The notes beneath the pieces were generated by a model, which did no database searches, was not told where the DNA came from, and saw only the letters and a list, made by a program, of their open reading frames with translations. Position numbers and translations under genes: made by a program. Of a stretch of DNA of 64,000 nt, positions 1 through 64,000 are shown in pieces (position 1 is the first letter of the stretch; each line of letters opens with the position of its first letter). The stretch is from Kyrpidia spormannii (GTDB taxonomy: Bacteria > Bacillota > Bacilli > Kyrpidiales > Kyrpidiaceae): positions 3,038,001 through 3,102,000 of the forward strand of contig NZ_CP024955.1 in the NCBI RefSeq assembly GCF_002804065.1, given 5' to 3'.

Positions 1-883
1 TATAGGTAACGGGAACACCGTCAAGGAATTGTTTGAGACCGGAAAACTGCAAAACATCAGATCGGTATGTCCGTCTAAGATATTGCGGCCACTCAAAATC
101 TCCATCGAGAGCTGACAAAAAATGAATACGAGAGGTCAATTCTCCCGATCGTTCAAGTTCCTCGTACGTTTCTAGGTCTCCCAGGTTGAGACCAGGCAAA
201 GGAAACATATCATGGACAGATGTAACACCTTGCCGTGCGCATTCCTTCAAAAAGCCTTTAATGAGGTTCCGGCGCCTGGATTTCGACAAGCTCAATGCTT
301 CTTTCGCTAGACCCATAGCCGTTTCATACAAAAAGCCCGACGGACTCCCATCAGGTTCCCGTTCAATCCGACCAAAGGGCGGGTCAGGAGTTTCTTTGGT
401 AATCCCCACCACTTCTAATCCCTTAGTGTTAAGCCAAGCACCGTGAAATTCGGCGTTGAACAAAAACACTGGACGATCTGGAATCAGTCGGTCCAAGGTG
501 GAACGATGTGGTAAACGCTTAGAGTTCCAAAAAGTATGGTACCATCCCCAACCGAGAACCCACGGATCGTCAGGTCGCGTATCTGCGAACCGTTTGACCA
601 TAAGGGCCGCCTCCTCCTCAGACGTGGCCGAGGTTAAATCTACCGTTTCCAGACATAGACTGCCCAATACAACATGCAAATGAAAATCATGAAACCCCGG
701 CATGATCAGTTGGTTCCCGAATCGGAAGACCTTCGTGTTAGGACCGCGAAGGTCTCGAACCTCAGAGAGTGACCCTACAGCTAAGATGCGATCACCCCCG
801 ACTGCTACACAGCCGGGCTCGGGACCTGCGGTCATTCCTGTAAACAATGCCTCACTTTCTAGAATCCAATCTGCCTTTCGCAT
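1..883 (-). CDS. Amidohydrolase, YtcJ-like, partial (C-terminus outside window)
   Basis: The reading frame stays open from the ATG at 883 to the window edge, giving about 294 residues. It has the metal-binding D-x-H-x-H motif of the amidohydrolase superfamily (D66, H68, H70, in MPGFHDFHLH). The order that follows (a GWGWYHTFW segment, then FNAEFHGAWLNTKGL and the VTSVHDM strand) fits the YtcJ/exoenzyme-regulatory AepA-like branch, whose members hydrolyse amide or imide bonds. The start overlaps the end of the upstream carbon-nitrogen hydrolase gene by 32 bases, so the two are probably translated together in an operon with the permease further upstream. Substrate is not known; with its neighbours, an N-acyl or N-carbamoyl compound is plausible (inference). 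Confidence 0.85.
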   Translation of the reverse strand, partial: MRKADWILESEALFTGMTAGPEPGCVAVGGDRILAVGSLSEVRDLRGPNTKVFRFGNQLIMPGFHDFHLHVVLGSLCLETVDLTSATSEEEAALMVKRFADTRPDDPWVLGWGWYHTFWNSKRLPHRSTLDRLIPDRPVFLFNAEFHGAWLNTKGLEVVGITKETPDPPFGRIEREPDGSPSGFLYETAMGLAKEALSLSKSRRRNLIKGFLKECARQGVTSVHDMFPLPGLNLGDLETYEELERSGELTSRIHFLSALDGDFEWPQYLRRTYRSDVLQFSGLKQFLDGVPVTY

Positions 884-1751
884 GGACTTTGCCTCCCGCC
901 TGGAAATTCTCAAGTTCTAAGAGTGGCTGGTACGTCTCGACTCGACGATCTCGTAAAAACTGTAAAAGATTACGTGCAAAACTTATATCCGTAAGATCGA
1001 CAGTACATAAAAGCAAACCCTCTTGGTCACTTAATGATTCTTTTATCTCACCGAAGGGATCGCTCACAAATGAACCTCCGTAGAAAGTCATTTGATCTTC
1101 TTGTCCCACTCGGTTTACAGCCGCCACAAAAACACCATTGTAAATCCCCTGGGCTGAAATAGCCTTTTCCCAGGCTCTTTTAGTAGAAATATGTGGGTGT
1201 TCTGGCTCTGACCCAATTGCGGATGGGAAGAATAAAATTTCTGCCCCTCGTAAGGCCAGTATCCGGCTCACCTCCGGGAACCACTCATCCCAACAAATCC
1301 CTACGCCAATCACCCCGTATTGAGTGGCGTAAACAGGGTATCCTGTGTTTCCTGGAGAAAAATAATACTTCTCGTAATACTGTGGACTTTCTGGTATGTG
1401 GTTTTTTCGAGTGACTCCAAGCATCGTTCCGTCGGCGTCGAACACCGCCGCACTGTTGAAATACATTCCCTTCCCCGCCCGCTCGTAAAAGGGAACGATT
1501 AAAACAATCCCGAGTTCCGCCGCTACACGTCCCATACGTTCGAGCAGAGGCCCGTCAGTCGGCTGAGCTAAATTATAGTTTTCCATAGCAACCCGCTGCG
1601 GGAAATATTGCAAATGAAACAACTCCTGCAGGCATACAATTTGAGCACCTTTAGTAGCTGCATCCTGAATTGCTGAGATAGTACGTTCTATATTCGCTTC
1701 CGGATCTGGTGTGCAGTGTAACTGAATCAATCCCATTGTAACGGCACGCAT
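852..1751 (-). CDS. Carbon-nitrogen hydrolase (nitrilase superfamily, N-carbamoylputrescine amidase / beta-ureidopropionase-like)
   Basis: This 299-residue cytoplasmic hydrolase carries the whole nitrilase-superfamily triad: E43 in LQELF, K116 in RKNHIP and the nucleophile C153 in GICWDEWFPE. The CWDxWFPE block and the length match N-carbamoylputrescine amidase and beta-ureidopropionase, which release ammonia and CO2 from N-carbamoyl amines. It lies 31 bases downstream of an APC-family permease and overlaps an amidohydrolase, so an import-then-hydrolyse pathway is likely. A PreA (dihydropyrimidine dehydrogenase) fragment elsewhere in the window makes an N-carbamoyl beta-amino acid a reasonable substrate guess, but the sequence does not prove it. 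Confidence 0.88.
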   Translation of the reverse strand: MRAVTMGLIQLHCTPDPEANIERTISAIQDAATKGAQIVCLQELFHLQYFPQRVAMENYNLAQPTDGPLLERMGRVAAELGIVLIVPFYERAGKGMYFNSAAVFDADGTMLGVTRKNHIPESPQYYEKYYFSPGNTGYPVYATQYGVIGVGICWDEWFPEVSRILALRGAEILFFPSAIGSEPEHPHISTKRAWEKAISAQGIYNGVFVAAVNRVGQEDQMTFYGGSFVSDPFGEIKESLSDQEGLLLCTVDLTDISFARNLLQFLRDRRVETYQPLLELENFQAGGKVHAKGRLDSRK

Positions 1752-1782
1752 GACTTGCCCTCCTCAAGATATGAACTCTTTT

Positions 1783-3123
1783 TCAATCCATCTCGCTAAA
1801 ATCAAATTCAGGAGGACGTAGACGAAACATTTTCGTCAACACCGCCAAATAAAGGATGCCACAAATAGCCCACACGGCCCCAAGCAAAATGGCATGTTTG
1901 TCTAGACTCGTCCACAACCAGAACGTGACGATGGCACCGATTAACGGCAGGATTAAGTAACTAGGAATGTCCTTAAGAGTTCGCTTTTTTTCTCTCACAA
2001 AATAATGCGCAATCACAGATAGGTTTACGAAGGTAAAAGCAACCAGTGCCCCAAAATTGATAAAAGAAACAGCAGTTACGAGATCAAGTACCAAAGCGGT
2101 CAAAGAAAATAGCGTCACCAATAAGAGGTTGAACATCGGGGTGCGATAAGTGGGGTGAATATAACCAAAAACCTTTTTCGGCAATACCCCGTCCCTGCCC
2201 ATGGCATAGAGCAATCTCGCCACGCTCGCCTGGGCGGACAATGCTGAGGCAAAACATCCTACCACATAACCGGCAATAAAAATTGAGGCGAAAAGATTGC
2301 CCCCGATAAAACGCGCAATGTCAAACGCAGCAGCATCCGGATTAGTAAACGAGTTATAGTCGGGGTATACGAGTTGAGTAAAATAAGACACGATAATGAA
2401 CATTATGCCGCCAATCATTGTTACCAAGAGAATGCCCTTGGGGATAGTTGTTGAAGGTTCAATGGTTTCCTCGGTAAACGTAGAGACTGCATCAAAGCCG
2501 AGGAAAGAAAGACAAAGGATTGATGCTCCAGCCAGGATCATGGAAAAGGTACCATCAGGATTATTAAAAGGTAGTGTGGACAACAGGGTTCCCGCACCCT
2601 GACCCGAAAGCAGCCCTCTGATCGACAGGCCAACAAAAATAATCATGATCAGAACCTGAAACAGGATCAATAAGAGATTCACGTTTTTGGCCAAGCGTAG
2701 CCCCAGGATATTGATCACAGTGGCAAGGAGATTGAATAAAATAATCCATATCCAGGCTGGTACCCCCGGAAGTGCTGCAGATAGAAAGATACCAGCCAAT
2801 AAATAGTTAATCATGGGGAGGAATAAGTAGTCCATGAGAACAGCCCAACCTACCAGGAAACCCAACTGAGGGCTCATTGATTTTTGGGTATACGTATATG
2901 CCGAGCCTGAAAACGGATAGGCCCTGACCATTTTCCCATAACTTAACGCGGTAAAAAACATACCAACAAGTGCCACTACGTAAGAAGCAGCGACTTGCCC
3001 ATGGGTTGTCTGGGCGACCACGCCGTAAGTCGAGAATACCGTCATTGGAACCATATAAGCCAATCCAAAGAGAACCACTGGCCAAAGAGTCAAGCTTCGG
3101 TGCAAACGAACCTCCGAATTCAT
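1783..3123 (-). CDS. APC-family amino acid / amine permease
   Basis: The protein has about 446 residues and roughly 12 hydrophobic segments. The N-terminal region (SLTLWPVVLFGLAYMVPMTVF) and the YTYTQKSMSPQLGFLVGW and ILCLSFLGFDAVSTFTEE blocks are typical of the amino acid-polyamine-organocation (APC) family of cation-coupled importers. The ATG at 3123 is preferred over one 27 bases upstream because it has a GGGAG ribosome site six or seven bases before it. It is the first gene of a leftward operon with the nitrilase-like hydrolase and the amidohydrolase. A near-perfect -24/-12 promoter lies about 110 bases upstream, so expression probably needs sigma-54 and an activator. Confidence 0.9.
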   Translation of the reverse strand: MNSEVRLHRSLTLWPVVLFGLAYMVPMTVFSTYGVVAQTTHGQVAASYVVALVGMFFTALSYGKMVRAYPFSGSAYTYTQKSMSPQLGFLVGWAVLMDYLFLPMINYLLAGIFLSAALPGVPAWIWIILFNLLATVINILGLRLAKNVNLLLILFQVLIMIIFVGLSIRGLLSGQGAGTLLSTLPFNNPDGTFSMILAGASILCLSFLGFDAVSTFTEETIEPSTTIPKGILLVTMIGGIMFIIVSYFTQLVYPDYNSFTNPDAAAFDIARFIGGNLFASIFIAGYVVGCFASALSAQASVARLLYAMGRDGVLPKKVFGYIHPTYRTPMFNLLLVTLFSLTALVLDLVTAVSFINFGALVAFTFVNLSVIAHYFVREKKRTLKDIPSYLILPLIGAIVTFWLWTSLDKHAILLGAVWAICGILYLAVLTKMFRLRPPEFDFSEMD

Positions 3124-3234
3124 ATCGCTTCTCCCTTCCCAAAAATGCACAGAGTTCTGCTAGTATGATAAAAACCTAGGTTTGGGAATCTCCTTCGACT
3201 TCCTCCTTCCGTGCTATAGATATCTAGGATAGAA

Positions 3235-3250
3235 TGCAAGAAACGTGCCG
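3235..3250 (-). promoter_or_regulatory. Sigma-54 (-24/-12) promoter of the permease operon
   Basis: Read leftward the site is GGCACG-TTTC-TTGCA. The -24 GG (3249-3248) and -12 GC (3237-3236) are exactly ten bases apart, matching the consensus TGGCACG-N4-TTGCW. It drives toward the permease start at 3123. One of the sigma-54 activators in the window, perhaps the one starting at 4258, is the likely partner (inference). Confidence 0.8.
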
Positions 3251-3310
3251 GCATGTTACAGACGGTAACCCAGACTTTTGCGCCACCACAGCTTCTACAC
3301 ACAGTGTGTT

Positions 3311-3328
3311 TTATGCGCATCTGCATAA
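3311..3328. promoter_or_regulatory. Candidate activator site (inverted repeat TTATGC-N6-GCATAA)
   Basis: A six-base inverted repeat with a six-base spacer lies about 60 bases upstream of the sigma-54 promoter at 3235-3250. This is the usual distance for an enhancer-binding-protein site. No other copy was found, so the role is inferred from position and symmetry only. Confidence 0.35.
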
Positions 3329-3580
3329 TATATGATTTTGTGGATGAGTCCATGTAAGGTTAGCGGAATAACTAAGCGTTGACCCCCTTGCTCAATGAGC
3401 GATAATCTGCCATTTTCAGGACTATTACGCTGTACGTGACTTATACGAGATGCCGAGTTCTTGTTTATGCTCAGGCTGGCAAGTAAGATGAACTGTAAGT
3501 TGGTTAGGACACGACTGAATATCCACTGTGGTGCTCGTTTAAGTGAAAATAGCACCCTCCCCGACTAAGGAGTGAATTCC

Positions 3581-4231
3581 ATGCCCGAGAACATCCAAGA
3601 ATTTCGAAACGCTTTGCTCGCCGCGGCCCACCGTTTGGCAGCTCGGGGCCTGGTCCCGGGGACAACCGGCAATGTCAGTCTTCGGATTCCGGGAACCAAC
3701 CGGTTTCTCATCACCCCAACCGGCATCCCCTATGACGGCCTCACCCCTTCGGACATGGTGGAGGTCAACCTGCAAGGCTCCGTCGTGGAAGGAAACCGAA
3801 AGCCTTCTAGTGAGACGCCCCTTCACACCCGCATCTACCACAACCACCCTTGGGCCGGAGCCGTAGTGCACACCCATTCGATGTTCGCCACCACTTTCGC
3901 CGTATTGAACGAGGCCATCCCCGCCGTCCACTACGTCATTGCAGGGATGGGAACGGATATTCCAGTGGCAAAATACGCCACTTACGGTTCCGAGGATCTG
4001 GCCGCAAACGCCGCCGAACTCATCTCGCCCGAGCGGCGGGCGATCCTTCTTCAAAACCACGGCGTCATTACGGTAGGCGGCCATCTGGATGAAGCCCTTC
4101 ACCACGCTGAAACGGTGGAATATCTGGCGGAGCTTTACTATCGCGCCAGGTCCATCGGCTCACCGAATATCCTGCCGGACGAGGAAATCCGCCGGGTGGC
4201 GGAGAAGTTTAAAACATATGGACAACGATAA
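3581..4231 (+). CDS. Class II aldolase/adducin family protein (L-fuculose-phosphate aldolase-like)
   Basis: The 216-residue protein has the class II aldolase signature: GTTGNVSLR near residues 27-35, a catalytic-type glutamate E79 (SSETPLHT), and zinc ligands H97 and H99 (VVHTHS) and H160 (LLQNHG). Relatives cleave sugar phosphates or dehydrate methylthioribulose phosphate, and many are unassigned. The ATG at 3581 follows an AAGGAGTG ribosome site at 3567-3574; an in-frame GTG at 3572 lies inside that site and is rejected. The sigma-54 activator starts 26 bases downstream, so the two may share a transcript. Confidence 0.88.
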   Translation: MPENIQEFRNALLAAAHRLAARGLVPGTTGNVSLRIPGTNRFLITPTGIPYDGLTPSDMVEVNLQGSVVEGNRKPSSETPLHTRIYHNHPWAGAVVHTHSMFATTFAVLNEAIPAVHYVIAGMGTDIPVAKYATYGSEDLAANAAELISPERRAILLQNHGVITVGGHLDEALHHAETVEYLAELYYRARSIGSPNILPDEEIRRVAEKFKTYGQR

Positions 4232-4257
4232 ATTCTTCGCAACAAGGGGGAGTGCTT

Positions 4258-5664
4258 GTGTCAAAATCCTCCCGCCAACCATCTCATCGCCTAGATTCCA
4301 TCGTGACGACTCACCCTTTAGAATGGCTTCAGGCAATTATTGCCTCGATTAACGATGGGATTCTTGTCATCGATAGCGCCGGAATCGTCAGAATGGTCAA
4401 CCCTGAATATACGAAAATAACCGGTGTCCGACCAGATGAAATCATTGGCAGGCCCTTGCTCGATGTTCGGCCCGGTGCCCAGCTTGTGTCCGTCCTGCAG
4501 GACGGACACAGTCGGTCGGGTGTGTTTCGCAGTGAAGGAGGGGTAGAATACGTCGTGGACATGGCGCCGATCATCATCGATGGCAAGGTGGTCGGTGCCG
4601 TGTCGATCAGCAAGGCGATGACAGAGGTACATGCCCTATACCAACAATTAAAAAAACACAAGGAGAAAGTGGATATCCTCGAGAAGACTATCGGGTCCAT
4701 GGCCAAAGCCCGGTATACATTTGAAGATATTATCGGAAAAGAAGGAGGGCTGCGCACCACCGTTACAATGGCGCGCAAAGCCGCAGAAACGGACCTGCCC
4801 GTACTCATTACTGGCGAAAGCGGGACTGGCAAGGAACTATTTGCCCAAGCAATCCATAACAAGAGTACCCGCGCCAATGGACCTTTTGTACCTGTCAACT
4901 GCTCGGCGATACCAAATGAGCTTTTGGAAAGTGAATTATTCGGTTACGAAGAAGGAGCTTTTACTGCCGCCAAACGGGGTGGTAAAGTCGGACTATTCGA
5001 GCTTGCCGATCACGGGACAATCTTTCTCGACGAAATCGGAGATCTTTCCTATCATCTCCAAGCCAAACTGTTGCGCGTCCTTCAAGAAAAAACTGTACGG
5101 CGGGTGGGGGGGACCCGGGAACGAACAGTTAATCTCCGCATTATTGCGGCGACCAACAAGAACTTGGATCAACTCATCCGGAAGTCCAGGTTCCGAGAAG
5201 ATCTGTATTATCGACTCAGTGTGGTCAACCTGCACATTCCGCCCTTGAGAGAGCGAAAAGAAGATCTATTGCCTCTAATATATTTCTTTTTGGGAAATTC
5301 GACGGTCGAATCCGGAAAACCTTGTTACTCGATCAGTGAAGAAGCGATCAATGTCTTACAATCCTATGATTGGCCCGGTAATGTCCGAGAACTTAAAAAT
5401 GCCATCGAATATGCGACCTGTATGGCAAACGACTGGACCATTACGGTAGAGGATTTGCCCAGCACCATCCCCAGGACCCTTGGAACTGTCAGGGAGCCAT
5501 CAAGTACGTTAAAGGCCAAAGTCCGGGAACTTGAACTGGAGACAATCAGAGCGACCATAGAGAAATACGGAAACAGTACTGGGGCAAAGAAACGGGCAGC
5601 TCAGGAACTGGGGATCTCCTTGGCCACTCTGTACAACAAAATGAATAGCTCCCCCAAGTCCTAA
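4258..5664 (+). CDS. Sigma-54-dependent transcriptional activator (PAS-AAA+-Fis HTH), GAFTAA variant
   Basis: The 468-residue protein has a PAS sensor (about 20-125), a short coiled linker, an AAA+ ATPase (about 155-400) and a C-terminal Fis-type helix-turn-helix (about 430-466). Walker A is GESGTGKE (186-193) and Walker B is IFLDE (255-259). The loop that contacts sigma-54 reads GAFTAA (233-238) instead of the usual GAFTGA. The GTG at 4258 is preferred because AGGGGGAG ends seven bases before it; an earlier GTG at 4252 lies against that site. It probably controls the CoA-transferase/transporter operon directly downstream, whose -24/-12 promoter and paired inverted repeats lie between the genes. 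Confidence 0.92.
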   Translation: MSKSSRQPSHRLDSIVTTHPLEWLQAIIASINDGILVIDSAGIVRMVNPEYTKITGVRPDEIIGRPLLDVRPGAQLVSVLQDGHSRSGVFRSEGGVEYVVDMAPIIIDGKVVGAVSISKAMTEVHALYQQLKKHKEKVDILEKTIGSMAKARYTFEDIIGKEGGLRTTVTMARKAAETDLPVLITGESGTGKELFAQAIHNKSTRANGPFVPVNCSAIPNELLESELFGYEEGAFTAAKRGGKVGLFELADHGTIFLDEIGDLSYHLQAKLLRVLQEKTVRRVGGTRERTVNLRIIAATNKNLDQLIRKSRFREDLYYRLSVVNLHIPPLRERKEDLLPLIYFFLGNSTVESGKPCYSISEEAINVLQSYDWPGNVRELKNAIEYATCMANDWTITVEDLPSTIPRTLGTVREPSSTLKAKVRELELETIRATIEKYGNSTGAKKRAAQELGISLATLYNKMNSSPKS

Positions 5665-5710
5665 CCGGATCAAACGCAATATTTCTATCTGTTTAGAAAA
5701 ACACATACTT

Positions 5711-5748
5711 ATTTCTAGAAAACTAGAAATCACGGCTCAACAGCCGTG
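5711..5748. promoter_or_regulatory. Two abutting perfect inverted repeats, candidate enhancer sites
   Basis: ATTTCTAG-AAAA-CTAGAAAT (5711-5730) is directly followed by CACGGCT-CAAC-AGCCGTG (5731-5748). Both have perfect arms (8 and 7 bases) and a 4-base spacer. They end about 58 bases upstream of the -24 element at 5807, the usual place for activator binding. The second could also form a weak terminator stem, but no T-run follows it. Confidence 0.5.
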
Positions 5749-5805
5749 CTGCAGAAAAATGAGATTGGCCCAGCTGAAAGGCATAGACTTTGGCTCTCCA
5801 AGAAA

Positions 5806-5821
5806 GGGAATGAATTTTGCA
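5806..5821 (+). promoter_or_regulatory. Sigma-54 (-24/-12) promoter of the CoA-transferase/Liv operon
   Basis: The sequence GGAATG-AATT-TTGCA has GG at 5807-5808 and GC at 5819-5820 with ten bases between. The -12 half is consensus; the -24 half deviates at two positions. It lies about 40-50 bases before the CoA-transferase start and downstream of the activator gene. Confidence 0.6.
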
Positions 5822-5867
5822 TGTGTTAATAATGCCACTCGGAATATGAATCAATGGGGTGAATACC

Positions 5868-7004
5868 TTGTCGGTTTTAAGGGGAATACGCATTTTGGAC
5901 TTCACACAGATCCTGTCCGGGCCTTTCGCCACGATGTTACTGGCAGACGCCGGAGCCGAAGTCGTTAAATTGGAAAGACCAGACGGGGACCCTACGCGAC
6001 ACTGGGGCCCGCCCTTTATCGGAGGAGAAAGTGTTTATTTTGCCGCGTTCAACCGCGGAAAAAAAAGTGTTCAGTTGGATCTTAAACGTCCGGACGATCT
6101 TGGGATCGTTCGGCAATTAGCGCTTGCCGCCGATGTGCTTATTGAGAACATTCGGCCAGGTTCCCTAGAAAAATACGGATTGGGTGCCGCCGAGCTGCGC
6201 AAGGTTCACCCGGGGCTCATCTACGTCTCTATCCGCGGGTATTCCGAATTTTCCCGCCGGGCGAACGACCCCGGCCTGGAAGTCATGCTGGAGGCGGAAT
6301 CGGGCCTGATGTCCATTACCGGCCCGGGGGAAGACGGTATGCCCGTGCGCCTTGGAGTTGCGGCAATTGACATGATGACCGGTCTTCTGGCCGTCAGTTG
6401 CGTCTACAGTGCGCTTTTGCAAAGAGAGCGTACCGGGGAGGGAGCCTATATCTCCGTCAGCCTGGAAGAAACGGCAGCGCTGCTCATGACTCACCCCTGG
6501 CTCATGTACTTGGCGGGAAATGTCGAATACAAAGCAGCTGGCACCGAACACCCGAACATCGCCCCCTATGAAATGTTTTCAACGATGGATCGCCCACTCA
6601 TCCTGGGAGCTGTGGATGATCAACAATTTCGACGTTTGGCCCACGCCCTGGGCCATCCGGAGTGGCCGCAGAAGAGTGAATGGGCGACCAACGAAGCACG
6701 GGTGGCGGACAGAAGGCATTTACACGAGTCGATTGAAAAAGAGTTGGTCACCCGCACAGCCGAACATTGGAAAAATACGTTTACAAGGGCCAACTTGCCG
6801 GTGGCCATTGTAGAATCGGTGTCCTCGGCGGCGACAAAATGGGCGATGAGCAAAGTGCCCCGCATTACCGCGAGACACCCGACCATGGGGCTGCTCTCCT
6901 GGCCGACCTCACCGTGGAAGAAATACGGCGGGGAAATGACGGGACCACCCGTTTTGGGAAATGCTACGGATGAGGTCCTCAGAACTTGGCTGGAAGGTCG
7001 TTGA
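5868..7004 (+). CDS. Family III acyl-CoA transferase (CaiB/BaiF)
   Basis: About 378 residues. The opening GIRILDFTQILSGPFATMLLADAGAEVVKLERPDGDPTR region is diagnostic of family III CoA-transferases, which move CoA between carboxylic acids through a glutamyl/aspartyl anhydride. The block LGVAAIDMMTGLLAV and the TEHPNIAPYE segment also fit. A TTG start at 5868 has a GGGGTG ribosome site six bases ahead; a GTG at 5859 would add three residues. It is the first gene after the sigma-54 promoter and precedes a Liv-type ABC transporter and an acyl-CoA synthetase, suggesting import and CoA activation of an organic or amino acid. The substrate cannot be read from the sequence. Confidence 0.88.
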   Translation: MSVLRGIRILDFTQILSGPFATMLLADAGAEVVKLERPDGDPTRHWGPPFIGGESVYFAAFNRGKKSVQLDLKRPDDLGIVRQLALAADVLIENIRPGSLEKYGLGAAELRKVHPGLIYVSIRGYSEFSRRANDPGLEVMLEAESGLMSITGPGEDGMPVRLGVAAIDMMTGLLAVSCVYSALLQRERTGEGAYISVSLEETAALLMTHPWLMYLAGNVEYKAAGTEHPNIAPYEMFSTMDRPLILGAVDDQQFRRLAHALGHPEWPQKSEWATNEARVADRRHLHESIEKELVTRTAEHWKNTFTRANLPVAIVESVSSAATKWAMSKVPRITARHPTMGLLSWPTSPWKKYGGEMTGPPVLGNATDEVLRTWLEGR

Positions 7005-7107
7005 GGCAACAATGATAGGGGGGTGATCATCAAGGAAAGCATCTGTCAAACATCATTGTCGCCAGATTTTCTATATGAATACAAAAATACAGATCGGAGG
7101 TCATTCG

Positions 7108-8358
7108 ATGATAAAAAAACGCCCGCTTCTTTCAACCCTAGCGTTAGTTTCTCTCGTACTCGCCGGTTGCAACACCGCCGCAAATACACCGACCAACAGC
7201 GGCAGTTCCGGCGGCAGTGCCGGGGGAGGAGGCGACACCGTCAAGGTGGCGGCCATCACTTCATTTACGACTTCTACTGCGCCCCTCGGGATACCCGGAT
7301 ATAACGCTGAAAAAATGGCAATTGACGAAATTAATGCCAAAGGAGGCTTGCTCGGCAAAAAAATTGAATTGGAGAAATTCGACGATAACGCCAAACCCAA
7401 TCTTGCTTCACAATATGCTCAAACCGCCATCCTCAACGATCACGTTGTGGCAATCTTTGGACCCGTGTCCAGCGCAAGCGCTGCGGCCATTGAGTCGGTG
7501 GCGGCTCAGAACAAGACACTGGTCTTCTTCCATACGAGCAACGACATCAACTTGACCACGAAGGGGTTCACGAAGTACGCCTTCCAAGTTGTTCCGAATA
7601 CGAACATGGAGGCAACGGCCGTGGCCCTATTCATCAAAGAAAAAGGGTGGAAGAGAATTGCGACCATTTCCCCCAACTATTCCTATGGCCGGGACACCGT
7701 CAACCATTTCTTACAGACACTGAAAGACGAAGGCGTTGACTATCAGGTCGTCGCCCAACAGTGGCCGCAACTCGGCACCACCGATTATAACAGCGACATC
7801 AGCGCGGTTTTGGCCGCAAAGCCGGACGTCGTTTTCAGCCCCCTTTACGGCGGGGATCTCGCCACCTTTGCAAAACAGGCCATCGGCTTTGGCCTATTTC
7901 AAAAAACCGCCTTCGTCAGCCAGATGGGCCCCACTGTACTCCAAACGTTGGGGAACGATGCTCCCGTCGGGGCATGGGGATACGCCCGGGCTCCCTTCTT
8001 TGCCATCGACACCCCCGGCGTGAAGGATTTTGTCGATAAATATCATAAACAGTACGGAGATTATCCGAATTCCTACGCCATTTTGGCATACACCGCCGTG
8101 CAAACCTGGGCCTACGGCGTTCAGAAAGCCGGAACCTTTGACGCCGACAAAGTGGCGGATGCCATCGCCGGAGCCACTATCGACACGATACGGGGCCCGA
8201 TCACGATCCGCAAAAGCGATCATCAGGCGGAAGTCGGGGAATGGGTTGGACATATTGCAAAAACGGACAAGTATCCCTTTGCGATCTGGGAGGAGATCAA
8301 GTACTTTCCTCCGAGCCAAATCATGAATGCTCCCGCACCCTCGACGTCAGCACAATAG
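7108..8358 (+). CDS. ABC transporter substrate-binding lipoprotein (branched-chain amino acid type, LivJ/K-like)
   Basis: The 416-residue protein has a lipoprotein signal peptide ending LVLAGC (lipid-modified C21), then a Ser/Gly-rich spacer. The periplasmic-binding type I fold follows (VKVAAITSFTTSTAPLGIPGYNAEKMAIDEINAKGG region), typical of branched-chain or amide/aromatic-acid binding proteins. It would be anchored on the outer face of the membrane. The ATG at 7108 follows a CGGAGG site at 7095-7100; a longer start at 7075 lacks one. It is followed by two permeases and two ATPases in the classic Liv order. Confidence 0.92.
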   Translation: MIKKRPLLSTLALVSLVLAGCNTAANTPTNSGSSGGSAGGGGDTVKVAAITSFTTSTAPLGIPGYNAEKMAIDEINAKGGLLGKKIELEKFDDNAKPNLASQYAQTAILNDHVVAIFGPVSSASAAAIESVAAQNKTLVFFHTSNDINLTTKGFTKYAFQVVPNTNMEATAVALFIKEKGWKRIATISPNYSYGRDTVNHFLQTLKDEGVDYQVVAQQWPQLGTTDYNSDISAVLAAKPDVVFSPLYGGDLATFAKQAIGFGLFQKTAFVSQMGPTVLQTLGNDAPVGAWGYARAPFFAIDTPGVKDFVDKYHKQYGDYPNSYAILAYTAVQTWAYGVQKAGTFDADKVADAIAGATIDTIRGPITIRKSDHQAEVGEWVGHIAKTDKYPFAIWEEIKYFPPSQIMNAPAPSTSAQ

Positions 8359-8397
8359 ATCGGCATCGGCCAATAAGGACGTGAAGGAGTCGACACC

Positions 8398-9261
8398 ATG
8401 GTTTCCATCTTGACGGGACTTTCAACGGCAGCCATTCTGTTCATCGTCTCCGCGGGACTCAGTCTGGTCTTTGGAACCATGCGAATTATTAACATGGCCC
8501 ATGGTACCTTTTATATGATCGGGGCATATCTGGTCACCCTCGCCTTTGCCGGGCTCACGATGCGCGCCACCGGATTTGTCATCGCCCTGATTTTGGCCGC
8601 AGTACTGGTTAGTGTGCTCGGAATCGTCATCGAGATGTTCGTTTTACGACGCTTATACCAAAGTGAACATCTCTTCCAGCTCCTGGCGACCTGGGGGCTT
8701 ATGCTCGTGCTTGAAGAGGTCACCTTGATCGTGTGGGGCCCCAACAATGTAACAGGGAGTATCCCCGGGGGTCTAAGCGGGAGTTTCGCCATCGGCGGAC
8801 AGTCTTTTCCCTTTTACAACGCGTTCCTCATCGGTGCGGCCCTTGTCATCGCGGCGTTACTCTGGCTTTTGCTGAAGTTTACACCCCTTGGCAGGATCAT
8901 CCGGGCAGCGGTCCAGGACACGGAGCTCATCTATACCCTTGGCGTAAATGTGAAGCGACTCTACACCCAGGTATTTGCCCTGGGGACCTTTTTGGCCGCC
9001 CTAGGGGGCGCACTGGTGGCACCGTCCACCTCGTTGGGCCCCGGAATGGACGCTCAGATTGTCATGGAGGCTTTCATCGTTTCGGTGATCGGGGGCCTGG
9101 GAAGCATCTGGGGAACTGCTCTCGGGGCTTTAGTCATCGGGTTGTTTCAATCCCTTGGGAACCTGATTGCGCCAGAGGTGGCGGCATTGGCTCCGTATCT
9201 CGTGATGATTCTGGTTTTGATCATTCGGCCGACAGGCATCTTTGGAAAGGCTGAGGCGTAG
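8398..9261 (+). CDS. livH: Branched-chain amino acid-type ABC transporter permease (LivH-like)
   Basis: The 287-residue membrane protein has about eight hydrophobic segments. It carries the LivH-type blocks GLSLVFGTMRIINMAHGTFYMIGAY near the N-terminus and the GLGSIWGTALGALVIGL loop near the C-terminus, which contacts the ATPases. An AAGGAG site precedes the ATG. It would pair with the following LivM-like permease to form the channel of the importer. Confidence 0.92.
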   Translation: MVSILTGLSTAAILFIVSAGLSLVFGTMRIINMAHGTFYMIGAYLVTLAFAGLTMRATGFVIALILAAVLVSVLGIVIEMFVLRRLYQSEHLFQLLATWGLMLVLEEVTLIVWGPNNVTGSIPGGLSGSFAIGGQSFPFYNAFLIGAALVIAALLWLLLKFTPLGRIIRAAVQDTELIYTLGVNVKRLYTQVFALGTFLAALGGALVAPSTSLGPGMDAQIVMEAFIVSVIGGLGSIWGTALGALVIGLFQSLGNLIAPEVAALAPYLVMILVLIIRPTGIFGKAEA

Positions 9262-10245
9262 ATGGCGAACGAAGCGAAAGTCCGTGCGGAGTCAACGCAG
9301 GCGGTGGAAACACCCAAGACCAGATTGGCCGGGTGGTTTTCCCTGATTGTCTTTCTGATCTTGGCAGGCGTTCCTTTTATGATGACGCTTGAAATGACAC
9401 TGATCGTGGAAAGTGCCTTGGTTGCGGCGCTGTTCGCCCTGGCCACGAATTTCCTCGTTCGCGACGCCGGGTTGGTGAGCTTTGGACAAGCGGTGTTCTA
9501 CGGGACGGGCGCCTACACCATCGGTTTGCTGTGGATGCACAATCGGTCGCCCTTCGAAATCGGGTTTGTGTTGGCTCCGTTCATTGCGGCAATCGTAGCT
9601 TTAATCATTGGAGCCCTGTCCCTTCGGGCTCGGGAGTTCTATTTCGCGTTATTGACACTGGGATTTTCACAGTTGTTTTACTCGCTGAGCATTCAGTTTT
9701 ATTCTTTCACCCAGGGTGATACGGGGATTTTCGGCATTCCGTTGCCGGACTATCTGAGGAATCCCGTTTCTTCTTACGAGTTTATCTTAATCGTGGGCAC
9801 TCTCGGAACCGTGGTGTTATGGTGGATTCGGCGCACTCCCTTTGGGCTCACCCTTCGGGCCATTCGCGACAACCGGACTCGTTCCCAAGCTCTGGGCGTC
9901 AACGTGTTCTCGGTCCAGCTTGCGGCCTTTGTGATCAGTGGATTTTTTTGCGGACTCGCGGGAGCGTTGTTCATTGTGTACCAACAACATGCCTATCCGG
10001 CGATGTTGAACTGGGAAGCCTCGGGAGTTCCGATTTTGATGTCGGTGCTGGGCGGCATGGGATCCTTCATAGGACCCATCGTCGGTGCGTTCATATACAC
10101 GATTTTGCAAATGTGGGTGGGCACCGAAACCCAACACTGGCCGCTGTTTGTCGGCCTGATCGTCCTCGGGTTCGTTCTGCTGTACCCGGGCGGCGCTTCT
10201 CGGGCATTGTCTCAAATCCGGCAGCTATGGATGAAACGGGGGTAG
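9262..10245 (+). CDS. livM: Branched-chain amino acid-type ABC transporter permease (LivM-like)
   Basis: The 327-residue membrane protein starts directly after the stop of the LivH gene with no spacer. LivM features include NFLVRDAGLVSFGQAVFYGTGAY, GALSLRAREFYFALLTLGFSQL and the ATPase-contact loop LGGMGSFIGPIVGAFIYTILQ. It would be the second channel subunit of this importer. Confidence 0.92.
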   Translation: MANEAKVRAESTQAVETPKTRLAGWFSLIVFLILAGVPFMMTLEMTLIVESALVAALFALATNFLVRDAGLVSFGQAVFYGTGAYTIGLLWMHNRSPFEIGFVLAPFIAAIVALIIGALSLRAREFYFALLTLGFSQLFYSLSIQFYSFTQGDTGIFGIPLPDYLRNPVSSYEFILIVGTLGTVVLWWIRRTPFGLTLRAIRDNRTRSQALGVNVFSVQLAAFVISGFFCGLAGALFIVYQQHAYPAMLNWEASGVPILMSVLGGMGSFIGPIVGAFIYTILQMWVGTETQHWPLFVGLIVLGFVLLYPGGASRALSQIRQLWMKRG

Positions 10246-10249
10246 AGCG

Positions 10250-11011
10250 ATGGCCCATCACCCCTCTGATTCAGGGATACGGTTAAAAGTGGAACACATC
10301 AAAAAATACTTTGGGACTTTCCCGGCTGTCGATGATGTCAGCTTTGAGGTGCGTCACGGGGAAGTGATGGCCATTATTGGGCCAAACGGCGCCGGGAAAA
10401 CGACGGTTTTTAATGTTTTGAGCGGCCACATGAAACCCACGAGCGGGCATATCTATCTGGACAACGTCGATATCGCGGGACAAAAGCCGCATAAGGTCGC
10501 CCGTCTTGGAATTGGCCGGGCCTTTCAAACCACCAATATTTTCCCAAGCCTGACGGTCCTTGAAAACGTTCTGTCTGCCGTACATACGGCAAACCGCCAC
10601 ACCTATCGCGTGTGGGGGCTAAGTGAGCGATCTGTACGGAAGGAAGCGGAACAGTTGCTCTCCTTGGTGAATCTGACGGAACACCACGGATTTCCTGCAG
10701 GCGCCTTGTCCCACGGTGACCAACGGGCCCTGGAAATCGCCTTGGCCTTGGCCACTTCGCCGAAGGTTCTTCTGCTGGACGAGCCGACTGCCGGGATGTC
10801 GCCCTACGAAACCCAGCAAACCGTGGAATTGGTTCGGCGAATCGTCGCGGCCCAAGGACTGACGGTGGTATTATCCGAACATGACATGGAAGTGGTGTTC
10901 GGCCTGGCAGACCGAATCACCGTGATGGAAGCCGGTCGGGTTCTCGCCCGGGGTACACCCCAAGAAATCCGTGAGAACCCTGCTGTCCAGCGAGCTTATT
11001 TGGGAGAGTGA
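10250..11011 (+). CDS. livG: ABC transporter ATP-binding protein (LivG-like)
   Basis: The 253-residue ATPase has Walker A GPNGAGKTT, the LivG-type signature LSHGDQRALEIALAL, Walker B VLLLDEPTAGMS and a switch histidine in VVLSEHDMEVVF. It starts 4 bases after the LivM stop. It powers the Liv importer together with the following LivF-like ATPase. Confidence 0.92.
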   Translation: MAHHPSDSGIRLKVEHIKKYFGTFPAVDDVSFEVRHGEVMAIIGPNGAGKTTVFNVLSGHMKPTSGHIYLDNVDIAGQKPHKVARLGIGRAFQTTNIFPSLTVLENVLSAVHTANRHTYRVWGLSERSVRKEAEQLLSLVNLTEHHGFPAGALSHGDQRALEIALALATSPKVLLLDEPTAGMSPYETQQTVELVRRIVAAQGLTVVLSEHDMEVVFGLADRITVMEAGRVLARGTPQEIRENPAVQRAYLGE

Positions 11012-11015
11012 CATC

Positions 11016-11759
11016 ATGGCCGGTTCAGCGTCATCCGCACAGGATCAAACTGTTTTGCAAGTCGAGAATCTGCACGCTTATTACGGTCAGAGCCACATTC
11101 TGCACGGAGTCTCTCTGCAGGTTCATTCCGGGGAAGTGGTGGCGCTTCTGGGTCGCAACGGCGTCGGCAAAACCACGACCCTGCGGGCGATTGCGGGTTT
11201 AATTCCCCAGGTTCGAGGGCACATAAAGTTGGCGGAGCGGGAACTGACCCATTTGCCAGCCTACCAGATCGCCCGGCAGGGCGTGGTGTACGTGCCGAGC
11301 GGGCGGCGCTCCTTTGCCCAGCTGACCGTAAGAGAGTGCCTGCAGGTTGCCGTGGAAGGTCGGGGCCACCGAAAGAAAAAAGATGCTTCCGAGGCTTTTG
11401 ACCGGGTATTTGAAATCTTCCCCGCTCTGAAAGAGCGGCTCCATGTCGCCGCCGGGGTCCTCTCCGGCGGCCAAAATCAGATGCTTAAGATGGCTTGTGC
11501 TTTTTTGGCGAATCCTATAATTTTATTGCTGGATGAACCCACGGAAGGCCTGGCGCCGCTTGTTGTCAAAGAGTTGCACAATCGGATCGCGGCGCTGGCA
11601 CAAACGGGAGTTGGCATCTTGTTGGCCGAACAAAACTCCAAGTTCGCTTTTTCCCTCAGCGAGCGGGCCTATATCCTGAATAAGGGCGCGGTTCAATTGA
11701 GCGGAGACGTGACCGATTTATCCGACAGTGAAGAGGCACTGCTTTACTTGGGCGTGTAG
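11016..11759 (+). CDS. livF: ABC transporter ATP-binding protein (LivF-like)
   Basis: The 247-residue ATPase has Walker A GRNGVGKTT, signature LSGGQNQMLKMACAF, Walker B ILLLDEPTEGLAP and switch motif ILLAEQNSKFA. This is the usual LivF pattern. The ATG at 11016 has a GGGAGAG site; an in-frame ATG at 10971 lies inside the livG gene and is not needed. It is the last transporter gene of the set. Confidence 0.92.
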   Translation: MAGSASSAQDQTVLQVENLHAYYGQSHILHGVSLQVHSGEVVALLGRNGVGKTTTLRAIAGLIPQVRGHIKLAERELTHLPAYQIARQGVVYVPSGRRSFAQLTVRECLQVAVEGRGHRKKKDASEAFDRVFEIFPALKERLHVAAGVLSGGQNQMLKMACAFLANPIILLLDEPTEGLAPLVVKELHNRIAALAQTGVGILLAEQNSKFAFSLSERAYILNKGAVQLSGDVTDLSDSEEALLYLGV

Positions 11760-11807
11760 GGTCATGGTACAGGACTGAAAGCTGAAGCCGAAAGGGTGTG
11801 TGCACCT

Positions 11808-13475
11808 ATGCTGTCGTACTACCGAGATGATTTTTGGGCCACAACTTCAGCGCACCCGATGTCTTATGAGGAGATTGACCGCAAGTTTGTGTGGGATGTG
11901 CCGGAACGTTTCAACATTGGACAAGAAGTGTGCACCCGGCATGCGTCAAAAAGAGGCCAGCTGGCGCTGGTCTACGACCGGGGCGACGGTCACCACGAAA
12001 AATGGACATTCTGGGAGATGGAGCAAACGTCCAATCGCCTGGCCAATGCACTCCGCGGTTTGGGCGTGGATCGCGGAGATCGAGTCGCCGTGTTTTTGTC
12101 GCAATGCCCGGAGCTCCCCATCGCCCATATCGCGGCTTATAAACTCGGTGCCATCGTGGTGCCATTGTTCACGTTGTTCGGCCCCGAAGCTTTTGTCTAT
12201 CGACTCAATGACAGCGAAGCCAAGGTGCTGATCACTGATCACGAACACGTCGGTGTGGTGATGGACCACCAGACCGAGATGCCCGGCCTGAAACGAATCA
12301 TCGTCACAGACGGCCGGGTACCCGGGACAACATTTTGGGGGGACCTTCTGTCCGCCGCTTCCCCGGAATTCGACGTTTTCCCCACCCGGGCCGACGACCC
12401 GGCGATCATCATCTATACTTCGGGGACCACCGGGGCCCCGAAAGGCGCCCTGCACGCCCACCGCATGCTCTTGGGCCACCTGCCCGGCGTGAGTCTGTCC
12501 CACGATTTGATGCCCGCCCCGGGGGATTTTATTTGGACACCGGCAGACTGGGCGTGGATCGGGGGGATGTACGATGTCCTCTTTCCGGCCCTGTACTGGG
12601 GGGTCCCGGTTCTCGCCCGGCGCATGCCAAAGTTCGACCCGGAAGAGGCCTTCGCCCTGGTGGCCAAATGGGGAGTGAGAAATGTCTTTTTCCCTCCCAC
12701 GGCCCTCAAAATGATGCGGGGAGTCACAAACCCCCGCGACCGCTGGAATCTCGACCTCCGCACCGTGGCCAGCGGCGGCGAGCCCCTCGGCGAGCAGACC
12801 ATGGAGTGGGGCCGGGAAGCACTGGGCCTCACCATCAACGAATTCTACGGGCAAACGGAATGCAACCTCGTGTTGACCAATGCGGGCAAGCTCTATCCCC
12901 CAACGCCCAACTCCGCCGGGCGGCCTGTGCCCGGACACGTGGTGCGGATTATCGACGAAAATGGCACAGAAATTCCGCCGGGAGAAGTGGGGGAGATCGC
13001 AGTCCGCCGGCCGGATCCGGTGATGTTTCTCGAATATTGGAAACGCCCGGAGGCCACGGCCCGCAAGTTTGTAGGGGACTGGCTCCGAACCGGGGATCTG
13101 GGGTACAGAGATGAGAACGGAAATTTTATCTTCATCGGCCGGGACGACGATATTATTTCCTCGGCAGGTTATCGCATCGGGCCGGCGGAAATCGAGGAGG
13201 TCCTCGTCAAACACCCCTCCGTGCTGATGGCCGCCGTGGTGGGGACGCCGGACCCCGTCCGGGGCCAGGCCGTGAAGGCCTTCATCAAATTGTCCGGTCC
13301 CTCCCAGGCCGGCCCGGCCCTGGTCCGGGAGCTCCAAGATTGGGTCAAGACCCGTCTGGCTGCTTACGAATATCCGAGAGAGATCGAGTTCGTGGAGAGT
13401 TTCCCCATGACGCCTTCCGGAAAGATTCAGCGACAGGTCTTAAGAAAACAAGAAGAAGCAAAGAAGCGCCGATGA
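11808..13475 (+). CDS. AMP-forming acyl-CoA synthetase (acetyl/medium-chain CoA ligase-like)
   Basis: About 555 residues of the ANL superfamily. The ATP/AMP motif is IIIYTSGTTGAPKGALHAH, followed by NEFYGQTECNL (adenine site), the WLRTGDLGYRDENGNFIFIGRDDDII hinge region and the C-terminal catalytic lysine in PSGKIQRQVLR. It turns a carboxylic acid, ATP and CoA into acyl-CoA, AMP and PPi. The ATG at 11808 is chosen; a GTG at 11796 overlaps the AAAGGG ribosome site. It closes the CoA-transferase/Liv operon and is followed by a strong terminator, so the operon probably imports and activates one carboxylate. An acetyl-CoA synthetase-like or medium-chain enzyme is the nearest guess. Confidence 0.9.
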   Translation: MLSYYRDDFWATTSAHPMSYEEIDRKFVWDVPERFNIGQEVCTRHASKRGQLALVYDRGDGHHEKWTFWEMEQTSNRLANALRGLGVDRGDRVAVFLSQCPELPIAHIAAYKLGAIVVPLFTLFGPEAFVYRLNDSEAKVLITDHEHVGVVMDHQTEMPGLKRIIVTDGRVPGTTFWGDLLSAASPEFDVFPTRADDPAIIIYTSGTTGAPKGALHAHRMLLGHLPGVSLSHDLMPAPGDFIWTPADWAWIGGMYDVLFPALYWGVPVLARRMPKFDPEEAFALVAKWGVRNVFFPPTALKMMRGVTNPRDRWNLDLRTVASGGEPLGEQTMEWGREALGLTINEFYGQTECNLVLTNAGKLYPPTPNSAGRPVPGHVVRIIDENGTEIPPGEVGEIAVRRPDPVMFLEYWKRPEATARKFVGDWLRTGDLGYRDENGNFIFIGRDDDIISSAGYRIGPAEIEEVLVKHPSVLMAAVVGTPDPVRGQAVKAFIKLSGPSQAGPALVRELQDWVKTRLAAYEYPREIEFVESFPMTPSGKIQRQVLRKQEEAKKRR

Positions 13476-13522
13476 TGCGGGCAGCGGCATAAACTTGCCC
13501 CAGGGGGCCGATGTTGTCGAAG

Positions 13523-13559
13523 GCCGCCCGCGCTCCCATGAGGGAGCGGGCGGCTTTTT
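13523..13559 (+). terminator. Rho-independent terminator after the acyl-CoA synthetase
   Basis: The stem GCCGCCCGCGCTCCC / GGGAGCGGGCGGC has an ATGA loop and is followed by TTTTT. It closely resembles the terminator at 14241-14278 on the other side of the toxin-antitoxin pair. Confidence 0.88.
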
Positions 13560-13685
13560 CAGGCGAGAACTGAAATCATGTTCTCATCCTGAGGTGAGCT
13601 TTCGCTCAAATGTTTATGATACAATGGGAATGGCAGAGGCAGTTGCGTCATCGTGTAAGGTACGCGCTAACGATGAAAAGGGGAC

Positions 13686-13946
13686 ATGACGGTGAACGTG
13701 ACCCGAGAGGAAATCCATCGCATAATTGATGAAATTCCGGAGAGCCAGTTGCCAACTGTTTTGAGGTACTTGAAGAGGTTCACGGATGCTTCCGACGACC
13801 CGGTGCAACGGGCACTCGCCAATGCGCCCCTCGACGATGAGCCTCAGACCGAGAAAGAGAAACGGGCGGTTCAAGAAGGCGAAGCGGACGTCCGCATGGG
13901 CAGGACGTTGTCCACCGATACGTTAAAGCGTCAGCTCGGGCTATGA
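13686..13946 (+). CDS. Antitoxin-like protein of a RelBE-type toxin-antitoxin pair
   Basis: An 86-residue acidic protein. The N-terminal helix pair (REEIHRIIDEIPESQLPTVLRYLKRF) and charged C-terminus resemble small antitoxins that sit directly before RelE-type toxins. AAAAGGGG precedes the ATG. Its stop overlaps the toxin start (ATGA at 13943-13946), the usual coupling in such modules. The partner toxin is frameshifted, so the antitoxin may be an orphan. Confidence 0.7.
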   Translation: MTVNVTREEIHRIIDEIPESQLPTVLRYLKRFTDASDDPVQRALANAPLDDEPQTEKEKRAVQEGEADVRMGRTLSTDTLKRQLGL

Positions 13947-14195
13947 CTTATTCCGTGAATTGGTCTAGGCAAGCCTTACGCGATTTGCAGAAGCTGGACA
14001 AGTCTAACAAGAATCATCGCAACCGTCGAAACATTTGCGGAGACCGGGCGCGGAGATGTCAGGAGGCTCGGTAATGCCGAGGGTGAATATCGCCTGCGGG
14101 TCGGGAATTGGCGGGTTCGGTTCATCCTGAATCATAAGTCGCACCTCGTTGTAGTGATTCGAGTTTTACCCCGCAGTGGAGCTTATACACGTTGA
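13943..14195 (+). pseudogene. RelE/ParE-type toxin, frameshifted
   Basis: The frame from ATG 13943 (MTYSVNWSRQALRDLQKLDK) is a typical RelE N-terminus but stops early near 14073. The rest of the toxin (SLTRIIATVETF, then EYRLRVGNWRVRFIL and VIRVLPRSGAYTR) continues in the +1 frame to the stop at 14193-14195. A single extra base, or two lost bases, near 13998-14015 explains this. Joined, the protein would have about 84 residues, a normal RelE length. The toxin is therefore probably inactive, unless the shift is a sequencing error or is bypassed. Confidence 0.75.
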
Positions 14196-14240
14196 CCGTC
14201 CCGAACAACCATGTAGCTAGAAGGACTCATATTGTTGACA

Positions 14241-14278
14241 GCCGCCCGCTCCCTCATGCGGAGCGCGGGCGGCTTTTT
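14241..14278 (+). terminator. Rho-independent terminator after the toxin pseudogene
   Basis: Stem GCCGCCCGCTCC / GGAGCGCGGGCGGC followed by TTTTT. Its sequence nearly repeats the terminator at 13523-13559, including the flanking TTTTTCAGG. Confidence 0.85.
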
Positions 14279-14321
14279 CAGGTACCAAGCTTCTAATCGT
14301 GTCCGTTGCAGGGCAGACGGT

Positions 14322-15305
14322 TCACCGCTGATTCAACTCGCGATCCGCCCGGCGCTGGGTTCCCGCCGCCACCCGCAGCCCCAATAGCACCGCGGCACCG
14401 CCGATCCAGAAGGTTTGCCTCAAAGGCTCGGCAAGTATCCAGTGGCCGAGCAGGCCGCCCACCACGGGCTGCAGGGCAAGGAACAGGTTGGCCCGGGCCG
14501 CCGATGCCGCCTGCACCCCGGCATTCCACAAAAAGAAAGCCAGGGCTGTCGAAATCAGGCCGAGATACAAAACGCTGCCCAAAGCCGCTGGCGTGGTCAA
14601 TATTCTCCAAAGGGAGGGCCAACCGACCGCCATTCCTTGCATGAAAGCAATCGGGGTGACCATCACCCACCCGGTGACCAGCGCCCCGGCCGTCAAAACG
14701 AGAGGATCGGATTCTGACGCCGGCAAACGAGACTCCGCCCGTTGGACCAACACCGACATTCCCGCCCAGGTGGCCGCTGCCACCACCAGGCAGCCCACTC
14801 CTGCCCAGAATAACACTGGAGACTCCGATGAAGCTACCGCCCCCGTCGCACCGGCTGAGCCACCGTCGGCCCGCGTAGCAGAGCCAAGGATCACATCTCC
14901 ACCAACCACCAGCCCCACCCCGGCCAGGGCGATGATCACCGCCGTCCAAACCCGTCCCCCCACTTGCTCGCCGCTCCACCGGGCCATCAAAGCAGCAAAA
15001 ACCGGGGAGGACGTTGTCACAAGTGCCCCGAGGTGGGCGGAAGTCCACGCCGTACCGAGAAACTGCGCCCCAATGGACGCTGCGTAGCCGACCGCGCCCA
15101 CGGCCCCGTACCACAGCCAAGTCCGCCCATCCCGGGGCCAGGGCTGGTGCCGGACCTTGAGCACGAGAGCCAGCACGACCAAGGCTACCGCGTATCGCAA
15201 CCACAGCAGTACAAAAGCGGGAATCACATCGAGCGCAACTTTACTGATCACGTACATGCCGCCCCAAATGGCGGCCGCCACCGACAAGTAGACATAACCT
15301 TTCAT
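14322..15305 (-). CDS. EamA/DMT-family transporter (drug/metabolite exporter)
   Basis: About 327 residues with ten hydrophobic segments in two EamA repeats. The first repeat starts YVYLSVAAAIWGGMYVISKVALD, and the second contains ILFWAGVGCLVVAAATWAGMSVL and VLYLGLISTALAFFLWNAGV. These are typical of the drug/metabolite exporter family. The ATG at 15305 follows a GGGGAGGGG site; the longer frame to 15389 has no such site. It is transcribed leftward and alone. Substrate unknown. Confidence 0.88.
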   Translation of the reverse strand: MKGYVYLSVAAAIWGGMYVISKVALDVIPAFVLLWLRYAVALVVLALVLKVRHQPWPRDGRTWLWYGAVGAVGYAASIGAQFLGTAWTSAHLGALVTTSSPVFAALMARWSGEQVGGRVWTAVIIALAGVGLVVGGDVILGSATRADGGSAGATGAVASSESPVLFWAGVGCLVVAAATWAGMSVLVQRAESRLPASESDPLVLTAGALVTGWVMVTPIAFMQGMAVGWPSLWRILTTPAALGSVLYLGLISTALAFFLWNAGVQAASAARANLFLALQPVVGGLLGHWILAEPLRQTFWIGGAAVLLGLRVAAGTQRRADRELNQR

Positions 15306-15535
15306 TCTCGTCCCCTCCCCGCCGGAAATCCGGGCGGGTCCCCGCCCGGTCTTACAACCCGAGCAGGGCAACTGGGACGTCTCGCTCAAAGGGCGGTTCC
15401 ATCTCTCCCATCACCCCCATTGAGAAAAATCACACCTTTTCCATGGTACCACGGCCCGGCCAGGGAGTGCCACCGCGGCTCACACGCTCTCTTCCACCGC
15501 ATCCCTCGAACGGCGCTGCGCCCCGCAGCCACGCT

Positions 15536-16378
15536 TCAGACAGGGTCTACCGCCTCCACCACCAGATCGAGCCGGACATAAGGAAAACCGAGGTGTTCCT
15601 GAAGATACGTTTTTAGGGCTCGCAGCAGGTGGGTGGCCTTGGCGGGCAGATCGGGGCCTATTCTGTAAACCACGTGGAGCGCGAGATGGAGGGGTTCGCG
15701 GTTGACATAAACCACCCCGCGTACCCGAAAGGAAGGGTGGCCCTCTTGAACGACGGCCCGGATGCCCTGTTCCACCGCACGCGGATGGATGAATACTCCA
15801 CCATTGTGAAATAACGGGAAGACCACCGTCAGGTCCGGATCTGAGTCTGGGGACCGGCTGATCCGGACCTTGGCTCGGCCCAAATCGGCGATTCCGGTGC
15901 CCAACACCCGCTCTCCCAACTCCTGGATTAACCGTCGGCCGGCCCCACGAGAGAGCCTCGCCCCGACGGCGGGAATGGCGTGCATCCCTCGTTTCCGCCG
16001 GTCGCTGGCTTCAGTGAGATGTTGGACGCTGACCACGGACTCGATGGGAATCCATTCGATCTCCCCGCGGATGCCAAGTCGGCTGCAGATCAGGCGGATC
16101 ATCTTTTCCGACGTCCCAAGCACCAGACAAGTCGATGGCTGGAGCTGCTTCAGCGCCTCGGCCACCTCCTTCCGGTGGAGATCGTCTGCAAAAATCGCCC
16201 GGCGCGCCGCCCCGAGCTTGGTGAACTCAAATTTTGCCGAAGCCCCGGCCAGAGGGCGGCCGCGCCGAATCAGCAGACCGTCGTCGATGATGCAATCGGC
16301 CCCCACTTCTGCAGCAATGCGGGCCGCATGATGGCTTTTCCCCGATCCGCTCGGCCCCACCAACCCGTACACTTTCAT
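15536..16378 (-). CDS. P-loop NTPase-like protein with Asp23/Gls24-like C-terminus
   Basis: About 280 residues. The N-terminus has a Walker A loop, GPSGSGKSHHAARIA, and a DDGLLI segment. The middle holds a kinase-like LVLGTSEKMIRLICSRLGI stretch. The last roughly 100 residues (FPLFHNGGVFIHPRAVEQGIRAV, then LALHVVYRIGPDLP and a final V-R-L-D-L-V-V-E-A-V) look like the Asp23/Gls24 fold, in my reading. The ATG at 16378 follows a GGAAGGA site. It is divergent from the GntR regulator. No function can be named; nucleotide binding is likely. Confidence 0.75.
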   Translation of the reverse strand: MKVYGLVGPSGSGKSHHAARIAAEVGADCIIDDGLLIRRGRPLAGASAKFEFTKLGAARRAIFADDLHRKEVAEALKQLQPSTCLVLGTSEKMIRLICSRLGIRGEIEWIPIESVVSVQHLTEASDRRKRGMHAIPAVGARLSRGAGRRLIQELGERVLGTGIADLGRAKVRISRSPDSDPDLTVVFPLFHNGGVFIHPRAVEQGIRAVVQEGHPSFRVRGVVYVNREPLHLALHVVYRIGPDLPAKATHLLRALKTYLQEHLGFPYVRLDLVVEAVDPV

Positions 16379-16487
16379 CAAATCCTTCCTTTCCCCGCCC
16401 ATGATCTGTCCGCACAGGGATTTATCTGTATGATATCATCGAAGCAACACCCTTTTTTACCCTGTCATCTTATTTGGGAGTGGTACC

Positions 16488-17168
16488 ATGCCCGAATCAC
16501 CCTTCCTTTTTCCCGGCCGTGAACAAGAAGATTTTAAAAAATCCTTGCCCATGCGGATCGCCGACTACATTGTGGTCCAGATCTTCCAAGGCCAGTATAA
16601 GCCTGGGGAGAGGCTCAAAGAAGAAGAACTCGCCGCCATGTTTGAGACGAGCCGAGCTCCGGTGCGGGAAGCGCTGTATCTTTTACAGATCAACGGACTG
16701 GTGGAGCGCCTGCCCCGCCGGGGGGCGATCGTTCGCTCCTACGCGGAAAAGGAGGTCCGCGACCTCTATGAAGTCCGTCTGGCGTTGGAGAACCTGGCCA
16801 TGGACAGGATTGCAGAACGCTGGCAGGAGGAATGGGAAGCTGAGTTTCACCCGATCCTTGAACGGATGGCCCAGGCGGCGGAAGCGGGGGATTCGAAAAC
16901 CTACGCCCGCCATAACGCCGATTTTCACTGGTTGTTGATGCGACTTGCCGGCAGTGACATCCTGTGGAATTTGTACCGGCAAACCACGTATCCCCTCAAC
17001 ACCTTGACGCGGCTGTCCACTCGAACCAAGGAGGACCTGTTCCGATCGACCGGTGAACATCGGGCCATCGTAGAGGCAATGCGGGAGCACAATTTTCGCG
17101 AGGCAAAGGCTTTATTGAGCCAGAATGTGCAACACGGATTGGAACGAGTGCTTCGGGTGCGTTTCTAA
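16488..17168 (+). CDS. GntR-family transcriptional regulator, FadR/FCD subgroup
   Basis: 226 residues. The N-terminal winged helix (IADYIVVQIFQGQYKPGERLKEEELAAMFETSRAPVREAL) is the GntR signature, and the alpha-helical FCD ligand domain follows (DLYEVRLALENLAMDRIAERW and the HNADFHWLLMRLAG histidine block). FCD regulators are usually repressors that release DNA when a small carboxylate binds. The likely target is the enoyl-CoA hydratase operon 560 bases downstream, where an inverted repeat of FCD type overlaps the promoter region. A GGGAGTGG site precedes the ATG. Confidence 0.9.
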   Translation: MPESPFLFPGREQEDFKKSLPMRIADYIVVQIFQGQYKPGERLKEEELAAMFETSRAPVREALYLLQINGLVERLPRRGAIVRSYAEKEVRDLYEVRLALENLAMDRIAERWQEEWEAEFHPILERMAQAAEAGDSKTYARHNADFHWLLMRLAGSDILWNLYRQTTYPLNTLTRLSTRTKEDLFRSTGEHRAIVEAMREHNFREAKALLSQNVQHGLERVLRVRF

Positions 17169-17248
17169 TCCTTCCAAACGGCCACAACCGGCAGAAAAAC
17201 GATTCTCCCCCCGAAAGTCGTTTGACAATTTGAACGCTTGGTGTTAAG

Positions 17249-17380
17249 ATGAAGGGATACGAAGGTGTGTTTGAGGTAAGTGCCAGCATGGACATTCGCA
17301 TCACGTTCCACTATGAGAAGCCCGACACCATTGTGCTTAGGAATGTCGGACAGCATGATGACGCCTTGTCTAACCCTTGA
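17249..17380 (+). pseudogene. YafQ/RelE-like toxin C-terminal fragment
   Basis: A 43-codon frame contains the segment VFEVSASMDIRITFHYEK followed by a VLRNVGQHDDAL-type ending, the C-terminal half of YafQ/RelE-type mRNA interferases. An in-frame TGA lies at 17231, and nothing like the N-terminal half is seen upstream. It is most likely a truncated toxin relic, the second one in this region. Confidence 0.55.
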
Positions 17381-17634
17381 AGATTAATGCGGTATAGGCC
17401 ACCAGTTGACCCTAGGGTGAATAAAGTACCAAAGCGTGGCTGGTCTTGTGGTTATAATCCTGGCGAACGTTCGCCTCGTAAGTCCCGTACCGGTCCGCTT
17501 TGCGATACGCTTTCTTTTGATTGCTCGAAAGTTCTACACCGACCACCCCCGCCATAAAATGTGATGACCTCCGTATGGTTACAGACACGGCGATAAGTCT
17601 AAAATTCCGTTGTCAGAATCGATCTATTCTTGCA

Positions 17635-17663
17635 TTGACGTCGGGCATTGGTTGTTTTATACT
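17635..17663 (+). promoter_or_regulatory. Sigma-A promoter of the enoyl-CoA hydratase operon
   Basis: TTGACG (17635-17640) and TATACT (17658-17663) are separated by 17 bases, close to consensus. The gene starts 65 bases further on behind an AAAGGAGGTGA ribosome site. Confidence 0.8.
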
Positions 17664-17673
17664 GGGTACAGAA

Positions 17674-17691
17674 ATTGTCGACAATCGACAA
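17674..17691. promoter_or_regulatory. Candidate GntR/FCD operator
   Basis: TTGTCGA-CAA-TCGACAA is an inverted repeat located just past the -10 element, where a bound repressor would block transcription. It fits the loose T-x-GT-xxx-AC-x-A pattern known for FCD-type GntR proteins. The gntR gene lies directly upstream. Confidence 0.6.
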
Positions 17692-17727
17692 TTCGCGTTT
17701 GTCCCTATTCAAAAGGAGGTGAGAGAG

Positions 17728-18573
17728 ATGAGGGTAACGGTTCGCCAGTTTGAGCCGGGGTCGGCAGTTTGGCTGCAGCTCACCGGGCCGGTGGCGGTTC
17801 TGACGATCAAGCGGCCCCACCGAAAGAATGCCCTCAACCGTTCGGCCTGGGCGACCCTCGGGGACTGGGTGCGACATTTGCCGGCCAAAACCCGCCTCCT
17901 GGTCATTCGCGGAGCCGGGGGAGATTTTTCGTCGGGCAGCGACCTCAAGGAGTTCGCCTCCCTCACGGAAGCGGAGGTGAACCAAGCCTTTGAGCTGATG
18001 GAAAATACCATTGCAGCGGTGGAATCGTTACCCATTCCGACTCTTGCGACCATCGATGGTGGAGCCTATGGGGCCGCCTTTGTGCTGACCCTCGCCTGCG
18101 ATCTGCGGCTGGGGACATCCCGCGCCAAGCTCGGGATCCCCGTCGGCAAGCTCGGCATCACCCTGCAGCCGCCCTTTGTCCGCCGCATCCTGCGGGAACT
18201 TGGGCCATCTGCAGCAAAAGATCTGGTGTTCACCGGACGCATCCTCGATGCCGACATGGCCCGGGCCATGGGAATTCTGAACGACGTGGTTCCGCCCGAG
18301 CACCTGACAGACCACACGATCCGCATGGTGCGGACCATTCTTCGTCAATCCCGCGCTTCAGTACTGGCCATGAAAGAAAGTGTGCGAAAAGTCATCGCCG
18401 AAGCCCAGATGGAGGAAATGGAACAAGCAGAAAACCGCCGCGGCCGCAACTGGGTGTACGGGCCCGATTTTTTCCCGGCCGTTTCCGCCTTTGCCGCAAA
18501 ACGGGCACACCGCTTTGAAAGGAGGCCAGACGCGGTCAAAACCTGCGCGGATACACCGAGGGGGGATGGATGA
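17728..18573 (+). CDS. Enoyl-CoA hydratase/isomerase family protein
   Basis: The 281-residue crotonase-fold protein has VAVLTIKRPHRKNALNR at the start, the oxyanion-hole strand LLVIRGAGGDFSSGSDLKEF and the second oxyanion block TIDGGAYGAAFVLTLACDLRLG. The usual catalytic glutamate pair is not obvious: the region reads KLGIPVGKLGITLQPPF, so a variant reaction is possible. The ATG at 17728 is fixed by an AAAGGAGGTGA site; the frame also runs open further upstream. Its stop overlaps the next gene (ATGA at 18570-18573), so the two are translationally coupled. Confidence 0.88.
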   Translation: MRVTVRQFEPGSAVWLQLTGPVAVLTIKRPHRKNALNRSAWATLGDWVRHLPAKTRLLVIRGAGGDFSSGSDLKEFASLTEAEVNQAFELMENTIAAVESLPIPTLATIDGGAYGAAFVLTLACDLRLGTSRAKLGIPVGKLGITLQPPFVRRILRELGPSAAKDLVFTGRILDADMARAMGILNDVVPPEHLTDHTIRMVRTILRQSRASVLAMKESVRKVIAEAQMEEMEQAENRRGRNWVYGPDFFPAVSAFAAKRAHRFERRPDAVKTCADTPRGDG

Positions 18574-19760
18574 TGACCGATTTAGCGGGTTTGACCATCG
18601 TCGACCTGACAAGAATCCTGAGCGGCCCGTTTTGCACGATGTATTTTGCCGACATGGGGGCCGAAGTGATTAAGGTCGAACCCCCCGGGGGAGACGACAC
18701 GCGAAGGTGGGGCCCGCCCTTCGTGAAAGGGGAAAGTGCCTATTATCTCAGTGTCAACCGGAACAAGCGGAGTGTGGTGCTTGATATCAAAACGCCCCTC
18801 GGTAAGGAAGCGCTCAAAAGGCTGATTCGCCGGGCGGATGTCGTGGTGGAAAATTTCCGTCCCGGGACGCTGGAGCGGCTTGGATTTGGCTTCGAAGTCC
18901 TGAGGCGAATCAATCCCCGGATCATTCTCGCTTCGATTTCTGGATTCGGTCAAACCGGGCCGTACCGGGACGATCCGGGGTATGATCTCATCGCCCAGGG
19001 GATGGGCGGAATCATGAGCGCCACCGGGCAGCCGGGCGGGCCGCCCACCAAGGTGGGCTTTTCCGTCGCGGACATCGGCGCCGGGATGTGGGCGATCATT
19101 GGCATTCTGACAGCCTTGTTAAATCGGGAGAAGGTGGGGGCGCAATGGATCGACGTGTCCCTCCTCGATGCAGTGATTTCGTGGCAAACCTACGTGGCGG
19201 CGAATTTTTTCGCCACGGGAGAAGATCCGGCGCCCGTCGGCAACGTCCATCCGAATATTGCACCATACCAGAGTTTTTCCTCTAAAGACGGTTATTTTAA
19301 TGTTGCTGTGGGGAACGATGAGATGTGGAGGAGATTTTGCGAGGCGATGGGGCACCCGGAATGGATGGAAGATCCGCGCTTCTGTACCAACTCCCGGCGG
19401 GTCCAGAACCGGCAAGAGCTGGTGGAGCTGCTGCAACCCTTGTTTCAATCGCGAACTACGGCGGAATGGGTCGGACTGTTTCGGAGTCGCCGAATCCCGG
19501 CAGGCCCGATTTATCGATTGTCCGAGCTCTACACCGACCCACAGCTTTTGGCGCGAAATATGATCCGAATGTTTCATCATAAAAAAATCGGTGAGTTTCG
19601 AACTATTGGCGTGCCGATCCATTTTCTGCATCAGAACCGGCAAGGGCGCGAGATCGCACCGCCGCCAGCTCTGGGGGAGCATTCCCGGGAGATCCTCGGA
19701 GGCTTGGGATTTTCAGAAAGAGAAATTGAACAGATGGTTGCCGAAAGCGCGAGAAAGTAA
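18570..19760 (+). CDS. Family III acyl-CoA transferase (CaiB/BaiF)
   Basis: 396 residues with the family III opening GLTIVDLTRILSGPFCTMYFADMGAEVIKVEPPGGDDTR. The DPGYDLIAQGMGGIMSATGQPGG aspartate region and the GNVHPNIAPYQSF segment also fit. It exchanges CoA between acids. It overlaps the preceding enoyl-CoA hydratase and is followed by an MFS transporter 21 bases on, so the operon looks like uptake plus CoA-linked breakdown of a carboxylic acid, possibly controlled by the upstream GntR protein. The ATG at 18570 is followed by a second in-frame ATG. Confidence 0.9.
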   Translation: MMTDLAGLTIVDLTRILSGPFCTMYFADMGAEVIKVEPPGGDDTRRWGPPFVKGESAYYLSVNRNKRSVVLDIKTPLGKEALKRLIRRADVVVENFRPGTLERLGFGFEVLRRINPRIILASISGFGQTGPYRDDPGYDLIAQGMGGIMSATGQPGGPPTKVGFSVADIGAGMWAIIGILTALLNREKVGAQWIDVSLLDAVISWQTYVAANFFATGEDPAPVGNVHPNIAPYQSFSSKDGYFNVAVGNDEMWRRFCEAMGHPEWMEDPRFCTNSRRVQNRQELVELLQPLFQSRTTAEWVGLFRSRRIPAGPIYRLSELYTDPQLLARNMIRMFHHKKIGEFRTIGVPIHFLHQNRQGREIAPPPALGEHSREILGGLGFSEREIEQMVAESARK

Positions 19761-19781
19761 GGAGAGAGGGGGTTGTCATCG

Positions 19782-21086
19782 ATGTCCCAAATCGCGGATG
19801 CCGCCCGCAGCACCCAAGTTCGGCGGGCGGCCATTGCCAGCACCATTGGCACGGCCATCGAGTGGTATGATTTTTTCCTCTACGGGACAGTGGCCGCTTT
19901 GGCCTTTCCTTATCTGTTTTTTCCAAAATCAGATGTATACGTCGGAACATTGCAATCATTTACCACCTATGCGTTGGGTTTCGCCGCGCGTCCCATCGGT
20001 GCGGCGATCTTCGGCCATTACGGGGATCGCCTCGGGCGGAAAGCGACGTTGATCATCACCTTGGGGCTGATGGGCGTGAGCAGCGCCATCATCGGGATCC
20101 TGCCGACCTACACGTCCATCGGCCTCTGGGCCCCCATCCTGCTCACGGTACTGCGGATGTTGCAGGGCATCGGGGTCGGCGGGGAATGGGGCGGGTCGGT
20201 GTTGCTGTCCATGGAGTGGGGCAACCAGCGGCGCCGGGGACTGATGGCGTCCTGGCCGCAGATGGGGGTGCCCTTGGGCCTGGTGCTCTCCTCCGGGACG
20301 GTGGCTCTGTTTATCGCCATTTCTGGCCCGGGATTTCTCACCTGGGGGTGGCGGATTCCCTTTTTGCTGAGTTTGGTGCTCGTGGCCATCGGTCTGTTTA
20401 TCCGCCTGCGAGTCATGGAAACCCCGTATTTCCAGAAAGTCGTCGAGGAGCGGAAGGTCATTGCGGTTCCCGTCGTGGAAGTGATCCGGCGGCATCCCAA
20501 GGAGATTGTCCTTTCCGCCCTGATCCGCATGGCTGAACAGGCGCCTTTCTATATTTTTATCTCCTTTGTTCTGAGTTATGGGAAAACAACCCTGGGGTTT
20601 GGCGAGGGTTTTCTCACCCTGGCGACCACGACCGCGGGGATCTTGTCGTTGTTTACCATTCCCTTTTTCGGTCATTTGTCCGATGTGGTGGGGCGGAAAA
20701 ATATGTATATGGCTGGTGCCGTGCTGGTGTTGTTGTACGCGTTCCCGTACTTTGGCCTGCTCGACACGAGAATCCCGGCGTTGGTCTTCTTGGCCATCAT
20801 TGTGTCCATGATCCCCCACGACGCCCTGTATGGCCCCCAGGCGGCCTTTATCGCGGAACATTTTCCGACCAATCTGCGGTACAGCGGAGCCTCCATCGGC
20901 TATCAGTTGGCTTCGGTGGTGGCGGGCGGCCCGGCACCCCTCATCGCCACCTGGCTGCTCCACACATACGGAACTGGGTACTCGATCAGCGTGTACATCG
21001 TCGTCAATGCCGTCATCACCATCATCGCCACGGCCATGATGAGGGAACGGGCAAAGGTGGAGATTGATAAGGAGCTGCCGGTTTAA
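19782..21086 (+). CDS. MFS transporter, metabolite:H+ symporter family
   Basis: About 434 residues with 12 hydrophobic segments. The N-terminus (STIGTAIEWYDFFLYGTVAAL) and the loop motif GHYGDRLGRKATL are typical of the metabolite:proton symporters (shikimate, proline/betaine, citrate and similar substrates). A second loop, GHLSDVVGRKNMYM, lies in the C-terminal half. The ATG at 19782 has an AGGGGG site upstream; a TTG at 19773 is also in frame. It is probably the uptake protein of the preceding CoA pathway. Confidence 0.9.
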   Translation: MSQIADAARSTQVRRAAIASTIGTAIEWYDFFLYGTVAALAFPYLFFPKSDVYVGTLQSFTTYALGFAARPIGAAIFGHYGDRLGRKATLIITLGLMGVSSAIIGILPTYTSIGLWAPILLTVLRMLQGIGVGGEWGGSVLLSMEWGNQRRRGLMASWPQMGVPLGLVLSSGTVALFIAISGPGFLTWGWRIPFLLSLVLVAIGLFIRLRVMETPYFQKVVEERKVIAVPVVEVIRRHPKEIVLSALIRMAEQAPFYIFISFVLSYGKTTLGFGEGFLTLATTTAGILSLFTIPFFGHLSDVVGRKNMYMAGAVLVLLYAFPYFGLLDTRIPALVFLAIIVSMIPHDALYGPQAAFIAEHFPTNLRYSGASIGYQLASVVAGGPAPLIATWLLHTYGTGYSISVYIVVNAVITIIATAMMRERAKVEIDKELPV

Positions 21087-21587
21087 AAAAGCAGATCGCA
21101 CTTGACCAGGGCTTGCACGGCTAACAGGCACGCAGACTTGTTTGTCCGCTGAGGTGCGGACAGGAAAATACCGTATCGCCCACGTCGGGCAAATTCGCCA
21201 GTTCCCGGAGAGTGAGGCAGAGCTGGTGTTCGGGGAGTGCAAGAAAATACCCCCAACCGGAAGGCCCGATTACGCAGGTGAATCGGCGATCTCGGTTCCT
21301 CCACGGCGAACTCCACATGACTGCCGGATGAATTGAGGTAGGAGGCCGGGCGGCGGGTGTATTCGCCCGCGCCCGGCTTTCCGATCTGTGCCGCCTGGGG
21401 GACCGCGCTCGGCCCGGAACCCGCGGTCGTCGACCCAGGCGATCCCTTCATGATCAGAGGTGAAACGCTCCATTTGGTCAGCAGTGGCCTCGGGGGGGAG
21501 TCCCCGAGAAACGGTTCACCTATCCGTTCTGTCCGGCTCGCCTCGGTGCAATAGGGAAGCGGATAGGCGAGCGGGCCGGAACGCGAT
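21087..21587. other. Stretch without a convincing gene
   Basis: This 500-base gap lies between two convergent genes. Open frames on the minus strand give plausible-looking pieces (for example a CVIGPSGWGYFLALPE stretch near 21200), but they lie in two frames, have no ribosome site and match no family I know. It may be a decayed gene. Confidence 0.3.
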
Positions 21588-22580
21588 TCAATCGCCCCGG
21601 CCCGCTCCGCCGATCGCGGCCGCTTGTCGGACCCCGTCGAGGACGGCCGCCGCCACCGTCTCGGCCGCCCACGCACCGACCAGATCCAGCGGTGCGGTCA
21701 CGCCGCCGACGGCCAGAGCAAACAGCGCATCCCCGTCATACATGGTGTGGGCCGGTCGGATCACCCGGGCCAAGCCGTCATGAGCCATGGCCGCCACCTT
21801 CTTCGCCTGGACTTTGCTCATCCGGGCGTTGGTCACCACAACCCCGATGGTGGTGTTCGTCCCCGGCAGCAGGACCCCGAAACCCGGCCCTGTGCTCCAC
21901 ACCGCCAGTGTGTCCAAGGGCTTCCCGTCTTCCCCCAGGGGCCCGGCGAGAATCTCCCCGGTGGCGGGGTCCACAACGTGTCCCACGGCATTCACCGCCA
22001 CCACCGCCGCAACGACGAGGCCCCCGGGCAATCGCACGGCAGCTGTCCCCAGCCCGCCGTCCATGGCGCGCAGGTGGCCCAGCGCCTTCCCCACCGTGGC
22101 GCCGGCTCCAGCCCCGACCCGCCCCCGTTCGGGGACCTCCCGGGCCGCCTCGCACGCCGCATAACCCATCACCGCATCCGGCCGGCGGGAACCGTCTCCC
22201 ACGGCCAAATCAAACAGCACCGCACCGGGCACAATGGGGACCCGCCCCACCCCGACATCCAGGCCGTATCCCCGCTCCTCCAGGTAACGCATCACCCCGT
22301 CCGCCGCCGCCAAACCGAAGGCGCTGCCCCCGGCGAGAAGCACCCCGTGCACCTCCTGCACCAGATTCACCGGGTCGAGCAAATCCGTTTCCCGGGTGCC
22401 CGGCGCAGACCCGCGCACATCCACACCGGCAGCCGCCCCCTCCGGAGTGAGGATCACCGTACAGCCGGTCCTCGCCCTCAGATCGTGGGCGTGTCCGATC
22501 CGTACACCGGGCAGGGGAAACCATGCCGCCCGCTGCACCCCGTCCGACGTCGCTCCCGGACCGTCTCCGTTCTCCCTCAC
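21588..22580 (-). CDS. P1/S58-family N-terminal nucleophile peptidase (DmpA/NylC-like)
   Basis: 330 residues. The opening (GVRIGHAHDLRARTGCTVILTPEGA, then GSAPGTRETDLLDP), the LLAGGSAFGLAAADGVMRYLEERG block and the self-cleavage region GTNTTIGVVVTNA fit the P1/S58 family. That family includes DmpA aminopeptidase (Ser nucleophile) and NylC nylon-oligomer hydrolase (Thr nucleophile). Here the sequence after the asparagine is Thr-Thr, so a Thr nucleophile as in NylC is likely. The enzyme would self-cleave into two chains. Transcription is leftward, downstream of the ECF transporter genes and separated from them by a TnpB remnant. Confidence 0.88.
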   Translation of the reverse strand: MRENGDGPGATSDGVQRAAWFPLPGVRIGHAHDLRARTGCTVILTPEGAAAGVDVRGSAPGTRETDLLDPVNLVQEVHGVLLAGGSAFGLAAADGVMRYLEERGYGLDVGVGRVPIVPGAVLFDLAVGDGSRRPDAVMGYAACEAAREVPERGRVGAGAGATVGKALGHLRAMDGGLGTAAVRLPGGLVVAAVVAVNAVGHVVDPATGEILAGPLGEDGKPLDTLAVWSTGPGFGVLLPGTNTTIGVVVTNARMSKVQAKKVAAMAHDGLARVIRPAHTMYDGDALFALAVGGVTAPLDLVGAWAAETVAAAVLDGVRQAAAIGGAGRGD

Positions 22581-22589
22581 CTTCGTGTC

Positions 22590-22698
22590 ACCCCCACACC
22601 GTTGATCTCCTCTCCGCCTGAAGGCGGGAGATTCCTTCCTGCCACCAGGAGCCTTGGTGCACCCCTTGGGTCGGTCATTTTGACCGACTCCCAGGCAC
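22590..22698 (-). repeat. IS605/IS1341-type right end remnant with hairpins
   Basis: Directly downstream of the TnpB fragment, the minus strand has the hairpin GTCGGTCA-AAA-TGACCGAC (22670-22688) and a GC-rich hairpin CTCCCGCC-TTCA-GGCGGAGAG (22606-22631). This resembles the 3' region of TnpB-associated omega RNAs. It probably marks the former right end of the element. Confidence 0.45.
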
Positions 22699-22849
22699 TT
22701 AGACCGCGGAACAGGCGAACCGGGCCGGTCCGGCCCTTAAAATGTTCATCGCCCCCACCGTGTCAGCATGTGCCTAAAACCCACACCGTTCACACCGAAA
22801 TGGGGATTGCGTCGGCCGATTCGCCGCGCTTTTGTGCCCGCACGCAGGC
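22699..22849 (-). pseudogene. TnpB C-terminal remnant (zinc ribbon)
   Basis: The minus strand from 22849 reads PACGHKSAANRPTQ, then FRCERCGF, a stop codon, then AHADTVGAMNILRAG and a terminal TAA at 22699-22701. This is the TnpB zinc ribbon (CxxCGH...CxxCGF) and the last RuvC aspartate block (ADTVGAMNIL). The in-frame TAG and the missing N-terminus show it is dead. Confidence 0.75.
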
Positions 22850-22859
22850 ACCGGCCGAC

Positions 22860-23408
22860 CTAGATCCGCGCCTTGGACGATCGCCGGTCCACCCGCTTCC
22901 AGGCCAGCACCACCGCCAGGGTCACGATCACCGAGACCACCGCTTCCGGCAGGCCGTTCAACACCGCCACCGACGCGGCCACCCCGAGGGACATGTAGTT
23001 TCTCACTACGGCCATGCCCAAAACCAACACCGTGTTGGTCGCGGAGCCCACAAAAGCGGCCACCCCCACCGCCAGCGGATCATTCCACCGACGCAGCCCC
23101 CGATAGACAAAATAGGCCGCCACACCGATGAACAACCTCGGCAGGATCGCCACCAACGGATCTTTGAACAGGGGCACCGTGGCATTCAAGAACGACGAAA
23201 TCCCAAAAATCAATCCAATAATGCCGCCGACCACCCAGCCTTCCAAAATCCCCCCGATAATGGCCGGCACGTGCATAATGGTGGCGTGTCCGGCCGCGGT
23301 GGGCACCGGAATGAATCCCAACTGCGTCACACCCAGAAGCACCGCAATGGCCCCCAGAACGCCGCTGACCACGATTTGGCGGACCGTGAACACACTTTTC
23401 TGTTTCAT
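22860..23408 (-). CDS. ECF transporter S component (substrate-binding membrane subunit)
   Basis: About 182 residues and five or six hydrophobic segments. The order (GVLGAIAVLLGVTQLGFIPVP, then ATIMHVPAIIGGILEGWVVGGIIGLIFGISSF and LPRLFIGVAAYFVYRGL) is typical of energy-coupling-factor S components of the pantothenate/HmpT-like group. The substrate is not certain. The second ATG (23408) has AGGAAGG at a good distance; the first (23414) is too close to it. It follows ecfT by 36 bases and would dock on the EcfT-EcfA module encoded just upstream. Confidence 0.85.
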   Translation of the reverse strand: MKQKSVFTVRQIVVSGVLGAIAVLLGVTQLGFIPVPTAAGHATIMHVPAIIGGILEGWVVGGIIGLIFGISSFLNATVPLFKDPLVAILPRLFIGVAAYFVYRGLRRWNDPLAVGVAAFVGSATNTVLVLGMAVVRNYMSLGVAASVAVLNGLPEAVVSVIVTLAVVLAWKRVDRRSSKARI

Positions 23409-23444
23409 GCCCATTACCTTCCTCTCGTGAAATGATGGAGCCTG

Positions 23445-24281
23445 CTACACGGGAAACCGGATCAACCACATGGCCGCACAGAAGGCGACCACCAAGACCG
23501 CCGCCGCCCCGTCCCGGGCCTGCATCCGATACTCGGTATAGGTGGTTCGCCGGGCGCCCGGAACATAGCCCCTGGCTTCCATGGCGGTGATGAGATCCTC
23601 GGCGCGGTGCATCGCACTTACAAACAATGGAATGATGACCGGAAACGTCTGTTTCGTGCGCCGAACCACCTGCCACCAGCGAAAATGCCCGAAATCCGCC
23701 CCCCGACTGGCCTGGGCTTTCATCAGTTTCTCCATTTCCATGGCAAATGTCGGGACAAAGCGCACGGTGATGGTCAGGATCAAGGTCACTTCATGAACGG
23801 GAAACCGAATCCGGGCCAGCGGCCGGAGCAGGGCCTCGGTGCCCCGGGCCAGATCGTTCACCGTGGTGGTCAGGGTGAGAACACTGACCAAACATAGGAT
23901 TTCCAAAAATCGCATCACCGCCACCACGGCGATTTTGAGTCCGTCGGCGGTGACACTGAACCATCCCGCCTGCCAAAGCACCACCGTTCCTGGGCCCTTG
24001 CCCAAGAACAGCACCTGCAGAATGAACAGCACCACCACAAAAGGCAGGGCCGGACGCAATCCCGACAGGCCGTAGCCCACCGGCACCCGGGACACGATCA
24101 GAACCAGCAGACACGCCGCTGCCATGACGACATTTCCGGTGTACGTCGACGCAAATGCCGCCGTCAAAACCAGCATAGCGAAAAGGATGATTTTCACCCG
24201 GGGATCCAGGCGATGGACCACCGAATCTGCGGGAATATACTGTCCAATGGTGACATACCGGGTCAACTCAAAACTGCTCAC
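23445..24281 (-). CDS. ecfT: ECF transporter transmembrane protein EcfT
   Basis: 278 residues with about five hydrophobic segments and the two short EcfT coupling-helix motifs: A-S-R-G (KAQASRGADF) and A-R-G (TAMEARGYVPG). The N-terminal VVHRLDPRVKIILF is also typical. It joins the ATPases to the S component in the membrane. It starts 3 bases after the fused ATPase gene. Confidence 0.9.
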   Translation of the reverse strand: MSSFELTRYVTIGQYIPADSVVHRLDPRVKIILFAMLVLTAAFASTYTGNVVMAAACLLVLIVSRVPVGYGLSGLRPALPFVVVLFILQVLFLGKGPGTVVLWQAGWFSVTADGLKIAVVAVMRFLEILCLVSVLTLTTTVNDLARGTEALLRPLARIRFPVHEVTLILTITVRFVPTFAMEMEKLMKAQASRGADFGHFRWWQVVRRTKQTFPVIIPLFVSAMHRAEDLITAMEARGYVPGARRTTYTEYRMQARDGAAAVLVVAFCAAMWLIRFPV

Positions 24282-24284
24282 CGC

Positions 24285-26435
24285 TCATCCCCCCACCTCG
24301 ACGCCCGGTTCCGACAGCAACCGTCTGATTAACGCCTCGGCCACCGCATCGGGAGAGTAGCCCTCAGCCTCAACGGCAACACCCCGCTCCCGGAGACGGT
24401 GCACCACCTCGACGTGAGGAGGGACACCCACATTCCACCGCGCACAGCGCTGCGGGTCGTCAAACAGCTCATCCGGCGAACCGGACCACACCGCTGTCCC
24501 TCCCTCCATAAGGATGACCTGGTCGGCGAACCGGGCCACCTCGGTCAAATTGTGGGTGATGAACACCAGGGTCACCCCATCCTCCCGGTTCAACCGCAGC
24601 AAATGCTCGAGCAGTTCGTCCCGGGAACGTGGGTCGAGGCCCGCCGTGGGTTCGTCGAGCACAAGCACTTCCGGGCGCAGGGCCAAGACCCCGGCGATGG
24701 CCACTTTCCGCCGCTGGCCGCCGCTCAGGGCATATACCGGCCGATCTTTCCATTCAAAAGGAATCCCCACCATCTCCATGGCCCGGCGAACCCGCTCTCT
24801 GACCTCATCGATGGCCAGTCCCAGCTGCCAGGGCCCGAACGCCACATCATCCCCGATCAGCCGCTCGAACAGTTGGTCTTCGGCATGTTGAAACACCAGG
24901 CCCACCCGGGTGCGGAGGATTTTCCAATCCCGCCGCGGGTCGGCGTATCCGGATACATCCACCGTCAGGTGCCCTTCTTGGACGGGGATTAGACCGTTAA
25001 AATGCTGCACCAAGGTGGATTTTCCGGATCCGGTGTGTCCAACCAGGGCGGTGACGCCACCCCGGGGGATCGAGAGGGTCACGTCCCGAAGTGCCCGGTG
25101 TTCCAAGGGCGTCTTTTTCATGTAGACATAGCCGAGGCCCCGGGCGGCGATGATCGGGTCAGCCGATTTGCCGGGGCGCTCGTCCGCCCGGTGTCCAGCC
25201 CCCCGGTTCCTCCCGTCCTCCGTCCCTGGGCCCGCCCCGTCCGCCGCACCCCGGTCCATCCCGGCGTCTGGTCCTCGGTCCATCCCGGCTCCCGCACTCC
25301 GGTCCGCACCGCCCCCCGACGGCACATCCGATCGGGGCGTGGTCGGCCGGCCCTCGGGGAAGCCGGCTGCGTGGAGGATGGAGGGTCCGGATCGGAAAGA
25401 TCGCCCTTCACCGGGTAGATCCCATTGGCGGATAGCGGTGCTGCCGGACTTCACCCGCCGCTCCACCTCCCGGACGAGTTCCTCGGTTCGAATGCACATC
25501 GGAAACCCCGGGAGCACCTCGGCGATCCGGCGGGACACGGCGGCCGCCGCCGGCACGTCCAAGTGGAGCGCGGCCAAAACCTCCTGACGCCGACCGAACA
25601 CTTCCTCCGGAAGCCCCTGCATCACCACCCGGCCCTCGTGGATCACGACGATGCGGTCGGCCAAGGCCGCCTCTTCCATGTGGTGGGTGACGGCCACCAC
25701 CGTCACTCCCGCCGCCCGAAGCTCGCGAACGGCCGCCATGACCTCCTCCCGGCCGGGGGTATCCAGCATGCTGGTGGCTTCATCCAGAACGATGCACGCC
25801 GGGCGCATGGCAAGGACCCCGGCGATGGCCACCCGCTGTTTTTGCCCCCCGGACAGGTGATGCGGGGAGCGGTGCCGGTATTCCCACATTCCCACCCGGC
25901 GCAGGGCGTCCTCGACCCGCCGACGCATCTCCTCCCGGGGAAGAGCGAGATTCTCCAGACCGAAAGCCACATCCTCTTCCACCGTCGCGGCGATGATCTG
26001 ATTGTCCGGGTGTTGAAAGACCATGCCCACCATGCGGCGGATCTGTCCAATATTCCGATGGTCCGAGGTATCCAGCCCCGCCACCCGCACGGCGCCCCTC
26101 CGGGGTACCAACAGGCCGTTCAGGTGCTTGGCAAGCGTCGATTTTCCCGACCCGTTATGGCCGAGGATCGCGACGAATTCCCCGGGGAACACCTCAAGGG
26201 AGGCTCCGCGCAGGACCAGACCGTCCGTGTCCGCGGTATCCGTCTCGGGCTGGATTTCCGCGGGCTGCCGGCGGCCCGGCTGTCGATCGGTCGACTGACG
26301 ATCTTCGCCGCCCGTCGTCAATCCGGCACCCTCCCCCGGTTCGGCACCGTCCGGGGAACCCACCGCCTTCGGTCGATCCTCCCGGTCGGCGTAGGAAAAA
26401 TATACGTCTTCCACGCGAATCAACGGTTCGTTCAC
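24285..26435 (-). CDS. Fused EcfA1-EcfA2 ATPase of the ECF transporter
   Basis: About 716 residues holding two complete ABC ATPase domains in one chain. The first has Walker A GHNGSGKST, signature LSGGQKQRVAIAG and Walker B CIVLDEATSMLD. The second has GHTGSGKST, LSGGQRRKVAIAG and VLVLDEPTAGLD. A low-complexity linker rich in G, A, D and R, with a repeated AGMDRG, joins them. ECF modules usually have two separate ATPase genes, so this is a fusion. The start is taken as the GTG at 26435 (VNEPLIRVEDVYFSY) behind a GGGGG site; the frame runs further back only as a shadow. It overlaps the stop of the truncated M20 gene (GTGA), so it was part of the same operon. Confidence 0.9.
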   Translation of the reverse strand: MNEPLIRVEDVYFSYADREDRPKAVGSPDGAEPGEGAGLTTGGEDRQSTDRQPGRRQPAEIQPETDTADTDGLVLRGASLEVFPGEFVAILGHNGSGKSTLAKHLNGLLVPRRGAVRVAGLDTSDHRNIGQIRRMVGMVFQHPDNQIIAATVEEDVAFGLENLALPREEMRRRVEDALRRVGMWEYRHRSPHHLSGGQKQRVAIAGVLAMRPACIVLDEATSMLDTPGREEVMAAVRELRAAGVTVVAVTHHMEEAALADRIVVIHEGRVVMQGLPEEVFGRRQEVLAALHLDVPAAAAVSRRIAEVLPGFPMCIRTEELVREVERRVKSGSTAIRQWDLPGEGRSFRSGPSILHAAGFPEGRPTTPRSDVPSGGGADRSAGAGMDRGPDAGMDRGAADGAGPGTEDGRNRGAGHRADERPGKSADPIIAARGLGYVYMKKTPLEHRALRDVTLSIPRGGVTALVGHTGSGKSTLVQHFNGLIPVQEGHLTVDVSGYADPRRDWKILRTRVGLVFQHAEDQLFERLIGDDVAFGPWQLGLAIDEVRERVRRAMEMVGIPFEWKDRPVYALSGGQRRKVAIAGVLALRPEVLVLDEPTAGLDPRSRDELLEHLLRLNREDGVTLVFITHNLTEVARFADQVILMEGGTAVWSGSPDELFDDPQRCARWNVGVPPHVEVVHRLRERGVAVEAEGYSPDAVAEALIRRLLSEPGVEVGG

Positions 26436-26775
26436 GATTCCCCCGCCCCTGATCCGGCCAGGAAGCGCCGTGCCGCTTCGGCGTACATCCTGGCCGTGAT
26501 CACAAGTTCCTCCACGTCGACATACTCGTCCACCTGATGGGGCAGCGTCCGGCTGCCGGCTCCGGTGGTGACCACGGGAATCCCCGCCCAGGCGTGCAGA
26601 AATGTCCCGTCCGTGGCCCCGGGCACGCCGTTGTAGACCGGTTCCCGTCCCGTCACCGCCCGGTACGCCTCCGCCACGGCGCGCACCACGGGGTCCCCGG
26701 GGTCGGTCTCGGTGCACGGCCGATCATCAAGCACCTGGAAGGAAGCCGAAAAATCCGGATCCCCTTCCGGCCGTT
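26432..26775 (-). pseudogene. M20-family peptidase, C-terminal fragment cut by the Wadjet locus
   Basis: The last roughly 110 residues of an ArgE/DapE/CPG2-type M20 metallopeptidase: TETDPGDPVVRAVAEAYRAVTG, then GVPGATDGTFLHAWAGIPVVTTGAG and the metal-ligand histidine in TLPHQVDEYVDVEEL. The N-terminal catalytic part is missing. Upstream, the frame runs into the 3' end of jetD at 26776, and no N-terminal half was found beyond jetA. The stop overlaps the ECF ATPase start. Confidence 0.8.
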
Positions 26776-28056
26776 TCACACGTCCGCCGGGATGTCGACG
26801 ATGCTCTCCTGCTCCAGCCGCAGCCGGCTCTTTGCAATCCAGTCCAGCACCTCGCCCCACTGGGCAAAACCGGGGTCGTCCCGCATTGCGAGAGCTTTCT
26901 CCACATACTTGTCGTCGGCGCGAACCGCCCGTTCCCTGTGGGCCTCCAGGGTCGGAATATCCATCATGATTGGCTGCAGCCGCGGGAAAAACTGGGTCTT
27001 GAGAAACTGGAAGATCCTGATCCCGCCAAGGTCCACGTCGCCCCAGTGGCCTACCGGAAGCTCGGGGGACTGCCGGGCCACTGCGGCAGCCAATTTCTTC
27101 AGAAACAACTGCAAGGTGTGGTGGGGAAACCCGCCGGTGTACACCACCAGCTCGGAACGGCCGACCCGCTCCTGCACCCACTGGTGATAGCTGGTGAGAT
27201 TTTCGATGGTCACGATCCGTTGGGCCCCCACCGCCTCCACCTCCATCTTCTGAACGGTGGCGGCGGACAAACCCACCCCGCCGACAAAACCGGCCGTCTC
27301 CAGCCGACGGTCCCCAAGGACCAACGTCAGCGGCCCGTTCAGCCAGACGCTGCTGGGATTCTCGACAACCCCCACGCTGTCGAGATACGCTTCCTCCGTC
27401 TCCATCTCGAACTCGCCCCAGGCGCGGAGTAGGCCCACAAGCCGCCGCTCGACGCGCCGCTCGAAATGTTTGCTGTCCCGGAACAGCGCTTGACTGAACT
27501 GCCGCTTCGGAACCCCCGTCTCGTCCAGGCCGGGCAGCGCCTGTAGCACCCGCACCAGATCAGCATACCCCTCCGGATCGTCCAGCGCCAGACCGGGATT
27601 TTGCCGTTTCGCCAGCCGGTCGTCCGTCTCCCGCCAGAACCGGCGCACCCATTCCCACGGGTGGGACTGAAGCGGCCGCAAAATCTCCCGCAGCCGCTTC
27701 AGCTTCGCCAGCTTCGGCTCCCGCCCCGCCAGGCGGTAGGCATCGTCCAGACCGTCCCACTCCAAGTAGACCTTGGCCAGCAGCTCCCCTTCCCGGAACC
27801 GATCCCATACGAGGGACACGACCCCTTGCCGCTCCAGGTCTAGGAGCACCTCGTTCATCCAGTCCCGCTTGCGGAAATCCATCTCGTCGCTGTACTCCGC
27901 CCAAAACGGGCTCTCCTTCATCGCGAACTGGGGCCGCAGCCCCGACGCCCCGCCGCTTTGAAAGGACCGGCTGCGCTCGTACTTGTCCAGCAGATAGGAA
28001 AGCAGCCGCTTCTGAAAGCGGGTTTTGAACGGCTGTTCGTGATCCAGCGGCCCCAT
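26776..28056 (-). CDS. jetD: Wadjet defence protein JetD (TOPRIM nuclease)
   Basis: 426 residues, matching the DUF3322/DUF2220 JetD layout. The TOPRIM-type C-terminal part has the acidic glutamate in IVTIENLTSYHQW and a D-x-D-type motif in HWGDVDLGGIRIFQ. In Wadjet, JetD is the nuclease that cuts circular plasmid DNA after the JetABC condensin has extruded it. It starts 33 bases downstream of jetC and is the last gene of the leftward jetABCD operon. Its stop lies directly at the break in an M20 peptidase gene. Confidence 0.92.
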   Translation of the reverse strand: MGPLDHEQPFKTRFQKRLLSYLLDKYERSRSFQSGGASGLRPQFAMKESPFWAEYSDEMDFRKRDWMNEVLLDLERQGVVSLVWDRFREGELLAKVYLEWDGLDDAYRLAGREPKLAKLKRLREILRPLQSHPWEWVRRFWRETDDRLAKRQNPGLALDDPEGYADLVRVLQALPGLDETGVPKRQFSQALFRDSKHFERRVERRLVGLLRAWGEFEMETEEAYLDSVGVVENPSSVWLNGPLTLVLGDRRLETAGFVGGVGLSAATVQKMEVEAVGAQRIVTIENLTSYHQWVQERVGRSELVVYTGGFPHHTLQLFLKKLAAAVARQSPELPVGHWGDVDLGGIRIFQFLKTQFFPRLQPIMMDIPTLEAHRERAVRADDKYVEKALAMRDDPGFAQWGEVLDWIAKSRLRLEQESIVDIPADV

Positions 28057-28089
28057 GCCCTCACCTCACCTGCACCCGTTTGCCTCCCG

Positions 28090-31000
28090 TCAAAACAGCG
28101 TCTCCTGGAGTGGCACCGGTTCCTCCCGCCCCCCGTTTCCCCTCCCCGACGAAAGTTCCCGCTCCACATCCTCCTCCGCCCCGACACCCGCCGCAGGGTC
28201 GACAACGGCCCCTTCCTCTCCGCGCTCGATCAGGTCGACGAAACACCGGTCATCCTGTTTGGTCACAATCAGGGTGGTGGTTACCTCCGACACCATGTGC
28301 TGCATTTTCTCGTCCGGCACGGCGGCGATCAGTTGCAGGTCCATCTGTTTGATCAGTCGCAGGCTCGACCGGATCCGCTGTTCGTCCATCTTGTTGAACG
28401 CCTCGTCGAACACCACCAACCGCACCGTCTTCCCCGAACGGTACAGATGATAAAACGACGCCAGGATGGCGATATAAAACGGCGTTTGCGTCTCCCCGCC
28501 CGATTTTTCCCTTAACACATGGGAGAATCGGGTGCGCCTGTCCCGGGAGGTGATGACGATGTCAAAATCGAGATAGCGCCGGTAATCGGTAAACTCTTCC
28601 ACATCGCCCGCCTCTCCGCGCACCAGGGTTTCAAAAAGTTCGTGGAGAGCCTGGACCCTCTCCTCCTGGAGGTGATCGAACAGCGACCCCCGCTCTAGTA
28701 ACAAGGGATCCATCACCGCGTCGTAAAATTTTTTGTACCGCTCGCTCGGAGTGACCTCAAAATGGTAGCGGTCCTCCGAAAACGGGAAGTGGCGCAGGGC
28801 GTAGTTCAGTTCGTCGAACTCCCGGCGGGCCAAATGGATCGCTTCCCGCAATTTGAACACAAAATGGGATTTGAACTCTTCCTCCGACTCCCGGAGGGAC
28901 TGTTCCACTTTTTCCCGGTATTGCGGCAAGTTGAGGTGCTCGATGTCGTGCAGCAGGCTTTCGTAGGCCCCGTTGTCCTCGCTGTCCACCGGCCCGTCGA
29001 AGCCGTACTCCATGTTGTACTGCCGCCTCAGCTCCCGGAGCGCGTCCCACTCCTGGTTACGGCGCGTCTCGTTGCCCTTCCGGTTGTTTTCCCAGTTTTC
29101 CAGCTTGCGGGCGAGGGGCAGGCCCTGGCGGACCGCATCCTCCCACCTCGCGAGGGCCCGGTTCTCCGCCTCGGGGCCATATTCCAGCCGCCACGCCTGA
29201 AATTCCGCTTCGGCCTCCTGGGCGGCCTGCCGCTGCCGCCCGGCCTGCTCTTCTATGTGCCGCCGGTCCGCCTCCAGGCCGGCCTGCCGGCGGACCCACT
29301 GGTCGTACCGCGCGCCCCATTCCTTTTCCGCCTGCCGCCACGCCTCGTACTCCCGCTTCAACCGCTCGACCTGGCCGAACAGATCGGACGCCAAAAGGGC
29401 CTCCCGCTCGCGTTCCGCCGCCTCCAGCTCGCCCTTGACCGCGTCCAGTTCGGCCGGCAGAGCAGTCTGCTCCGCCAGGGCGGCGTACAGGGACGGCTTG
29501 TCCCGGAGGCGCTCGGCCCACCGGTCCAGTTCCCGGCGGGCAGCCGCCAGCCTCTCCCGCCGGGCCCGGAGGTCCTCCAGTTCCCGACGGCGCATCTCCA
29601 ATTGCCTGGCGATCGCCTTCGCCCCGATGTACGGCACTTCGTAATGGCGTTTCGGAATCTGGCGGGCCACCAGGTTGTGATACACCATGCACGTATTCGT
29701 GACCGCCGTCCGGTACCGGCGCAGGTCCTGTTCGTCGGCTGCCTTCATCACCCTGCCCAGGAGATGTTCCACGTGGGCACGGATCACCGGGTGGGGCGCC
29801 TCCAGCTCCCCGGCCAGGGAACCGGGCTCGGCCGTGCCCAGGTATTTCCTCTCCTTGTCCGTGTCCACCAGCCCAACCCCCTCCAGGCGATGGGCCCATT
29901 TTTCCCACTCGTAGACGGAAAGCGCCTCGACAAAGGCGCGCGGCTCCACCAGCAGGTCAAACCGCTGGGTGTTCAGGTACCCTTCGACGGCGTCCCGCCA
30001 CGCCTCGTCTTTGAGTTCCATCTCCTCACAAAAGATCCATACCGGCGACCGCTGCCCCAATCGCGCTTCCAACATCGCCTTGAGGCGCTCGACCGACTCG
30101 GGATACGGGCGCTTTTTCTGCTCCAGATTGCGGATGACCCGCTCCAGATCGGCGATTCTCTCCTCCGCCTCCCGCACCTGTTCGGCCACCCGGTCGGCGG
30201 CGATCACCGCCCGCTGGTACAAATCCGCCAGCCGTTCCCCCGCTTCCGCCAGCGCGGCGCCCACCGCGCCCTCCACCCGCTCTTCCCGGGCCAGGCGCCC
30301 GTGCACCGCCGCCAGGCTCTCCCGCACCCGTTCCAGGACCTCCCGCTCGCCCTCCCGCCACTGCCAGCCGTCGCAAGCGGACCAGCCGGCCAGCCCGCCG
30401 AGCAACTCCAGCTCCCGCCCCAGCCTGTCCACCGCCGAGGACAGCCGCCGCCTCAACTCCGCCAAGCTGTTCGCCCGCTCCCGGATGATCGCGTCCAACT
30501 CTTTCTTCCGCCGCTCCGCCTCATGGGTTTGCCAGCGCTGGAGCGCCGCCTCGGCATCCTCCCGGGCTTCCTCCTGCTTCGCCTTCGCCAGGGCGATCTC
30601 GCCCTCGGCCTCCTCCAGCTTCTCGTCCAATCTGCGCAGTTCCTGTTCGAGTCCCGCCAGCACCTCCCGGACCCGCTCCCATTTGAGGCGGCGGATCACG
30701 TAATCCTGCTCCAGCACGATATCCCGCCATTTGGCGTACTCCTGGTAACGTTCGCGGACGGCGAGCAGCTTGTCCCGCCGCCGTTCCAGCTCCGCCAGCT
30801 CCTGCTTGTACCGCTCGTAAATCTCGAAATTTTGTTTCAACAGATCAAGCCGCAGCTTTTGCTCGTCGAGGATGTGATCGTACACAAAGGTCCGCACGTC
30901 CTGGATCGGCTGGAACGACAGCGCCTTGACGAACACCCGGAAAAATCTTTCGTGCACCTGCCCCATCCGCGCCAAAAGCGCCCGCTGATAGGTGGACTTG

Positions 31001-31500
31001 TTCCGCTCAAAAATCGCCCGGTTCCGCCCGCTCCCCCCGTAGCGTCTGCGGAACGCCTCCCGGTTGAGCAGCTCGCCGGAGGGCCCGACGAACTCCAGCT
31101 CCTCCAGGCGCACGCCGGAGAGGATAAAATATTCCGGCTCGAAATCCTGGTCGCCGAAAACGTCGATCACCGCGCCCACCACGAAGGGCTCCCGCTTGTG
31201 TGCATCATAGAACTCCGCGACGATGTAAGTGGTGAAATCCCCGTGGCGCACGAAGGTCTGCCGGTCCGTGCCGATCTTCCCCCGCAGGTAGTTGATCATC
31301 GTCCGCTTCGCCTCATCGTGGGCGGCCGCGTTGAACTTGATCTGCCGCTGGTCGGCCACGAACAGCACCTGGAGGGCGTCGATGATGGTGGATTTTCCCG
31401 CCGCGTTTTTCCCCGTGATCAGGGTCTGTTTGCCGAACTCCACCGTTTCGTCGTAAAAATAGTGCCAGTTAATCAGCCGCAGACGTTTCATCCATTTCAT
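28090..31500 (-). CDS. jetC: Wadjet defence protein JetC (SMC/MukB-like ATPase)
   Basis: About 1136 residues with an SMC architecture. An N-terminal Walker A GKNAAGKSTIID is followed by long coiled coils broken by a hinge, and a C-terminal signature (KSGGETQ) and Walker B (LVVFDEAFNKMD). In Wadjet this is the MukB-like motor subunit that extrudes DNA loops. The ATG at 31500 (MKWMKRLRLINWHYF) is preferred to one 51 bases upstream; it has an AGGG site and overlaps jetB by 32 bases, implying coupled translation. Confidence 0.93.
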   Translation of the reverse strand: MKWMKRLRLINWHYFYDETVEFGKQTLITGKNAAGKSTIIDALQVLFVADQRQIKFNAAAHDEAKRTMINYLRGKIGTDRQTFVRHGDFTTYIVAEFYDAHKREPFVVGAVIDVFGDQDFEPEYFILSGVRLEELEFVGPSGELLNREAFRRRYGGSGRNRAIFERNKSTYQRALLARMGQVHERFFRVFVKALSFQPIQDVRTFVYDHILDEQKLRLDLLKQNFEIYERYKQELAELERRRDKLLAVRERYQEYAKWRDIVLEQDYVIRRLKWERVREVLAGLEQELRRLDEKLEEAEGEIALAKAKQEEAREDAEAALQRWQTHEAERRKKELDAIIRERANSLAELRRRLSSAVDRLGRELELLGGLAGWSACDGWQWREGEREVLERVRESLAAVHGRLAREERVEGAVGAALAEAGERLADLYQRAVIAADRVAEQVREAEERIADLERVIRNLEQKKRPYPESVERLKAMLEARLGQRSPVWIFCEEMELKDEAWRDAVEGYLNTQRFDLLVEPRAFVEALSVYEWEKWAHRLEGVGLVDTDKERKYLGTAEPGSLAGELEAPHPVIRAHVEHLLGRVMKAADEQDLRRYRTAVTNTCMVYHNLVARQIPKRHYEVPYIGAKAIARQLEMRRRELEDLRARRERLAAARRELDRWAERLRDKPSLYAALAEQTALPAELDAVKGELEAAEREREALLASDLFGQVERLKREYEAWRQAEKEWGARYDQWVRRQAGLEADRRHIEEQAGRQRQAAQEAEAEFQAWRLEYGPEAENRALARWEDAVRQGLPLARKLENWENNRKGNETRRNQEWDALRELRRQYNMEYGFDGPVDSEDNGAYESLLHDIEHLNLPQYREKVEQSLRESEEEFKSHFVFKLREAIHLARREFDELNYALRHFPFSEDRYHFEVTPSERYKKFYDAVMDPLLLERGSLFDHLQEERVQALHELFETLVRGEAGDVEEFTDYRRYLDFDIVITSRDRRTRFSHVLREKSGGETQTPFYIAILASFYHLYRSGKTVRLVVFDEAFNKMDEQRIRSSLRLIKQMDLQLIAAVPDEKMQHMVSEVTTTLIVTKQDDRCFVDLIERGEEGAVVDPAAGVGAEEDVERELSSGRGNGGREEPVPLQETLF

Positions 31501-32077
31501 CGAGGAACCCTCCCTCCGTCGCCCCGGCAAACCGTTCAATTTTATCCCCAATCACCGAAAGCTCCCGGGTGTCGACGACGTACATCCACGTGTGGTACAA
31601 CCGCAGACGGCACTCGTCCGACCGGATGTTGTCGTCAAGGACCTCCAACAACTGGTACCGGGTGCACAGTTGGACCAATTGGTCCAGTTGGGTGCGGTTC
31701 AGCCAGGGCAAGCGGAATGTCTCGTATTTGCTGCGGATTTCATACACGGTGGTCACCGGCGTAGCGCTGAGGGACAAACTTCGCCGCTTTTCCTCGTAGA
31801 TCAGGCGCAGCACCAAAAACCCAATGGTCTGTTCCCGGTTCAGCCTGCGGCGCAGGCCGGCGTCGGGGGCGTGTACAAACACGCACTCGTGCCGCTCGTC
31901 CACCACCAAATCCCAGCCGAGAAAACGAAAAAATCGCTCCAGCCATTCCCGGTGGCGGCGCACCAGCAGATACGCTTCCCGCTCCTTCTCCTTCACCAGA
32001 AAATTGACGGCGATGAGGCGGTTGATCAGGGAGCGCAGCCGTTCCTGCTCCTGTTCGCTCACATCCGGTTGCCACAT
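31469..32077 (-). CDS. jetB: Wadjet defence protein JetB (MukE-like)
   Basis: 202 residues. The layout (an N-terminal helix pair RLRSLINRLIAVNFLVKEKEREAYLLVRRH, a winged-helix middle and the LLEVLDDN ending region) matches the MukE-like JetB/DUF4194 family. It sits between jetA (3-base gap) and jetC (overlap), the usual order. It would bind the kleisin JetA and the motor JetC. Confidence 0.9.
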   Translation of the reverse strand: MWQPDVSEQEQERLRSLINRLIAVNFLVKEKEREAYLLVRRHREWLERFFRFLGWDLVVDERHECVFVHAPDAGLRRRLNREQTIGFLVLRLIYEEKRRSLSLSATPVTTVYEIRSKYETFRLPWLNRTQLDQLVQLCTRYQLLEVLDDNIRSDECRLRLYHTWMYVVDTRELSVIGDKIERFAGATEGGFLDEMDETSAAD

Positions 32078-32080
32078 GGG

Positions 32081-33544
32081 TCACATCCCCCTGGAACCGC
32101 CCCGCCCGGCGACTTTGCGGACGATGCGGTGGTTTTGGAAGCGAAAAGGCCCGATCTCCAGAATCTGCCGCGTCGGGGACCGCTTCAGTTCGAAGGAAGA
32201 GGCGCCGTCTTGGCCGTACAGGTACGTGTAGGCCAGCAGTACAAACTCTTCCAGGCCGGTCGGCGCCAGTTCCGCAAGCTCCATTTCGTTCCGCTCGCCC
32301 AGCCGGGCCAAGACGTATTGGTCCACTTTTTGCCTGGTGACGGCCGCCTGGAGGCGCGCCAGACTTTCCCGGCGAATCCGTTCCCGCACCTCCTCCGGCA
32401 CCGGCTGGACCACGTGGACGGCGGGCTGATGAACCCGCCGCTTGCTCCGGGGGGTATACAGCGAGCCTTCCGCCACCCCTTCCACACGGACGAGGCGAAA
32501 CAACCCCGACCCGATCCCGCCGTCCCCCGGCCACCGGTCCCCCCACCTGGCGAGCCCCACGATAGTCCTGGCCAGCTCCCGGTCCAGCCCCGGCTGCTGC
32601 TGGCTCAGGTACCGGGCGCGATCGTAGGAAGCCCGCAGATACTGGTTGTGCCGCAGATCGATTTGGTACAAAATCTCTTCCAGCCGGTCGTACGTTTCTT
32701 CAATCAAATACAAGGCGGCGCGAATATCCGCTTCCGCCTCCTCCCGGGTCCTGTAAAAATCGTTGCGGATCCCGTCGTCAACCGTTTCCTCCATCCGTTC
32801 CCGGTCCAGTAACCACTCTTGCACCGTCTGCAGAATGTAGAACCGATAGCGCGAAACGTGGTCGGAGGTTTTCAGGCGGTGGTAGTTTTTGTCGACGATC
32901 TGGGATTTGTAAACGTCAAAATGGTGGTCCAGCACATCCTGGATGGTTTCTTGCCGCACCACTTGTTCCATGTGGTGTTTCATGTTTTGGTAAAGGGTTA
33001 TCAACTCCTGCTCGAACTGAAGGGTGTACTCCCGAGCCTCCCGCACGGCGAAACAGGGCCGGAGTTTGGCTTCTTCGCCGGTGAGAATGCCGTAGGTGAC
33101 AAAGGCAAAACGCTGGTATTCCACCGCCCGCTGCTCGCACAGGTCTTTGAACAGCGCCAGGATGCGGTTGGTGTAATGGGGCAAGACGATGTATTCCTGA
33201 AATTGGTCGCGCACTTCGATGTCGATCCACTTCAAGGCCGCCAACCGCCGGATCAGGGCGCCCGCCTGGGCCCGGGACCATTCTTCCAGGGTGATTTGGC
33301 CGTGGCCTTGGACCGCACCGCCCTCGGTCTCCCCCTCTTCTTCGTCGAGGGAGATGTCCCAGCCCTGTTCCATCCGGGTCTCAACCAGCTCTTGGAACAG
33401 GTCGCGCATCACGTCCACCCGGATCCCGAATCGCTCGTTTCGCGAATGTTCGTAGATCAGAAGCGCCGCTTCCGCATAAAGATGTTTGTTCAGCCCCGTT
33501 AACAACGCAAAAAAGCGTTCCGGCACCACATCGAACAGGTTCAT
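32081..33544 (-). CDS. jetA: Wadjet defence protein JetA (MukF-like kleisin)
   Basis: 487 residues, matching the DUF5716/JetA kleisin: MNLFDVVPERFFALLTGLNKHLYAEAALLIYEHS at the N-terminus and a helical middle with RLAALKWIDIEVRDQFQEYIVLPHYTNRIL. It bridges the JetC heads. It is the first gene of the operon, whose order and gene sizes (487, 202, 1136, 426) match the type I Wadjet (JetABCD) system of Bacillus. That system restricts small circular plasmids. Confidence 0.9.
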   Translation of the reverse strand: MNLFDVVPERFFALLTGLNKHLYAEAALLIYEHSRNERFGIRVDVMRDLFQELVETRMEQGWDISLDEEEGETEGGAVQGHGQITLEEWSRAQAGALIRRLAALKWIDIEVRDQFQEYIVLPHYTNRILALFKDLCEQRAVEYQRFAFVTYGILTGEEAKLRPCFAVREAREYTLQFEQELITLYQNMKHHMEQVVRQETIQDVLDHHFDVYKSQIVDKNYHRLKTSDHVSRYRFYILQTVQEWLLDRERMEETVDDGIRNDFYRTREEAEADIRAALYLIEETYDRLEEILYQIDLRHNQYLRASYDRARYLSQQQPGLDRELARTIVGLARWGDRWPGDGGIGSGLFRLVRVEGVAEGSLYTPRSKRRVHQPAVHVVQPVPEEVRERIRRESLARLQAAVTRQKVDQYVLARLGERNEMELAELAPTGLEEFVLLAYTYLYGQDGASSFELKRSPTRQILEIGPFRFQNHRIVRKVAGRGGSRGM

Positions 33545-33715
33545 GATCTCCCCGGCCTCCCGTCCGCCGTTGTTCCTTTGCCACTATTGTAACAAACGGG
33601 ACAACTGCAGGTCTCCTGCAAGGCTTCAAGTCGCATACCAAGCCTACGCACGGCTGCGCCCGCGGCAGAAGGGTGACTGTCCTGATGCACGAGGCTATAC
33701 GGCATGCGCAACAAA

Positions 33716-34208
33716 TCAGCCCCTTGCAGAATGCAGGATTCGGACCTTAACGTTTCCGCTCTCTTTGTTGATCGACACGATTTCTACCGGTACTTCCTCG
33801 TCCTGGGTGTGACCGTGCGCACCACAGCGTTGTGACGGTCACCTTCCTTGAGGGTTCTGAGCGTTCGCTCCTGCATGATTGCCATCGCCTTGGCCCGCGA
33901 GCAAACCACATTCCCAGTTTCCCGATCTGCTCTCAACACCATGAACCGATTTGCTTCCCAACAAAATCCAACATCTGGTTTCCTTCCACGCCGGATTCCA
34001 TTCGTGGAACAATCTCCTTTACTCCTTCACCGAAATCGAGCACCCAGCACCGGATGTTTTCGCCGTTCAGTTCGTGTTCCTCGATCCCCATAACCTCCAG
34101 TTCCAGCACCGTCCGATACTGCATCGCCGCGAAAATCTCCGACCACGAATAACCTTTGTGCCGCCCCCTGTAACCTTCCGCGCTCATGAGCGAAATGATG
34201 TCGGCCAT
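33716..34208 (-). pseudogene. Decayed gene, possibly S1-like RNA-binding protein
   Basis: The ATG at 34208 has a GGGAGTGG site and opens MADIISLMSAEGYRGRHKGYSWSEIFAAMQYRT and an ENIRCWVLDFGEGVKEIVP stretch. The frame stops near 33938, but related sequence continues in two other frames (VLRADRETGNVVCSRAKAMAIMQ, then EEVPVEIVSINKESGNVKVRIL). Two frameshifts explain this. The repeated small beta-strand blocks suggest an S1/OB-type fold, but this identification is weak. Confidence 0.45.
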
Positions 34209-34260
34209 TCCTAACCACTCCCTTTTGGATGTTCGGCGGTTGCCCGCCGTTGTGTTCACA

Positions 34261-34291
34261 AAAAAAGAACCCGGCCGCATGTGACCGGGTT
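34261..34291 (-). terminator. Rho-independent terminator after the Rpn-family gene
   Basis: Read leftward: AACCCGG-TCACATGCGG-CCGGGTT followed by CTTTTTTT. It lies 15 bases after the stop of the Rpn-like gene. Confidence 0.85.
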
Positions 34292-34305
34292 TGCTGAACT
34301 TTTTC

Positions 34306-35145
34306 CTATTGCACCAGTTCTTTTTGGATCGCTTCGACCTCTTCACGGCTAAGTCCTGTTCCTTCCGCCACTTGTTCGACCGGAAGTCCCATGCGAAGAA
34401 GATTGCTTGCTACTTTCTTTCGTTCTTCAAACCTTCCTTCTTCCTTCGCCCCATGAATCTCCGCCTCGTAGGTCATTTTCCACTTCAGCCGTTGCTCGTA
34501 CAGCCGCCGCGCTTCCTCGTCCTGACTGAGAAACTCCAGCGTCGTTTTCGCCTTTTTGATCGCCGGATCCATCTCCGCCAATGCCTCCAGTTGCTCTCTA
34601 GATTTCGCCATGAAGAACAGCATCCAGCGCACCAACCGCCGTTCCAGGCCCACCGACTGTTCTTTCAGCTTTCGCAGTTCGACAAAATGAATCTCTTCCA
34701 GATCCGAAAACTGAATTCCCGTCCGGTCTTCGCGCAGGTGAAACGTCGAATGGTACTGGTCTGTGGGAATACAGTTGAAATCCACCACATTGATCGTCAC
34801 GGCTTTGTGCAGTTCCCAGTACCCGTGACCTTCGCCCAATTGACTCTCGAACAGTTTGGCCCAATAGTACAAGGTGCGTCTCTCGATGTCCTGCCGGTTC
34901 CACAGTTGCACTTCCACATCGACAAGCATGCCCGACTCCGTCCGTGCCTTGACATCCAACACCGATTCCTTGTCCAGCAGGGCGTCCTTGTGCAAGAACG
35001 GATCCAGAATTTCCACATCGGCGATCAGCGGCTGGCCGGAATCTTCGAATACCGCATTGAGAAAACTAACCAGGATGTCCTTGTTTTCCTCGGTGCCAAA
35101 AATCCGCTTAAAGACAAAATCGACTTTGGGACTGAGCAGTTCCAT
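34306..35145 (-). CDS. Rpn-family PD-(D/E)XK nuclease (recombination-promoting nuclease / 'transposase')
   Basis: About 279 residues. The N-terminus (MELLSPKVDFVFKRIFGTEENKDILVSFLNAVF) and the PDDEXK-type core (LDVKARTESGMLVDVEVQLW, with D-x-E-x-Q) match the Rpn/PDDEXK_2 family of DNases that increase recombination. The C-terminus is a charged helix (EEGRFEERKKVASNLLRMGLPVEQVAEGTGLSREEVEAIQ), as in many Bacillus members. The ATG at 35145 is chosen over a GTG at 35154 because of the GGGGAG spacing. Such genes are common in mobile regions, but their biological role is still unclear. Confidence 0.88.
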   Translation of the reverse strand: MELLSPKVDFVFKRIFGTEENKDILVSFLNAVFEDSGQPLIADVEILDPFLHKDALLDKESVLDVKARTESGMLVDVEVQLWNRQDIERRTLYYWAKLFESQLGEGHGYWELHKAVTINVVDFNCIPTDQYHSTFHLREDRTGIQFSDLEEIHFVELRKLKEQSVGLERRLVRWMLFFMAKSREQLEALAEMDPAIKKAKTTLEFLSQDEEARRLYEQRLKWKMTYEAEIHGAKEEGRFEERKKVASNLLRMGLPVEQVAEGTGLSREEVEAIQKELVQ

Positions 35146-35175
35146 CCGGTTCACTCCCCGGGGGTTCTGGGTTTA

Positions 35176-35607
35176 TTATAACTTGGACGGCTTGCGTTTC
35201 TCTACGGCCTTGCCCGGGACAGGGAGCACACCCAGGGCCGCCAGAGCCCACCGGCCGTCTCTCTGTCCGATGGGGATCATCTGCAAAAGCCCGACCAGTG
35301 CCCAGAACAGCCACCATATCGCGAAATCCTTGAGCCACCCGACGTGAATCGCGCCAGCAAATGCCAAGAAGAAAACCACCAGCCAGGTGGCCAAAATCCC
35401 GGACAGGGCGATCAGGGCACCCTGCCATTTGCGCCGGGCCATCACTGCCCCAACCGGTGTGATGTACCCGGCAAACGGGATCAGCCGAAGCTCGAACGCG
35501 CCAATTCGCAACAGACGCGGCCCGACCCCCCACACGATGCGTTCGACGGGCAACCCGCATAGCCGTTGGGTGGTGGCGTGACCCAGTTCGTGGACTAACA
35601 CAGACAA
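35176..35607 (-). CDS. M50-family membrane metalloprotease-like protein, 5'-truncated
   Basis: 143 residues with the zinc motif HELGH near the N-terminus, the following hydrophobic segments (GALIALSGILATWLVVFFLAFAG and WWLFWALVGLLQMIPIGQRDG) and a second conserved D in GQRDG. This fits the M50 site-2 protease family. The first membrane segment continues upstream in frame (SLIIAFFVAAAL) without a good start codon before an in-frame TGA. The gene was probably cut by the adjacent IS607 element, and a TTG at 35607 is only a possible start. Confidence 0.65.
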   Translation of the reverse strand: MSVLVHELGHATTQRLCGLPVERIVWGVGPRLLRIGAFELRLIPFAGYITPVGAVMARRKWQGALIALSGILATWLVVFFLAFAGAIHVGWLKDFAIWWLFWALVGLLQMIPIGQRDGRWALAALGVLPVPGKAVEKRKPSKL

Positions 35608-35651
35608 GGCTGCGGCAACAAAAAATGCGATGATGAGTGATCCCCTGGTTC

Positions 35652-35684
35652 AAAAAATCTGCTTGAATCCGGGATTCAAGCAGA
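35652..35684 (-). terminator. 27-base perfect palindrome with T-run (IS607 end / terminator)
   Basis: TCTGCTTGAATCC-G-GGATTCAAGCAGA (35658-35684) is a perfect palindrome with 13-base arms. Read leftward it is followed by TTTTTT. It can end the transcript coming from tnpB and its omega RNA, and may mark the element's right end. Confidence 0.6.
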
Positions 35685-35933
35685 CCGGCCTCCAGACCAG
35701 GCGTTCGCCTCCTTCCGGATGTTGGATTTGTCCCTTCGGACACGCGACAGGAGACCTCGGCCCGGGAGTCCCACCCGGACAGGAGATCGGCAGAGCACGG
35801 ACGTCCGTTGCACGGCCTCTCGGGAACTCGCGTCCCGCAACGAAAGCGGCACCGCGCCCTGGATACCTTCCGGTTCCGCCTCCTGCGTCCTGTCAGGACG
35901 CCTGCCGGTTTTCCCGACACCGGCTAAACGGGG
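35685..35933 (-). ncRNA. Probable omega RNA (TnpB guide RNA scaffold) region of the IS607 element
   Basis: A 250-base GC-rich stretch without a credible gene follows the tnpB stop, contains several short hairpins and ends at a terminator-like palindrome. In IS605/IS607 elements the omega RNA covers the 3' end of tnpB and the right end, so this is its expected place. Inference from location; no covariance test was possible. Confidence 0.45.
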
Positions 35934-37600
35934 TCACCGAAGCGCCAAAGCTAACCTCATGAAATCCAGCCAGATCCCATTCAGCCGCTCCTGTTGCCAT
36001 GCGGCCAACCCATTGTGTGCAGGCATTGTGTTCCCCAGCCGTTCCAAGAGGGCTCCGACACCCAGGGTCATCCCTTGTCCTTCCTTCGGCAAGGGTTGCC
36101 CTTTCCGGCCCTTCAGTTTGAAGATCCTCTCTCTCAGTTCCCTTGTGATCCGCTCTCGATACCCCAACGCCCGGCGTCCGATCACCAGCGCCGCCGATTC
36201 ATGGATCGTCACTCCATATCGCTGTTGGTATTTCCAATGCCCAATGGTGGACGTGTGCCGGGGATTGACCGTCACTACCCCCACCCGTTCCTTCCACGCC
36301 CGCCGAAGCAAGGCTTCCGACACTTTCGCATACGGAAACTGGCTCGCCATCCGGTTGAACCGCCGATTCGTGTCCAGCCGGTCTTTCCCAAACGCCAAGT
36401 CTTCCATCACCAGCGGTTTCCCCAGGAGTTTGGCCACGTCCACCACGACCTTCGCCAGCACCCCGATCAGGACTCCCGGCGATTCCCCCGGGCGTAAGCC
36501 AGCTCGGGAATCTGCAGGTAGGCAAACCCGTTCGGGTGAACCTTCGCCTGCCACTCCCCGGGATCCTTGCCAAGTCCCTCCGGGATCCACACCAGATGGT
36601 CCGGCCACGGCTTCGGTTGCCCATCCGGTCCCACGTGGCACAACGCCACACCGTCCGGGTTGATGTCCAGCGCCAGACACCCGTTCCCCGTGTTCGCCTT
36701 GGGCATCCCCGCCAAACGCCAGGTCAGCATCACCCGGTACCGGCCGTCCAGTCCTCGCACCACCTCGGCCGTGTAGGGCAGGCCCATCGCCAACACCAGT
36801 CGCACAAAGCCACGGTGTTTCTCCGGAACCCACAGTTTCCCCTCCACCCGGGGCGCTTTCCCTGTCCGCGGCCGGCCCAAGGCGTCGGTGCCCTTCGCCT
36901 CCGCCAAGTGGGACAGAGCCACAGACAGCCCGAACCCCTCACCGCGCACCACCACTCGAATGTTCGGGTTCCCGCCCTTGGTCTCGTCCCCTCGGGCGTA
37001 CAGGCGGTTCCTCCGGGCCGCCCGCCAGGTCCCTTTGCCGACCTTGCCCCGGCACACCTGCCGCCACAGTCGCCGGCCGCCAAATACCACCTTCGGGATC
37101 GTCCCCGATGCTTTGTGAGCCTGAAGTTCGGCGAGCTTGGTTTCAAGTTTCCGCACCCGGGCCTGCCGGCCCCGAACGGTCAGAAACAGTCGGTCGGCGG
37201 CAGTCGTATCTCCCTTGGCCCGAGCCTTCTCCAGCTTGCTCATGGCCCAGCCGAGTTTCTTCCGCGCCCGGCGCCGTTTCGTTTCGGTTTCGTCGATCTC
37301 GATGCCTAGAAGCTCTTTTTGGGAATCCCGCATCGCCTGGGCCTTCAGCCGGGCGTCGTCTACGTACCGGGAGTTGAGGCCAAAGAGCGCCTGTCCCTGT
37401 TTCTTGATCTCGTCTTTCGACATGCTCTCCTGTAACCGGTTGAAGGTCCATCGGGTGCAAGCCCCAAACAGGCGCATCTCCGTCTCCAGAGCGGTCTCCT
37501 CTCCCCGAGTCCACGCCTCAGACCGGGGAAGACCCTCCGTTTCCGGAAACCACTCCCCGCAGATCGTGAGACTCAGGTCCTCTTCCTTCGGTCTCGGCAT
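35934..37600 (-). pseudogene. tnpB: IS607-family TnpB RNA-guided nuclease, one frameshift
   Basis: Two frames together make a 555-residue TnpB. Frame one (37600 to about 36485) has the N-terminal helical part and the RuvC-I aspartate in LALDINPDGVALC. It then runs to a stop at 36467. The rest lies in another frame (VVVDVAKLLGKPLVMEDLAF with the RuvC-II glutamate, the HTSTIGHWKYQQRYG region and VTIHESAALVIGRRALG). The shift lies at a run of five C (plus strand, 36485-36489); one extra C restores the frame. The last RuvC aspartate is not obvious (HES in its place). The gene overlaps tnpA by 83 bases. Confidence 0.8.
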
Positions 37601-38216
37601 CCTTCATCCACTCCTGAAACCGTTTGCGAACCGCGCGTCCACCCCGGGACCCGTACAACCGGGCGGAAAATGACGTGACAATGGCAAGAAGATCCCGAAC
37701 CAACTCGCCATGAGCGTCTTCCGGCTCCTTCTCGGCCATGATTTCGATCTCTGCCCCGCACATCTTCGTGATCCACTCCAGGTACTCGAACCCAAACCGC
37801 GCCAGCCGGTCGGGATATTCAATCAGCACCCGGTCGATTTCACGGTTCTCCAGGGCTTTCACCAGCCGTTTCAGGCCCCGGCGCTTTGCGTTCAATCCCG
37901 ACGCCACATCCTCAAACACGTGAACCACGTGGTAGCCTTTAAGCGCCGCATGAGCCAACAGCCGCTCTTTCTGCCGCTGGAGATTGCCCGCTTCTTCCTG
38001 CTTACGCGTGGAAACCCGGGCGTAGATTGCCACCCGCTTCCCGCCTTCTGTCACCGAGGGTTGCCCCAGAATTCGTCTCACCTCTTCTTCGGGATACCTT
38101 CGGTGCCCGGACGGCAAACGAATACAGCGGATCTTGCCCTGCTTTTCCCACACTCGAACACGGTCTACCGACACACCAAGCAATTTCGCTACTTGACCAA
38201 TCGAGTAGTATCTCAT
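37518..38216 (-). CDS. tnpA: IS607-family serine transposase TnpA
   Basis: 232 residues. The N-terminal MerR-type helix-turn-helix (YYSIGQVAKLLGVSVDRVRVWEKQGKI) is followed by a small serine recombinase domain with the catalytic serine in YARVSTRKQ, then DVASGLNAKRRGLKRLV and the YPDRLARFGFEYL block. This domain order is specific to IS607 transposases, which move DNA through a circular intermediate. It is complete and precedes tnpB, so the element might still move even though TnpB is frameshifted. Confidence 0.92.
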   Translation of the reverse strand: MRYYSIGQVAKLLGVSVDRVRVWEKQGKIRCIRLPSGHRRYPEEEVRRILGQPSVTEGGKRVAIYARVSTRKQEEAGNLQRQKERLLAHAALKGYHVVHVFEDVASGLNAKRRGLKRLVKALENREIDRVLIEYPDRLARFGFEYLEWITKMCGAEIEIMAEKEPEDAHGELVRDLLAIVTSFSARLYGSRGGRAVRKRFQEWMKDAETEGRGPESHDLRGVVSGNGGSSPV

Positions 38217-38380
38217 GGTTTTATACTACCATTTTCACCATGATTCACACACATATTTTGTAGCTGTTTCAAACCTTCCAAAACACCTCGCCAGACGCGC
38301 AGAATTGGCCGCTGAGAGCCGTTTCCTGCATGGGCAAGGGTTTGATACCCGCCTTTGATTTTTTACCATCTGCTCGTTAA

Positions 38381-38428
38381 AAAAACACCGCCGAGAACGC
38401 CGGAAATCGGCTTCTCAGCGGTGTTTTT
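38381..38428. terminator. Bidirectional rho-independent terminator
   Basis: AAAAACACCGC...GCGGTGTTTTT forms a long stem enclosing a second one (GCCGG/ATCGGC region). Runs of A and T on the two sides allow it to work both ways. It separates the IS607 element from the small-peptide cluster. Confidence 0.8.
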
Positions 38429-38471
38429 GCTCGTGGCAGTGGTTTTGTACCCACCAGTGTTTTAGACCGCC

Positions 38472-38555
38472 CTACGAGGCTTCCAGAATATAGGCAAACA
38501 CGACACCAATGAACAGAAGCGCAAAATCCGAAAGGTTAAAAAATGCGTCCGCCAT
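38472..38555 (-). CDS. 27-residue single-span membrane peptide
   Basis: ATG at 38555, preceded by a strong GGGAGG site, encodes MADAFFNLSDFALLFIGVV followed by a short tail ending ILEAS. It is a single hydrophobic helix with little else. Its start lies inside the end of the next small frame upstream (38536-38688). It resembles small holin-like or type I toxin peptides, but I cannot assign it to a family. Confidence 0.5.
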   Translation of the reverse strand: MADAFFNLSDFALLFIGVVFAYILEAS

Positions 38556-38688
38556 TTTTCCCGCCTCCCGAAACCTGTTCGCCCTTTGGAATCAGTTTTT
38601 TCAGTTCGCTTTTCAGCACGCCCGCGTATCCTGCCGCGACAAACGCCAGCACAACATCTGCGATCAGGACGATTGTGCCAAAACGCAA
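38536..38688 (-). CDS. 50-residue small membrane protein
   Basis: A TTG at 38688 with GGGGGTGA six bases ahead opens LRFGTIVLIADVVLAFVAAG, one membrane helix, then a charged tail (VLKSELKKLIPKGEQ). The end overlaps the start of the 27-residue peptide gene, so they look translationally coupled. No known family. Confidence 0.4.
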   Translation of the reverse strand: MRFGTIVLIADVVLAFVAAGYAGVLKSELKKLIPKGEQVSGGGKNGGRIF

Positions 38689-38705
38689 CGCCCGTCACCC
38701 CCTTC

Positions 38706-38745
38706 AAACAAAAAGAGGCCCGGGAGAAATCCCGGGCTCGAACAA
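38706..38745 (-). terminator. Hairpin terminator
   Basis: Read leftward: GAGCCCGGGA-TTT-CTCCCGGGCCTC-TTTTT. It would end transcripts coming from the small TM-peptide gene at 38884-39033. Confidence 0.65.
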
Positions 38746-38788
38746 CAACTTTTTCTGACGCGGCATCTATTCGCCAAAATGCGGATAT

Positions 38789-38883
38789 GCTATAATGGTG
38801 GCGGATAAGAAACTGGGTCGCCCGCCTCGCCGGGCACGAATTACGGTCCCTGACGAGGTGACGGCTCGTCAGGGACTAGCCAT
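38789..38883 (+). ncRNA. Candidate antisense RNA with extended -10 promoter
   Basis: TGC-TATAAT at 38789-38796 is a good extended -10 element. A transcript would contain the 12-base perfect hairpin GTCCCTGACGAG / CTCGTCAGGGAC (38848-38878) and run into the end of the opposite small-peptide gene. The arrangement recalls type I toxin/antisense pairs such as txpA-ratA. The stretch could also encode a 29-residue peptide (MADKKLGRPPRRARITV and onward). Both readings are inference. Confidence 0.35.
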
Positions 38884-39033
38884 CTAATGGCGCGTTGCCA
38901 AGCTGACGATGCCGACCAGAACCGAGATGAGCGTGAGCAAGATCATCGCCACGCGATATTCTCGTGGACCCATCCGCATCGCCTCCTTTCGGGAAGATTC
39001 CCGGCGGAGGCGAGCGTTTTTCTTATCCGCCAT
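38884..39033 (-). CDS. Small single-span membrane peptide (49 aa, or 29 aa from an internal start)
   Basis: ATG at 39033 gives MADKKNARLRRESSRKEA followed by a basic stretch and one membrane helix (YRVAMILLTLISVLVGIVSLA). Only the internal ATG at 38973 has a good ribosome site (AAAGGAGG, eight bases), giving a 29-residue peptide. Size and layout suit a type I toxin-like peptide, with the opposite-strand RNA overlapping its end. Confidence 0.45.
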   Translation of the reverse strand: MADKKNARLRRESSRKEAMRMGPREYRVAMILLTLISVLVGIVSLATRH

Positions 39034-39101
39034 TTTTATTCTACCAAAACTCGCCGTCTTTCTCATAGGAAGGGCCGGGCGCAATCCCGGCCCGATTTAA
39101 C

Positions 39102-39251
39102 TTACCGGGCGGGCGTTCCTTGGCCGATGTTTGACTTAAAATGGAAATACGGCAGTTCCCAAAGTTCCTTGACGGTTGTTCCGAGTTCCTTGGCCAGGAA
39201 TTCTGCGTCATCCAAAATTGTGTGAAATACGACTTTGTTCTTGCACTGCAT
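39102..39251 (-). CDS. Small conserved-looking protein, possibly truncated by IS630
   Basis: 49 codons from ATG 39251 (MQCKNKVVFHTILDDAEFLAKELG, then an acidic/aromatic tail). The IS630 left end lies 4 bases upstream of the ATG, so any promoter or N-terminal part has been separated. I recognise no family. Composition looks like coding sequence rather than noise. Confidence 0.4.
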   Translation of the reverse strand: MQCKNKVVFHTILDDAEFLAKELGTTVKELWELPYFHFKSNIGQGTPAR

Positions 39252-39254
39252 TGC

Positions 39255-40409
39255 TAGTGCCCTTTCAGGCAATGTAGTTGGACAAATCGGAAGGAATGGC
39301 CAGTTGTCTGTCGAATGATCATCCCAGGTGGTGATCATCATGTGCATCTTTGTCCGAGACCTGACACCTGAAGAGGGCAATAAACTTGTAAAGATTGCTC
39401 GCAAAGGATCCAACCCCGTTGAAGTGCGACGTGCTTTGGTCGTGTTGGCTTCCGCTCAAAAGATGAAGGTGCCGGAGATCTCCGAGTTGTATCATCTGTC
39501 TCAAGAGCACATTCGTCACGTGATTCATGCCTTCAATCAGCATGGATTCGAGGCCTTAAAGCCTCGGTACAAGGGCGGACGACCGCGGACCTTTACCGAA
39601 GAACAACGAGCCGCGATCATTGAGTTGGCCCAGATCCCGCCAAACACCCTGGGTTTGCCCTTTACCCATTGGTCACTGTCCAAGCTCAAAGAGGAGGCCG
39701 AAAGGCGGGGCATCGTGACCTCCATTAGCATTGAGACTATCCGTGTCATTCTGGAGGAAGCCGACATCACCTACCAACACACCAAGACATGGAAAGCCTC
39801 GAATGATCCTGACTTTGAGGTAAAAAAAACGAGTCCAGTCGCTCTACCGGAATCCGCCCAAAGACGGACGGGTCATCTGCGTTGACGAGTTTGGACCGTT
39901 GTCCATTCAGCCGTTTTCCGGTTGCGGATGGTACCCGAAAAGTCGGCCCGATCGATTGCCGGCAACGTACCGCGGCACCCACGGGGTGAGGCACTTGTTT
40001 GCGGCTCTGGATCTGAAAGCGGATAAACTGTATGGGCACGTCTCATCCAGCAAGAAGCACCAGGACATACTGCGTTTTCTCAAGGTGCTCCGCCGGCGGT
40101 ATCACCGCTCTGAACGGCTGTACGTGGTCTTGGACAATTTTTCACCTCACAAGCATCGTACTGTGACTGAATGGGCTGCAGAAAACAATGTAGAACTGGT
40201 TTTCACACCGACCCAGGCATCATGGTTGAACCGCATCAAAAGCCACTTTGCACCCTTGCGATCCTTTGTGTTGCGTGGGAGTAACTATCCTAATCACGAG
40301 GCATTGGCCACAGCGATTCGGTCGTACCTGCGTTGGCGAAACAAGCACAGCCGCCATGCCAGACTTCTACGTGAGCAAAAGAAGATCAAGGTTGTCTGAA
40401 GGGGCACTA
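39255..40409 (+). mobile_element. IS630-family insertion sequence, 1155 bp
   Basis: The ends are imperfect inverted repeats: left TAGTGCCCTTTCAGGCAA, right (reverse) TAGTGCCCCTTCAGACAA. Both ends carry the TA dinucleotide expected for IS630 target duplication. A second partial copy lies at 43072-43637. Confidence 0.85.
39340..40399 (+). pseudogene. IS630-family transposase in two frames (A8 slippery run)
   Basis: ATG 39340, with AGGTGGTG upstream, opens MCIFVRDLTPEEGNKLVKIAR, and the N-terminal helix-turn-helix frame runs to 39885. The DDE half (VICVDEFGPLSIQPF, then LYVVLDNFSPHKH and FTPTQASWLNRI) continues in the +1 frame to 40399. The shift sits at eight A (GGTAAAAAAAACG, near 39822-39829). 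Skipping one A joins the two into an about 350-residue transposase. Some IS630 elements use programmed slippage at such runs; otherwise the gene is broken. Confidence 0.75.
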
Positions 40410-40462
40410 GCTAGTCGTTTACATAACTGATTCATAGACTTCAGAGACGCTCGACAAAAGAC

Positions 40463-40720
40463 TCAATCCTTTGAGAATAAATGGATCGCCCAAATTACCA
40501 TAAGTATTATTGTCGGAATAGTCCATTCCTTGGGGAGAAATTTGGTTAACCACAAAGCGGTGAACACAGTTGCTACGGTCAAATATCCTAGCCACTCTTC
40601 TGGCTCAAAATGCTTTCTATTTACTAATACATTCAGGTATCCGATCGGAGGCGTAATCACGATGAGAGCCAATATCACCATTGGCCGCAAATACCACTTT
40701 TTTTTTATGTTTTTTTCCAT
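40463..40720 (-). CDS. Small membrane protein (possible immunity protein)
   Basis: 85 residues from ATG 40720, with AAGGAGGG upstream. A basic N-terminus (MEKNIKKKWYLRP) is followed by three hydrophobic segments (MVILALIVITPPIGYLNVL, LGYLTVATVFTALWLT and TIPTIILMVIWAIHLF). Base composition is AT-rich compared with the neighbourhood. It lies downstream of the secreted amphipathic protein on the same strand but behind a terminator, and resembles bacteriocin immunity proteins in size. No family assignment. Confidence 0.5.
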   Translation of the reverse strand: MEKNIKKKWYLRPMVILALIVITPPIGYLNVLVNRKHFEPEEWLGYLTVATVFTALWLTKFLPKEWTIPTIILMVIWAIHLFSKD

Positions 40721-40784
40721 GGATTCTCCCTCCTTAAATATCCTGAGGAGTGACAAGAGCCGCATCGGGAAAGCCGATCAAACC

Positions 40785-40821
40785 AAAAACAGGCGTGATC
40801 GGCCCTAGCGTATCACGCCTG
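40785..40821 (-). terminator. Rho-independent terminator after the secreted protein gene
   Basis: CAGGCGTGAT / ATCACGCCTG stem (40790-40821). Read leftward it is followed by TTTTTGGTTT. Confidence 0.75.
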
Positions 40822-40882
40822 TAGAGCTTCTCTGTTAAGCTGTTCATGGATTTTTAAGTAAGACGTTAACACAATTGAAAGA

Positions 40883-41347
40883 TTAAAACAATATCGCACT
40901 GATTGCCCTTGCTATAATATTCGCAATCCATCCTGGTATTCCAAGATATTGAATCGCTTGTGAAAGTGCATCTTCTACTTGTCCACTAAAATTGGTGATC
41001 ACATCCAAAGCCTTGATAATTGCATCAACTTTTATGATCTTAACGAGGTTATCTTTCACTTTTTGGCTTACTGGGAGCCAGTCAATTGCTTTTTTAATCG
41101 CACTATCAACTTGGCTTGCTTTTGCTTTGAGGGCTTCTTTAATCGCTTTAATGGTCCAGGTTACTTTCCCTTGCGGCGTTACTCCTTCAGTAGGAGGCGT
41201 AACAGAAGTATTCTTGTCAACACCTGGAATAACAGTAGCGATTTGATTATTGACCTGAGAATATTGATTCGCAGCTGCAAAGGCCGGTGAAATCGCCGTA
41301 AAGGTTAAAACAATTGCCAGGGCAAGGATAGCAAACTTTTTACTCAT
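40883..41347 (-). CDS. Secreted amphipathic-helix protein (bacteriocin-like candidate)
   Basis: 154 residues from ATG 41347 with a GGAGGTGA site. A clear signal peptide (MSKKFAILALAIVLTFTAIS, ending PAFA-A) is followed by a Pro/Thr-rich stretch and then amphipathic helices (KAIKEALKAKASQVDSAIKKAI, VKDNLVKIIKVDAIIKAL). The end is strongly hydrophobic, with Gly and Ile (IPGWIANIIARAISAILF). No cysteines are seen. It is followed by a terminator and then a small membrane protein, in an AT-rich islet. Membrane-active peptide is an inference; it may equally be a cell-surface protein of unknown role. Confidence 0.6.
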   Translation of the reverse strand: MSKKFAILALAIVLTFTAISPAFAAANQYSQVNNQIATVIPGVDKNTSVTPPTEGVTPQGKVTWTIKAIKEALKAKASQVDSAIKKAIDWLPVSQKVKDNLVKIIKVDAIIKALDVITNFSGQVEDALSQAIQYLGIPGWIANIIARAISAILF

Positions 41348-41744
41348 GTTCAATCACCTCCATCCGGCAGGATTTTCCATTTTTGTGCCCAAAAATATTG
41401 CTTGAAAATTCGACGAACATCATGGGTTTAGTTAAAGTCACTCACCTTCTGATATGCGACTATTCCCTATATCCATTTTTTTCGATCAACCCGCTTGACA
41501 TTTCACCACTGGGCTTTCAGAATGGTAAATTTTCATCAAAGCGCCTACTGCTGCCTCAAACGATCTATTCTCAGCCTCTCAGGTCCCCACCCCCCGTCGA
41601 TGTTTGGCACATAATGTAACCTATCACCAACCCCGGATCTAGACAATAGTAAGAAGGGGCTATTATATCGACAATTCTCGACATTTTATTTGTTAAAGTC
41701 TCAAGTGGTGGTGTAAAATTCACTGCCTGAATTGACGAGAAAGC
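41348..41744. other. AT-rich gap
   Basis: No credible gene. The stretch includes the likely promoter region of the secreted-protein gene and, from about 41690 on, the probable left end of the IS256 relic. Confidence 0.4.
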
Positions 41745-43071
41745 CACCGAGTGCCATCTACTAAAGTGGACACCGAACAACTTTCGTAGAGGAGGCACTG
41801 GTGGCTTCTATGGACAAGATCGCACTTTTGAACTGGTTTCGCAAGATCTGTGTCGAAGAAGGTGATGTCGATTTTCTGCGTGAGGGTCTAAAGGTCCTGG
41901 CCGAGGCCGTCATGGATGCTGAAGTGAGCCAACTGATTGGTGCAGGACGATTTGAGAGAACCCCGGAGAGCAAGAACTATCGGAACGGCTACCGAACTCG
42001 GGAGTGGGACAACCGGCCGGGGACGATTGAGCTCAACATTCCCAAGTTGCGTAAGGGGAGCTATTTCCCCTCCCTCCTCGAGTCGCGGCGGCGCGCTGAG
42101 AAGGCACTTCTGAGTGTTGTTCAAGAGGCATACGTCCATGGTGTCAGTACGCGCAAGGTCGATGAGTTGGTGGAGTCGTTGGGCCTGAACGGCATGAGCA
42201 AGAGCGAGGTCTCCCGCATCTGCAAACAACTCGACGAAGTCGTGCACGCTTTTAAGAATCGTCCATTGGAAGGTGAGTACCCCTATGTGTGGCTGGATGC
42301 CACGTTCCCCAAGGTGCGGGAAGACGGACGCGTTCAGAGCATGGCCTTTGTGATCGCCATCGGCGTGAAGAGCACCGGAGAACGGGAAGTGCTCGGCTTT
42401 GACCTGGGAACGACGGAAGATGGAGCGTTTTGGCTCATGTTCCTGCGTGGTCTGGTGACACGGGGACTCAAAGGCGTGAAGCTCGCCATCAGTGACGCGC
42501 ATCCAGGGCTGTGCCATCGAGCAAGTCCTTGTCGGAGCCACATGGCAACGCTGCAGGGTCCATGTGATGAGAAATGTCCTGAGCCAGGTCCCGAAGTCTT
42601 CCCAAAGGATGGTGTCATCGATTGTCCGCACGGTTTTTGCGCAACCAACCCAGGAGGCGGCCAGAGAACAGTTGCGGCTTGTGGTCAGCCAATTACGGAG
42701 CCGATTTCCCAAGGCGATGGAGATCTTGCAAGGAAGCCGAGGAGGACGTGCTGGCCTACATGGCCTTTCCACGAGAGTATTGGCGACAAATCTGTTCAAC
42801 GAACCCGTTGGAACGGCTCAATCGAGAGTTGGGCCGGCGAATGGATGTTGTAGGTATTTTCCCGAACCGAGACGCCGTGATTCGATTGGGAGGGGCGATC
42901 CTTCAGGAACAACACGAGGAATGGATCGTCGCACGGCGGTATTTCAGCCTGGAATCGATGGCCAAGCTCACCGGTAACTCGACTCTGTTGGCACCAACGT
43001 CCGTGCTACAGAAATGACTGGTGTCACGGTAGGGGCACTCGGCAAAATTACACCTCTTGCGGGGACACTAC
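41690..43071 (+). mobile_element. IS256-family element, degenerate
   Basis: An IS256-type transposase frame is flanked by loosely matching ends: GGTGTAAAATTCACTGCC on the left, and GGTGTAATTTTGCCGAGTGCC read leftward at the right end. The right end abuts an IS630 fragment. Boundaries are approximate. Confidence 0.6.
41801..43017 (+). pseudogene. IS256-family (mutator-type) transposase, two frameshifts
   Basis: GTG 41801 with GGAGG five bases ahead. The N-terminal part (DFLREGLKVLAEAVMDAEVSQLIGA and the YRNGYRTREWD block) and YVWLDATFPKVREDGRVQSMAFVIAIGV with its DDE aspartate are in frame one to about 42515. Then GAIEQVLVGATWQRCRVHVMRNVL is in frame two. From about 42735 frame three takes over (YMAFPREYWRQICSTNPLERLNRE, ending VLQK at 43017). 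Together they make the usual about 400-residue IS256 transposase, but it cannot be made as one chain. Confidence 0.82.
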
Positions 43072-43637
43072 CCTACCGGAATCCGCCCAAAGACGGACGG
43101 GTCATCTGCATTGACGAGTTTGGACCGTTGTCCATTCAGCCGTTTCCTGGTTGCGGATGGTACCCGAAGAGCCGGCCCGATCGATTGCCGGCGACGTACC
43201 GTCGCACCCACGGGGTGAGGCACTTGTTTGCAGCTCTGGATCTGAAAGCGGATAAGCTGTATGGGCACGTCTCATCCAGCAAGAAGCACCAGGATATTCT
43301 GCGTTTTCTCAAGGTGCTCCGCCGGCGGTATCACCGCTCTGAACGGCTGTACGTAGTCTTGGACAATTTTTCACCTCACAAGCATCGTACTGTGACTGAG
43401 TGGGCTGCAGAAAACAATGTAGAACTGGTTTTTACACCGACCCAGGCCTCATGGTTGAACCGAATCGAATGCCATTTTGCGCCGTTGCGATCGTTTGTGT
43501 TGCGTGGGAGTCACTATCCCAATCACGAGGCGTTGGCCACAGCGATTCGGTCGTACCTGCGTTGGCGAAACAAGCACAGCCGCATGCCAGACTTCTACGT
43601 GAGCAAAAGAAGATCAAGGTTCTCTGAAGGGGCATTA
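43072..43637 (+). mobile_element. IS630 3' half (second copy)
   Basis: The sequence from CTACCGGAATCCGCCCAAAG to the right end (GAAGGGGCATTA) is almost identical to the 3' half of the IS630 copy at 39255-40409, but the 5' half is missing. A lost C near 43584 shifts the last residues. Its left edge joins the IS256 right end directly. Confidence 0.75.
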
Positions 43638-44259
43638 GATCTTTTTTTGATCGCGCAATGTTTGTGCCGGGAAAAGGAATCCGCAGCGGTGCGGCCGGCC
43701 CATTTCGAGCGCCAAGAAATCGAAACGATATGGCGATCCCGTATCGACAAGAACATAGGGCGGCCTGCCGTTGGGCTTTCGCCGCCAGACCTCGGCCGAT
43801 CCGGCAAGTGGGTTAAACCCGACCGACCGCCCGAGATGCAAGAAGGGAATCTTGTTTTCCTCGCAAATTTTGGCGACGTAGCTGGGCAGGTCCAGGCCGA
43901 TGACCGTGAACCCGATCTCGTTCCAGGCCGCCCGTTCGTTCACGAGCTGGCTGGCGATAGATGTGAGCAAGTGGGTTTTCCTTGTTCCAGCACCACCGAC
44001 TACCAACGTGTGCTTGAAGGCTTCTTCCGCTTCAAGTACGCCGTTGCCAAGATCGAACGGTACCGCCTTCCAGTTTGCCACTTTAAAAGTCCCCTTTCTT
44101 TGGACTTGCTTCTTCGTTTTCTGGCTGGTGATCGAATTGTCTTCCCGGCGATAAGCTGACGCAATGAAGTGTGGTGACTTGTCCTTCGTGGCCGTTCTGA
44201 ACTGCTTCCAGAAAGAGTTTCGCCAACTCTCCCTCGATTTGAACAGCATTCTTTTCCAT
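43638..44259 (-). pseudogene. Conjugation-type (VirD4/TraG-like) P-loop ATPase, truncated and frameshifted
   Basis: ATG 44259 with AAGGAG opens MEKNAVQIEGELAKLFLEAV. The frame then appears to shift near 44170 into one with WKAVPFDLGNGVLEAEEAFKHTLVVGGAGTRKTHLLTSIA. The second part has a Walker A-like loop, GAGTRKTH, with R where G is normal. GLDLPSYVAKICEENKIPFLHLG fits conjugative coupling or VirB4-type ATPases. The 3' end is cut by the IS630 fragment at 43637. This suggests an old integrated conjugative element or plasmid. Confidence 0.55.
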
Positions 44260-44961
44260 GCCCGTCATCTCCTTTTTCGAGTTTTGGTCGTGCAAATCGA
44301 GTAGGAGGGAGCGGCTAGCCCCCGTCCTCTCACACCACCGGACATGCGGGTCCGCATCCGGCGGTTCACCAAGATTGACGAAGCCTTCGGTAACGTTCGC
44401 TTAAACTCATCAACCCTTGGGCCTGCCAGTAGGCGTTGCCCAGGACTCGATTCATCGGCCCATGGGCCATTCGCCATGGCCCTTTGCGGGCGTTGGCGAA
44501 TTGGTGCACCACCCACTCCGGCAATCCCGGTGCGCGCAGTTCACGATATCGCGTCCGTACCCGTTTCCACTGTCTCCAGAGACACATTCGCAGCCTCCGC
44601 CGTATCCATCCTTCGATTTCTTCGAAGGTGCTCGGCGTTTCCGCCAGGGCAAAGTATCCGATCCATCCGCCCAGATATGTGTTCAGCCGTCGGATTCGTT
44701 CCTCCATGGCGATCGGTGTGTCCTCGCCGTGAGGGCTCGGATCTTGGCCTTGACCCGGTCGATCGACTGCCTGGCCAGGCGAATCCGGATTTCCCCGGCT
44801 TTGCGTTTGTACATGCTGAATCCCAGAAACTTGAGTTTCCACGGTGGGTCCACCGTGCTCTTCTGCTCGTTGAGTTTGAGTTTTTAGCCGCTCCTGCAGG
44901 AATTTCCGGACACTCGCCAGGACTCTCTCCCCCGCCCGTTTGCTTCAGACGTAGATGTTGC

Positions 44962-46823
44962 GGTGAGTAGCCCCGGGGAGTTTCACCCCGAGGCCCTCTC
45001 AGAACCGGACGTGAACCTCTCGGCTCATCCGGCTCCCGTTATCTAGCCTAAGGTAAAATCCCCATTTGCCAATGCACGAACAGTTTCGGTTCACGCCTGG
45101 CGATTTTCCCGAGCCAGTGTGTCGCCCGCCGCTGGTGGCTAGCAAACTTCTTGTATTTGCGTCGTACCCAGCGAACCAAAGCTCGGTTCATGTGCCGGAG
45201 CACAGAGTACAGTTCCGATTTGTAGAAGCGCCCATAGTATTGGATCCAGCCCCTAATGACGGGATTGAACATCCTGGACAGATCCTCAAGGGTCTTGTCC
45301 GGCTTCAGATGCATGCGCCAATCGTGAATCGTCTGCCGCATGGCCTTCTTCGCCTTGTTGCTTACCGCTGGGGTGAAGTTGATGAAATGCTTGCCATATC
45401 TGTTCTTGGACCTTCGCGGTCGAAACGTGTACCCCAGAAAATCAAATTTCGTTTCCGGGTGCTCCCCACGTCGATCGTCATCTTTGCAATAGACGATACG
45501 CGTTTTGGTCGGATGGAGTTCAAGCCCGCATTCTTTGAACCGCTTTTCCAAGCTGGCTCGTAGCTTCTGCGCACCTTCCAGGCTATTACAGTGTGCTACC
45601 GCGTCATCAGCATACCGGGCAAACGGTTTGTCCGGATGGTTCTTGTCCATCCATTTGTCAAACGCGTAATGAAGAAACAGATTAGCCAGCACCGGGCTGA
45701 TTACACCGCCTTGCGGCGTACCCTTCGTTCGCTCCACCACGGTCCCATCCGACAACTGAAACGGTGCCTTCAGCCATCTTTCAATGTACAGAATCACCCA
45801 TGGGTTATCCGTGTGTTTACGAACAGCCTTCATCAGCAGCTCGTGGTCGATGTTGTCAAACAGCCCCTTGATGTCAAACTCCAGTACCCAGTCGTATCGC
45901 CAACATCTTTGCCGGGTGACCGCAAGCGCGTCCGCTGCCGACTTCCCTGGCCGGTAGCCATAAGAGTCCTCATGGAAGTATGGCTCCACTTTGGGCTCGA
46001 AGTACATCTTCACGACCATTTGTGCGACGCGGTCCGCCACCGTGGGTACTCCAAGAATCCTTGTTCCTCCGTTTTTCTTGGGTATTTCCACTGCCTTGAC
46101 TGGTGGAGGAAAATAGCTGCCGGAGGACATCCGGTTCCAAATCTTGTAGAGGTTGTTTTTCAAATTGGCCTCAAACTGCCCTAGGCTTTCCTCGTCTACC
46201 CCAGCCGCTCCCCGGTTCGCCTTGACTCGTCGGAACGCCTCAAGCACCACATGTTTAGAGATTTTGTACGGCTTTGTTTTGTCCATTGGCTCCTCCCTTG
46301 CGGTTGACCTCTGCACAAAACTGGATAACACAACCCCTTCACTCCACTTCCATTACGAAGCTTCGTCGCTACTACGGGTTGTTCCGCCCCTGCACCTCGC
46401 ATCGGTACTTTCGTCCTTGCGGGTCCTCCGCTTGGAGTTTTCCCTTCGCATCGAAGTGCAGGTTCCCACGTTCCGAATCGAAGCCTGTGCCGCGTTCACG
46501 CCGCCTTCATGCCGGTCACCGCCTGGACAGTAAGCAGGTTTCCTCCAGACTGATCCCGGGCTAACGACTACCTCCCGGTTTTGATGACGTCCCTACGCTT
46601 TCGACACGTTATCAGCGGTTCACTGGTGTTCGTCTCCATCGGCACGCACCTGACGAGGTCTGGCCTCGCCTTTTCCGTAACGCTCACTACCATGGCTTTT
46701 GACCACAGCAGCTTACGGTGGTTTGAAGCCTCCACCTGCATGGCGACTTCGAGGGGCCTGCCCTCATCTTCGATTCGGCATGGCCTTCGAGCCATCACCT
46801 AGCTCGTCGCATTCGTGGCGCAC
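44962..46823 (-). mobile_element. Group II intron B nested inside intron A (twintron)
   Basis: The minus strand starts GTGCGCCACG at 46823 and ends near CTACTCACC at 44962, after a domain V hairpin (GAGCCGGATGAGCC / GGTTCACGTCCGGTTC, near 45000-45035). Removing it leaves GATGACT-GCAACATC, the same length as the matching stretch of copy C, with the YADD reading frame restored. The exact 3' edge is uncertain by a base or two because the AY ending is not perfect. Confidence 0.75.
45048..46286 (-). CDS. ltrA: Group II intron reverse transcriptase/maturase (intron B)
   Basis: 412 residues from ATG 46286 with AGGGAGGAG upstream. Reverse transcriptase blocks: ILGVPTVADRVAQMVVKMYFEP, SYGYRPGKSAADALAVTR, DIKGLFDNIDHELL, KGTPQGGVISPVLANLFLHYAFD and the catalytic YADD (FARYADDAVAHC). 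A maturase X domain follows (MFNPVIRGWIQYYGRFYKS). No HNH endonuclease domain is seen. It is intact and clearly different from the reverse transcriptases of introns A and C. It helps its own intron splice and insert into DNA. Confidence 0.93.
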   Translation of the reverse strand: MDKTKPYKISKHVVLEAFRRVKANRGAAGVDEESLGQFEANLKNNLYKIWNRMSSGSYFPPPVKAVEIPKKNGGTRILGVPTVADRVAQMVVKMYFEPKVEPYFHEDSYGYRPGKSAADALAVTRQRCWRYDWVLEFDIKGLFDNIDHELLMKAVRKHTDNPWVILYIERWLKAPFQLSDGTVVERTKGTPQGGVISPVLANLFLHYAFDKWMDKNHPDKPFARYADDAVAHCNSLEGAQKLRASLEKRFKECGLELHPTKTRIVYCKDDDRRGEHPETKFDFLGYTFRPRRSKNRYGKHFINFTPAVSNKAKKAMRQTIHDWRMHLKPDKTLEDLSRMFNPVIRGWIQYYGRFYKSELYSVLRHMNRALVRWVRRKYKKFASHQRRATHWLGKIARREPKLFVHWQMGILP

Positions 46824-47955
46824 AGTCATCCGCATACCGGACGAACTTGTGGCCCCTCTTTTCACCCCATTCACCATGATCCCTGCCTGGAGATACCGGC
46901 GAATGACCTTGAGCACTCGTTTGTCCGTGACCTTCCGGGCTACCCGGGCCATAAGGATGTCATGATTCACCCGGTCAAAGAACTTTTCCAGGTCCATGTC
47001 CACGGCCCATTCGTATCCTTCTTCCACATACTGCCTCGCCTTCTTGACCGCCTCGTGTGCCCTTCTTCCGGGTCGGAACCCGTAGCTGGCCTCCGAAAAT
47101 TGCGGGTCAAAGATGGGCGTCAGCACCTGCAGAAGTGCCTGCTGGATCAGGCGGTCCATCACGGTGGGGATCCCCAGCATCCGCTTGCCTCCCCCGGGTT
47201 TCGGGATTTCGACCCGGCGCACGGGCTGCGGTCGGTAGATCCCCGTGAGCAGCTCTTCCCGGATGCGCGACCACTCGGCTCGGATCTGTTCCCGGAGGTT
47301 TTCCGTGGGAATGCCGTCCACGCCGGGAGCCCCCTTGTTCTGCTCCACCCGCTTCAGGGCGGCCAGCATGTTCTGCCTGGCCACCACCTTCTCCATCAGG
47401 CCGTCACCTTGTTCTCCGCGAGGTGAAGCTCCGCTTTGTGCCGGAGAAGGGCTCGGCTCTCCCACGGTCCCCCGTGGCTTCACCACTTCCTCCCGTGGGT
47501 AGTCCCTGTTCAGGGTTTTCGGCTGTCTTCGTCCTTCTCGCGAACGCACCGGTTTCACCTCTGTCTTGATGTTCGGGCCTTCCCCCGGAGTTCATGACCT
47601 CCTGGGTACTATGCCCTCTGCTGACTCCTGCCGGTTCAACCGAACCTCTCGATCCGGATTGCCAGTCCCCTGGCGTATCCGGCAGGCCTCCCCGGGTAAG
47701 AGCGTTGACCTTCCCCCCGCGCCCGCCTCATATACTCCGCCGCCCTTTGGCAGCCTTTGGATTTCGCTGTGTCTTGCCAGCTCATCCGAACGGCGTAGCC
47801 TCGTATGAGGTTCTTGTTCATCGGGCCGTGGGTTTGCCTCCAGCTTCCTTCGGATCCCACCTCACGATGGACACCCTTGCCTTTGGCTAGCAGACTCGTG
47901 CTGCCTCGCCTGCAGTGGACTTTCACCACCCAGTCAACGCCCATGCCGGGCGCAC

Positions 47956-49844
47956 ATCGAGTAGGAGGGGGCGGCTAGCCCCCGTCCTCTCACACCACCG
48001 GACATGCGGGTCCGCATCCGGCGGTTCACCAAGATTGACGAAGCCTTCGGTAACGTTCGGTTAAGCTCATGAGTCCTTGGGCCTGCCAATAGGCGTTCCC
48101 CAAGGCTCGATTCATCGGCCCATGGGCCATCCGCCACGGTCCTTTGCGGGCATTGGCAAATTGATGAACGACCCACTCCGGCAGCCCTAGCGCGCGCAGT
48201 TCACGGTATCGCGTCCGTACCCGTTTCCACTGTTTCCAGAGACACATCCGCAGCCTCCGCCGGATCCATCCTTCGATTTCTTCGAAGGTGCTCGGCGTCT
48301 CCGCCAGGGCAAAGTATCCCATCCATCCGCCCAGATACGTGTTCAGCCGCCGGATGCGTTCCTCCATGGCGATCGGTGTGTTCCTCGCCGTGAGGGTTCG
48401 GATCTTGGCCTTGACCCGCTCGATCGACTGTCTGGCCAAGCGAATGCGGATTTCCCCGGCTTTGCGTTTGTACATGCTGAATCCCAGAAACTTCAGTTTC
48501 CACGGTCGGTCCACCGTGCTCTTCTGCTCGTTGAGTTTGAGTCTTAGCCGCTCCTGCAGGAATGTCCGGACACTGGCCAGGACTCTCTCCCCCGCCCGTT
48601 TGCTTCGAACGTAGATGTTAGCATCATCCGCATACCGGACGAACTTGTGACCTCTCTTTTCCAGTTCTTTGTCCAGGTCATCCAGAAGGATATTCGCCAA
48701 CAGGGGACTCAGCGGCCCGCCCTGTGGTGTCCCTTCCTCTCTTTCCATGACCACTCCGTTCACCATGATCCCTGCCTGGAGGTACCGGCGAATGACCTTG
48801 AGCACTCGTTTGTCCGTGACCCTCCGGGCTACCCGGGCCATCAGGATGTCATGATTCACTCGGTCAAAGAACTTTTCCAGGTCCATGTCCACGGCCCATT
48901 CGTATCCTTCTTCCACATACTGCCTCGCCTTCTTGACCGCCTCGTGTGCCCTTCTTCCGGGTCGGAACCCGTAGCTGGCCTCCGAAAATTGCGGGTCAAA
49001 GATGGGCGTCAGCACCTGCAGAAGTGCCTGCTGGATCAGGCGGTCCATCACGGTGGGGATCCCCAGCATCCGCTTGCCTCCCCCGGGTTTCGGGATTTCG
49101 ACCCGGCGCACGGGCTGCGGTCGGTAGATCCCCGTGAGCAGCTCTTCCCGGATGCGCGGCCACTCGGCTCGGATCTGTTCCCGGAGGTTTTCCGTGGGAA
49201 TGCCGTCCACGCCGGGGGCACCCTTGTTCTGCTCCACCCGCTTCAGGGCGGCCAGCATGTTCTGCCTGGCCACCACCTTCTCCATCAGGCCGTCACCTTG
49301 TTCTCCGCGAGGTGAAGCTCCGCTTTGTGCCGGAGAAGGGCTCGGCTCTCCCACGGTCCCCCGTGGCTTCACCACTTCCTCCCGTGGGTAGTCCCTGTTC
49401 AGGGTTTTCGGCTGTCTTCGTCCTTCTCGCGAACGCACCGGTTTCACCTCTGTCTTGATGTTCGGGCCTTCCCCCGGAGTTCATGACCTCCTGGGTACTA
49501 TGCCCTCTGCTGACTCCTGCCGGTTCAACCGAACCTCTCGATCCGGGTTGCCAGTCCCCTGGCGTATCCGGCAGGCCTCCCCGGGTAAGAGCGTTGACCT
49601 TCCCCCCGCGCCCGCCTCATATACTCCGCCGCCCTTTGGCAGCCTTTGGATTTCGCTGTGTCTTGCCAGCTCATCCGAACGGCGTAGCCTCGTATGAGGT
49701 TCTTGTTCATCGGGCCGTGGGTTTGCCTCCAGCTTCCTTCGGATCCCACCTCACGATGGACACCCTTGCCTTTGGCTAGCAGACTCGTGCTGCCTCGCCT
49801 GCAGTGGACTTTCACCACCCAGTCAACGCCCATGCCGGGCGCAC
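47956..49844 (-). mobile_element. Group IIC intron copy C, complete, 1889 bp
   Basis: Starts GTGCGCCCGGC at 49844, right after a rho-independent terminator (AGCCCGC...GCGGGCT, TTTTTTCTT), and ends CTACTCGAT at 47956. Domain V/VI are visible as CCGGATGCGG...CCGCATGTCCGG (47995-48025). Group IIC introns are known to insert just after terminator stems, so this fits. Intron copy A is attached directly to its 3' end. Confidence 0.88.
48026..49285 (-). CDS. ltrA: Group II intron reverse transcriptase/maturase (intron C)
   Basis: 419 residues from ATG 49285, with AAGGTGA seven bases ahead; the frame is open back to a GTG at 49447 without a good site. Reverse transcriptase blocks in order: MLGIPTVMDRLIQQALLQVL, SYGFRPGRRAHEAVKKARQYV, VDMDLEKFFDRVNHDILM, EGTPQGGPLSPLLANILLDDLDKEL, RYADDANIYV and a maturase X domain (LNTYLGGWMGYFALAETPSTFEEIEGWIRRRLR). 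Length and lack of an endonuclease domain fit group IIC. Probably active. Confidence 0.93.
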   Translation of the reverse strand: MEKVVARQNMLAALKRVEQNKGAPGVDGIPTENLREQIRAEWPRIREELLTGIYRPQPVRRVEIPKPGGGKRMLGIPTVMDRLIQQALLQVLTPIFDPQFSEASYGFRPGRRAHEAVKKARQYVEEGYEWAVDMDLEKFFDRVNHDILMARVARRVTDKRVLKVIRRYLQAGIMVNGVVMEREEGTPQGGPLSPLLANILLDDLDKELEKRGHKFVRYADDANIYVRSKRAGERVLASVRTFLQERLRLKLNEQKSTVDRPWKLKFLGFSMYKRKAGEIRIRLARQSIERVKAKIRTLTARNTPIAMEERIRRLNTYLGGWMGYFALAETPSTFEEIEGWIRRRLRMCLWKQWKRVRTRYRELRALGLPEWVVHQFANARKGPWRMAHGPMNRALGNAYWQAQGLMSLTERYRRLRQSW

Positions 49845-49849
49845 AAGAA

Positions 49850-49871
49850 AAAAGCCCGCACAAAGGCGGGC
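49850..49871 (-). terminator. Rho-independent terminator used as intron insertion site
   Basis: Read leftward: AGCCCGC-CTTTGT-GCGGGCT-TTTTTCTT. The intron starts 6 bases beyond. It ends the transcript of the truncated genes upstream. Confidence 0.85.
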
Positions 49872-50030
49872 TATGCCTTGATTTTTTCCTTAATTTTGTG
49901 TTTTAAGGAGGAAGCGACCATCCAAATCACAGAAAGTGTTGGTAATACCAACCCAAAAACGAGGATTTTTTCGTTGCCGACCAGTTTTCCGAACAAAATG
50001 CTTAGGACTAGAACGGAAACCCACAAATCC
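49871..50030 (-). pseudogene. Membrane-protein C-terminal fragment fused to truncated ALDH
   Basis: One frame encodes WVSVLVLSILFGKLVGNEKI and LPTLSVIWMVASSLKHKIKE, two hydrophobic segments ending in a basic tail. Its N-terminal part is missing; upstream the sequence changes abruptly into the aldehyde dehydrogenase frame. A TTG start for about 50 residues is possible. Probably a deletion joint. Confidence 0.45.
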
Positions 50031-50672
50031 CACCATGTGGCCGGGAGGCCCGCCGCACTCCACAAGCCCTTGGACCAACACCAGGGTGGAAATGGGAGTT
50101 TGAGGTGCGGGTTTGATGACGATGGCGTTGCCCGCCGCCAGGGCCGGGGCGATTTTGTGGACCGCCAGCAAAAACGGATAGTTGAAGGGGGTGATCCCCG
50201 CCACGACACCCAGGGGCACCCGGATTGCAAAACCCATTTTGCGTTCGGATCCCGGGATGCTGTCCACGGGAAGCACCTCGCCCCCGATGCGCTTGGCCTC
50301 CTCGGCCGCCAGGAGCATGGCGTGGTAAGCCCGGTCCACCTCCACCACGGTGTCCTTGTGGGGCTTGCCCACCTCGTCCACCAACAGGGTCACCAGTTCC
50401 TCCCGGCGGGCCCGGATCCACGTCGCAGCGGCGCTGAGCCATTCGTACCGCTCGAAGGGCGACAACGGCCGGCTGCGGAAAGATCGTTCCGCCGCCGCCA
50501 CCGCCCGGTCCACGTCTTCCCGGGAAGCCGTGCACACCCAGGCCATGGGCTCGCCGGTGAATTTGTTGCGCACCAGAACCGGCTCCGCCCCTTCCACCGC
50601 TTTGCCGTCGATCCACAACCCGTACACCGGCAGACCGTCTCGGCCGGCGATGGTCATGCGTTCTGCAATCAC
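50031..50672 (-). pseudogene. Aldehyde dehydrogenase (NAD-dependent), N-terminal part only
   Basis: GTG 50672 with AAAGGAGG upstream. The first roughly 210 residues are normal ALDH: LPVYGLWIDGKAVEGAEP, then REDVDRAVAAAERSF, the GVVAGITPFNYPFLLAVHKIAPALAAGN NAD-binding block and IVIKPAPQTPISTLVLVQG. The catalytic Cys/Glu half is missing. The frame leaves the family near ECGGPPG at about 50031 and enters foreign sequence. It follows the dehydrogenase gene by 17 bases in the same operon. Confidence 0.8.
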
Positions 50673-50689
50673 CGGTTGCTTCCCTCCTT

Positions 50690-51782
50690 TCACCGCGGTC
50701 TCGCCCCAACCGGTCTCGGGTGCTCCAGAGCGCGGACGACGGCGTCCCCCACCTCTTCGGTGCTCGCCGTACCGCCCAAATCCCGGGTCCGCACCCGGCC
50801 CTCCGCCAAGACCTGTTCGATCGCCCGCACCACCTCCGCCGCCGGCTCCGGGTATCCCAAATGCTCCAACATCATGGCTCCGCTCCAGATGGCGGCAATC
50901 GGATTGGCGATGCCTTTGCCGGCGATGTCCGGAGCCGAGCCGTGCACCGGCTCGAACATCGAAGGGAAGCGTTTTTCCGGGTTGATGTTCCCCGCCGGAG
51001 CCACGCCCAGCCCCCCGACCACCGCCGCCCCGAGGTCGGAGAGGATGTCGCCGAACAGATTGGTGGCCAGAACCACGTCCAGAGTCTCCGGCCGCAGCAC
51101 AAAAAGCGTACTCAGGGCGTCGACGTGATAAAAGGACACATCGACATCGGGAAACTCCACCCGGCAACTCCGGATCACCTCGTCCCAGTAGGGCATCGTG
51201 TGCGCCAACCCGTTCGATTTGGTGGCCACGGCCACACGGCCCCGGCGCCTCCGGGCCAGAGACAGGGCGTACCGGGCCACCCGTTCGATCCCGTATCGGG
51301 TGAAAACACTGGTCTGCACCGCCATCTCCACCGGCGTGCCGGGATGAAGCCGTCCGCCGATATCCGAGTATTCCCCTTCGGTGTTTTCCCGGACGATGAC
51401 AAAATCGAGGTCCCGGGCCTCCTTGTGGCGAAGGGGGCTCTCCAACCCGGCCAGGAGCTTGGCCGGTCGCAGGTTGACATATTGTTGGAAAGCTTTCCGG
51501 ATGGGCAGAATCAGCTGCCAAACCGACACGTGATCGGGCACCGAGGGGTCCCCGACGGCTCCGAGATAGATGCCGTCATAGGCGCGCAACTGTTCAATGC
51601 CGTCCTCCGGCATCATCCGGCCGTGACGTCGATAATACGAGCAATTCCAGGGAAGCCAGTCGAATTCCAGGCGGAACGTCCCGGCACGCGTGGTGGCCGC
51701 TTCCAGAACTTTCACGCCTTCCCGGACGACTTCCGGTCCGATCCCGTCCCCCGGGATCACAGCGATGCGGTGGGTCCGCACA
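50690..51782 (-). CDS. Isocitrate/isopropylmalate dehydrogenase family, tartrate/D-malate dehydrogenase-like
   Basis: 363 residues from GTG 51782 with AGGGGGA upstream. It starts HRIAVIPGDGIGPEVVREGV and has GAVGDPSVPDHVSVWQLILPIRKAFQQYVNLRP, VIVRENTEGEYSDIGGR, KSNGLAHTMPYWDEV and the Mg2+/NADP region TNLFGDILSDLGAAVVGGLGVAPAGNINP. The VSVWQLILPIR region fits TtuC/DmlA tartrate or D-malate dehydrogenases better than LeuB. It oxidises and may decarboxylate a hydroxy-dicarboxylate using NAD. A sigma-54 promoter and an activator gene lie directly upstream. Confidence 0.88.
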
Positions 51783-51845
51783 AGAGTCCCCCTTTCGCTA
51801 CGGCCGCACCCGGATCGAATGCGACCGATGGATACGCCCCATCTC

Positions 51846-51863
51846 AAGCAAGAACAATGCCAA
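51846..51863 (-). promoter_or_regulatory. Sigma-54 (-24/-12) promoter of the dehydrogenase operon
   Basis: Read leftward: TTGGCATTG-TTC-TTGCTT with GG (51861-51860) and GC (51849-51848) ten bases apart. It would start a transcript about 54 bases before the dehydrogenase start. Confidence 0.75.
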
Positions 51864-51932
51864 TGGTGGAAAGTCGTGGACCACCGGACGGACGCCGGAT
51901 TTCCGTCATTCACGATTCAAATCTGGAAAAAT

Positions 51933-52003
51933 TGCAACCTACCGCAACAGCATATCCGACCGTTCCGGCATCTGAATGTTGCATCTTGTTTCATCCGGTT
52001 GCA
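51933..52003. promoter_or_regulatory. Candidate activator sites (four TGCAAC-type half-sites)
   Basis: TGCAACC (51933), CGCAACA (51943), TGTTGCA (51978) and GGTTGCA (51997) form two direct and two inverted copies. They lie 70-140 bases upstream of the -24 element, between the promoter and the activator gene. This placement suits an enhancer-binding protein. Confidence 0.5.
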
Positions 52004-52150
52004 GATGATCAAGTAGTCCCCCCGAAAAGCGTGGAGATACCCGGGTTCAGGCCAGTCGGCGAATCTGAATGACGCATCGGAGTATTGCACCGGAATTATA
52101 CATCGCTCTTGTCTTTCATGGCTTGGAAGGGGGCCCTGTGTCCCAGCGCG

Positions 52151-53962
52151 CTAGCGGCCGTCTGCCCGCCGCTCCGCCGGCCGCCCGTTCGCGTCCCCAT
52201 GCCGGCGAATCTTCCGCCACAACGTTGTCCGGTGCATCCCCAAACGCTTGGCGGCCCGTCCGATGCGCCACCCTTCTTCCTCCAGCACCCGACAAATGTG
52301 GGCCCACTCCCGCTCACTGTCCCGACCTCCCCGGTAGCGATCCGGGAAGATGGGCGGCATCGCATTGCTGGGCGGCTGTTCCCCGCCGGGGTCTCGCGAT
52401 ACCCCCGGAACAATCTCCGAACTCCCGCTGTCCACCTTAGGACGCATTGTCTCGGCCCAGGCGGGACCATTCGCGGCCGGAGCCCCGCCGACGTCACCCG
52501 CGTCCCTTGCCGGAGCCCCCTCCATCCGAAACGGCAACCACACCCCGGGCTGAAACAGGCGAAGGGCCTGTCCCGCGTGACAAAGGACGATGGCCCGTTC
52601 CACCAGATTTCGCAATTCCCGCACATTTCCGGGCCACGGGTAGTCCTTCATGCGCTCCAAATCTTCCTCCGGCGGAGGGAGGATGTGCTTGCCTCCCCCA
52701 TCTATCCATTCCCGCACGAACGCCCGCACCAGGTGCGGAATGTCCTCGGTTCGTTCCCGCAACGGCGGAACGGACAATACCAGCACGGCCAGCCGAAAAA
52801 AGAGATCCCGGCGAAACATGCCCCGTTCCATGAGAGATGTCAAATCCTGGTTTGTCGCGGCAATGATGCGCACATCCACGGGAATCACCCGGGTACCGCC
52901 TAAGCGCATCACCTCCCGTTCCTGCAACACCCGCAGGAGCCGGGCCTGAAGAGCGATGGGCAGCTCCCCGATTTCATCGAGAAACAGCGTTCCTCCGTGC
53001 GCCAGTTCGAACAGACCCTGCTTGCCTCCTTTTCGCGCCCCGGTGAACGACCCTTCTTCATAACCGAACAACTCACTTTCCAACAGCGTCTCCGGTACCG
53101 CCGCACAATTGAGAGCCACAAAGGGGCCGCCCCTGCGACGGCTGGCGGAATGGATCCCCTGGGCCAAAATCTCTTTCCCCGTTCCTGATTCTCCCATCAA
53201 AAGCACCGTGGAATCGACTCCTGCGTACCTTCGGGCCAATTCCACCAACTCCCGCATGGCCGGAGACTCCGCCACCATATCTTCCAAAGTCCATTTCGCC
53301 GCGAGCCCCCGGTGATGCAGCTTGCGGCGAATCGACTGTTCGTATTGCTGCAGCTGGGTGACATCACGGAACGTGGACACAGCCCCGATCAGCTCTCCCC
53401 GCCGGATGATCGGAGCCCGGTTCGCCACCACCGTCCGGCCGCCGACCTGACGCAGCTCATCTTTTTCCGGGGTCTTTCGTTCCAGCACCCGCGGAAGTCC
53501 GGCACCCGGGTTGAATTCCGTGATGATTTTTCCCAGGGCCTCTTGAACGGGTATTCCCAGGATCTCTCCGGCCGCCGGATTGAACACCACCACCCGGCCT
53601 TCGTTGTTCACACCGATAATGCCGTCGTGGGACAGATCCACGATTGTCCGGTAAAATTGCAGCTGTTGCTCAAGCATCGGGTACAGGGAGTCCATCCGCC
53701 GGACCGCTCCGCACAGGGCGGCCAAATATTCGGATCGTTCCCATAAACCAGGGTCGAGGATGACGGGCATTCCGGGCCCGGGGGCGGTCCGGCCTTCGGG
53801 CACCAGCCAAAGGGTGGCCGAGGATTCTGCCGGCCCCTCCTCGCCCGGAGGAGAACGGTCGCCTTTACAGACCGCCACGAACGCTTCCTCCCCCGCTTCC
53901 TGCAGCGCTTTCTCGATTCGCTTCCGTTCCGCTTTCGATCGGCAGACAATTCCGATATCCAT
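52151..53962 (-). CDS. Sigma-54-dependent transcriptional activator (PAS-AAA+-HTH), GSFTGA variant
   Basis: 603 residues. An unassigned N-terminal region (1-95) is followed by a PAS domain (about 100-205), an AAA+ domain with Walker A GESGTGKE (257-264), the sigma-54 loop GSFTGA (304-309) and [11 protein letters not shown] Pro/Gly-rich linker of about 80 residues leads to a Fis-type helix-turn-helix (GRAAKRLGMHRTTLWRKI). It probably controls the dehydrogenase/ALDH operon 370 bases downstream, where a -24/-12 promoter and repeated TGCAAC sites lie. Confidence 0.92.
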   Translation of the reverse strand: MDIGIVCRSKAERKRIEKALQEAGEEAFVAVCKGDRSPPGEEGPAESSATLWLVPEGRTAPGPGMPVILDPGLWERSEYLAALCGAVRRMDSLYPMLEQQLQFYRTIVDLSHDGIIGVNNEGRVVVFNPAAGEILGIPVQEALGKIITEFNPGAGLPRVLERKTPEKDELRQVGGRTVVANRAPIIRRGELIGAVSTFRDVTQLQQYEQSIRRKLHHRGLAAKWTLEDMVAESPAMRELVELARRYAGVDSTVLLMGESGTGKEILAQGIHSASRRRGGPFVALNCAAVPETLLESELFGYEEGSFTGARKGGKQGLFELAHGGTLFLDEIGELPIALQARLLRVLQEREVMRLGGTRVIPVDVRIIAATNQDLTSLMERGMFRRDLFFRLAVLVLSVPPLRERTEDIPHLVRAFVREWIDGGGKHILPPPEEDLERMKDYPWPGNVRELRNLVERAIVLCHAGQALRLFQPGVWLPFRMEGAPARDAGDVGGAPAANGPAWAETMRPKVDSGSSEIVPGVSRDPGGEQPPSNAMPPIFPDRYRGGRDSEREWAHICRVLEEEGWRIGRAAKRLGMHRTTLWRKIRRHGDANGRPAERRADGR

Positions 53963-54115
53963 GCACCGCTCCCCTTTCTCAGCGACGCGTCCCGGTTCTG
54001 CGACGACCCTACGTTTCCTCTCATTCTACACCACAACTCGAATTCCGAGAAAAATCGCCGCATCCGTGAACGCATCGGTCCCGGTTTGATATGTTCAGAG
54101 AAGGGGGAGAGCCCA

Positions 54116-54292
54116 TGACCGTCGGAGAGCCCTTTCGCACCAAAGACGTGCTTCGTCGTCCGATTTTTCAAGAGGCCAAAGTGGTAGCCGGGGGGACGCG
54201 GCATACGGCGCCCGGTACGATGGGTGCACGTTCTGGAGGTCAGCGATGCCGCGGATTTGCTGCACGGCGAAGAAGAGGTTGCATCCCACACA
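54116..54292 (+). pseudogene. PucR-family regulator, N-terminal remnant
   Basis: ATG 54116 with AAGGGGGAG upstream opens MTVGEPFRTKDVLRRPIFQE, followed by AKVVAGGTRHT. A one-base shift near 54220 then leads to VRWVHVLEVSDAADLLHGEE. This is the PucR N-terminal domain, found in regulators of purine or pyrimidine breakdown. After about 54292 the sequence changes into an antisense PreA fragment, so the rest of the gene is gone. Confidence 0.7.
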
Positions 54293-54500
54293 CTCGGATT
54301 CATCCACGACGAGCATCATGTTACCCGATGCCGTCTGCACCCGGTCGATGCACTGATGCGCCGCATCTTCGCAGGAGATATAGCACTTGTTGCACTGGAT
54401 GCGCCTTTGCTGGTCGATCCGGGCGACGATTTTGTACTCCAAATTCAGATCGCTCCAGTCCACGTATCGGTGCACCGCCCGGCCACCAACTCCATCACCA
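54293..54500 (-). pseudogene. PreA (dihydropyrimidine dehydrogenase subunit) C-terminal remnant
   Basis: The minus strand encodes HRYVDWSDLNLEYKIVARID, then IQCNKCYISCEDAAHQCIDR and DESECVGCNL. This is the C-terminal 4Fe-4S part of NAD-dependent dihydropyrimidine dehydrogenase PreA. The first Cys of the first cluster is Arg (QQRRIQC), and the second cluster lacks its later Cys residues (CNLFFAVQQ). The N-terminal flavin-barrel is missing. Confidence 0.75.
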
Positions 54501-54711
54501 ATACGGAGAAAAAAGACGGGGGTGCCCCCTTGTCACACCCCGCCAAAGCCGCCGAAAGCTCCCTTCCCGCTTCCTTCGAAACCAGTTCCAGCCGCAAATC
54601 CAACGAATCTGCATAAAGTCTCTTCTTTGTGATTCACGGACACATCATAATCCCAAAAAATCTTCTGCAGACAAAACCGTAAAGAGCCCCCTCAGAGCTA
54701 CCGATCGTGAG

Positions 54712-55329
54712 TCACTTCTTATCCATCGTGTCGAGAAGAACCTGCATCAGGTTGGCCACTTCACAAGCCTGGTAATCCTTTGAGTTGTTCAGCCCCTCAA
54801 TCACGCCTCGGACCGTTTCTGGAGACTTGTTTTGACTGAGCTTTGCCTTCCCCTCCACCGCCGTGATTTCGATTTCGATCCCAACAACAGTCTTCTCCAA
54901 TTTGACATAGAACTCCTCGTCTAATCGCTCCAGAAGTGGGGAGTCCGGTTCGTAAAATCGGACCATCTCCCTTAAAAGACAATGCAGTTTTTTCTCGTCT
55001 CTGACGATTTGGCAGTTACCGAAGACGTGTACGGCCACATAGTTCCAAGTGGGAACGGCCTGCTTCTCGACGTACCAAGAAGGTGAGATGTAAGCATGAG
55101 GTCCTTGAAAAACGATTAGAACTTCCGTGTTGTCGAGTTCGCGCCAATGCGGGTTCGCCTTTGCGAGATGCCCGAAAAGTTTTTTTCGATCCGGATCCAA
55201 CAACAACGGTAAATGGGTCGCAAAAGGACGACCTTTGACCTGGGAGAAAAGAATTCCAAAACTGTTTTTGCGTATGAATTGAATCATGACATCTTTGTTT
55301 CGCATGTGAAATTCTTCTGGAATATACAT
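54712..55329 (-). CDS. PaiB-like FMN-binding protein (FMN-binding negative transcriptional regulator family)
   Basis: 205 residues: MYIPEEFHMRNKDVMIQFIR, FATHLPLLLD, LFGHLAKANPHW, VLIVFQGPHAYISPSWY and VPTWNYVAVHVFG. All are diagnostic of the PaiB family with a flavin-reductase-like split barrel. In Bacillus subtilis PaiB influences protease and sporulation genes, but the biochemical function is uncertain. The ATG has GGGAGGG upstream. It is divergent from the amidase gene. Confidence 0.9.
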   Translation of the reverse strand: MYIPEEFHMRNKDVMIQFIRKNSFGILFSQVKGRPFATHLPLLLDPDRKKLFGHLAKANPHWRELDNTEVLIVFQGPHAYISPSWYVEKQAVPTWNYVAVHVFGNCQIVRDEKKLHCLLREMVRFYEPDSPLLERLDEEFYVKLEKTVVGIEIEITAVEGKAKLSQNKSPETVRGVIEGLNNSKDYQACEVANLMQVLLDTMDKK

Positions 55330-55362
55330 CCTGTTCCCTCCCGAAAAACGCTACAAGAACAA

Positions 55363-55370
55363 CGGTTCGA
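55363..55370. promoter_or_regulatory. CGGTTCGA candidate activator site
   Basis: CGGTTCGA recurs 110 bases upstream of this sigma-54 promoter and 85 bases upstream of the one at 60244 (60154-60161), and again reversed at 60057. A shared regulator is possible. Confidence 0.4.
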
Positions 55371-55479
55371 GTGCTCACAAACTCGTCTCGCCGGACTTTG
55401 GTACCGTCCATCACACCACAAGCAAATTTCATGCCAGATTATAGAACCTCCAAATTCTCATCAACCGAGCTCCAGCCAA

Positions 55480-55495
55480 TGGCACAGAATTTGCT
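55480..55495 (+). promoter_or_regulatory. Sigma-54 (-24/-12) promoter of the amidase gene
   Basis: TGGCACA-GAAT-TTGCT with GG (55481-55482) and GC (55493-55494) ten bases apart, nearly consensus. It lies 56 bases before the amidase start. Confidence 0.85.
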
Positions 55496-55550
55496 TATTC
55501 AACATTCGGCCGCATCAGAAACAATCGAGAAAACAACCAGAAAGGAGTCA

Positions 55551-56969
55551 ATGCTAGTGGGCAAGACAAATCACGAGCATTTTTTGCAATGGGATCTGCT
55601 AACTTTATCAGCGGCGATAAAAAGAAAAGAACTATCGCCCGTAGAAGTAACTCAACAACTCCTGCAGCGAATCGATGCAATCAATGCAAAACTAAATGCC
55701 TATATTACCGTCTTTTACGAAGATGCACTTCAAGCAGCCGTGCAAACAGAAAAAGAAATAGCTGTAGGACATTGGAAAGGCCCGCTGCATGGGATTCCAA
55801 TTGCTTTAAAAGATGTAATTTATACAAAAAATGCTCGAACCACCATGGGATCTGAAATCTATAAAGATTTTATTCCTGATTACGATGCTGGCGTCGTGGA
55901 GAAGCTGAAGCAAGCAGGCGCTATTATCATTGGTAAACTGAATACCCATCAGTTTGCGTACGGTTCGACTGGAGACCGTTCGTACTTTGGTGCAGTGAAG
56001 AACCCATATGATCTTACGAAAATAACCGGCGGATCCAGTAGCGGTTCAGGTGCAGCCGTTGCTGCGGCTCTATGCTATGGAGCCCTGGGGACAGATACGG
56101 GGGGATCCATTCGCATACCAGCCACATGCTGTGGGATTGTGGGCATGAAGCCAACCTTTGGGAGAGTCAGCAAATATGGTGTGTACCCACTGAGCTGGAC
56201 AATGGACCATGTAGGCCCCATGACGCGAACGGTTCTTGATAATGCGGTTTTGTTAAATGTTCTATCGGGATATGATGAACGGGATCCGTATTCCGAAAGG
56301 ACAAAAGACGAAGATTTTACCAGACTGATAGGACAAAGCATTCAGGGAACCGTGATCGGAGTACCCTCGTCCTATTATTATGACAACCTGGATCCTGAAG
56401 TAGACTCGAAGGTTAGAAACGCTGTAGAGATTTTCAAGTCTTTAGGTGCCCGTGTGCGTGTCATCGACGTCACCAATCTCGAAACCATATTCATGGCTCA
56501 ACGACTGACGTTAAGCAGTGAAGCGTTTGCGGTCCACAAAGATACACTTGAAAAGTTTCCTGAGCAATATGACCGGGAAGTAAAAGAACGTCTCTTGAGG
56601 GCCGAGCGGATCAAGGCACATGAATATGTACTAGCCCAACAACAAAGGCATAAGGCCAAACACGCATTCCTCCGGGCTCTGAGCGATGTCGATGTCATCG
56701 TAACGCCCACTCTTCCCATTTTGCCGCCGAATATCGAACAGAGAGAAATAAAGATGAAAGACAATACAGAGCCTGTCCTCAGCACGCTTGTTCGTCTAAC
56801 AAGTCCGACGAATTTTAATGGCTTCCCGAGTCTATCGATTCCGTGCGGATTTTCGGAATCGGGATTGCCGATTGGGTTACAGCTGATCGGTCGTCCCTGG
56901 GATGAGGCCAATCTTTATCGGTTTGCATATGCATTTGAACGGGAAGCTTCTCTGCCAAATCTGATTTGA
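55551..56969 (+). CDS. Amidase (amidase signature family, GatA-like)
   Basis: 472 residues from ATG 55551 with AAAGGAGT. The amidase signature is complete: catalytic lysine in GIPIALKDVIYTKN, the Gly/Ser-rich GGSSSGSGAAVAAALCYGALGTDTGGSIRIPA with the cis-Ser and nucleophile Ser, then the FGRVSKYGVYPLSWTMDHVGPMTR block. It hydrolyses amides with a Ser-Ser-Lys triad. A longer frame starts at 55371 but covers the promoter. Sigma-54 control suggests nitrogen or carbon scavenging from an amide; substrate unknown. Not an obvious GatA, since no gatB/C genes are near. Confidence 0.9.
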   Translation: MLVGKTNHEHFLQWDLLTLSAAIKRKELSPVEVTQQLLQRIDAINAKLNAYITVFYEDALQAAVQTEKEIAVGHWKGPLHGIPIALKDVIYTKNARTTMGSEIYKDFIPDYDAGVVEKLKQAGAIIIGKLNTHQFAYGSTGDRSYFGAVKNPYDLTKITGGSSSGSGAAVAAALCYGALGTDTGGSIRIPATCCGIVGMKPTFGRVSKYGVYPLSWTMDHVGPMTRTVLDNAVLLNVLSGYDERDPYSERTKDEDFTRLIGQSIQGTVIGVPSSYYYDNLDPEVDSKVRNAVEIFKSLGARVRVIDVTNLETIFMAQRLTLSSEAFAVHKDTLEKFPEQYDREVKERLLRAERIKAHEYVLAQQQRHKAKHAFLRALSDVDVIVTPTLPILPPNIEQREIKMKDNTEPVLSTLVRLTSPTNFNGFPSLSIPCGFSESGLPIGLQLIGRPWDEANLYRFAYAFEREASLPNLI

Positions 56970-57268
56970 ACGAGACTGTCAAGTATCCGGCCCCTAATTT
57001 TTGTTTTTCAGTAAAGAGCAGGGCCCGAAGGCCCGTCCATCGTCGACGGTCGGCAGTCTGATATACGGGGGTTGCCTACCACATGTCGTACCTCCATCAA
57101 AAGGGCTGCCTCGGACTAAAGACTTACATCAGGTTATCCTGGCACATAGTCGAACGAGGCTGGCCCCGTTTCGTAATGACTAAAATATCATCTAGAGTAG
57201 ATACCTAAATCGAATCCCGTTACATGAATGTGAGGAGGGGGCTGGGCTAGCCGCCCCCTCTCCTCGAT
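56970..57268. other. Gap between convergent amidase and M20 peptidase genes
   Basis: No gene seen. A GC-rich hairpin GAGGAGGGGGC...GCCGCCCCCTCTCCTC lies at 57231-57265 without a T-run. It resembles the final hairpin of the group IIC introns in this window but lacks a domain V upstream; it may just be a weak terminator. Confidence 0.4.
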
Positions 57269-58546
57269 TCATCGAGGTGATGACACACCGCACCACTCGA
57301 TGAGGGTCGCAGCCATGACCTTGGCGGCGTCGAACAGGTCTCGGATGGCCACCGATTCATTCGGATAATGGGCCAATCGGGTAGTGCCCGGGCCAAAGAC
57401 GATTGACGGAATCTTTCCAACATGAGTAAACAACCCCGCATCCGTTGCCCAAGGGGCTCCCTCCACTATTGGGTCTCTACCCAACACATGTCTAAATCCG
57501 TTGACCAACGAGGTCGTCAGTTCATGGGACACATCGATTTCTGAGGGCATCCAGCGGGCGCCAAACCATTCGATAGCGGGCGGATGTTCCCGAAGCCAAG
57601 GGTCTCGCTGCGTCCAATCGTGCACGAAGCTTTCCATTTCTTGACAAACGCTATCCCACGTTTCATGAGGGCCTACGCCGATACGTCCTTCGATGACAGC
57701 ATGGTCCGGAACTGAAGAAGGCCATTTGCCGGCATGAAAGACCCCGACGTTAATCGGTATAGGAATTTGGAAATGACGGTAAAGAGGATTGTCCATCCTA
57801 TCATTACGTTGCTTTTCCAAAAATTGTAGTCCTTGTATCAGGTACATCCCTTTCTCAATGGCATTCACGCCTTCATAACGGGTTCCGCCATGAGCGGACA
57901 CCCCGGGAACGCGGATGCGAAACCACATGGACCCCTGTTGGGAGACAAAAATTCTCATGTCGGTGGGTTCAGGAATCAAACAGGCATCTGCTCGGTAACC
58001 CCGCAATAATGCGGAAAGAGTACCGGCACCGCCGCTTTCTTCTTCCACGACACTCTGAAGAATGACATCCCCGCGAAGACGAATGTTCAGAGCCTGGAGG
58101 CTGCGGACAGCCAATATCGCCGAAAAGATCCCCCCCTTCATATCGGACGACCCGCGTCCAAACACCCTGCCGTCAACAATGTACCCGGAAAAGGGATCGT
58201 CGGACCACTGTGAAGGATCACCCTCGGGCACCACGTCTATATGACCATTCAGAATGATAGAACGTCCGCCGCCGGTCCCCTGCCAAACTCCCACTACATT
58301 GGGACTGCTGTCAAATGAAGTTCGGTTAGAATGAAATACCGGATGCTTGGCGAGAATTTCAGCATCCGGGTACCAGGTATCAACGGTAAGCCCCATTTCC
58401 GTAAATTTTTTTGCAATAGACTTTTGTGCACCTGCCTCATTTCCCTGAACACTAGGTTCTTGTATCAGGGACGCCAAAAAAGTAAGCTCTGATGATCCAT
58501 GCTCGTCAATCCAAGACGAAATTCGTTTGATGAGTGTGCTTTCCAC
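57269..58546 (-). CDS. M20-family metallopeptidase (ArgE/DapE/acetylornithine deacetylase-like)
   Basis: 425 residues. Metal ligands and catalytic residues are in place: ILNGHIDVVPEGD (H, D), GRGSSDMKGG (D), VVEEESGGAGT (catalytic E and ligand E) and the C-terminal histidine in FGPGTTRLAHYPNES. It hydrolyses N-acyl amino acids or small peptides. A GTG at 58546 is chosen, with GGAGG eight bases ahead; the GTG at 58555 overlaps that site. It lies behind a sigma-54 promoter 41 bases from the end of an activator gene on the same strand. Confidence 0.92.
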   Translation of the reverse strand: MESTLIKRISSWIDEHGSSELTFLASLIQEPSVQGNEAGAQKSIAKKFTEMGLTVDTWYPDAEILAKHPVFHSNRTSFDSSPNVVGVWQGTGGGRSIILNGHIDVVPEGDPSQWSDDPFSGYIVDGRVFGRGSSDMKGGIFSAILAVRSLQALNIRLRGDVILQSVVEEESGGAGTLSALLRGYRADACLIPEPTDMRIFVSQQGSMWFRIRVPGVSAHGGTRYEGVNAIEKGMYLIQGLQFLEKQRNDRMDNPLYRHFQIPIPINVGVFHAGKWPSSVPDHAVIEGRIGVGPHETWDSVCQEMESFVHDWTQRDPWLREHPPAIEWFGARWMPSEIDVSHELTTSLVNGFRHVLGRDPIVEGAPWATDAGLFTHVGKIPSIVFGPGTTRLAHYPNESVAIRDLFDAAKVMAATLIEWCGVSSPR

Positions 58547-58578
58547 GCTGTTCACCTCCCAGGTCTCAACGCTTTATA

Positions 58579-58596
58579 AAGCAAAAAATGTGCCAA
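58579..58596 (-). promoter_or_regulatory. Sigma-54 (-24/-12) promoter of the M20 peptidase gene
   Basis: Read leftward: TTGGCACA-TTTT-TTGCTT with GG (58594-58593) and GC (58582-58581) ten bases apart; nearly perfect. It starts directly after the stop of the activator gene. Confidence 0.85.
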
Positions 58597-59985
58597 CTAT
58601 CGAATTCCGTATTTCTTCAACCGTCGAACCAGGGACGATTGACTCATCCCCAATACTTTCGCCGCTTTCCTCGTACTTTGATATTCGCGGTAGGCGTGGA
58701 TCAGATATGTCTTTTCGACTTGCTCCAATGCCTCTCTCAGGGACATGCCAGAGAGGTGAGGGAATGTGATTCGAGAAGACCTTTCTCTGAGGTCGGGCGG
58801 TAGGTCGTCAGGACGTATGGTGTTATGTTTTGAAATGGCAATCAATCGTTCAATACAATTCTCCAATTCACGTATGTTGCCGGGCCACTCGTAATCCAGC
58901 AAGATTTCAAGGGCCCCTGCTTCAAAATGTTTTTTGACCCCATATTTTTTATTAAATTTTTCTGTAAAATGATCGATCAATGGAAGAATATCCTCTTTGC
59001 GTTCCCTCAGACTGGGAACTTGGATCGGGATGATGCTTAAGCGGTAGTATAGATCCTTCCGAAAAGTTCCATCTTGAACCATTTGTTGAAGGTCTCGGTT
59101 GGTTGCCGCAATGATTCGGACGTCCACAGTAACGGGCTTTTCGGCTCCAATCGGTAAAAATCGTTTATCTTGAAGAAGATGCAAAAGTTTGGCTTGCACA
59201 TGAAGCGGCAGCTCTCCAATTTCATCCAAAAAGAGGGTTCCTTTATCGGCCAATTGGACCAGTCCGATTTTCCCATTGGGATTTGCGCCGGTAAATGCTC
59301 CTTTTTTGTATCCGAACAGCTCCGATTCAAACAGTGCTTCAGGGATTGAGCTGCAGTTCAACTGCAGAAAAGGTTGATTATAGCGGGGGCTCAATTCGTG
59401 AATTCTTCTGGCGATGACGTTTTTACCCACACCCGATTCGCCCGTGATCAAGATCGTGACATCCATGTCTGCAACCCGCTCTACAAGTTCCGTAAGATCT
59501 CGAAAGGTTTTGCTTTTACCCACAACGAGGTCTCGTTCTTCGTGTTGCTTCTCCAGACGAATCTTTCTGAGTTCTTGACTGTAGTGCCTCACCAAATCCT
59601 CCAATTCATCCAGCTGTTGATGGAAATTTATGGCTTCTGTAATATCACGCGAGTTGGCAATCACCAACTGGATCTCGCCAGATTCATTATAAAGAGCGGT
59701 TCCGGTCACCAGATATTTCCGCCCGTCCCTCATAGTCTGAACGACACTCATGGGACGATTTTCTTGCAACACCTTACGGGTGACGGACGGACTGAATATT
59801 CCCTTCTCCTCTAACTCGTACACCGACTTTCCAATTAATTCTTCTCGAGACAGACCACAGATTTTAGCACTGGCCTGATTGACCCACAACGTGATTCCTT
59901 GTCCATTTGCGATGAAGATCCCGTCCGTAAGAGAGTCCAAGATTCTCAAAAACCAGGTGTGGTCGTACAGTCCTGTCCACTGCAT
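58597..59985 (-). CDS. Sigma-54-dependent transcriptional activator (PAS-AAA+-HTH)
   Basis: 462 residues from ATG 59985 with AGGAGG. A PAS domain (about 10-120) and linker are followed by an AAA+ domain with Walker A GESGVGKN (183-190) and canonical GAFTGA (229-234), [11 protein letters not shown], and a C-terminal Fis-type HTH ([24 protein letters not shown]). It resembles RocR-type nitrogen-catabolism activators. Likely targets are the M20 gene directly after it and perhaps the Liv operon transcribed away from it. Confidence 0.92.
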
Positions 59986-60056
59986 GTTTGATGAGCCTCC
60001 TGAAAAGAGATACAAGGATTCTTATATCTAAAATGTAAACCTACGTCAAATGAAAA

Positions 60057-60161
60057 TCGAACCGCAATTGCATCACCTCGATTCAATTTCAGTTCTTTTT
60101 CCCCTTCAACCAGAGAAAAGATAGTTTTTTCGCTCGGTGCAAAGAATCACTTTCGGTTCGA
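60057..60161. promoter_or_regulatory. Two inverted CGGTTCGA sites between activator and Liv operon
   Basis: TCGAACCG (60057-60064) and CGGTTCGA (60154-60161) face each other about 90 bases apart. The second is 85 bases upstream of the -24 element at 60245. They may bind the divergent activator. A one-mismatch copy, TCGAACCA, lies at 58624, upstream of the M20 promoter. Confidence 0.45.
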
Positions 60162-60243
60162 TCCAGTTTCGTTTCACTACGTATCACATAGAACATCACC
60201 TGATTGTTTAGCCAGATCAAGTTCAAGAACCGCCCGCACCATA

Positions 60244-60260
60244 TGGCACGGAATTTGCTT
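60244..60260 (+). promoter_or_regulatory. Sigma-54 (-24/-12) promoter of the second Liv operon
   Basis: TGGCACG-GAAT-TTGCTT with GG (60245-60246) and GC (60257-60258) ten bases apart; a full consensus match. It lies 113 bases before the lipoprotein start. Confidence 0.9.
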
Positions 60261-60372
60261 GCTTCAAAAAGCAGTTCCAAATTTCTTATCCAAGAAGAGG
60301 GTGCCCGTGATAAAGAACATCACGAATGCATCTGAGTAATTGGAACGTAAGACATCTGGTAAAGGAGGATTT

Positions 60373-61533
60373 ATGGTGCGAAAACGTTGGTTGTCTAAAA
60401 TTGTTGCCACCCTGTGTATTGGAAGTCTTTTGGCCGGATGCGGAACGGGAGCAACTGCTCAGAAGTCGGTCAAAATCGGGGCAATTTTTCCCCTAACGGG
60501 CGGCTCCGCTTACGAAGGTCAAAGTTTCAAAAATGCCATTGAACTCGCTCGGGATGAAATTAACGCAAACGGTGGAGTCAACGGCGTCAAATTAGACATT
60601 ATTTTCCAAGATGACAAAAGCAAACCGGCTGAAGGGGTGAGTGCGGCGCAAAAACTCATTACCCAAGATAAAGTCGTCGCTCTCTTGGGGGCTTTCAACA
60701 GTAGTGTAACTCTCGCTATCGAAGATGTAAGTAAACGTGAAAAGGTTGTCCAGATTACTCCCGGATCCACTGCCGATGCCGTTACTGAACAAGGAAACCC
60801 TTACATGTACAGGAACATTCTGCCTAACAAAGTGCAAGGGAAAGCTATCGCCGATTATGCTGTGACCAACCTTGGCCTTCACAAATTCGCAATTCTGGCG
60901 GAAAACACTGATTATGGGAGGTCCGGGGCTACGGTCTTCGAAAATGAGGTTAAGGCCAAGGGCGGAAGTGTCATTGTGAAGGAATATTATAATCAGGGAG
61001 ACACCGACTTTTACGTCCAACTGACAAAATTAAAGAATTCCGGAGCAGAGGGAACGTTCATAGCCGGTCTCATTACTGAAGGTGCCCAAATTGTAAAACA
61101 AGCCAGGGATCTCGGCGTCAAAACCCAGTTCCTAGGAATGGGGGGCTTTACAAACAACAAGTTCCATGAATTGGCGGGAGGGGCAGAGGAAGGAATGATT
61201 CACAGCAGTTACTTCGAACCCGACGCCTATCAGTATTTCCCTGATTCGAAGTCATTCGTCGAAGCCTACAAAAAGAAGTACGGTGTTGACCCCGACATGT
61301 ACGCGGCCGGTGGCTATGAAGCTGTCTACATTCTAGCTGCAGCCATGAAGACAGGCGGATTTGACCGAGAAGGCATTCAAAAGGGAATGAAACAAATCAA
61401 AGATCTACCTGGTGTTCAAGGACCAACAACCTTTGACGATAAAGGGCAAGCCTCCAAGCATCTGCTCTTTGTCAAATGGTCAGGAGGAAAACGGGTCGTT
61501 ATCGGCTCGGACGTCGACAACGCCAAGAAATAA
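60373..61533 (+). CDS. ABC transporter substrate-binding lipoprotein (Liv type, second set)
   Basis: 386 residues from ATG 60373 with AAAGGAGG. The lipoprotein signal ends LLAGC. The type I binding fold (VKIGAIFPLTGGSAYEGQSFKNAIELARDEINANGGVNG) is very close to true branched-chain amino acid binding proteins. It is anchored outside the membrane and feeds the two permeases that follow. Confidence 0.92.
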   Translation: MVRKRWLSKIVATLCIGSLLAGCGTGATAQKSVKIGAIFPLTGGSAYEGQSFKNAIELARDEINANGGVNGVKLDIIFQDDKSKPAEGVSAAQKLITQDKVVALLGAFNSSVTLAIEDVSKREKVVQITPGSTADAVTEQGNPYMYRNILPNKVQGKAIADYAVTNLGLHKFAILAENTDYGRSGATVFENEVKAKGGSVIVKEYYNQGDTDFYVQLTKLKNSGAEGTFIAGLITEGAQIVKQARDLGVKTQFLGMGGFTNNKFHELAGGAEEGMIHSSYFEPDAYQYFPDSKSFVEAYKKKYGVDPDMYAAGGYEAVYILAAAMKTGGFDREGIQKGMKQIKDLPGVQGPTTFDDKGQASKHLLFVKWSGGKRVVIGSDVDNAKK

Positions 61534-61560
61534 TTCCCGGTTGGAAAAGGGGGAAGCGGT

Positions 61561-62436
61561 TTGAACGAGTTCCTTCAACAGACAGTAAACGGTTTAGTTA
61601 TGGGAAGCTGCTATACACTGATCGCCCTAGGATTAACCCTGATCTTCGGCATGTTGGACATGGTGAATTTTGCCCACGGGGACCTGTATATGGTCGGGGC
61701 ATTTATCGCTGTCGCCTGCGTTGGTACCTTGGGTGTCCCGTATTACTTGTCCATCCTTGTCGCCATGATTGTGGTGGCGCTGTTGGGGGTGCTTTTGGAA
61801 CGAATCGCTTTTCGTCCCTTAGAGAAATCCAGTCGTGTCAACCTACTGGTAAGTTCCATCGGGATTTCGATCATTCTCCAAAACGGTGTACAACTGCTGT
61901 GGGGACCCGACCCGAGACCTCTTCCGTCTCCTTTAGCCAATACTGTGTTCGGGGCGTTCGGTATTACTCTGAACGCCCAACGGATCTTAGTCGTCGGGGT
62001 TGCTCTCGGTTTGATTGTTTTGGTGTACCTGCTCATCCAAAAAACAAATCTTGGAATCGCAATGAGAGCGGTAGCTCTTGATTCGGAAGTTGCAGCTCTG
62101 ATGGGGGTCAGGTTGAACCGCATTCTTGCCGCAACGTTTGCTTTAGGTGCCGGACTCGCCGCTGTCGCCGGTGTCTTGCTGGGGCCTATGTTCAATGTCT
62201 ATCCGACAATGGGAGTTTCGGCCACTCTAAAAGCGTTCGTGGTCGTGTTATTGGGAGGCATAGGTAACGTGGCAGGCGCCATTGCGGGCGGGTTTCTATT
62301 GGGTTTGATGGAAACCTACACGGCGGGCTATATCTCATCCGAATACAAAGATGTCATGTCCTTTATCCTGATGATCCTTGTCCTGTTGTTTAAGCCGAAT
62401 GGAATATTTGGAACATATGTTCAGGAAAAGGTGTGA
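61561..62436 (+). CDS. livH: Branched-chain amino acid-type ABC transporter permease (LivH-like, second set)
   Basis: 291 residues from a TTG at 61561 behind GGGGGAAG. LivH blocks: LIALGLTLIFGMLDMVNFAHGDLYMVGA and GGIGNVAGAIAGGFLLGLMETYTAGY. The stop overlaps the next start. Confidence 0.92.
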   Translation: MNEFLQQTVNGLVMGSCYTLIALGLTLIFGMLDMVNFAHGDLYMVGAFIAVACVGTLGVPYYLSILVAMIVVALLGVLLERIAFRPLEKSSRVNLLVSSIGISIILQNGVQLLWGPDPRPLPSPLANTVFGAFGITLNAQRILVVGVALGLIVLVYLLIQKTNLGIAMRAVALDSEVAALMGVRLNRILAATFALGAGLAAVAGVLLGPMFNVYPTMGVSATLKAFVVVLLGGIGNVAGAIAGGFLLGLMETYTAGYISSEYKDVMSFILMILVLLFKPNGIFGTYVQEKV

Positions 62437-63389
62437 TGAGGATGTTGGTCCTGTTGTTGTTGGGAGGCGCTTTGGTTCTCCCGGTCGCGGTCCCAGATGA
62501 ATATCTCATCCACACACTGATCATGGCCGGGTTCAATATCATGTTGGTTTTGAGTCTTTTTCTGATCTCCGGGTTTGTGGGGCAGATCTCCATGGGACAC
62601 GCCGCCTTCTTTGGCATAGGAGCTTATGTGTCTGCCCTGGTGTCCCTGCATCATGTCCCGGTCTGGTTGGGTTTCCTCGTTGCAAGCCTGGTCAGCTTGG
62701 TGGTCGGCTTGGCAATCGGATATCCGGTTTTGCGGTTAAAGGGCCACTTCTTCGCCATCGCGACGCTTGGCTTTGGAGAAATCGTACGTTTGCTGATCAA
62801 CAATTGGGTCGATATTACAGGAGGGCCCATGGGCATCACGAACATTCAGGCGCCGGAGGGACTGTTCGGACTCGACCTCTCTAGCAAGCAGACTTATTAC
62901 TACCTGGTGCTGCTTTTTGTGATCGGCACGATTTACCTGTTGGTTACGCTCCGTGATTCCAAGTTCGGACGGGGTTTTATCGCTATCCGCCTCGATGAAA
63001 TCACTGCGGGAGCAATGGGGATTAACACCGCTTCATACAAGATTCTCGCATACATGTTGAGCTGTATGGTGGCCGGACTGTCAGGCGCCCTATATGCCCA
63101 TTACATCCGATTTTTGAGTCCCGAAATGTTCACCCTCAACAAGTCCATTGACGTATTGGTGATGCTGCTGATTGGAGGGGTTAACAGTATTTGGGGATGT
63201 GTCGTTAGCGCGCTAGTCATCACCTTGATGAATGAATCATTGCAGTCTTTAGACATTTATCAAATGTTTATGTTTGGGATCCTGATTCTCCTCATTGTTC
63301 TGTTTGTGCCGAAAGGACTGGGAGGCCTGTTTCAACGGTATGTAGCGGCAGGAAGGGGGTTGAAACGTGGAACCCATCTTGCGGATTGA
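62436..63389 (+). CDS. livM: Branched-chain amino acid-type ABC transporter permease (LivM-like, second set)
   Basis: About 317 residues. LivM blocks: LFLISGFVGQISMGHAAFFGIGAY, YPVLRLKGHFFAIATLGFGEIVR, WVDITGGPMGITNI and LIGGVNSIWGCVVSALVITLMNE. The ATG at 62436 overlaps the LivH stop (ATGA). A second ATG at 62442 is an alternative. Confidence 0.92.
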   Translation: MRMLVLLLLGGALVLPVAVPDEYLIHTLIMAGFNIMLVLSLFLISGFVGQISMGHAAFFGIGAYVSALVSLHHVPVWLGFLVASLVSLVVGLAIGYPVLRLKGHFFAIATLGFGEIVRLLINNWVDITGGPMGITNIQAPEGLFGLDLSSKQTYYYLVLLFVIGTIYLLVTLRDSKFGRGFIAIRLDEITAGAMGINTASYKILAYMLSCMVAGLSGALYAHYIRFLSPEMFTLNKSIDVLVMLLIGGVNSIWGCVVSALVITLMNESLQSLDIYQMFMFGILILLIVLFVPKGLGGLFQRYVAAGRGLKRGTHLAD

Positions 63390-64000
63390 CAGAGTCAGTC
63401 TGTCCTTCGGAGGGGTCAAGGCGGTCAACAAGGTCAGCCTAAATGTGTATCCAGGCCAAATATTGGGATTGATCGGTCCGAACGGTGCAGGAAAGAGCAC
63501 GTTGTTCAATATCATCACAGGTCTGTATAAGCCGAGTGAAGGGAGAATTTTTTTCAAAGGCCGGGATATCACGGGCGAAAAACCACATAAAATTACGGCA
63601 CTCGGGATCTCGAGGACGTTCCAAAATATTCGTCTATTGATGGACCGTACAGTGTTTGAAAACATCCTCGTTGCCTTCCATCGGCAATGTCAATACAGTC
63701 TGGTTCAAACTTTTTTCATAACACGTACGTTCAAGCAGGCGGAAAGGCAGGTAAAGGAGCGAGCTTTGCAACTCTTGGATTCCTTTGGACTAGCCTCCAC
63801 AGCGGACACCCTTGTGGAAGAATTACCTCAAGGAATCCAGCGGCGGATTGAGATTGTGCGAGCTGTCGCAACTGGCGCCGACCTCATTTTTCTCGATGAA
63901 CCCGCTGCCGGGCTCAACGCCATTGAGACGAAAGAACTGATTGAGGTCATCAAGCGGTTGAATCGCGAGGGCAAGACGATCATTCTCATCGAACATGATA
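63367..64000 (+). CDS. livG: ABC transporter ATP-binding protein (LivG-like, second set), partial
   Basis: Starts at GTG 63367, overlapping livM by 23 bases, and runs off the window. Walker A GPNGAGKST, the Q-loop region GISRTFQNIRLL, a LivG-type signature ELPQGIQRRIEIVRAVA (here LPQGIQ instead of LSxGDQ), Walker B LIFLDEPAAGLN and the switch IILIEHD are visible. The missing end and the LivF gene should follow. Confidence 0.9.
   Translation, partial: MEPILRIDRVSLSFGGVKAVNKVSLNVYPGQILGLIGPNGAGKSTLFNIITGLYKPSEGRIFFKGRDITGEKPHKITALGISRTFQNIRLLMDRTVFENILVAFHRQCQYSLVQTFFITRTFKQAERQVKERALQLLDSFGLASTADTLVEELPQGIQRRIEIVRAVATGADLIFLDEPAAGLNAIETKELIEVIKRLNREGKTIILIEHD

Follow-up and report, generated by a model that had tools for sequence, protein, structure and literature searches.

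Nested group II introns of Methanosarcina were reportedly treated by Dai & Zimmerly in 2003 (RNA 9:14). In Methanosarcina acetivorans and M. mazei, introns form nests by homing into the reverse transcriptase (RT) genes that other group II introns carry (PMC4424553, PMC1712230, PMC2882425); these nests are described for two archaea. The TeI3/TeI4 twintrons of Thermosynechococcus elongatus evolved through insertion at a fixed site in another intron, and identical inner introns are found in diverged outer introns; these inner introns are ORF-less and have their place between the first and second ATG of a single host family (PMC2882425). In Trichodesmium, the inner of two nested bacterial group II introns occupies domain I of its host and probably must splice first (PMC4649490). 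RmInt1 from Sinorhizobium meliloti is a class D / IIB3 intron without an endonuclease domain (PMC3123198, PMC5894124) that targets the insertion sequence ISRm2011-2 (IS630 family). Its measured geometry places IBS2 at -13..-9, an unpaired gap at -8, and IBS1 at -7..-1 (PMC3123198).

The intron described here, intron B, was found in a window, the whole 64,000-nucleotide stretch of Kyrpidia spormannii DNA that was analyzed. It lacks an endonuclease domain and has the IBS2/gap/IBS1 spacing of RmInt1, which agrees with class D / IIB3; both introns target mobile elements, but B is aimed at the codons of the RT active-site motif YADD. As in the Methanosarcina nests, it homes into RT genes carried by other group II introns, whereas its lineage covers bacteria as well as archaea and its guide logic could be worked out. 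It shares the fixed site with TeI3/TeI4 but uses an active-site motif in diverse RTs, and unlike the Trichodesmium inner intron it lies in the ORF of host domain IV. A literature search that covered few subscription papers returned no text that treats the YADD codons as a target for homing or describes a codon-tolerant guide. Methanosarcina already provides examples of homing into intron RT genes; what appears to be new is the guide at codon level and the breadth of the lineage. B is very probably an RmInt1-like mobile intron of a lineage specialized on RT active-site codons, mainly those of group II introns. This assignment draws on its boundaries, its second copy, an empty site, the site shared across the clade, covarying guide–target pairs, and off-target insertions, all of them read from sequence; present-day splicing and mobility of B are inferred.

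Two class C group II introns lie head to tail on the minus strand. Intron C (47956–49844), related to A but unsplit, is complete by its Rfam matches and RT ORF (48026–49447), and intron A (44296–47955) follows directly behind it (border 47955/47956), as defined by Rfam domains and alignment to C. The class C type is indicated by a hairpin and T run ahead of C and other copies. C adjoins the terminator hairpin directly (upstream exon GCCCGCCTTTGTGCGGGCTTTTTTCTT/GTGCG), and copies 99–100% identical to it are found elsewhere in the genome. Class C tandems of two or three copies, head to tail with little or no spacer, occur at four places in the genome, and the array probably grows via re-insertion at the same terminator. 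Two IS630-like transposase stretches (39844–40143 and 43073–43372), 96% identical to each other, lie near the array.

The sequence-only reading had seen a twintron in A, with B inserted behind the YADD codons and carrying its own intact maturase, and both the order of the Rfam domains and the exact borders agree with it. For two distinct group II introns, the D1–D4 and D5 models match in correct order, with the whole of copy C behind them: A matches at 47701–47871 (D1–D4) and 44296–44366 (D5/D6), and B at 46648–46765 and 44962–45037 (RF01999, RF00029). B (44962–46823, minus strand, 1862 nt) is delimited by the D1D4-2 and Intron_gpII models, by its second copy and by empty sites, and lies wholly within A, with the borders of both introns present; these borders and the reading frame are compatible with splicing. 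It starts with GTGCGCC at 46823, ends with CTACTCACC at 44962, and splits A between GGTATGCGGATGACT and GCAACATC, that is, after YADD plus one base. The target site on the minus strand of A (46824–46836) consists of IBS2 TATGC, gap G, and IBS1 GATGACT, which are the codons Tyr-Ala-Asp-Asp plus one base, and the splice product of A predicted from the borders joins TATGCGGATGACT to GCAACATC. The typical hallmarks of a group II intron are present in B: the GTGCG start, D5, a branch-point A in D6 located seven bases before the 3′ end (D5/D6 at 44962–45037, minus strand, by Rfam and sequence), and an RT/maturase ORF. The intron-encoded protein (IEP; 45048–46331, minus strand) is an intact frame of 427 amino acids with a probable ATG start at 46286; it comprises RT and maturase X (Pfam RVT_1 and GIIM) and reaches 438 bits against the group II RT/maturase family, for which the cut-off is 300 bits. 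The ...ACC 3′ end deviates from the usual AY, yet it is required by the host frames and the empty site. An alternative end at ...CAC with C as exon position +1 was rejected, because none of the host frames would then be kept and the empty site contradicts it.

A search for B and its target motif, which the sequence-only reading had proposed, returned one further B in the 3.35-Mb, single-contig genome (G000:C1:2296404-2301005), so that B is not a lone fragment; the motif is the YADD-codon word that is paired by the guides of B. The two copies (B1 and B2, the only ones in the genome) are 99.5% identical. The second also lies within a class C intron and has an identical insertion point, reading GGATGATG-B-CCAACATC as against GGATGATGCCAACATC in unsplit copies; it is itself interrupted by 2.6 kb of inserted DNA (G000:C1:2296617-2299248) that is bordered by a 5-base repeat. 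Its host differs from a tandem neighbor by 1 base in 1886, which makes this neighbor an empty site and fixes B as GTGCGCC...CTACTCACC without target duplication. The hosts of the two copies differ by ~6% and the copies themselves by 0.5%, and separate entry of B is therefore most likely. TAYGCNGAYGAY sites number 27 in the genome (4 for the reversed control), 18 of them within RT genes. All unsplit class C copies read GATGATGC(C/T)AACATC. The bases that touch B in A (46824–46830 and 44957–44961) are GATGACT/GC and encode YADD-Cys, whereas the other genome copies read GATGATGC and encode YADD-Ala; the A bases match the guide of B better than those of all other copies.

The two guides of B lie on the minus strand at 46594–46598 (EBS2, GCGUA), pairing with TAYGC at -13..-9, and at 46563–46569 (EBS1, AGUCGUU, in a hairpin loop), pairing with GAYGAYU at -7..-1. 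Position -8 stays unpaired between IBS2 and IBS1. Both copies belong to the YADD lineage, being inserted at TAYGCNGAYGAYN with matching EBS1 and EBS2, 12 of 12 guide positions pairing in B1 and 11 of 12 in B2. The EBS1 hairpin stem covaries (158/160 stem cells paired), and EBS1 and IBS1 pair in 332 of 350 cells across 50 distinct guide–exon combinations, compared with a mean of 196 and a maximum of 229 in 2000 shuffles. With one exon per EBS1 type (32 types), 212 of 224 cells are paired (shuffled 114, maximum 142 of 5000). In relatives aimed elsewhere, guides and targets covary; for instance, the guides UAGCA/CGUUGUU of a relative in an IS3-type transposase gene (L114, RKGNCYDN^A) match TGCTA-C-GATAATG. 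Another candidate for EBS1, GUCAUC (...GACGUCAUCAAAACC...), fitted YADD but failed in relatives with other targets, where the AGUCGUU loop covaries instead.

Codon tolerance was read from 37 introns that had been chosen by their target word, so that the guide side alone is informative. A guide G stands opposite the third bases of Tyr, Asp, and Asp in 36, 35, and 35 of these introns, with T as the exon base in 20, 18, and 20. The third base of the Ala codon, which is unpaired, is G in 14, T in nine, C in eight, and A in six. Since G faces all three C/T positions and the fourfold-degenerate Ala base falls in the gap, synonymous codons are tolerated, and one guide should fit essentially all YADD spellings.

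For B, a mechanism can be proposed in which its RNA would pair with the sense-strand word TAYGC-N-GAYGAYN, EBS2 with Tyr-Ala and EBS1 with Asp-Asp plus one base, leaving one base unpaired at the fourfold-degenerate Ala position. Reverse splicing would then place B one base into the codon that comes next, and nearly all synonymous YADD spellings would fit because a guide G at each C/T-degenerate position can pair with both bases. The site is conserved, as it is essential to the host retroelement, and the number of targets would grow whenever other introns multiply. A guide complementary to YADD codons lets the lineage settle within other jumping introns, and because B lies in the RT frame of A (domain IV), outside the ribozyme core, it could splice without blocking the folding of A. 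The reason for introns within introns may thus be that the inner one is a specialist hyperparasite, whose target no active RT can mutate away. B would also be a natural case in which an RNA guide recognizes a motif of a protein through the codons for it, which may be useful in considering target choice and for programmable introns (targetrons).

The tolerance of rG·dT pairs may be the functional reason for the G's. They could instead be a historical accident of an otherwise genuine YADD homing, without adaptation to synonymous codons, and this explanation, although somewhat doubtful, keeps appreciable weight. The lineage is related, and a conserved target is expected to come with conserved guides; relatives aimed at IS66 retain the same UCGUC core. 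On the other hand, G opposite T is kept in 56 of 58 T-bearing exon cells, where A would pair better, and several relatives have U opposite the R of Glu codons.

The specialized lineage was delineated by scanning 84,980 genomes with the B protein, blind to the target, which gave 80 loci; further loci came from genome, plasmid, and Methanosarcina searches. The 5′ ends of the relatives were set with a profile of the first 330 nt of the intron and their 3′ ends with a D5/D6 profile. Most close relatives are inserted at the same point of the coding frame, [Y/F][A/G]DD plus one base. Of the two sides of the IEP tree, one, with an SH-aLRT support of 97, contains 44 rows, comprising 34 YADD introns, seven at other sites, and three without a resolved site. 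All 34 YADD introns fall on this single side, where they make up 34 of the 41 members with a resolved site, each exactly at YADD+1 and two of them in non-RT genes. When the flanks are joined, the RT frame continues in most hosts (YADD^FKIMC, YADD^CNIYV, YADD^LVIL). The group_II_RT_mat profile is matched by 18 of 20 host 5′ parts, with most matches stopping at profile position 215 of 353. The clade spans Bacillota, other bacteria, and methanogens, with hosts in Alicyclobacillus, Desulfosporosinus, Pelotomaculum, Paenibacillus, Sulfobacillus and Sinorhizobium plasmids, a planctomycete MAG, Methanosarcina, Methanophagales, and others; few relatives were found in viral and phage collections. A 5.8-Mb Methanosarcina genome carries three B-clade introns at YADD+1, so that part of this lineage was already in view. 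In one locus (L126, 1219–4086), a YADD-type intron is closely followed by a different class D-like intron, and insertions can stack.

The shared site could also reflect a single old insertion that was inherited with its host, the nest spreading as one composite, which we regard as very improbable. The position of B in domain IV permits such movement, and some pairs would suit it: B and its relative L096 are 97% identical as introns with host RTs at 81%, and L105 and L106 show 95% intron and 84% host identity. Against it, B proteins that are 96–98% identical sit in host RTs only 53–54% identical (98% and 54% for L096/L097), which points to repeated homing with jumps between unrelated hosts. Moreover, 56 pairs with an IEP identity of at least 80% have a median host identity of 47%, and two of the insertions occupy genes other than those for RTs.

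These two insertions also bear on what selects the site. One relative interrupts a phage terminase large-subunit gene (L115, QYADD, position 4470) and another a MutS-like gene (L116, TSYADD, position 2660), and both are off-target insertions at chance TACGC-N-GACGAY words. A specificity owed chiefly to the protein, or to a link with RT-gene transcripts, is just as improbable as a composite. RmInt1-type introns do require a few distal exon bases as well (PMC3123198), but the guides covary with their targets across 32 EBS1 types, and the terminase and MutS-like insertions have only the DNA word in common, which means that a nucleic-acid guide, and not the identity of an RT gene, picks the site. 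Two further clade members (L123 and L127) are found in an ORF6N-domain gene (RFPED^F; in L123, ORF6N by motif) with guides altered to fit. The seven clade members with other targets indicate that the specificity of the B lineage is not fixed. Since a single tree shows guides covarying with homes, it becomes testable how group II introns choose new homes.

A chance landing of B in a class C intron that was decaying, as the sequence-only reading had suspected of a dying host, is scarcely credible: A is truly broken (91-nt loss, TGA), but the same site is occupied in a second host copy with an intact upstream RT frame, the same codon is reused across dozens of unrelated RT genes, and the guides pair with the target.

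The damage to A itself was correctly noticed, though the deletion given as 90 bases is one of 91 nt (between 46863 and 46864, minus strand, by alignment and identity profile), as C 1092 and C 1183 align to one A base. The loss shifts the frame of A on its own, and an in-frame TGA follows five codons behind B (44945–44947, minus strand). Joining the flanks of B gives the same length as copy C at this place, as had been stated, though three bases around the junction differ. The expected frame repair holds locally, where removal of B yields YADD-CNIYV, but not for the RT protein of A, which is beyond rescue through splicing of B. The first 1092 nt of A are 99.1–99.5% identical to C-type copies, whereas the B-bearing part from the gap onward (44296–46862) shows about 93% identity to every copy, and the 38 nt from the gap to B carry bases of the other subfamily. 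A therefore appears to be a chimera, made after the entry of B, in which the 91-nt gap marks the junction of a C-type 5′ half with the divergent half that bears B; in this pattern the damage probably stems from recombination and not from B. By Rfam score, A has kept intact ribozyme ends, and help in trans could come from other class C copies.

The distant side of the IEP tree, where sites are readable, often leads to transposase genes, with insertion one base into the codon behind an acidic residue. Four class D-like introns (L161, L164, L166, L170) interrupt IS66 transposase genes at LHGDD^T, with IS66 confirmed by Pfam. The Mesorhizobium relative L171 and also L173 lie at TTYATCGACGAGA, VFIDE^T (DDE_3) of an IS630-type transposase, and their site bases are near the RmInt1 site bases given in PMC3123198. 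These IS630-site relatives (L171–L173) fall among transposase-targeted rows of the tree. HWxxE^N together with LHW.LD is ISAs1-like by motif, in short pieces unscored by Pfam, and further sites are ARWKIE^N and a DDE_Tnp_1 frame. Class D introns overall may aim degeneracy-tuned guides at codons of catalytic or equally conserved motifs in mobile-element enzymes, a generalization that could as well fail as hold. It would take in RT YADD, IS66 GDD, IS630 FIDE, ISAs1-like HWxIE, and IS3-type motifs, always with insertion after the first base of the following codon, G opposite Y, U opposite R, and the fourfold base skipped. If true, the RNA guide would in effect read a motif of amino acids whose alteration would cost the host element its function. 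For four other relatives (L087, L088, L174, L181), the sequence suggests a site between the D5 and D6 domains of another group II intron.
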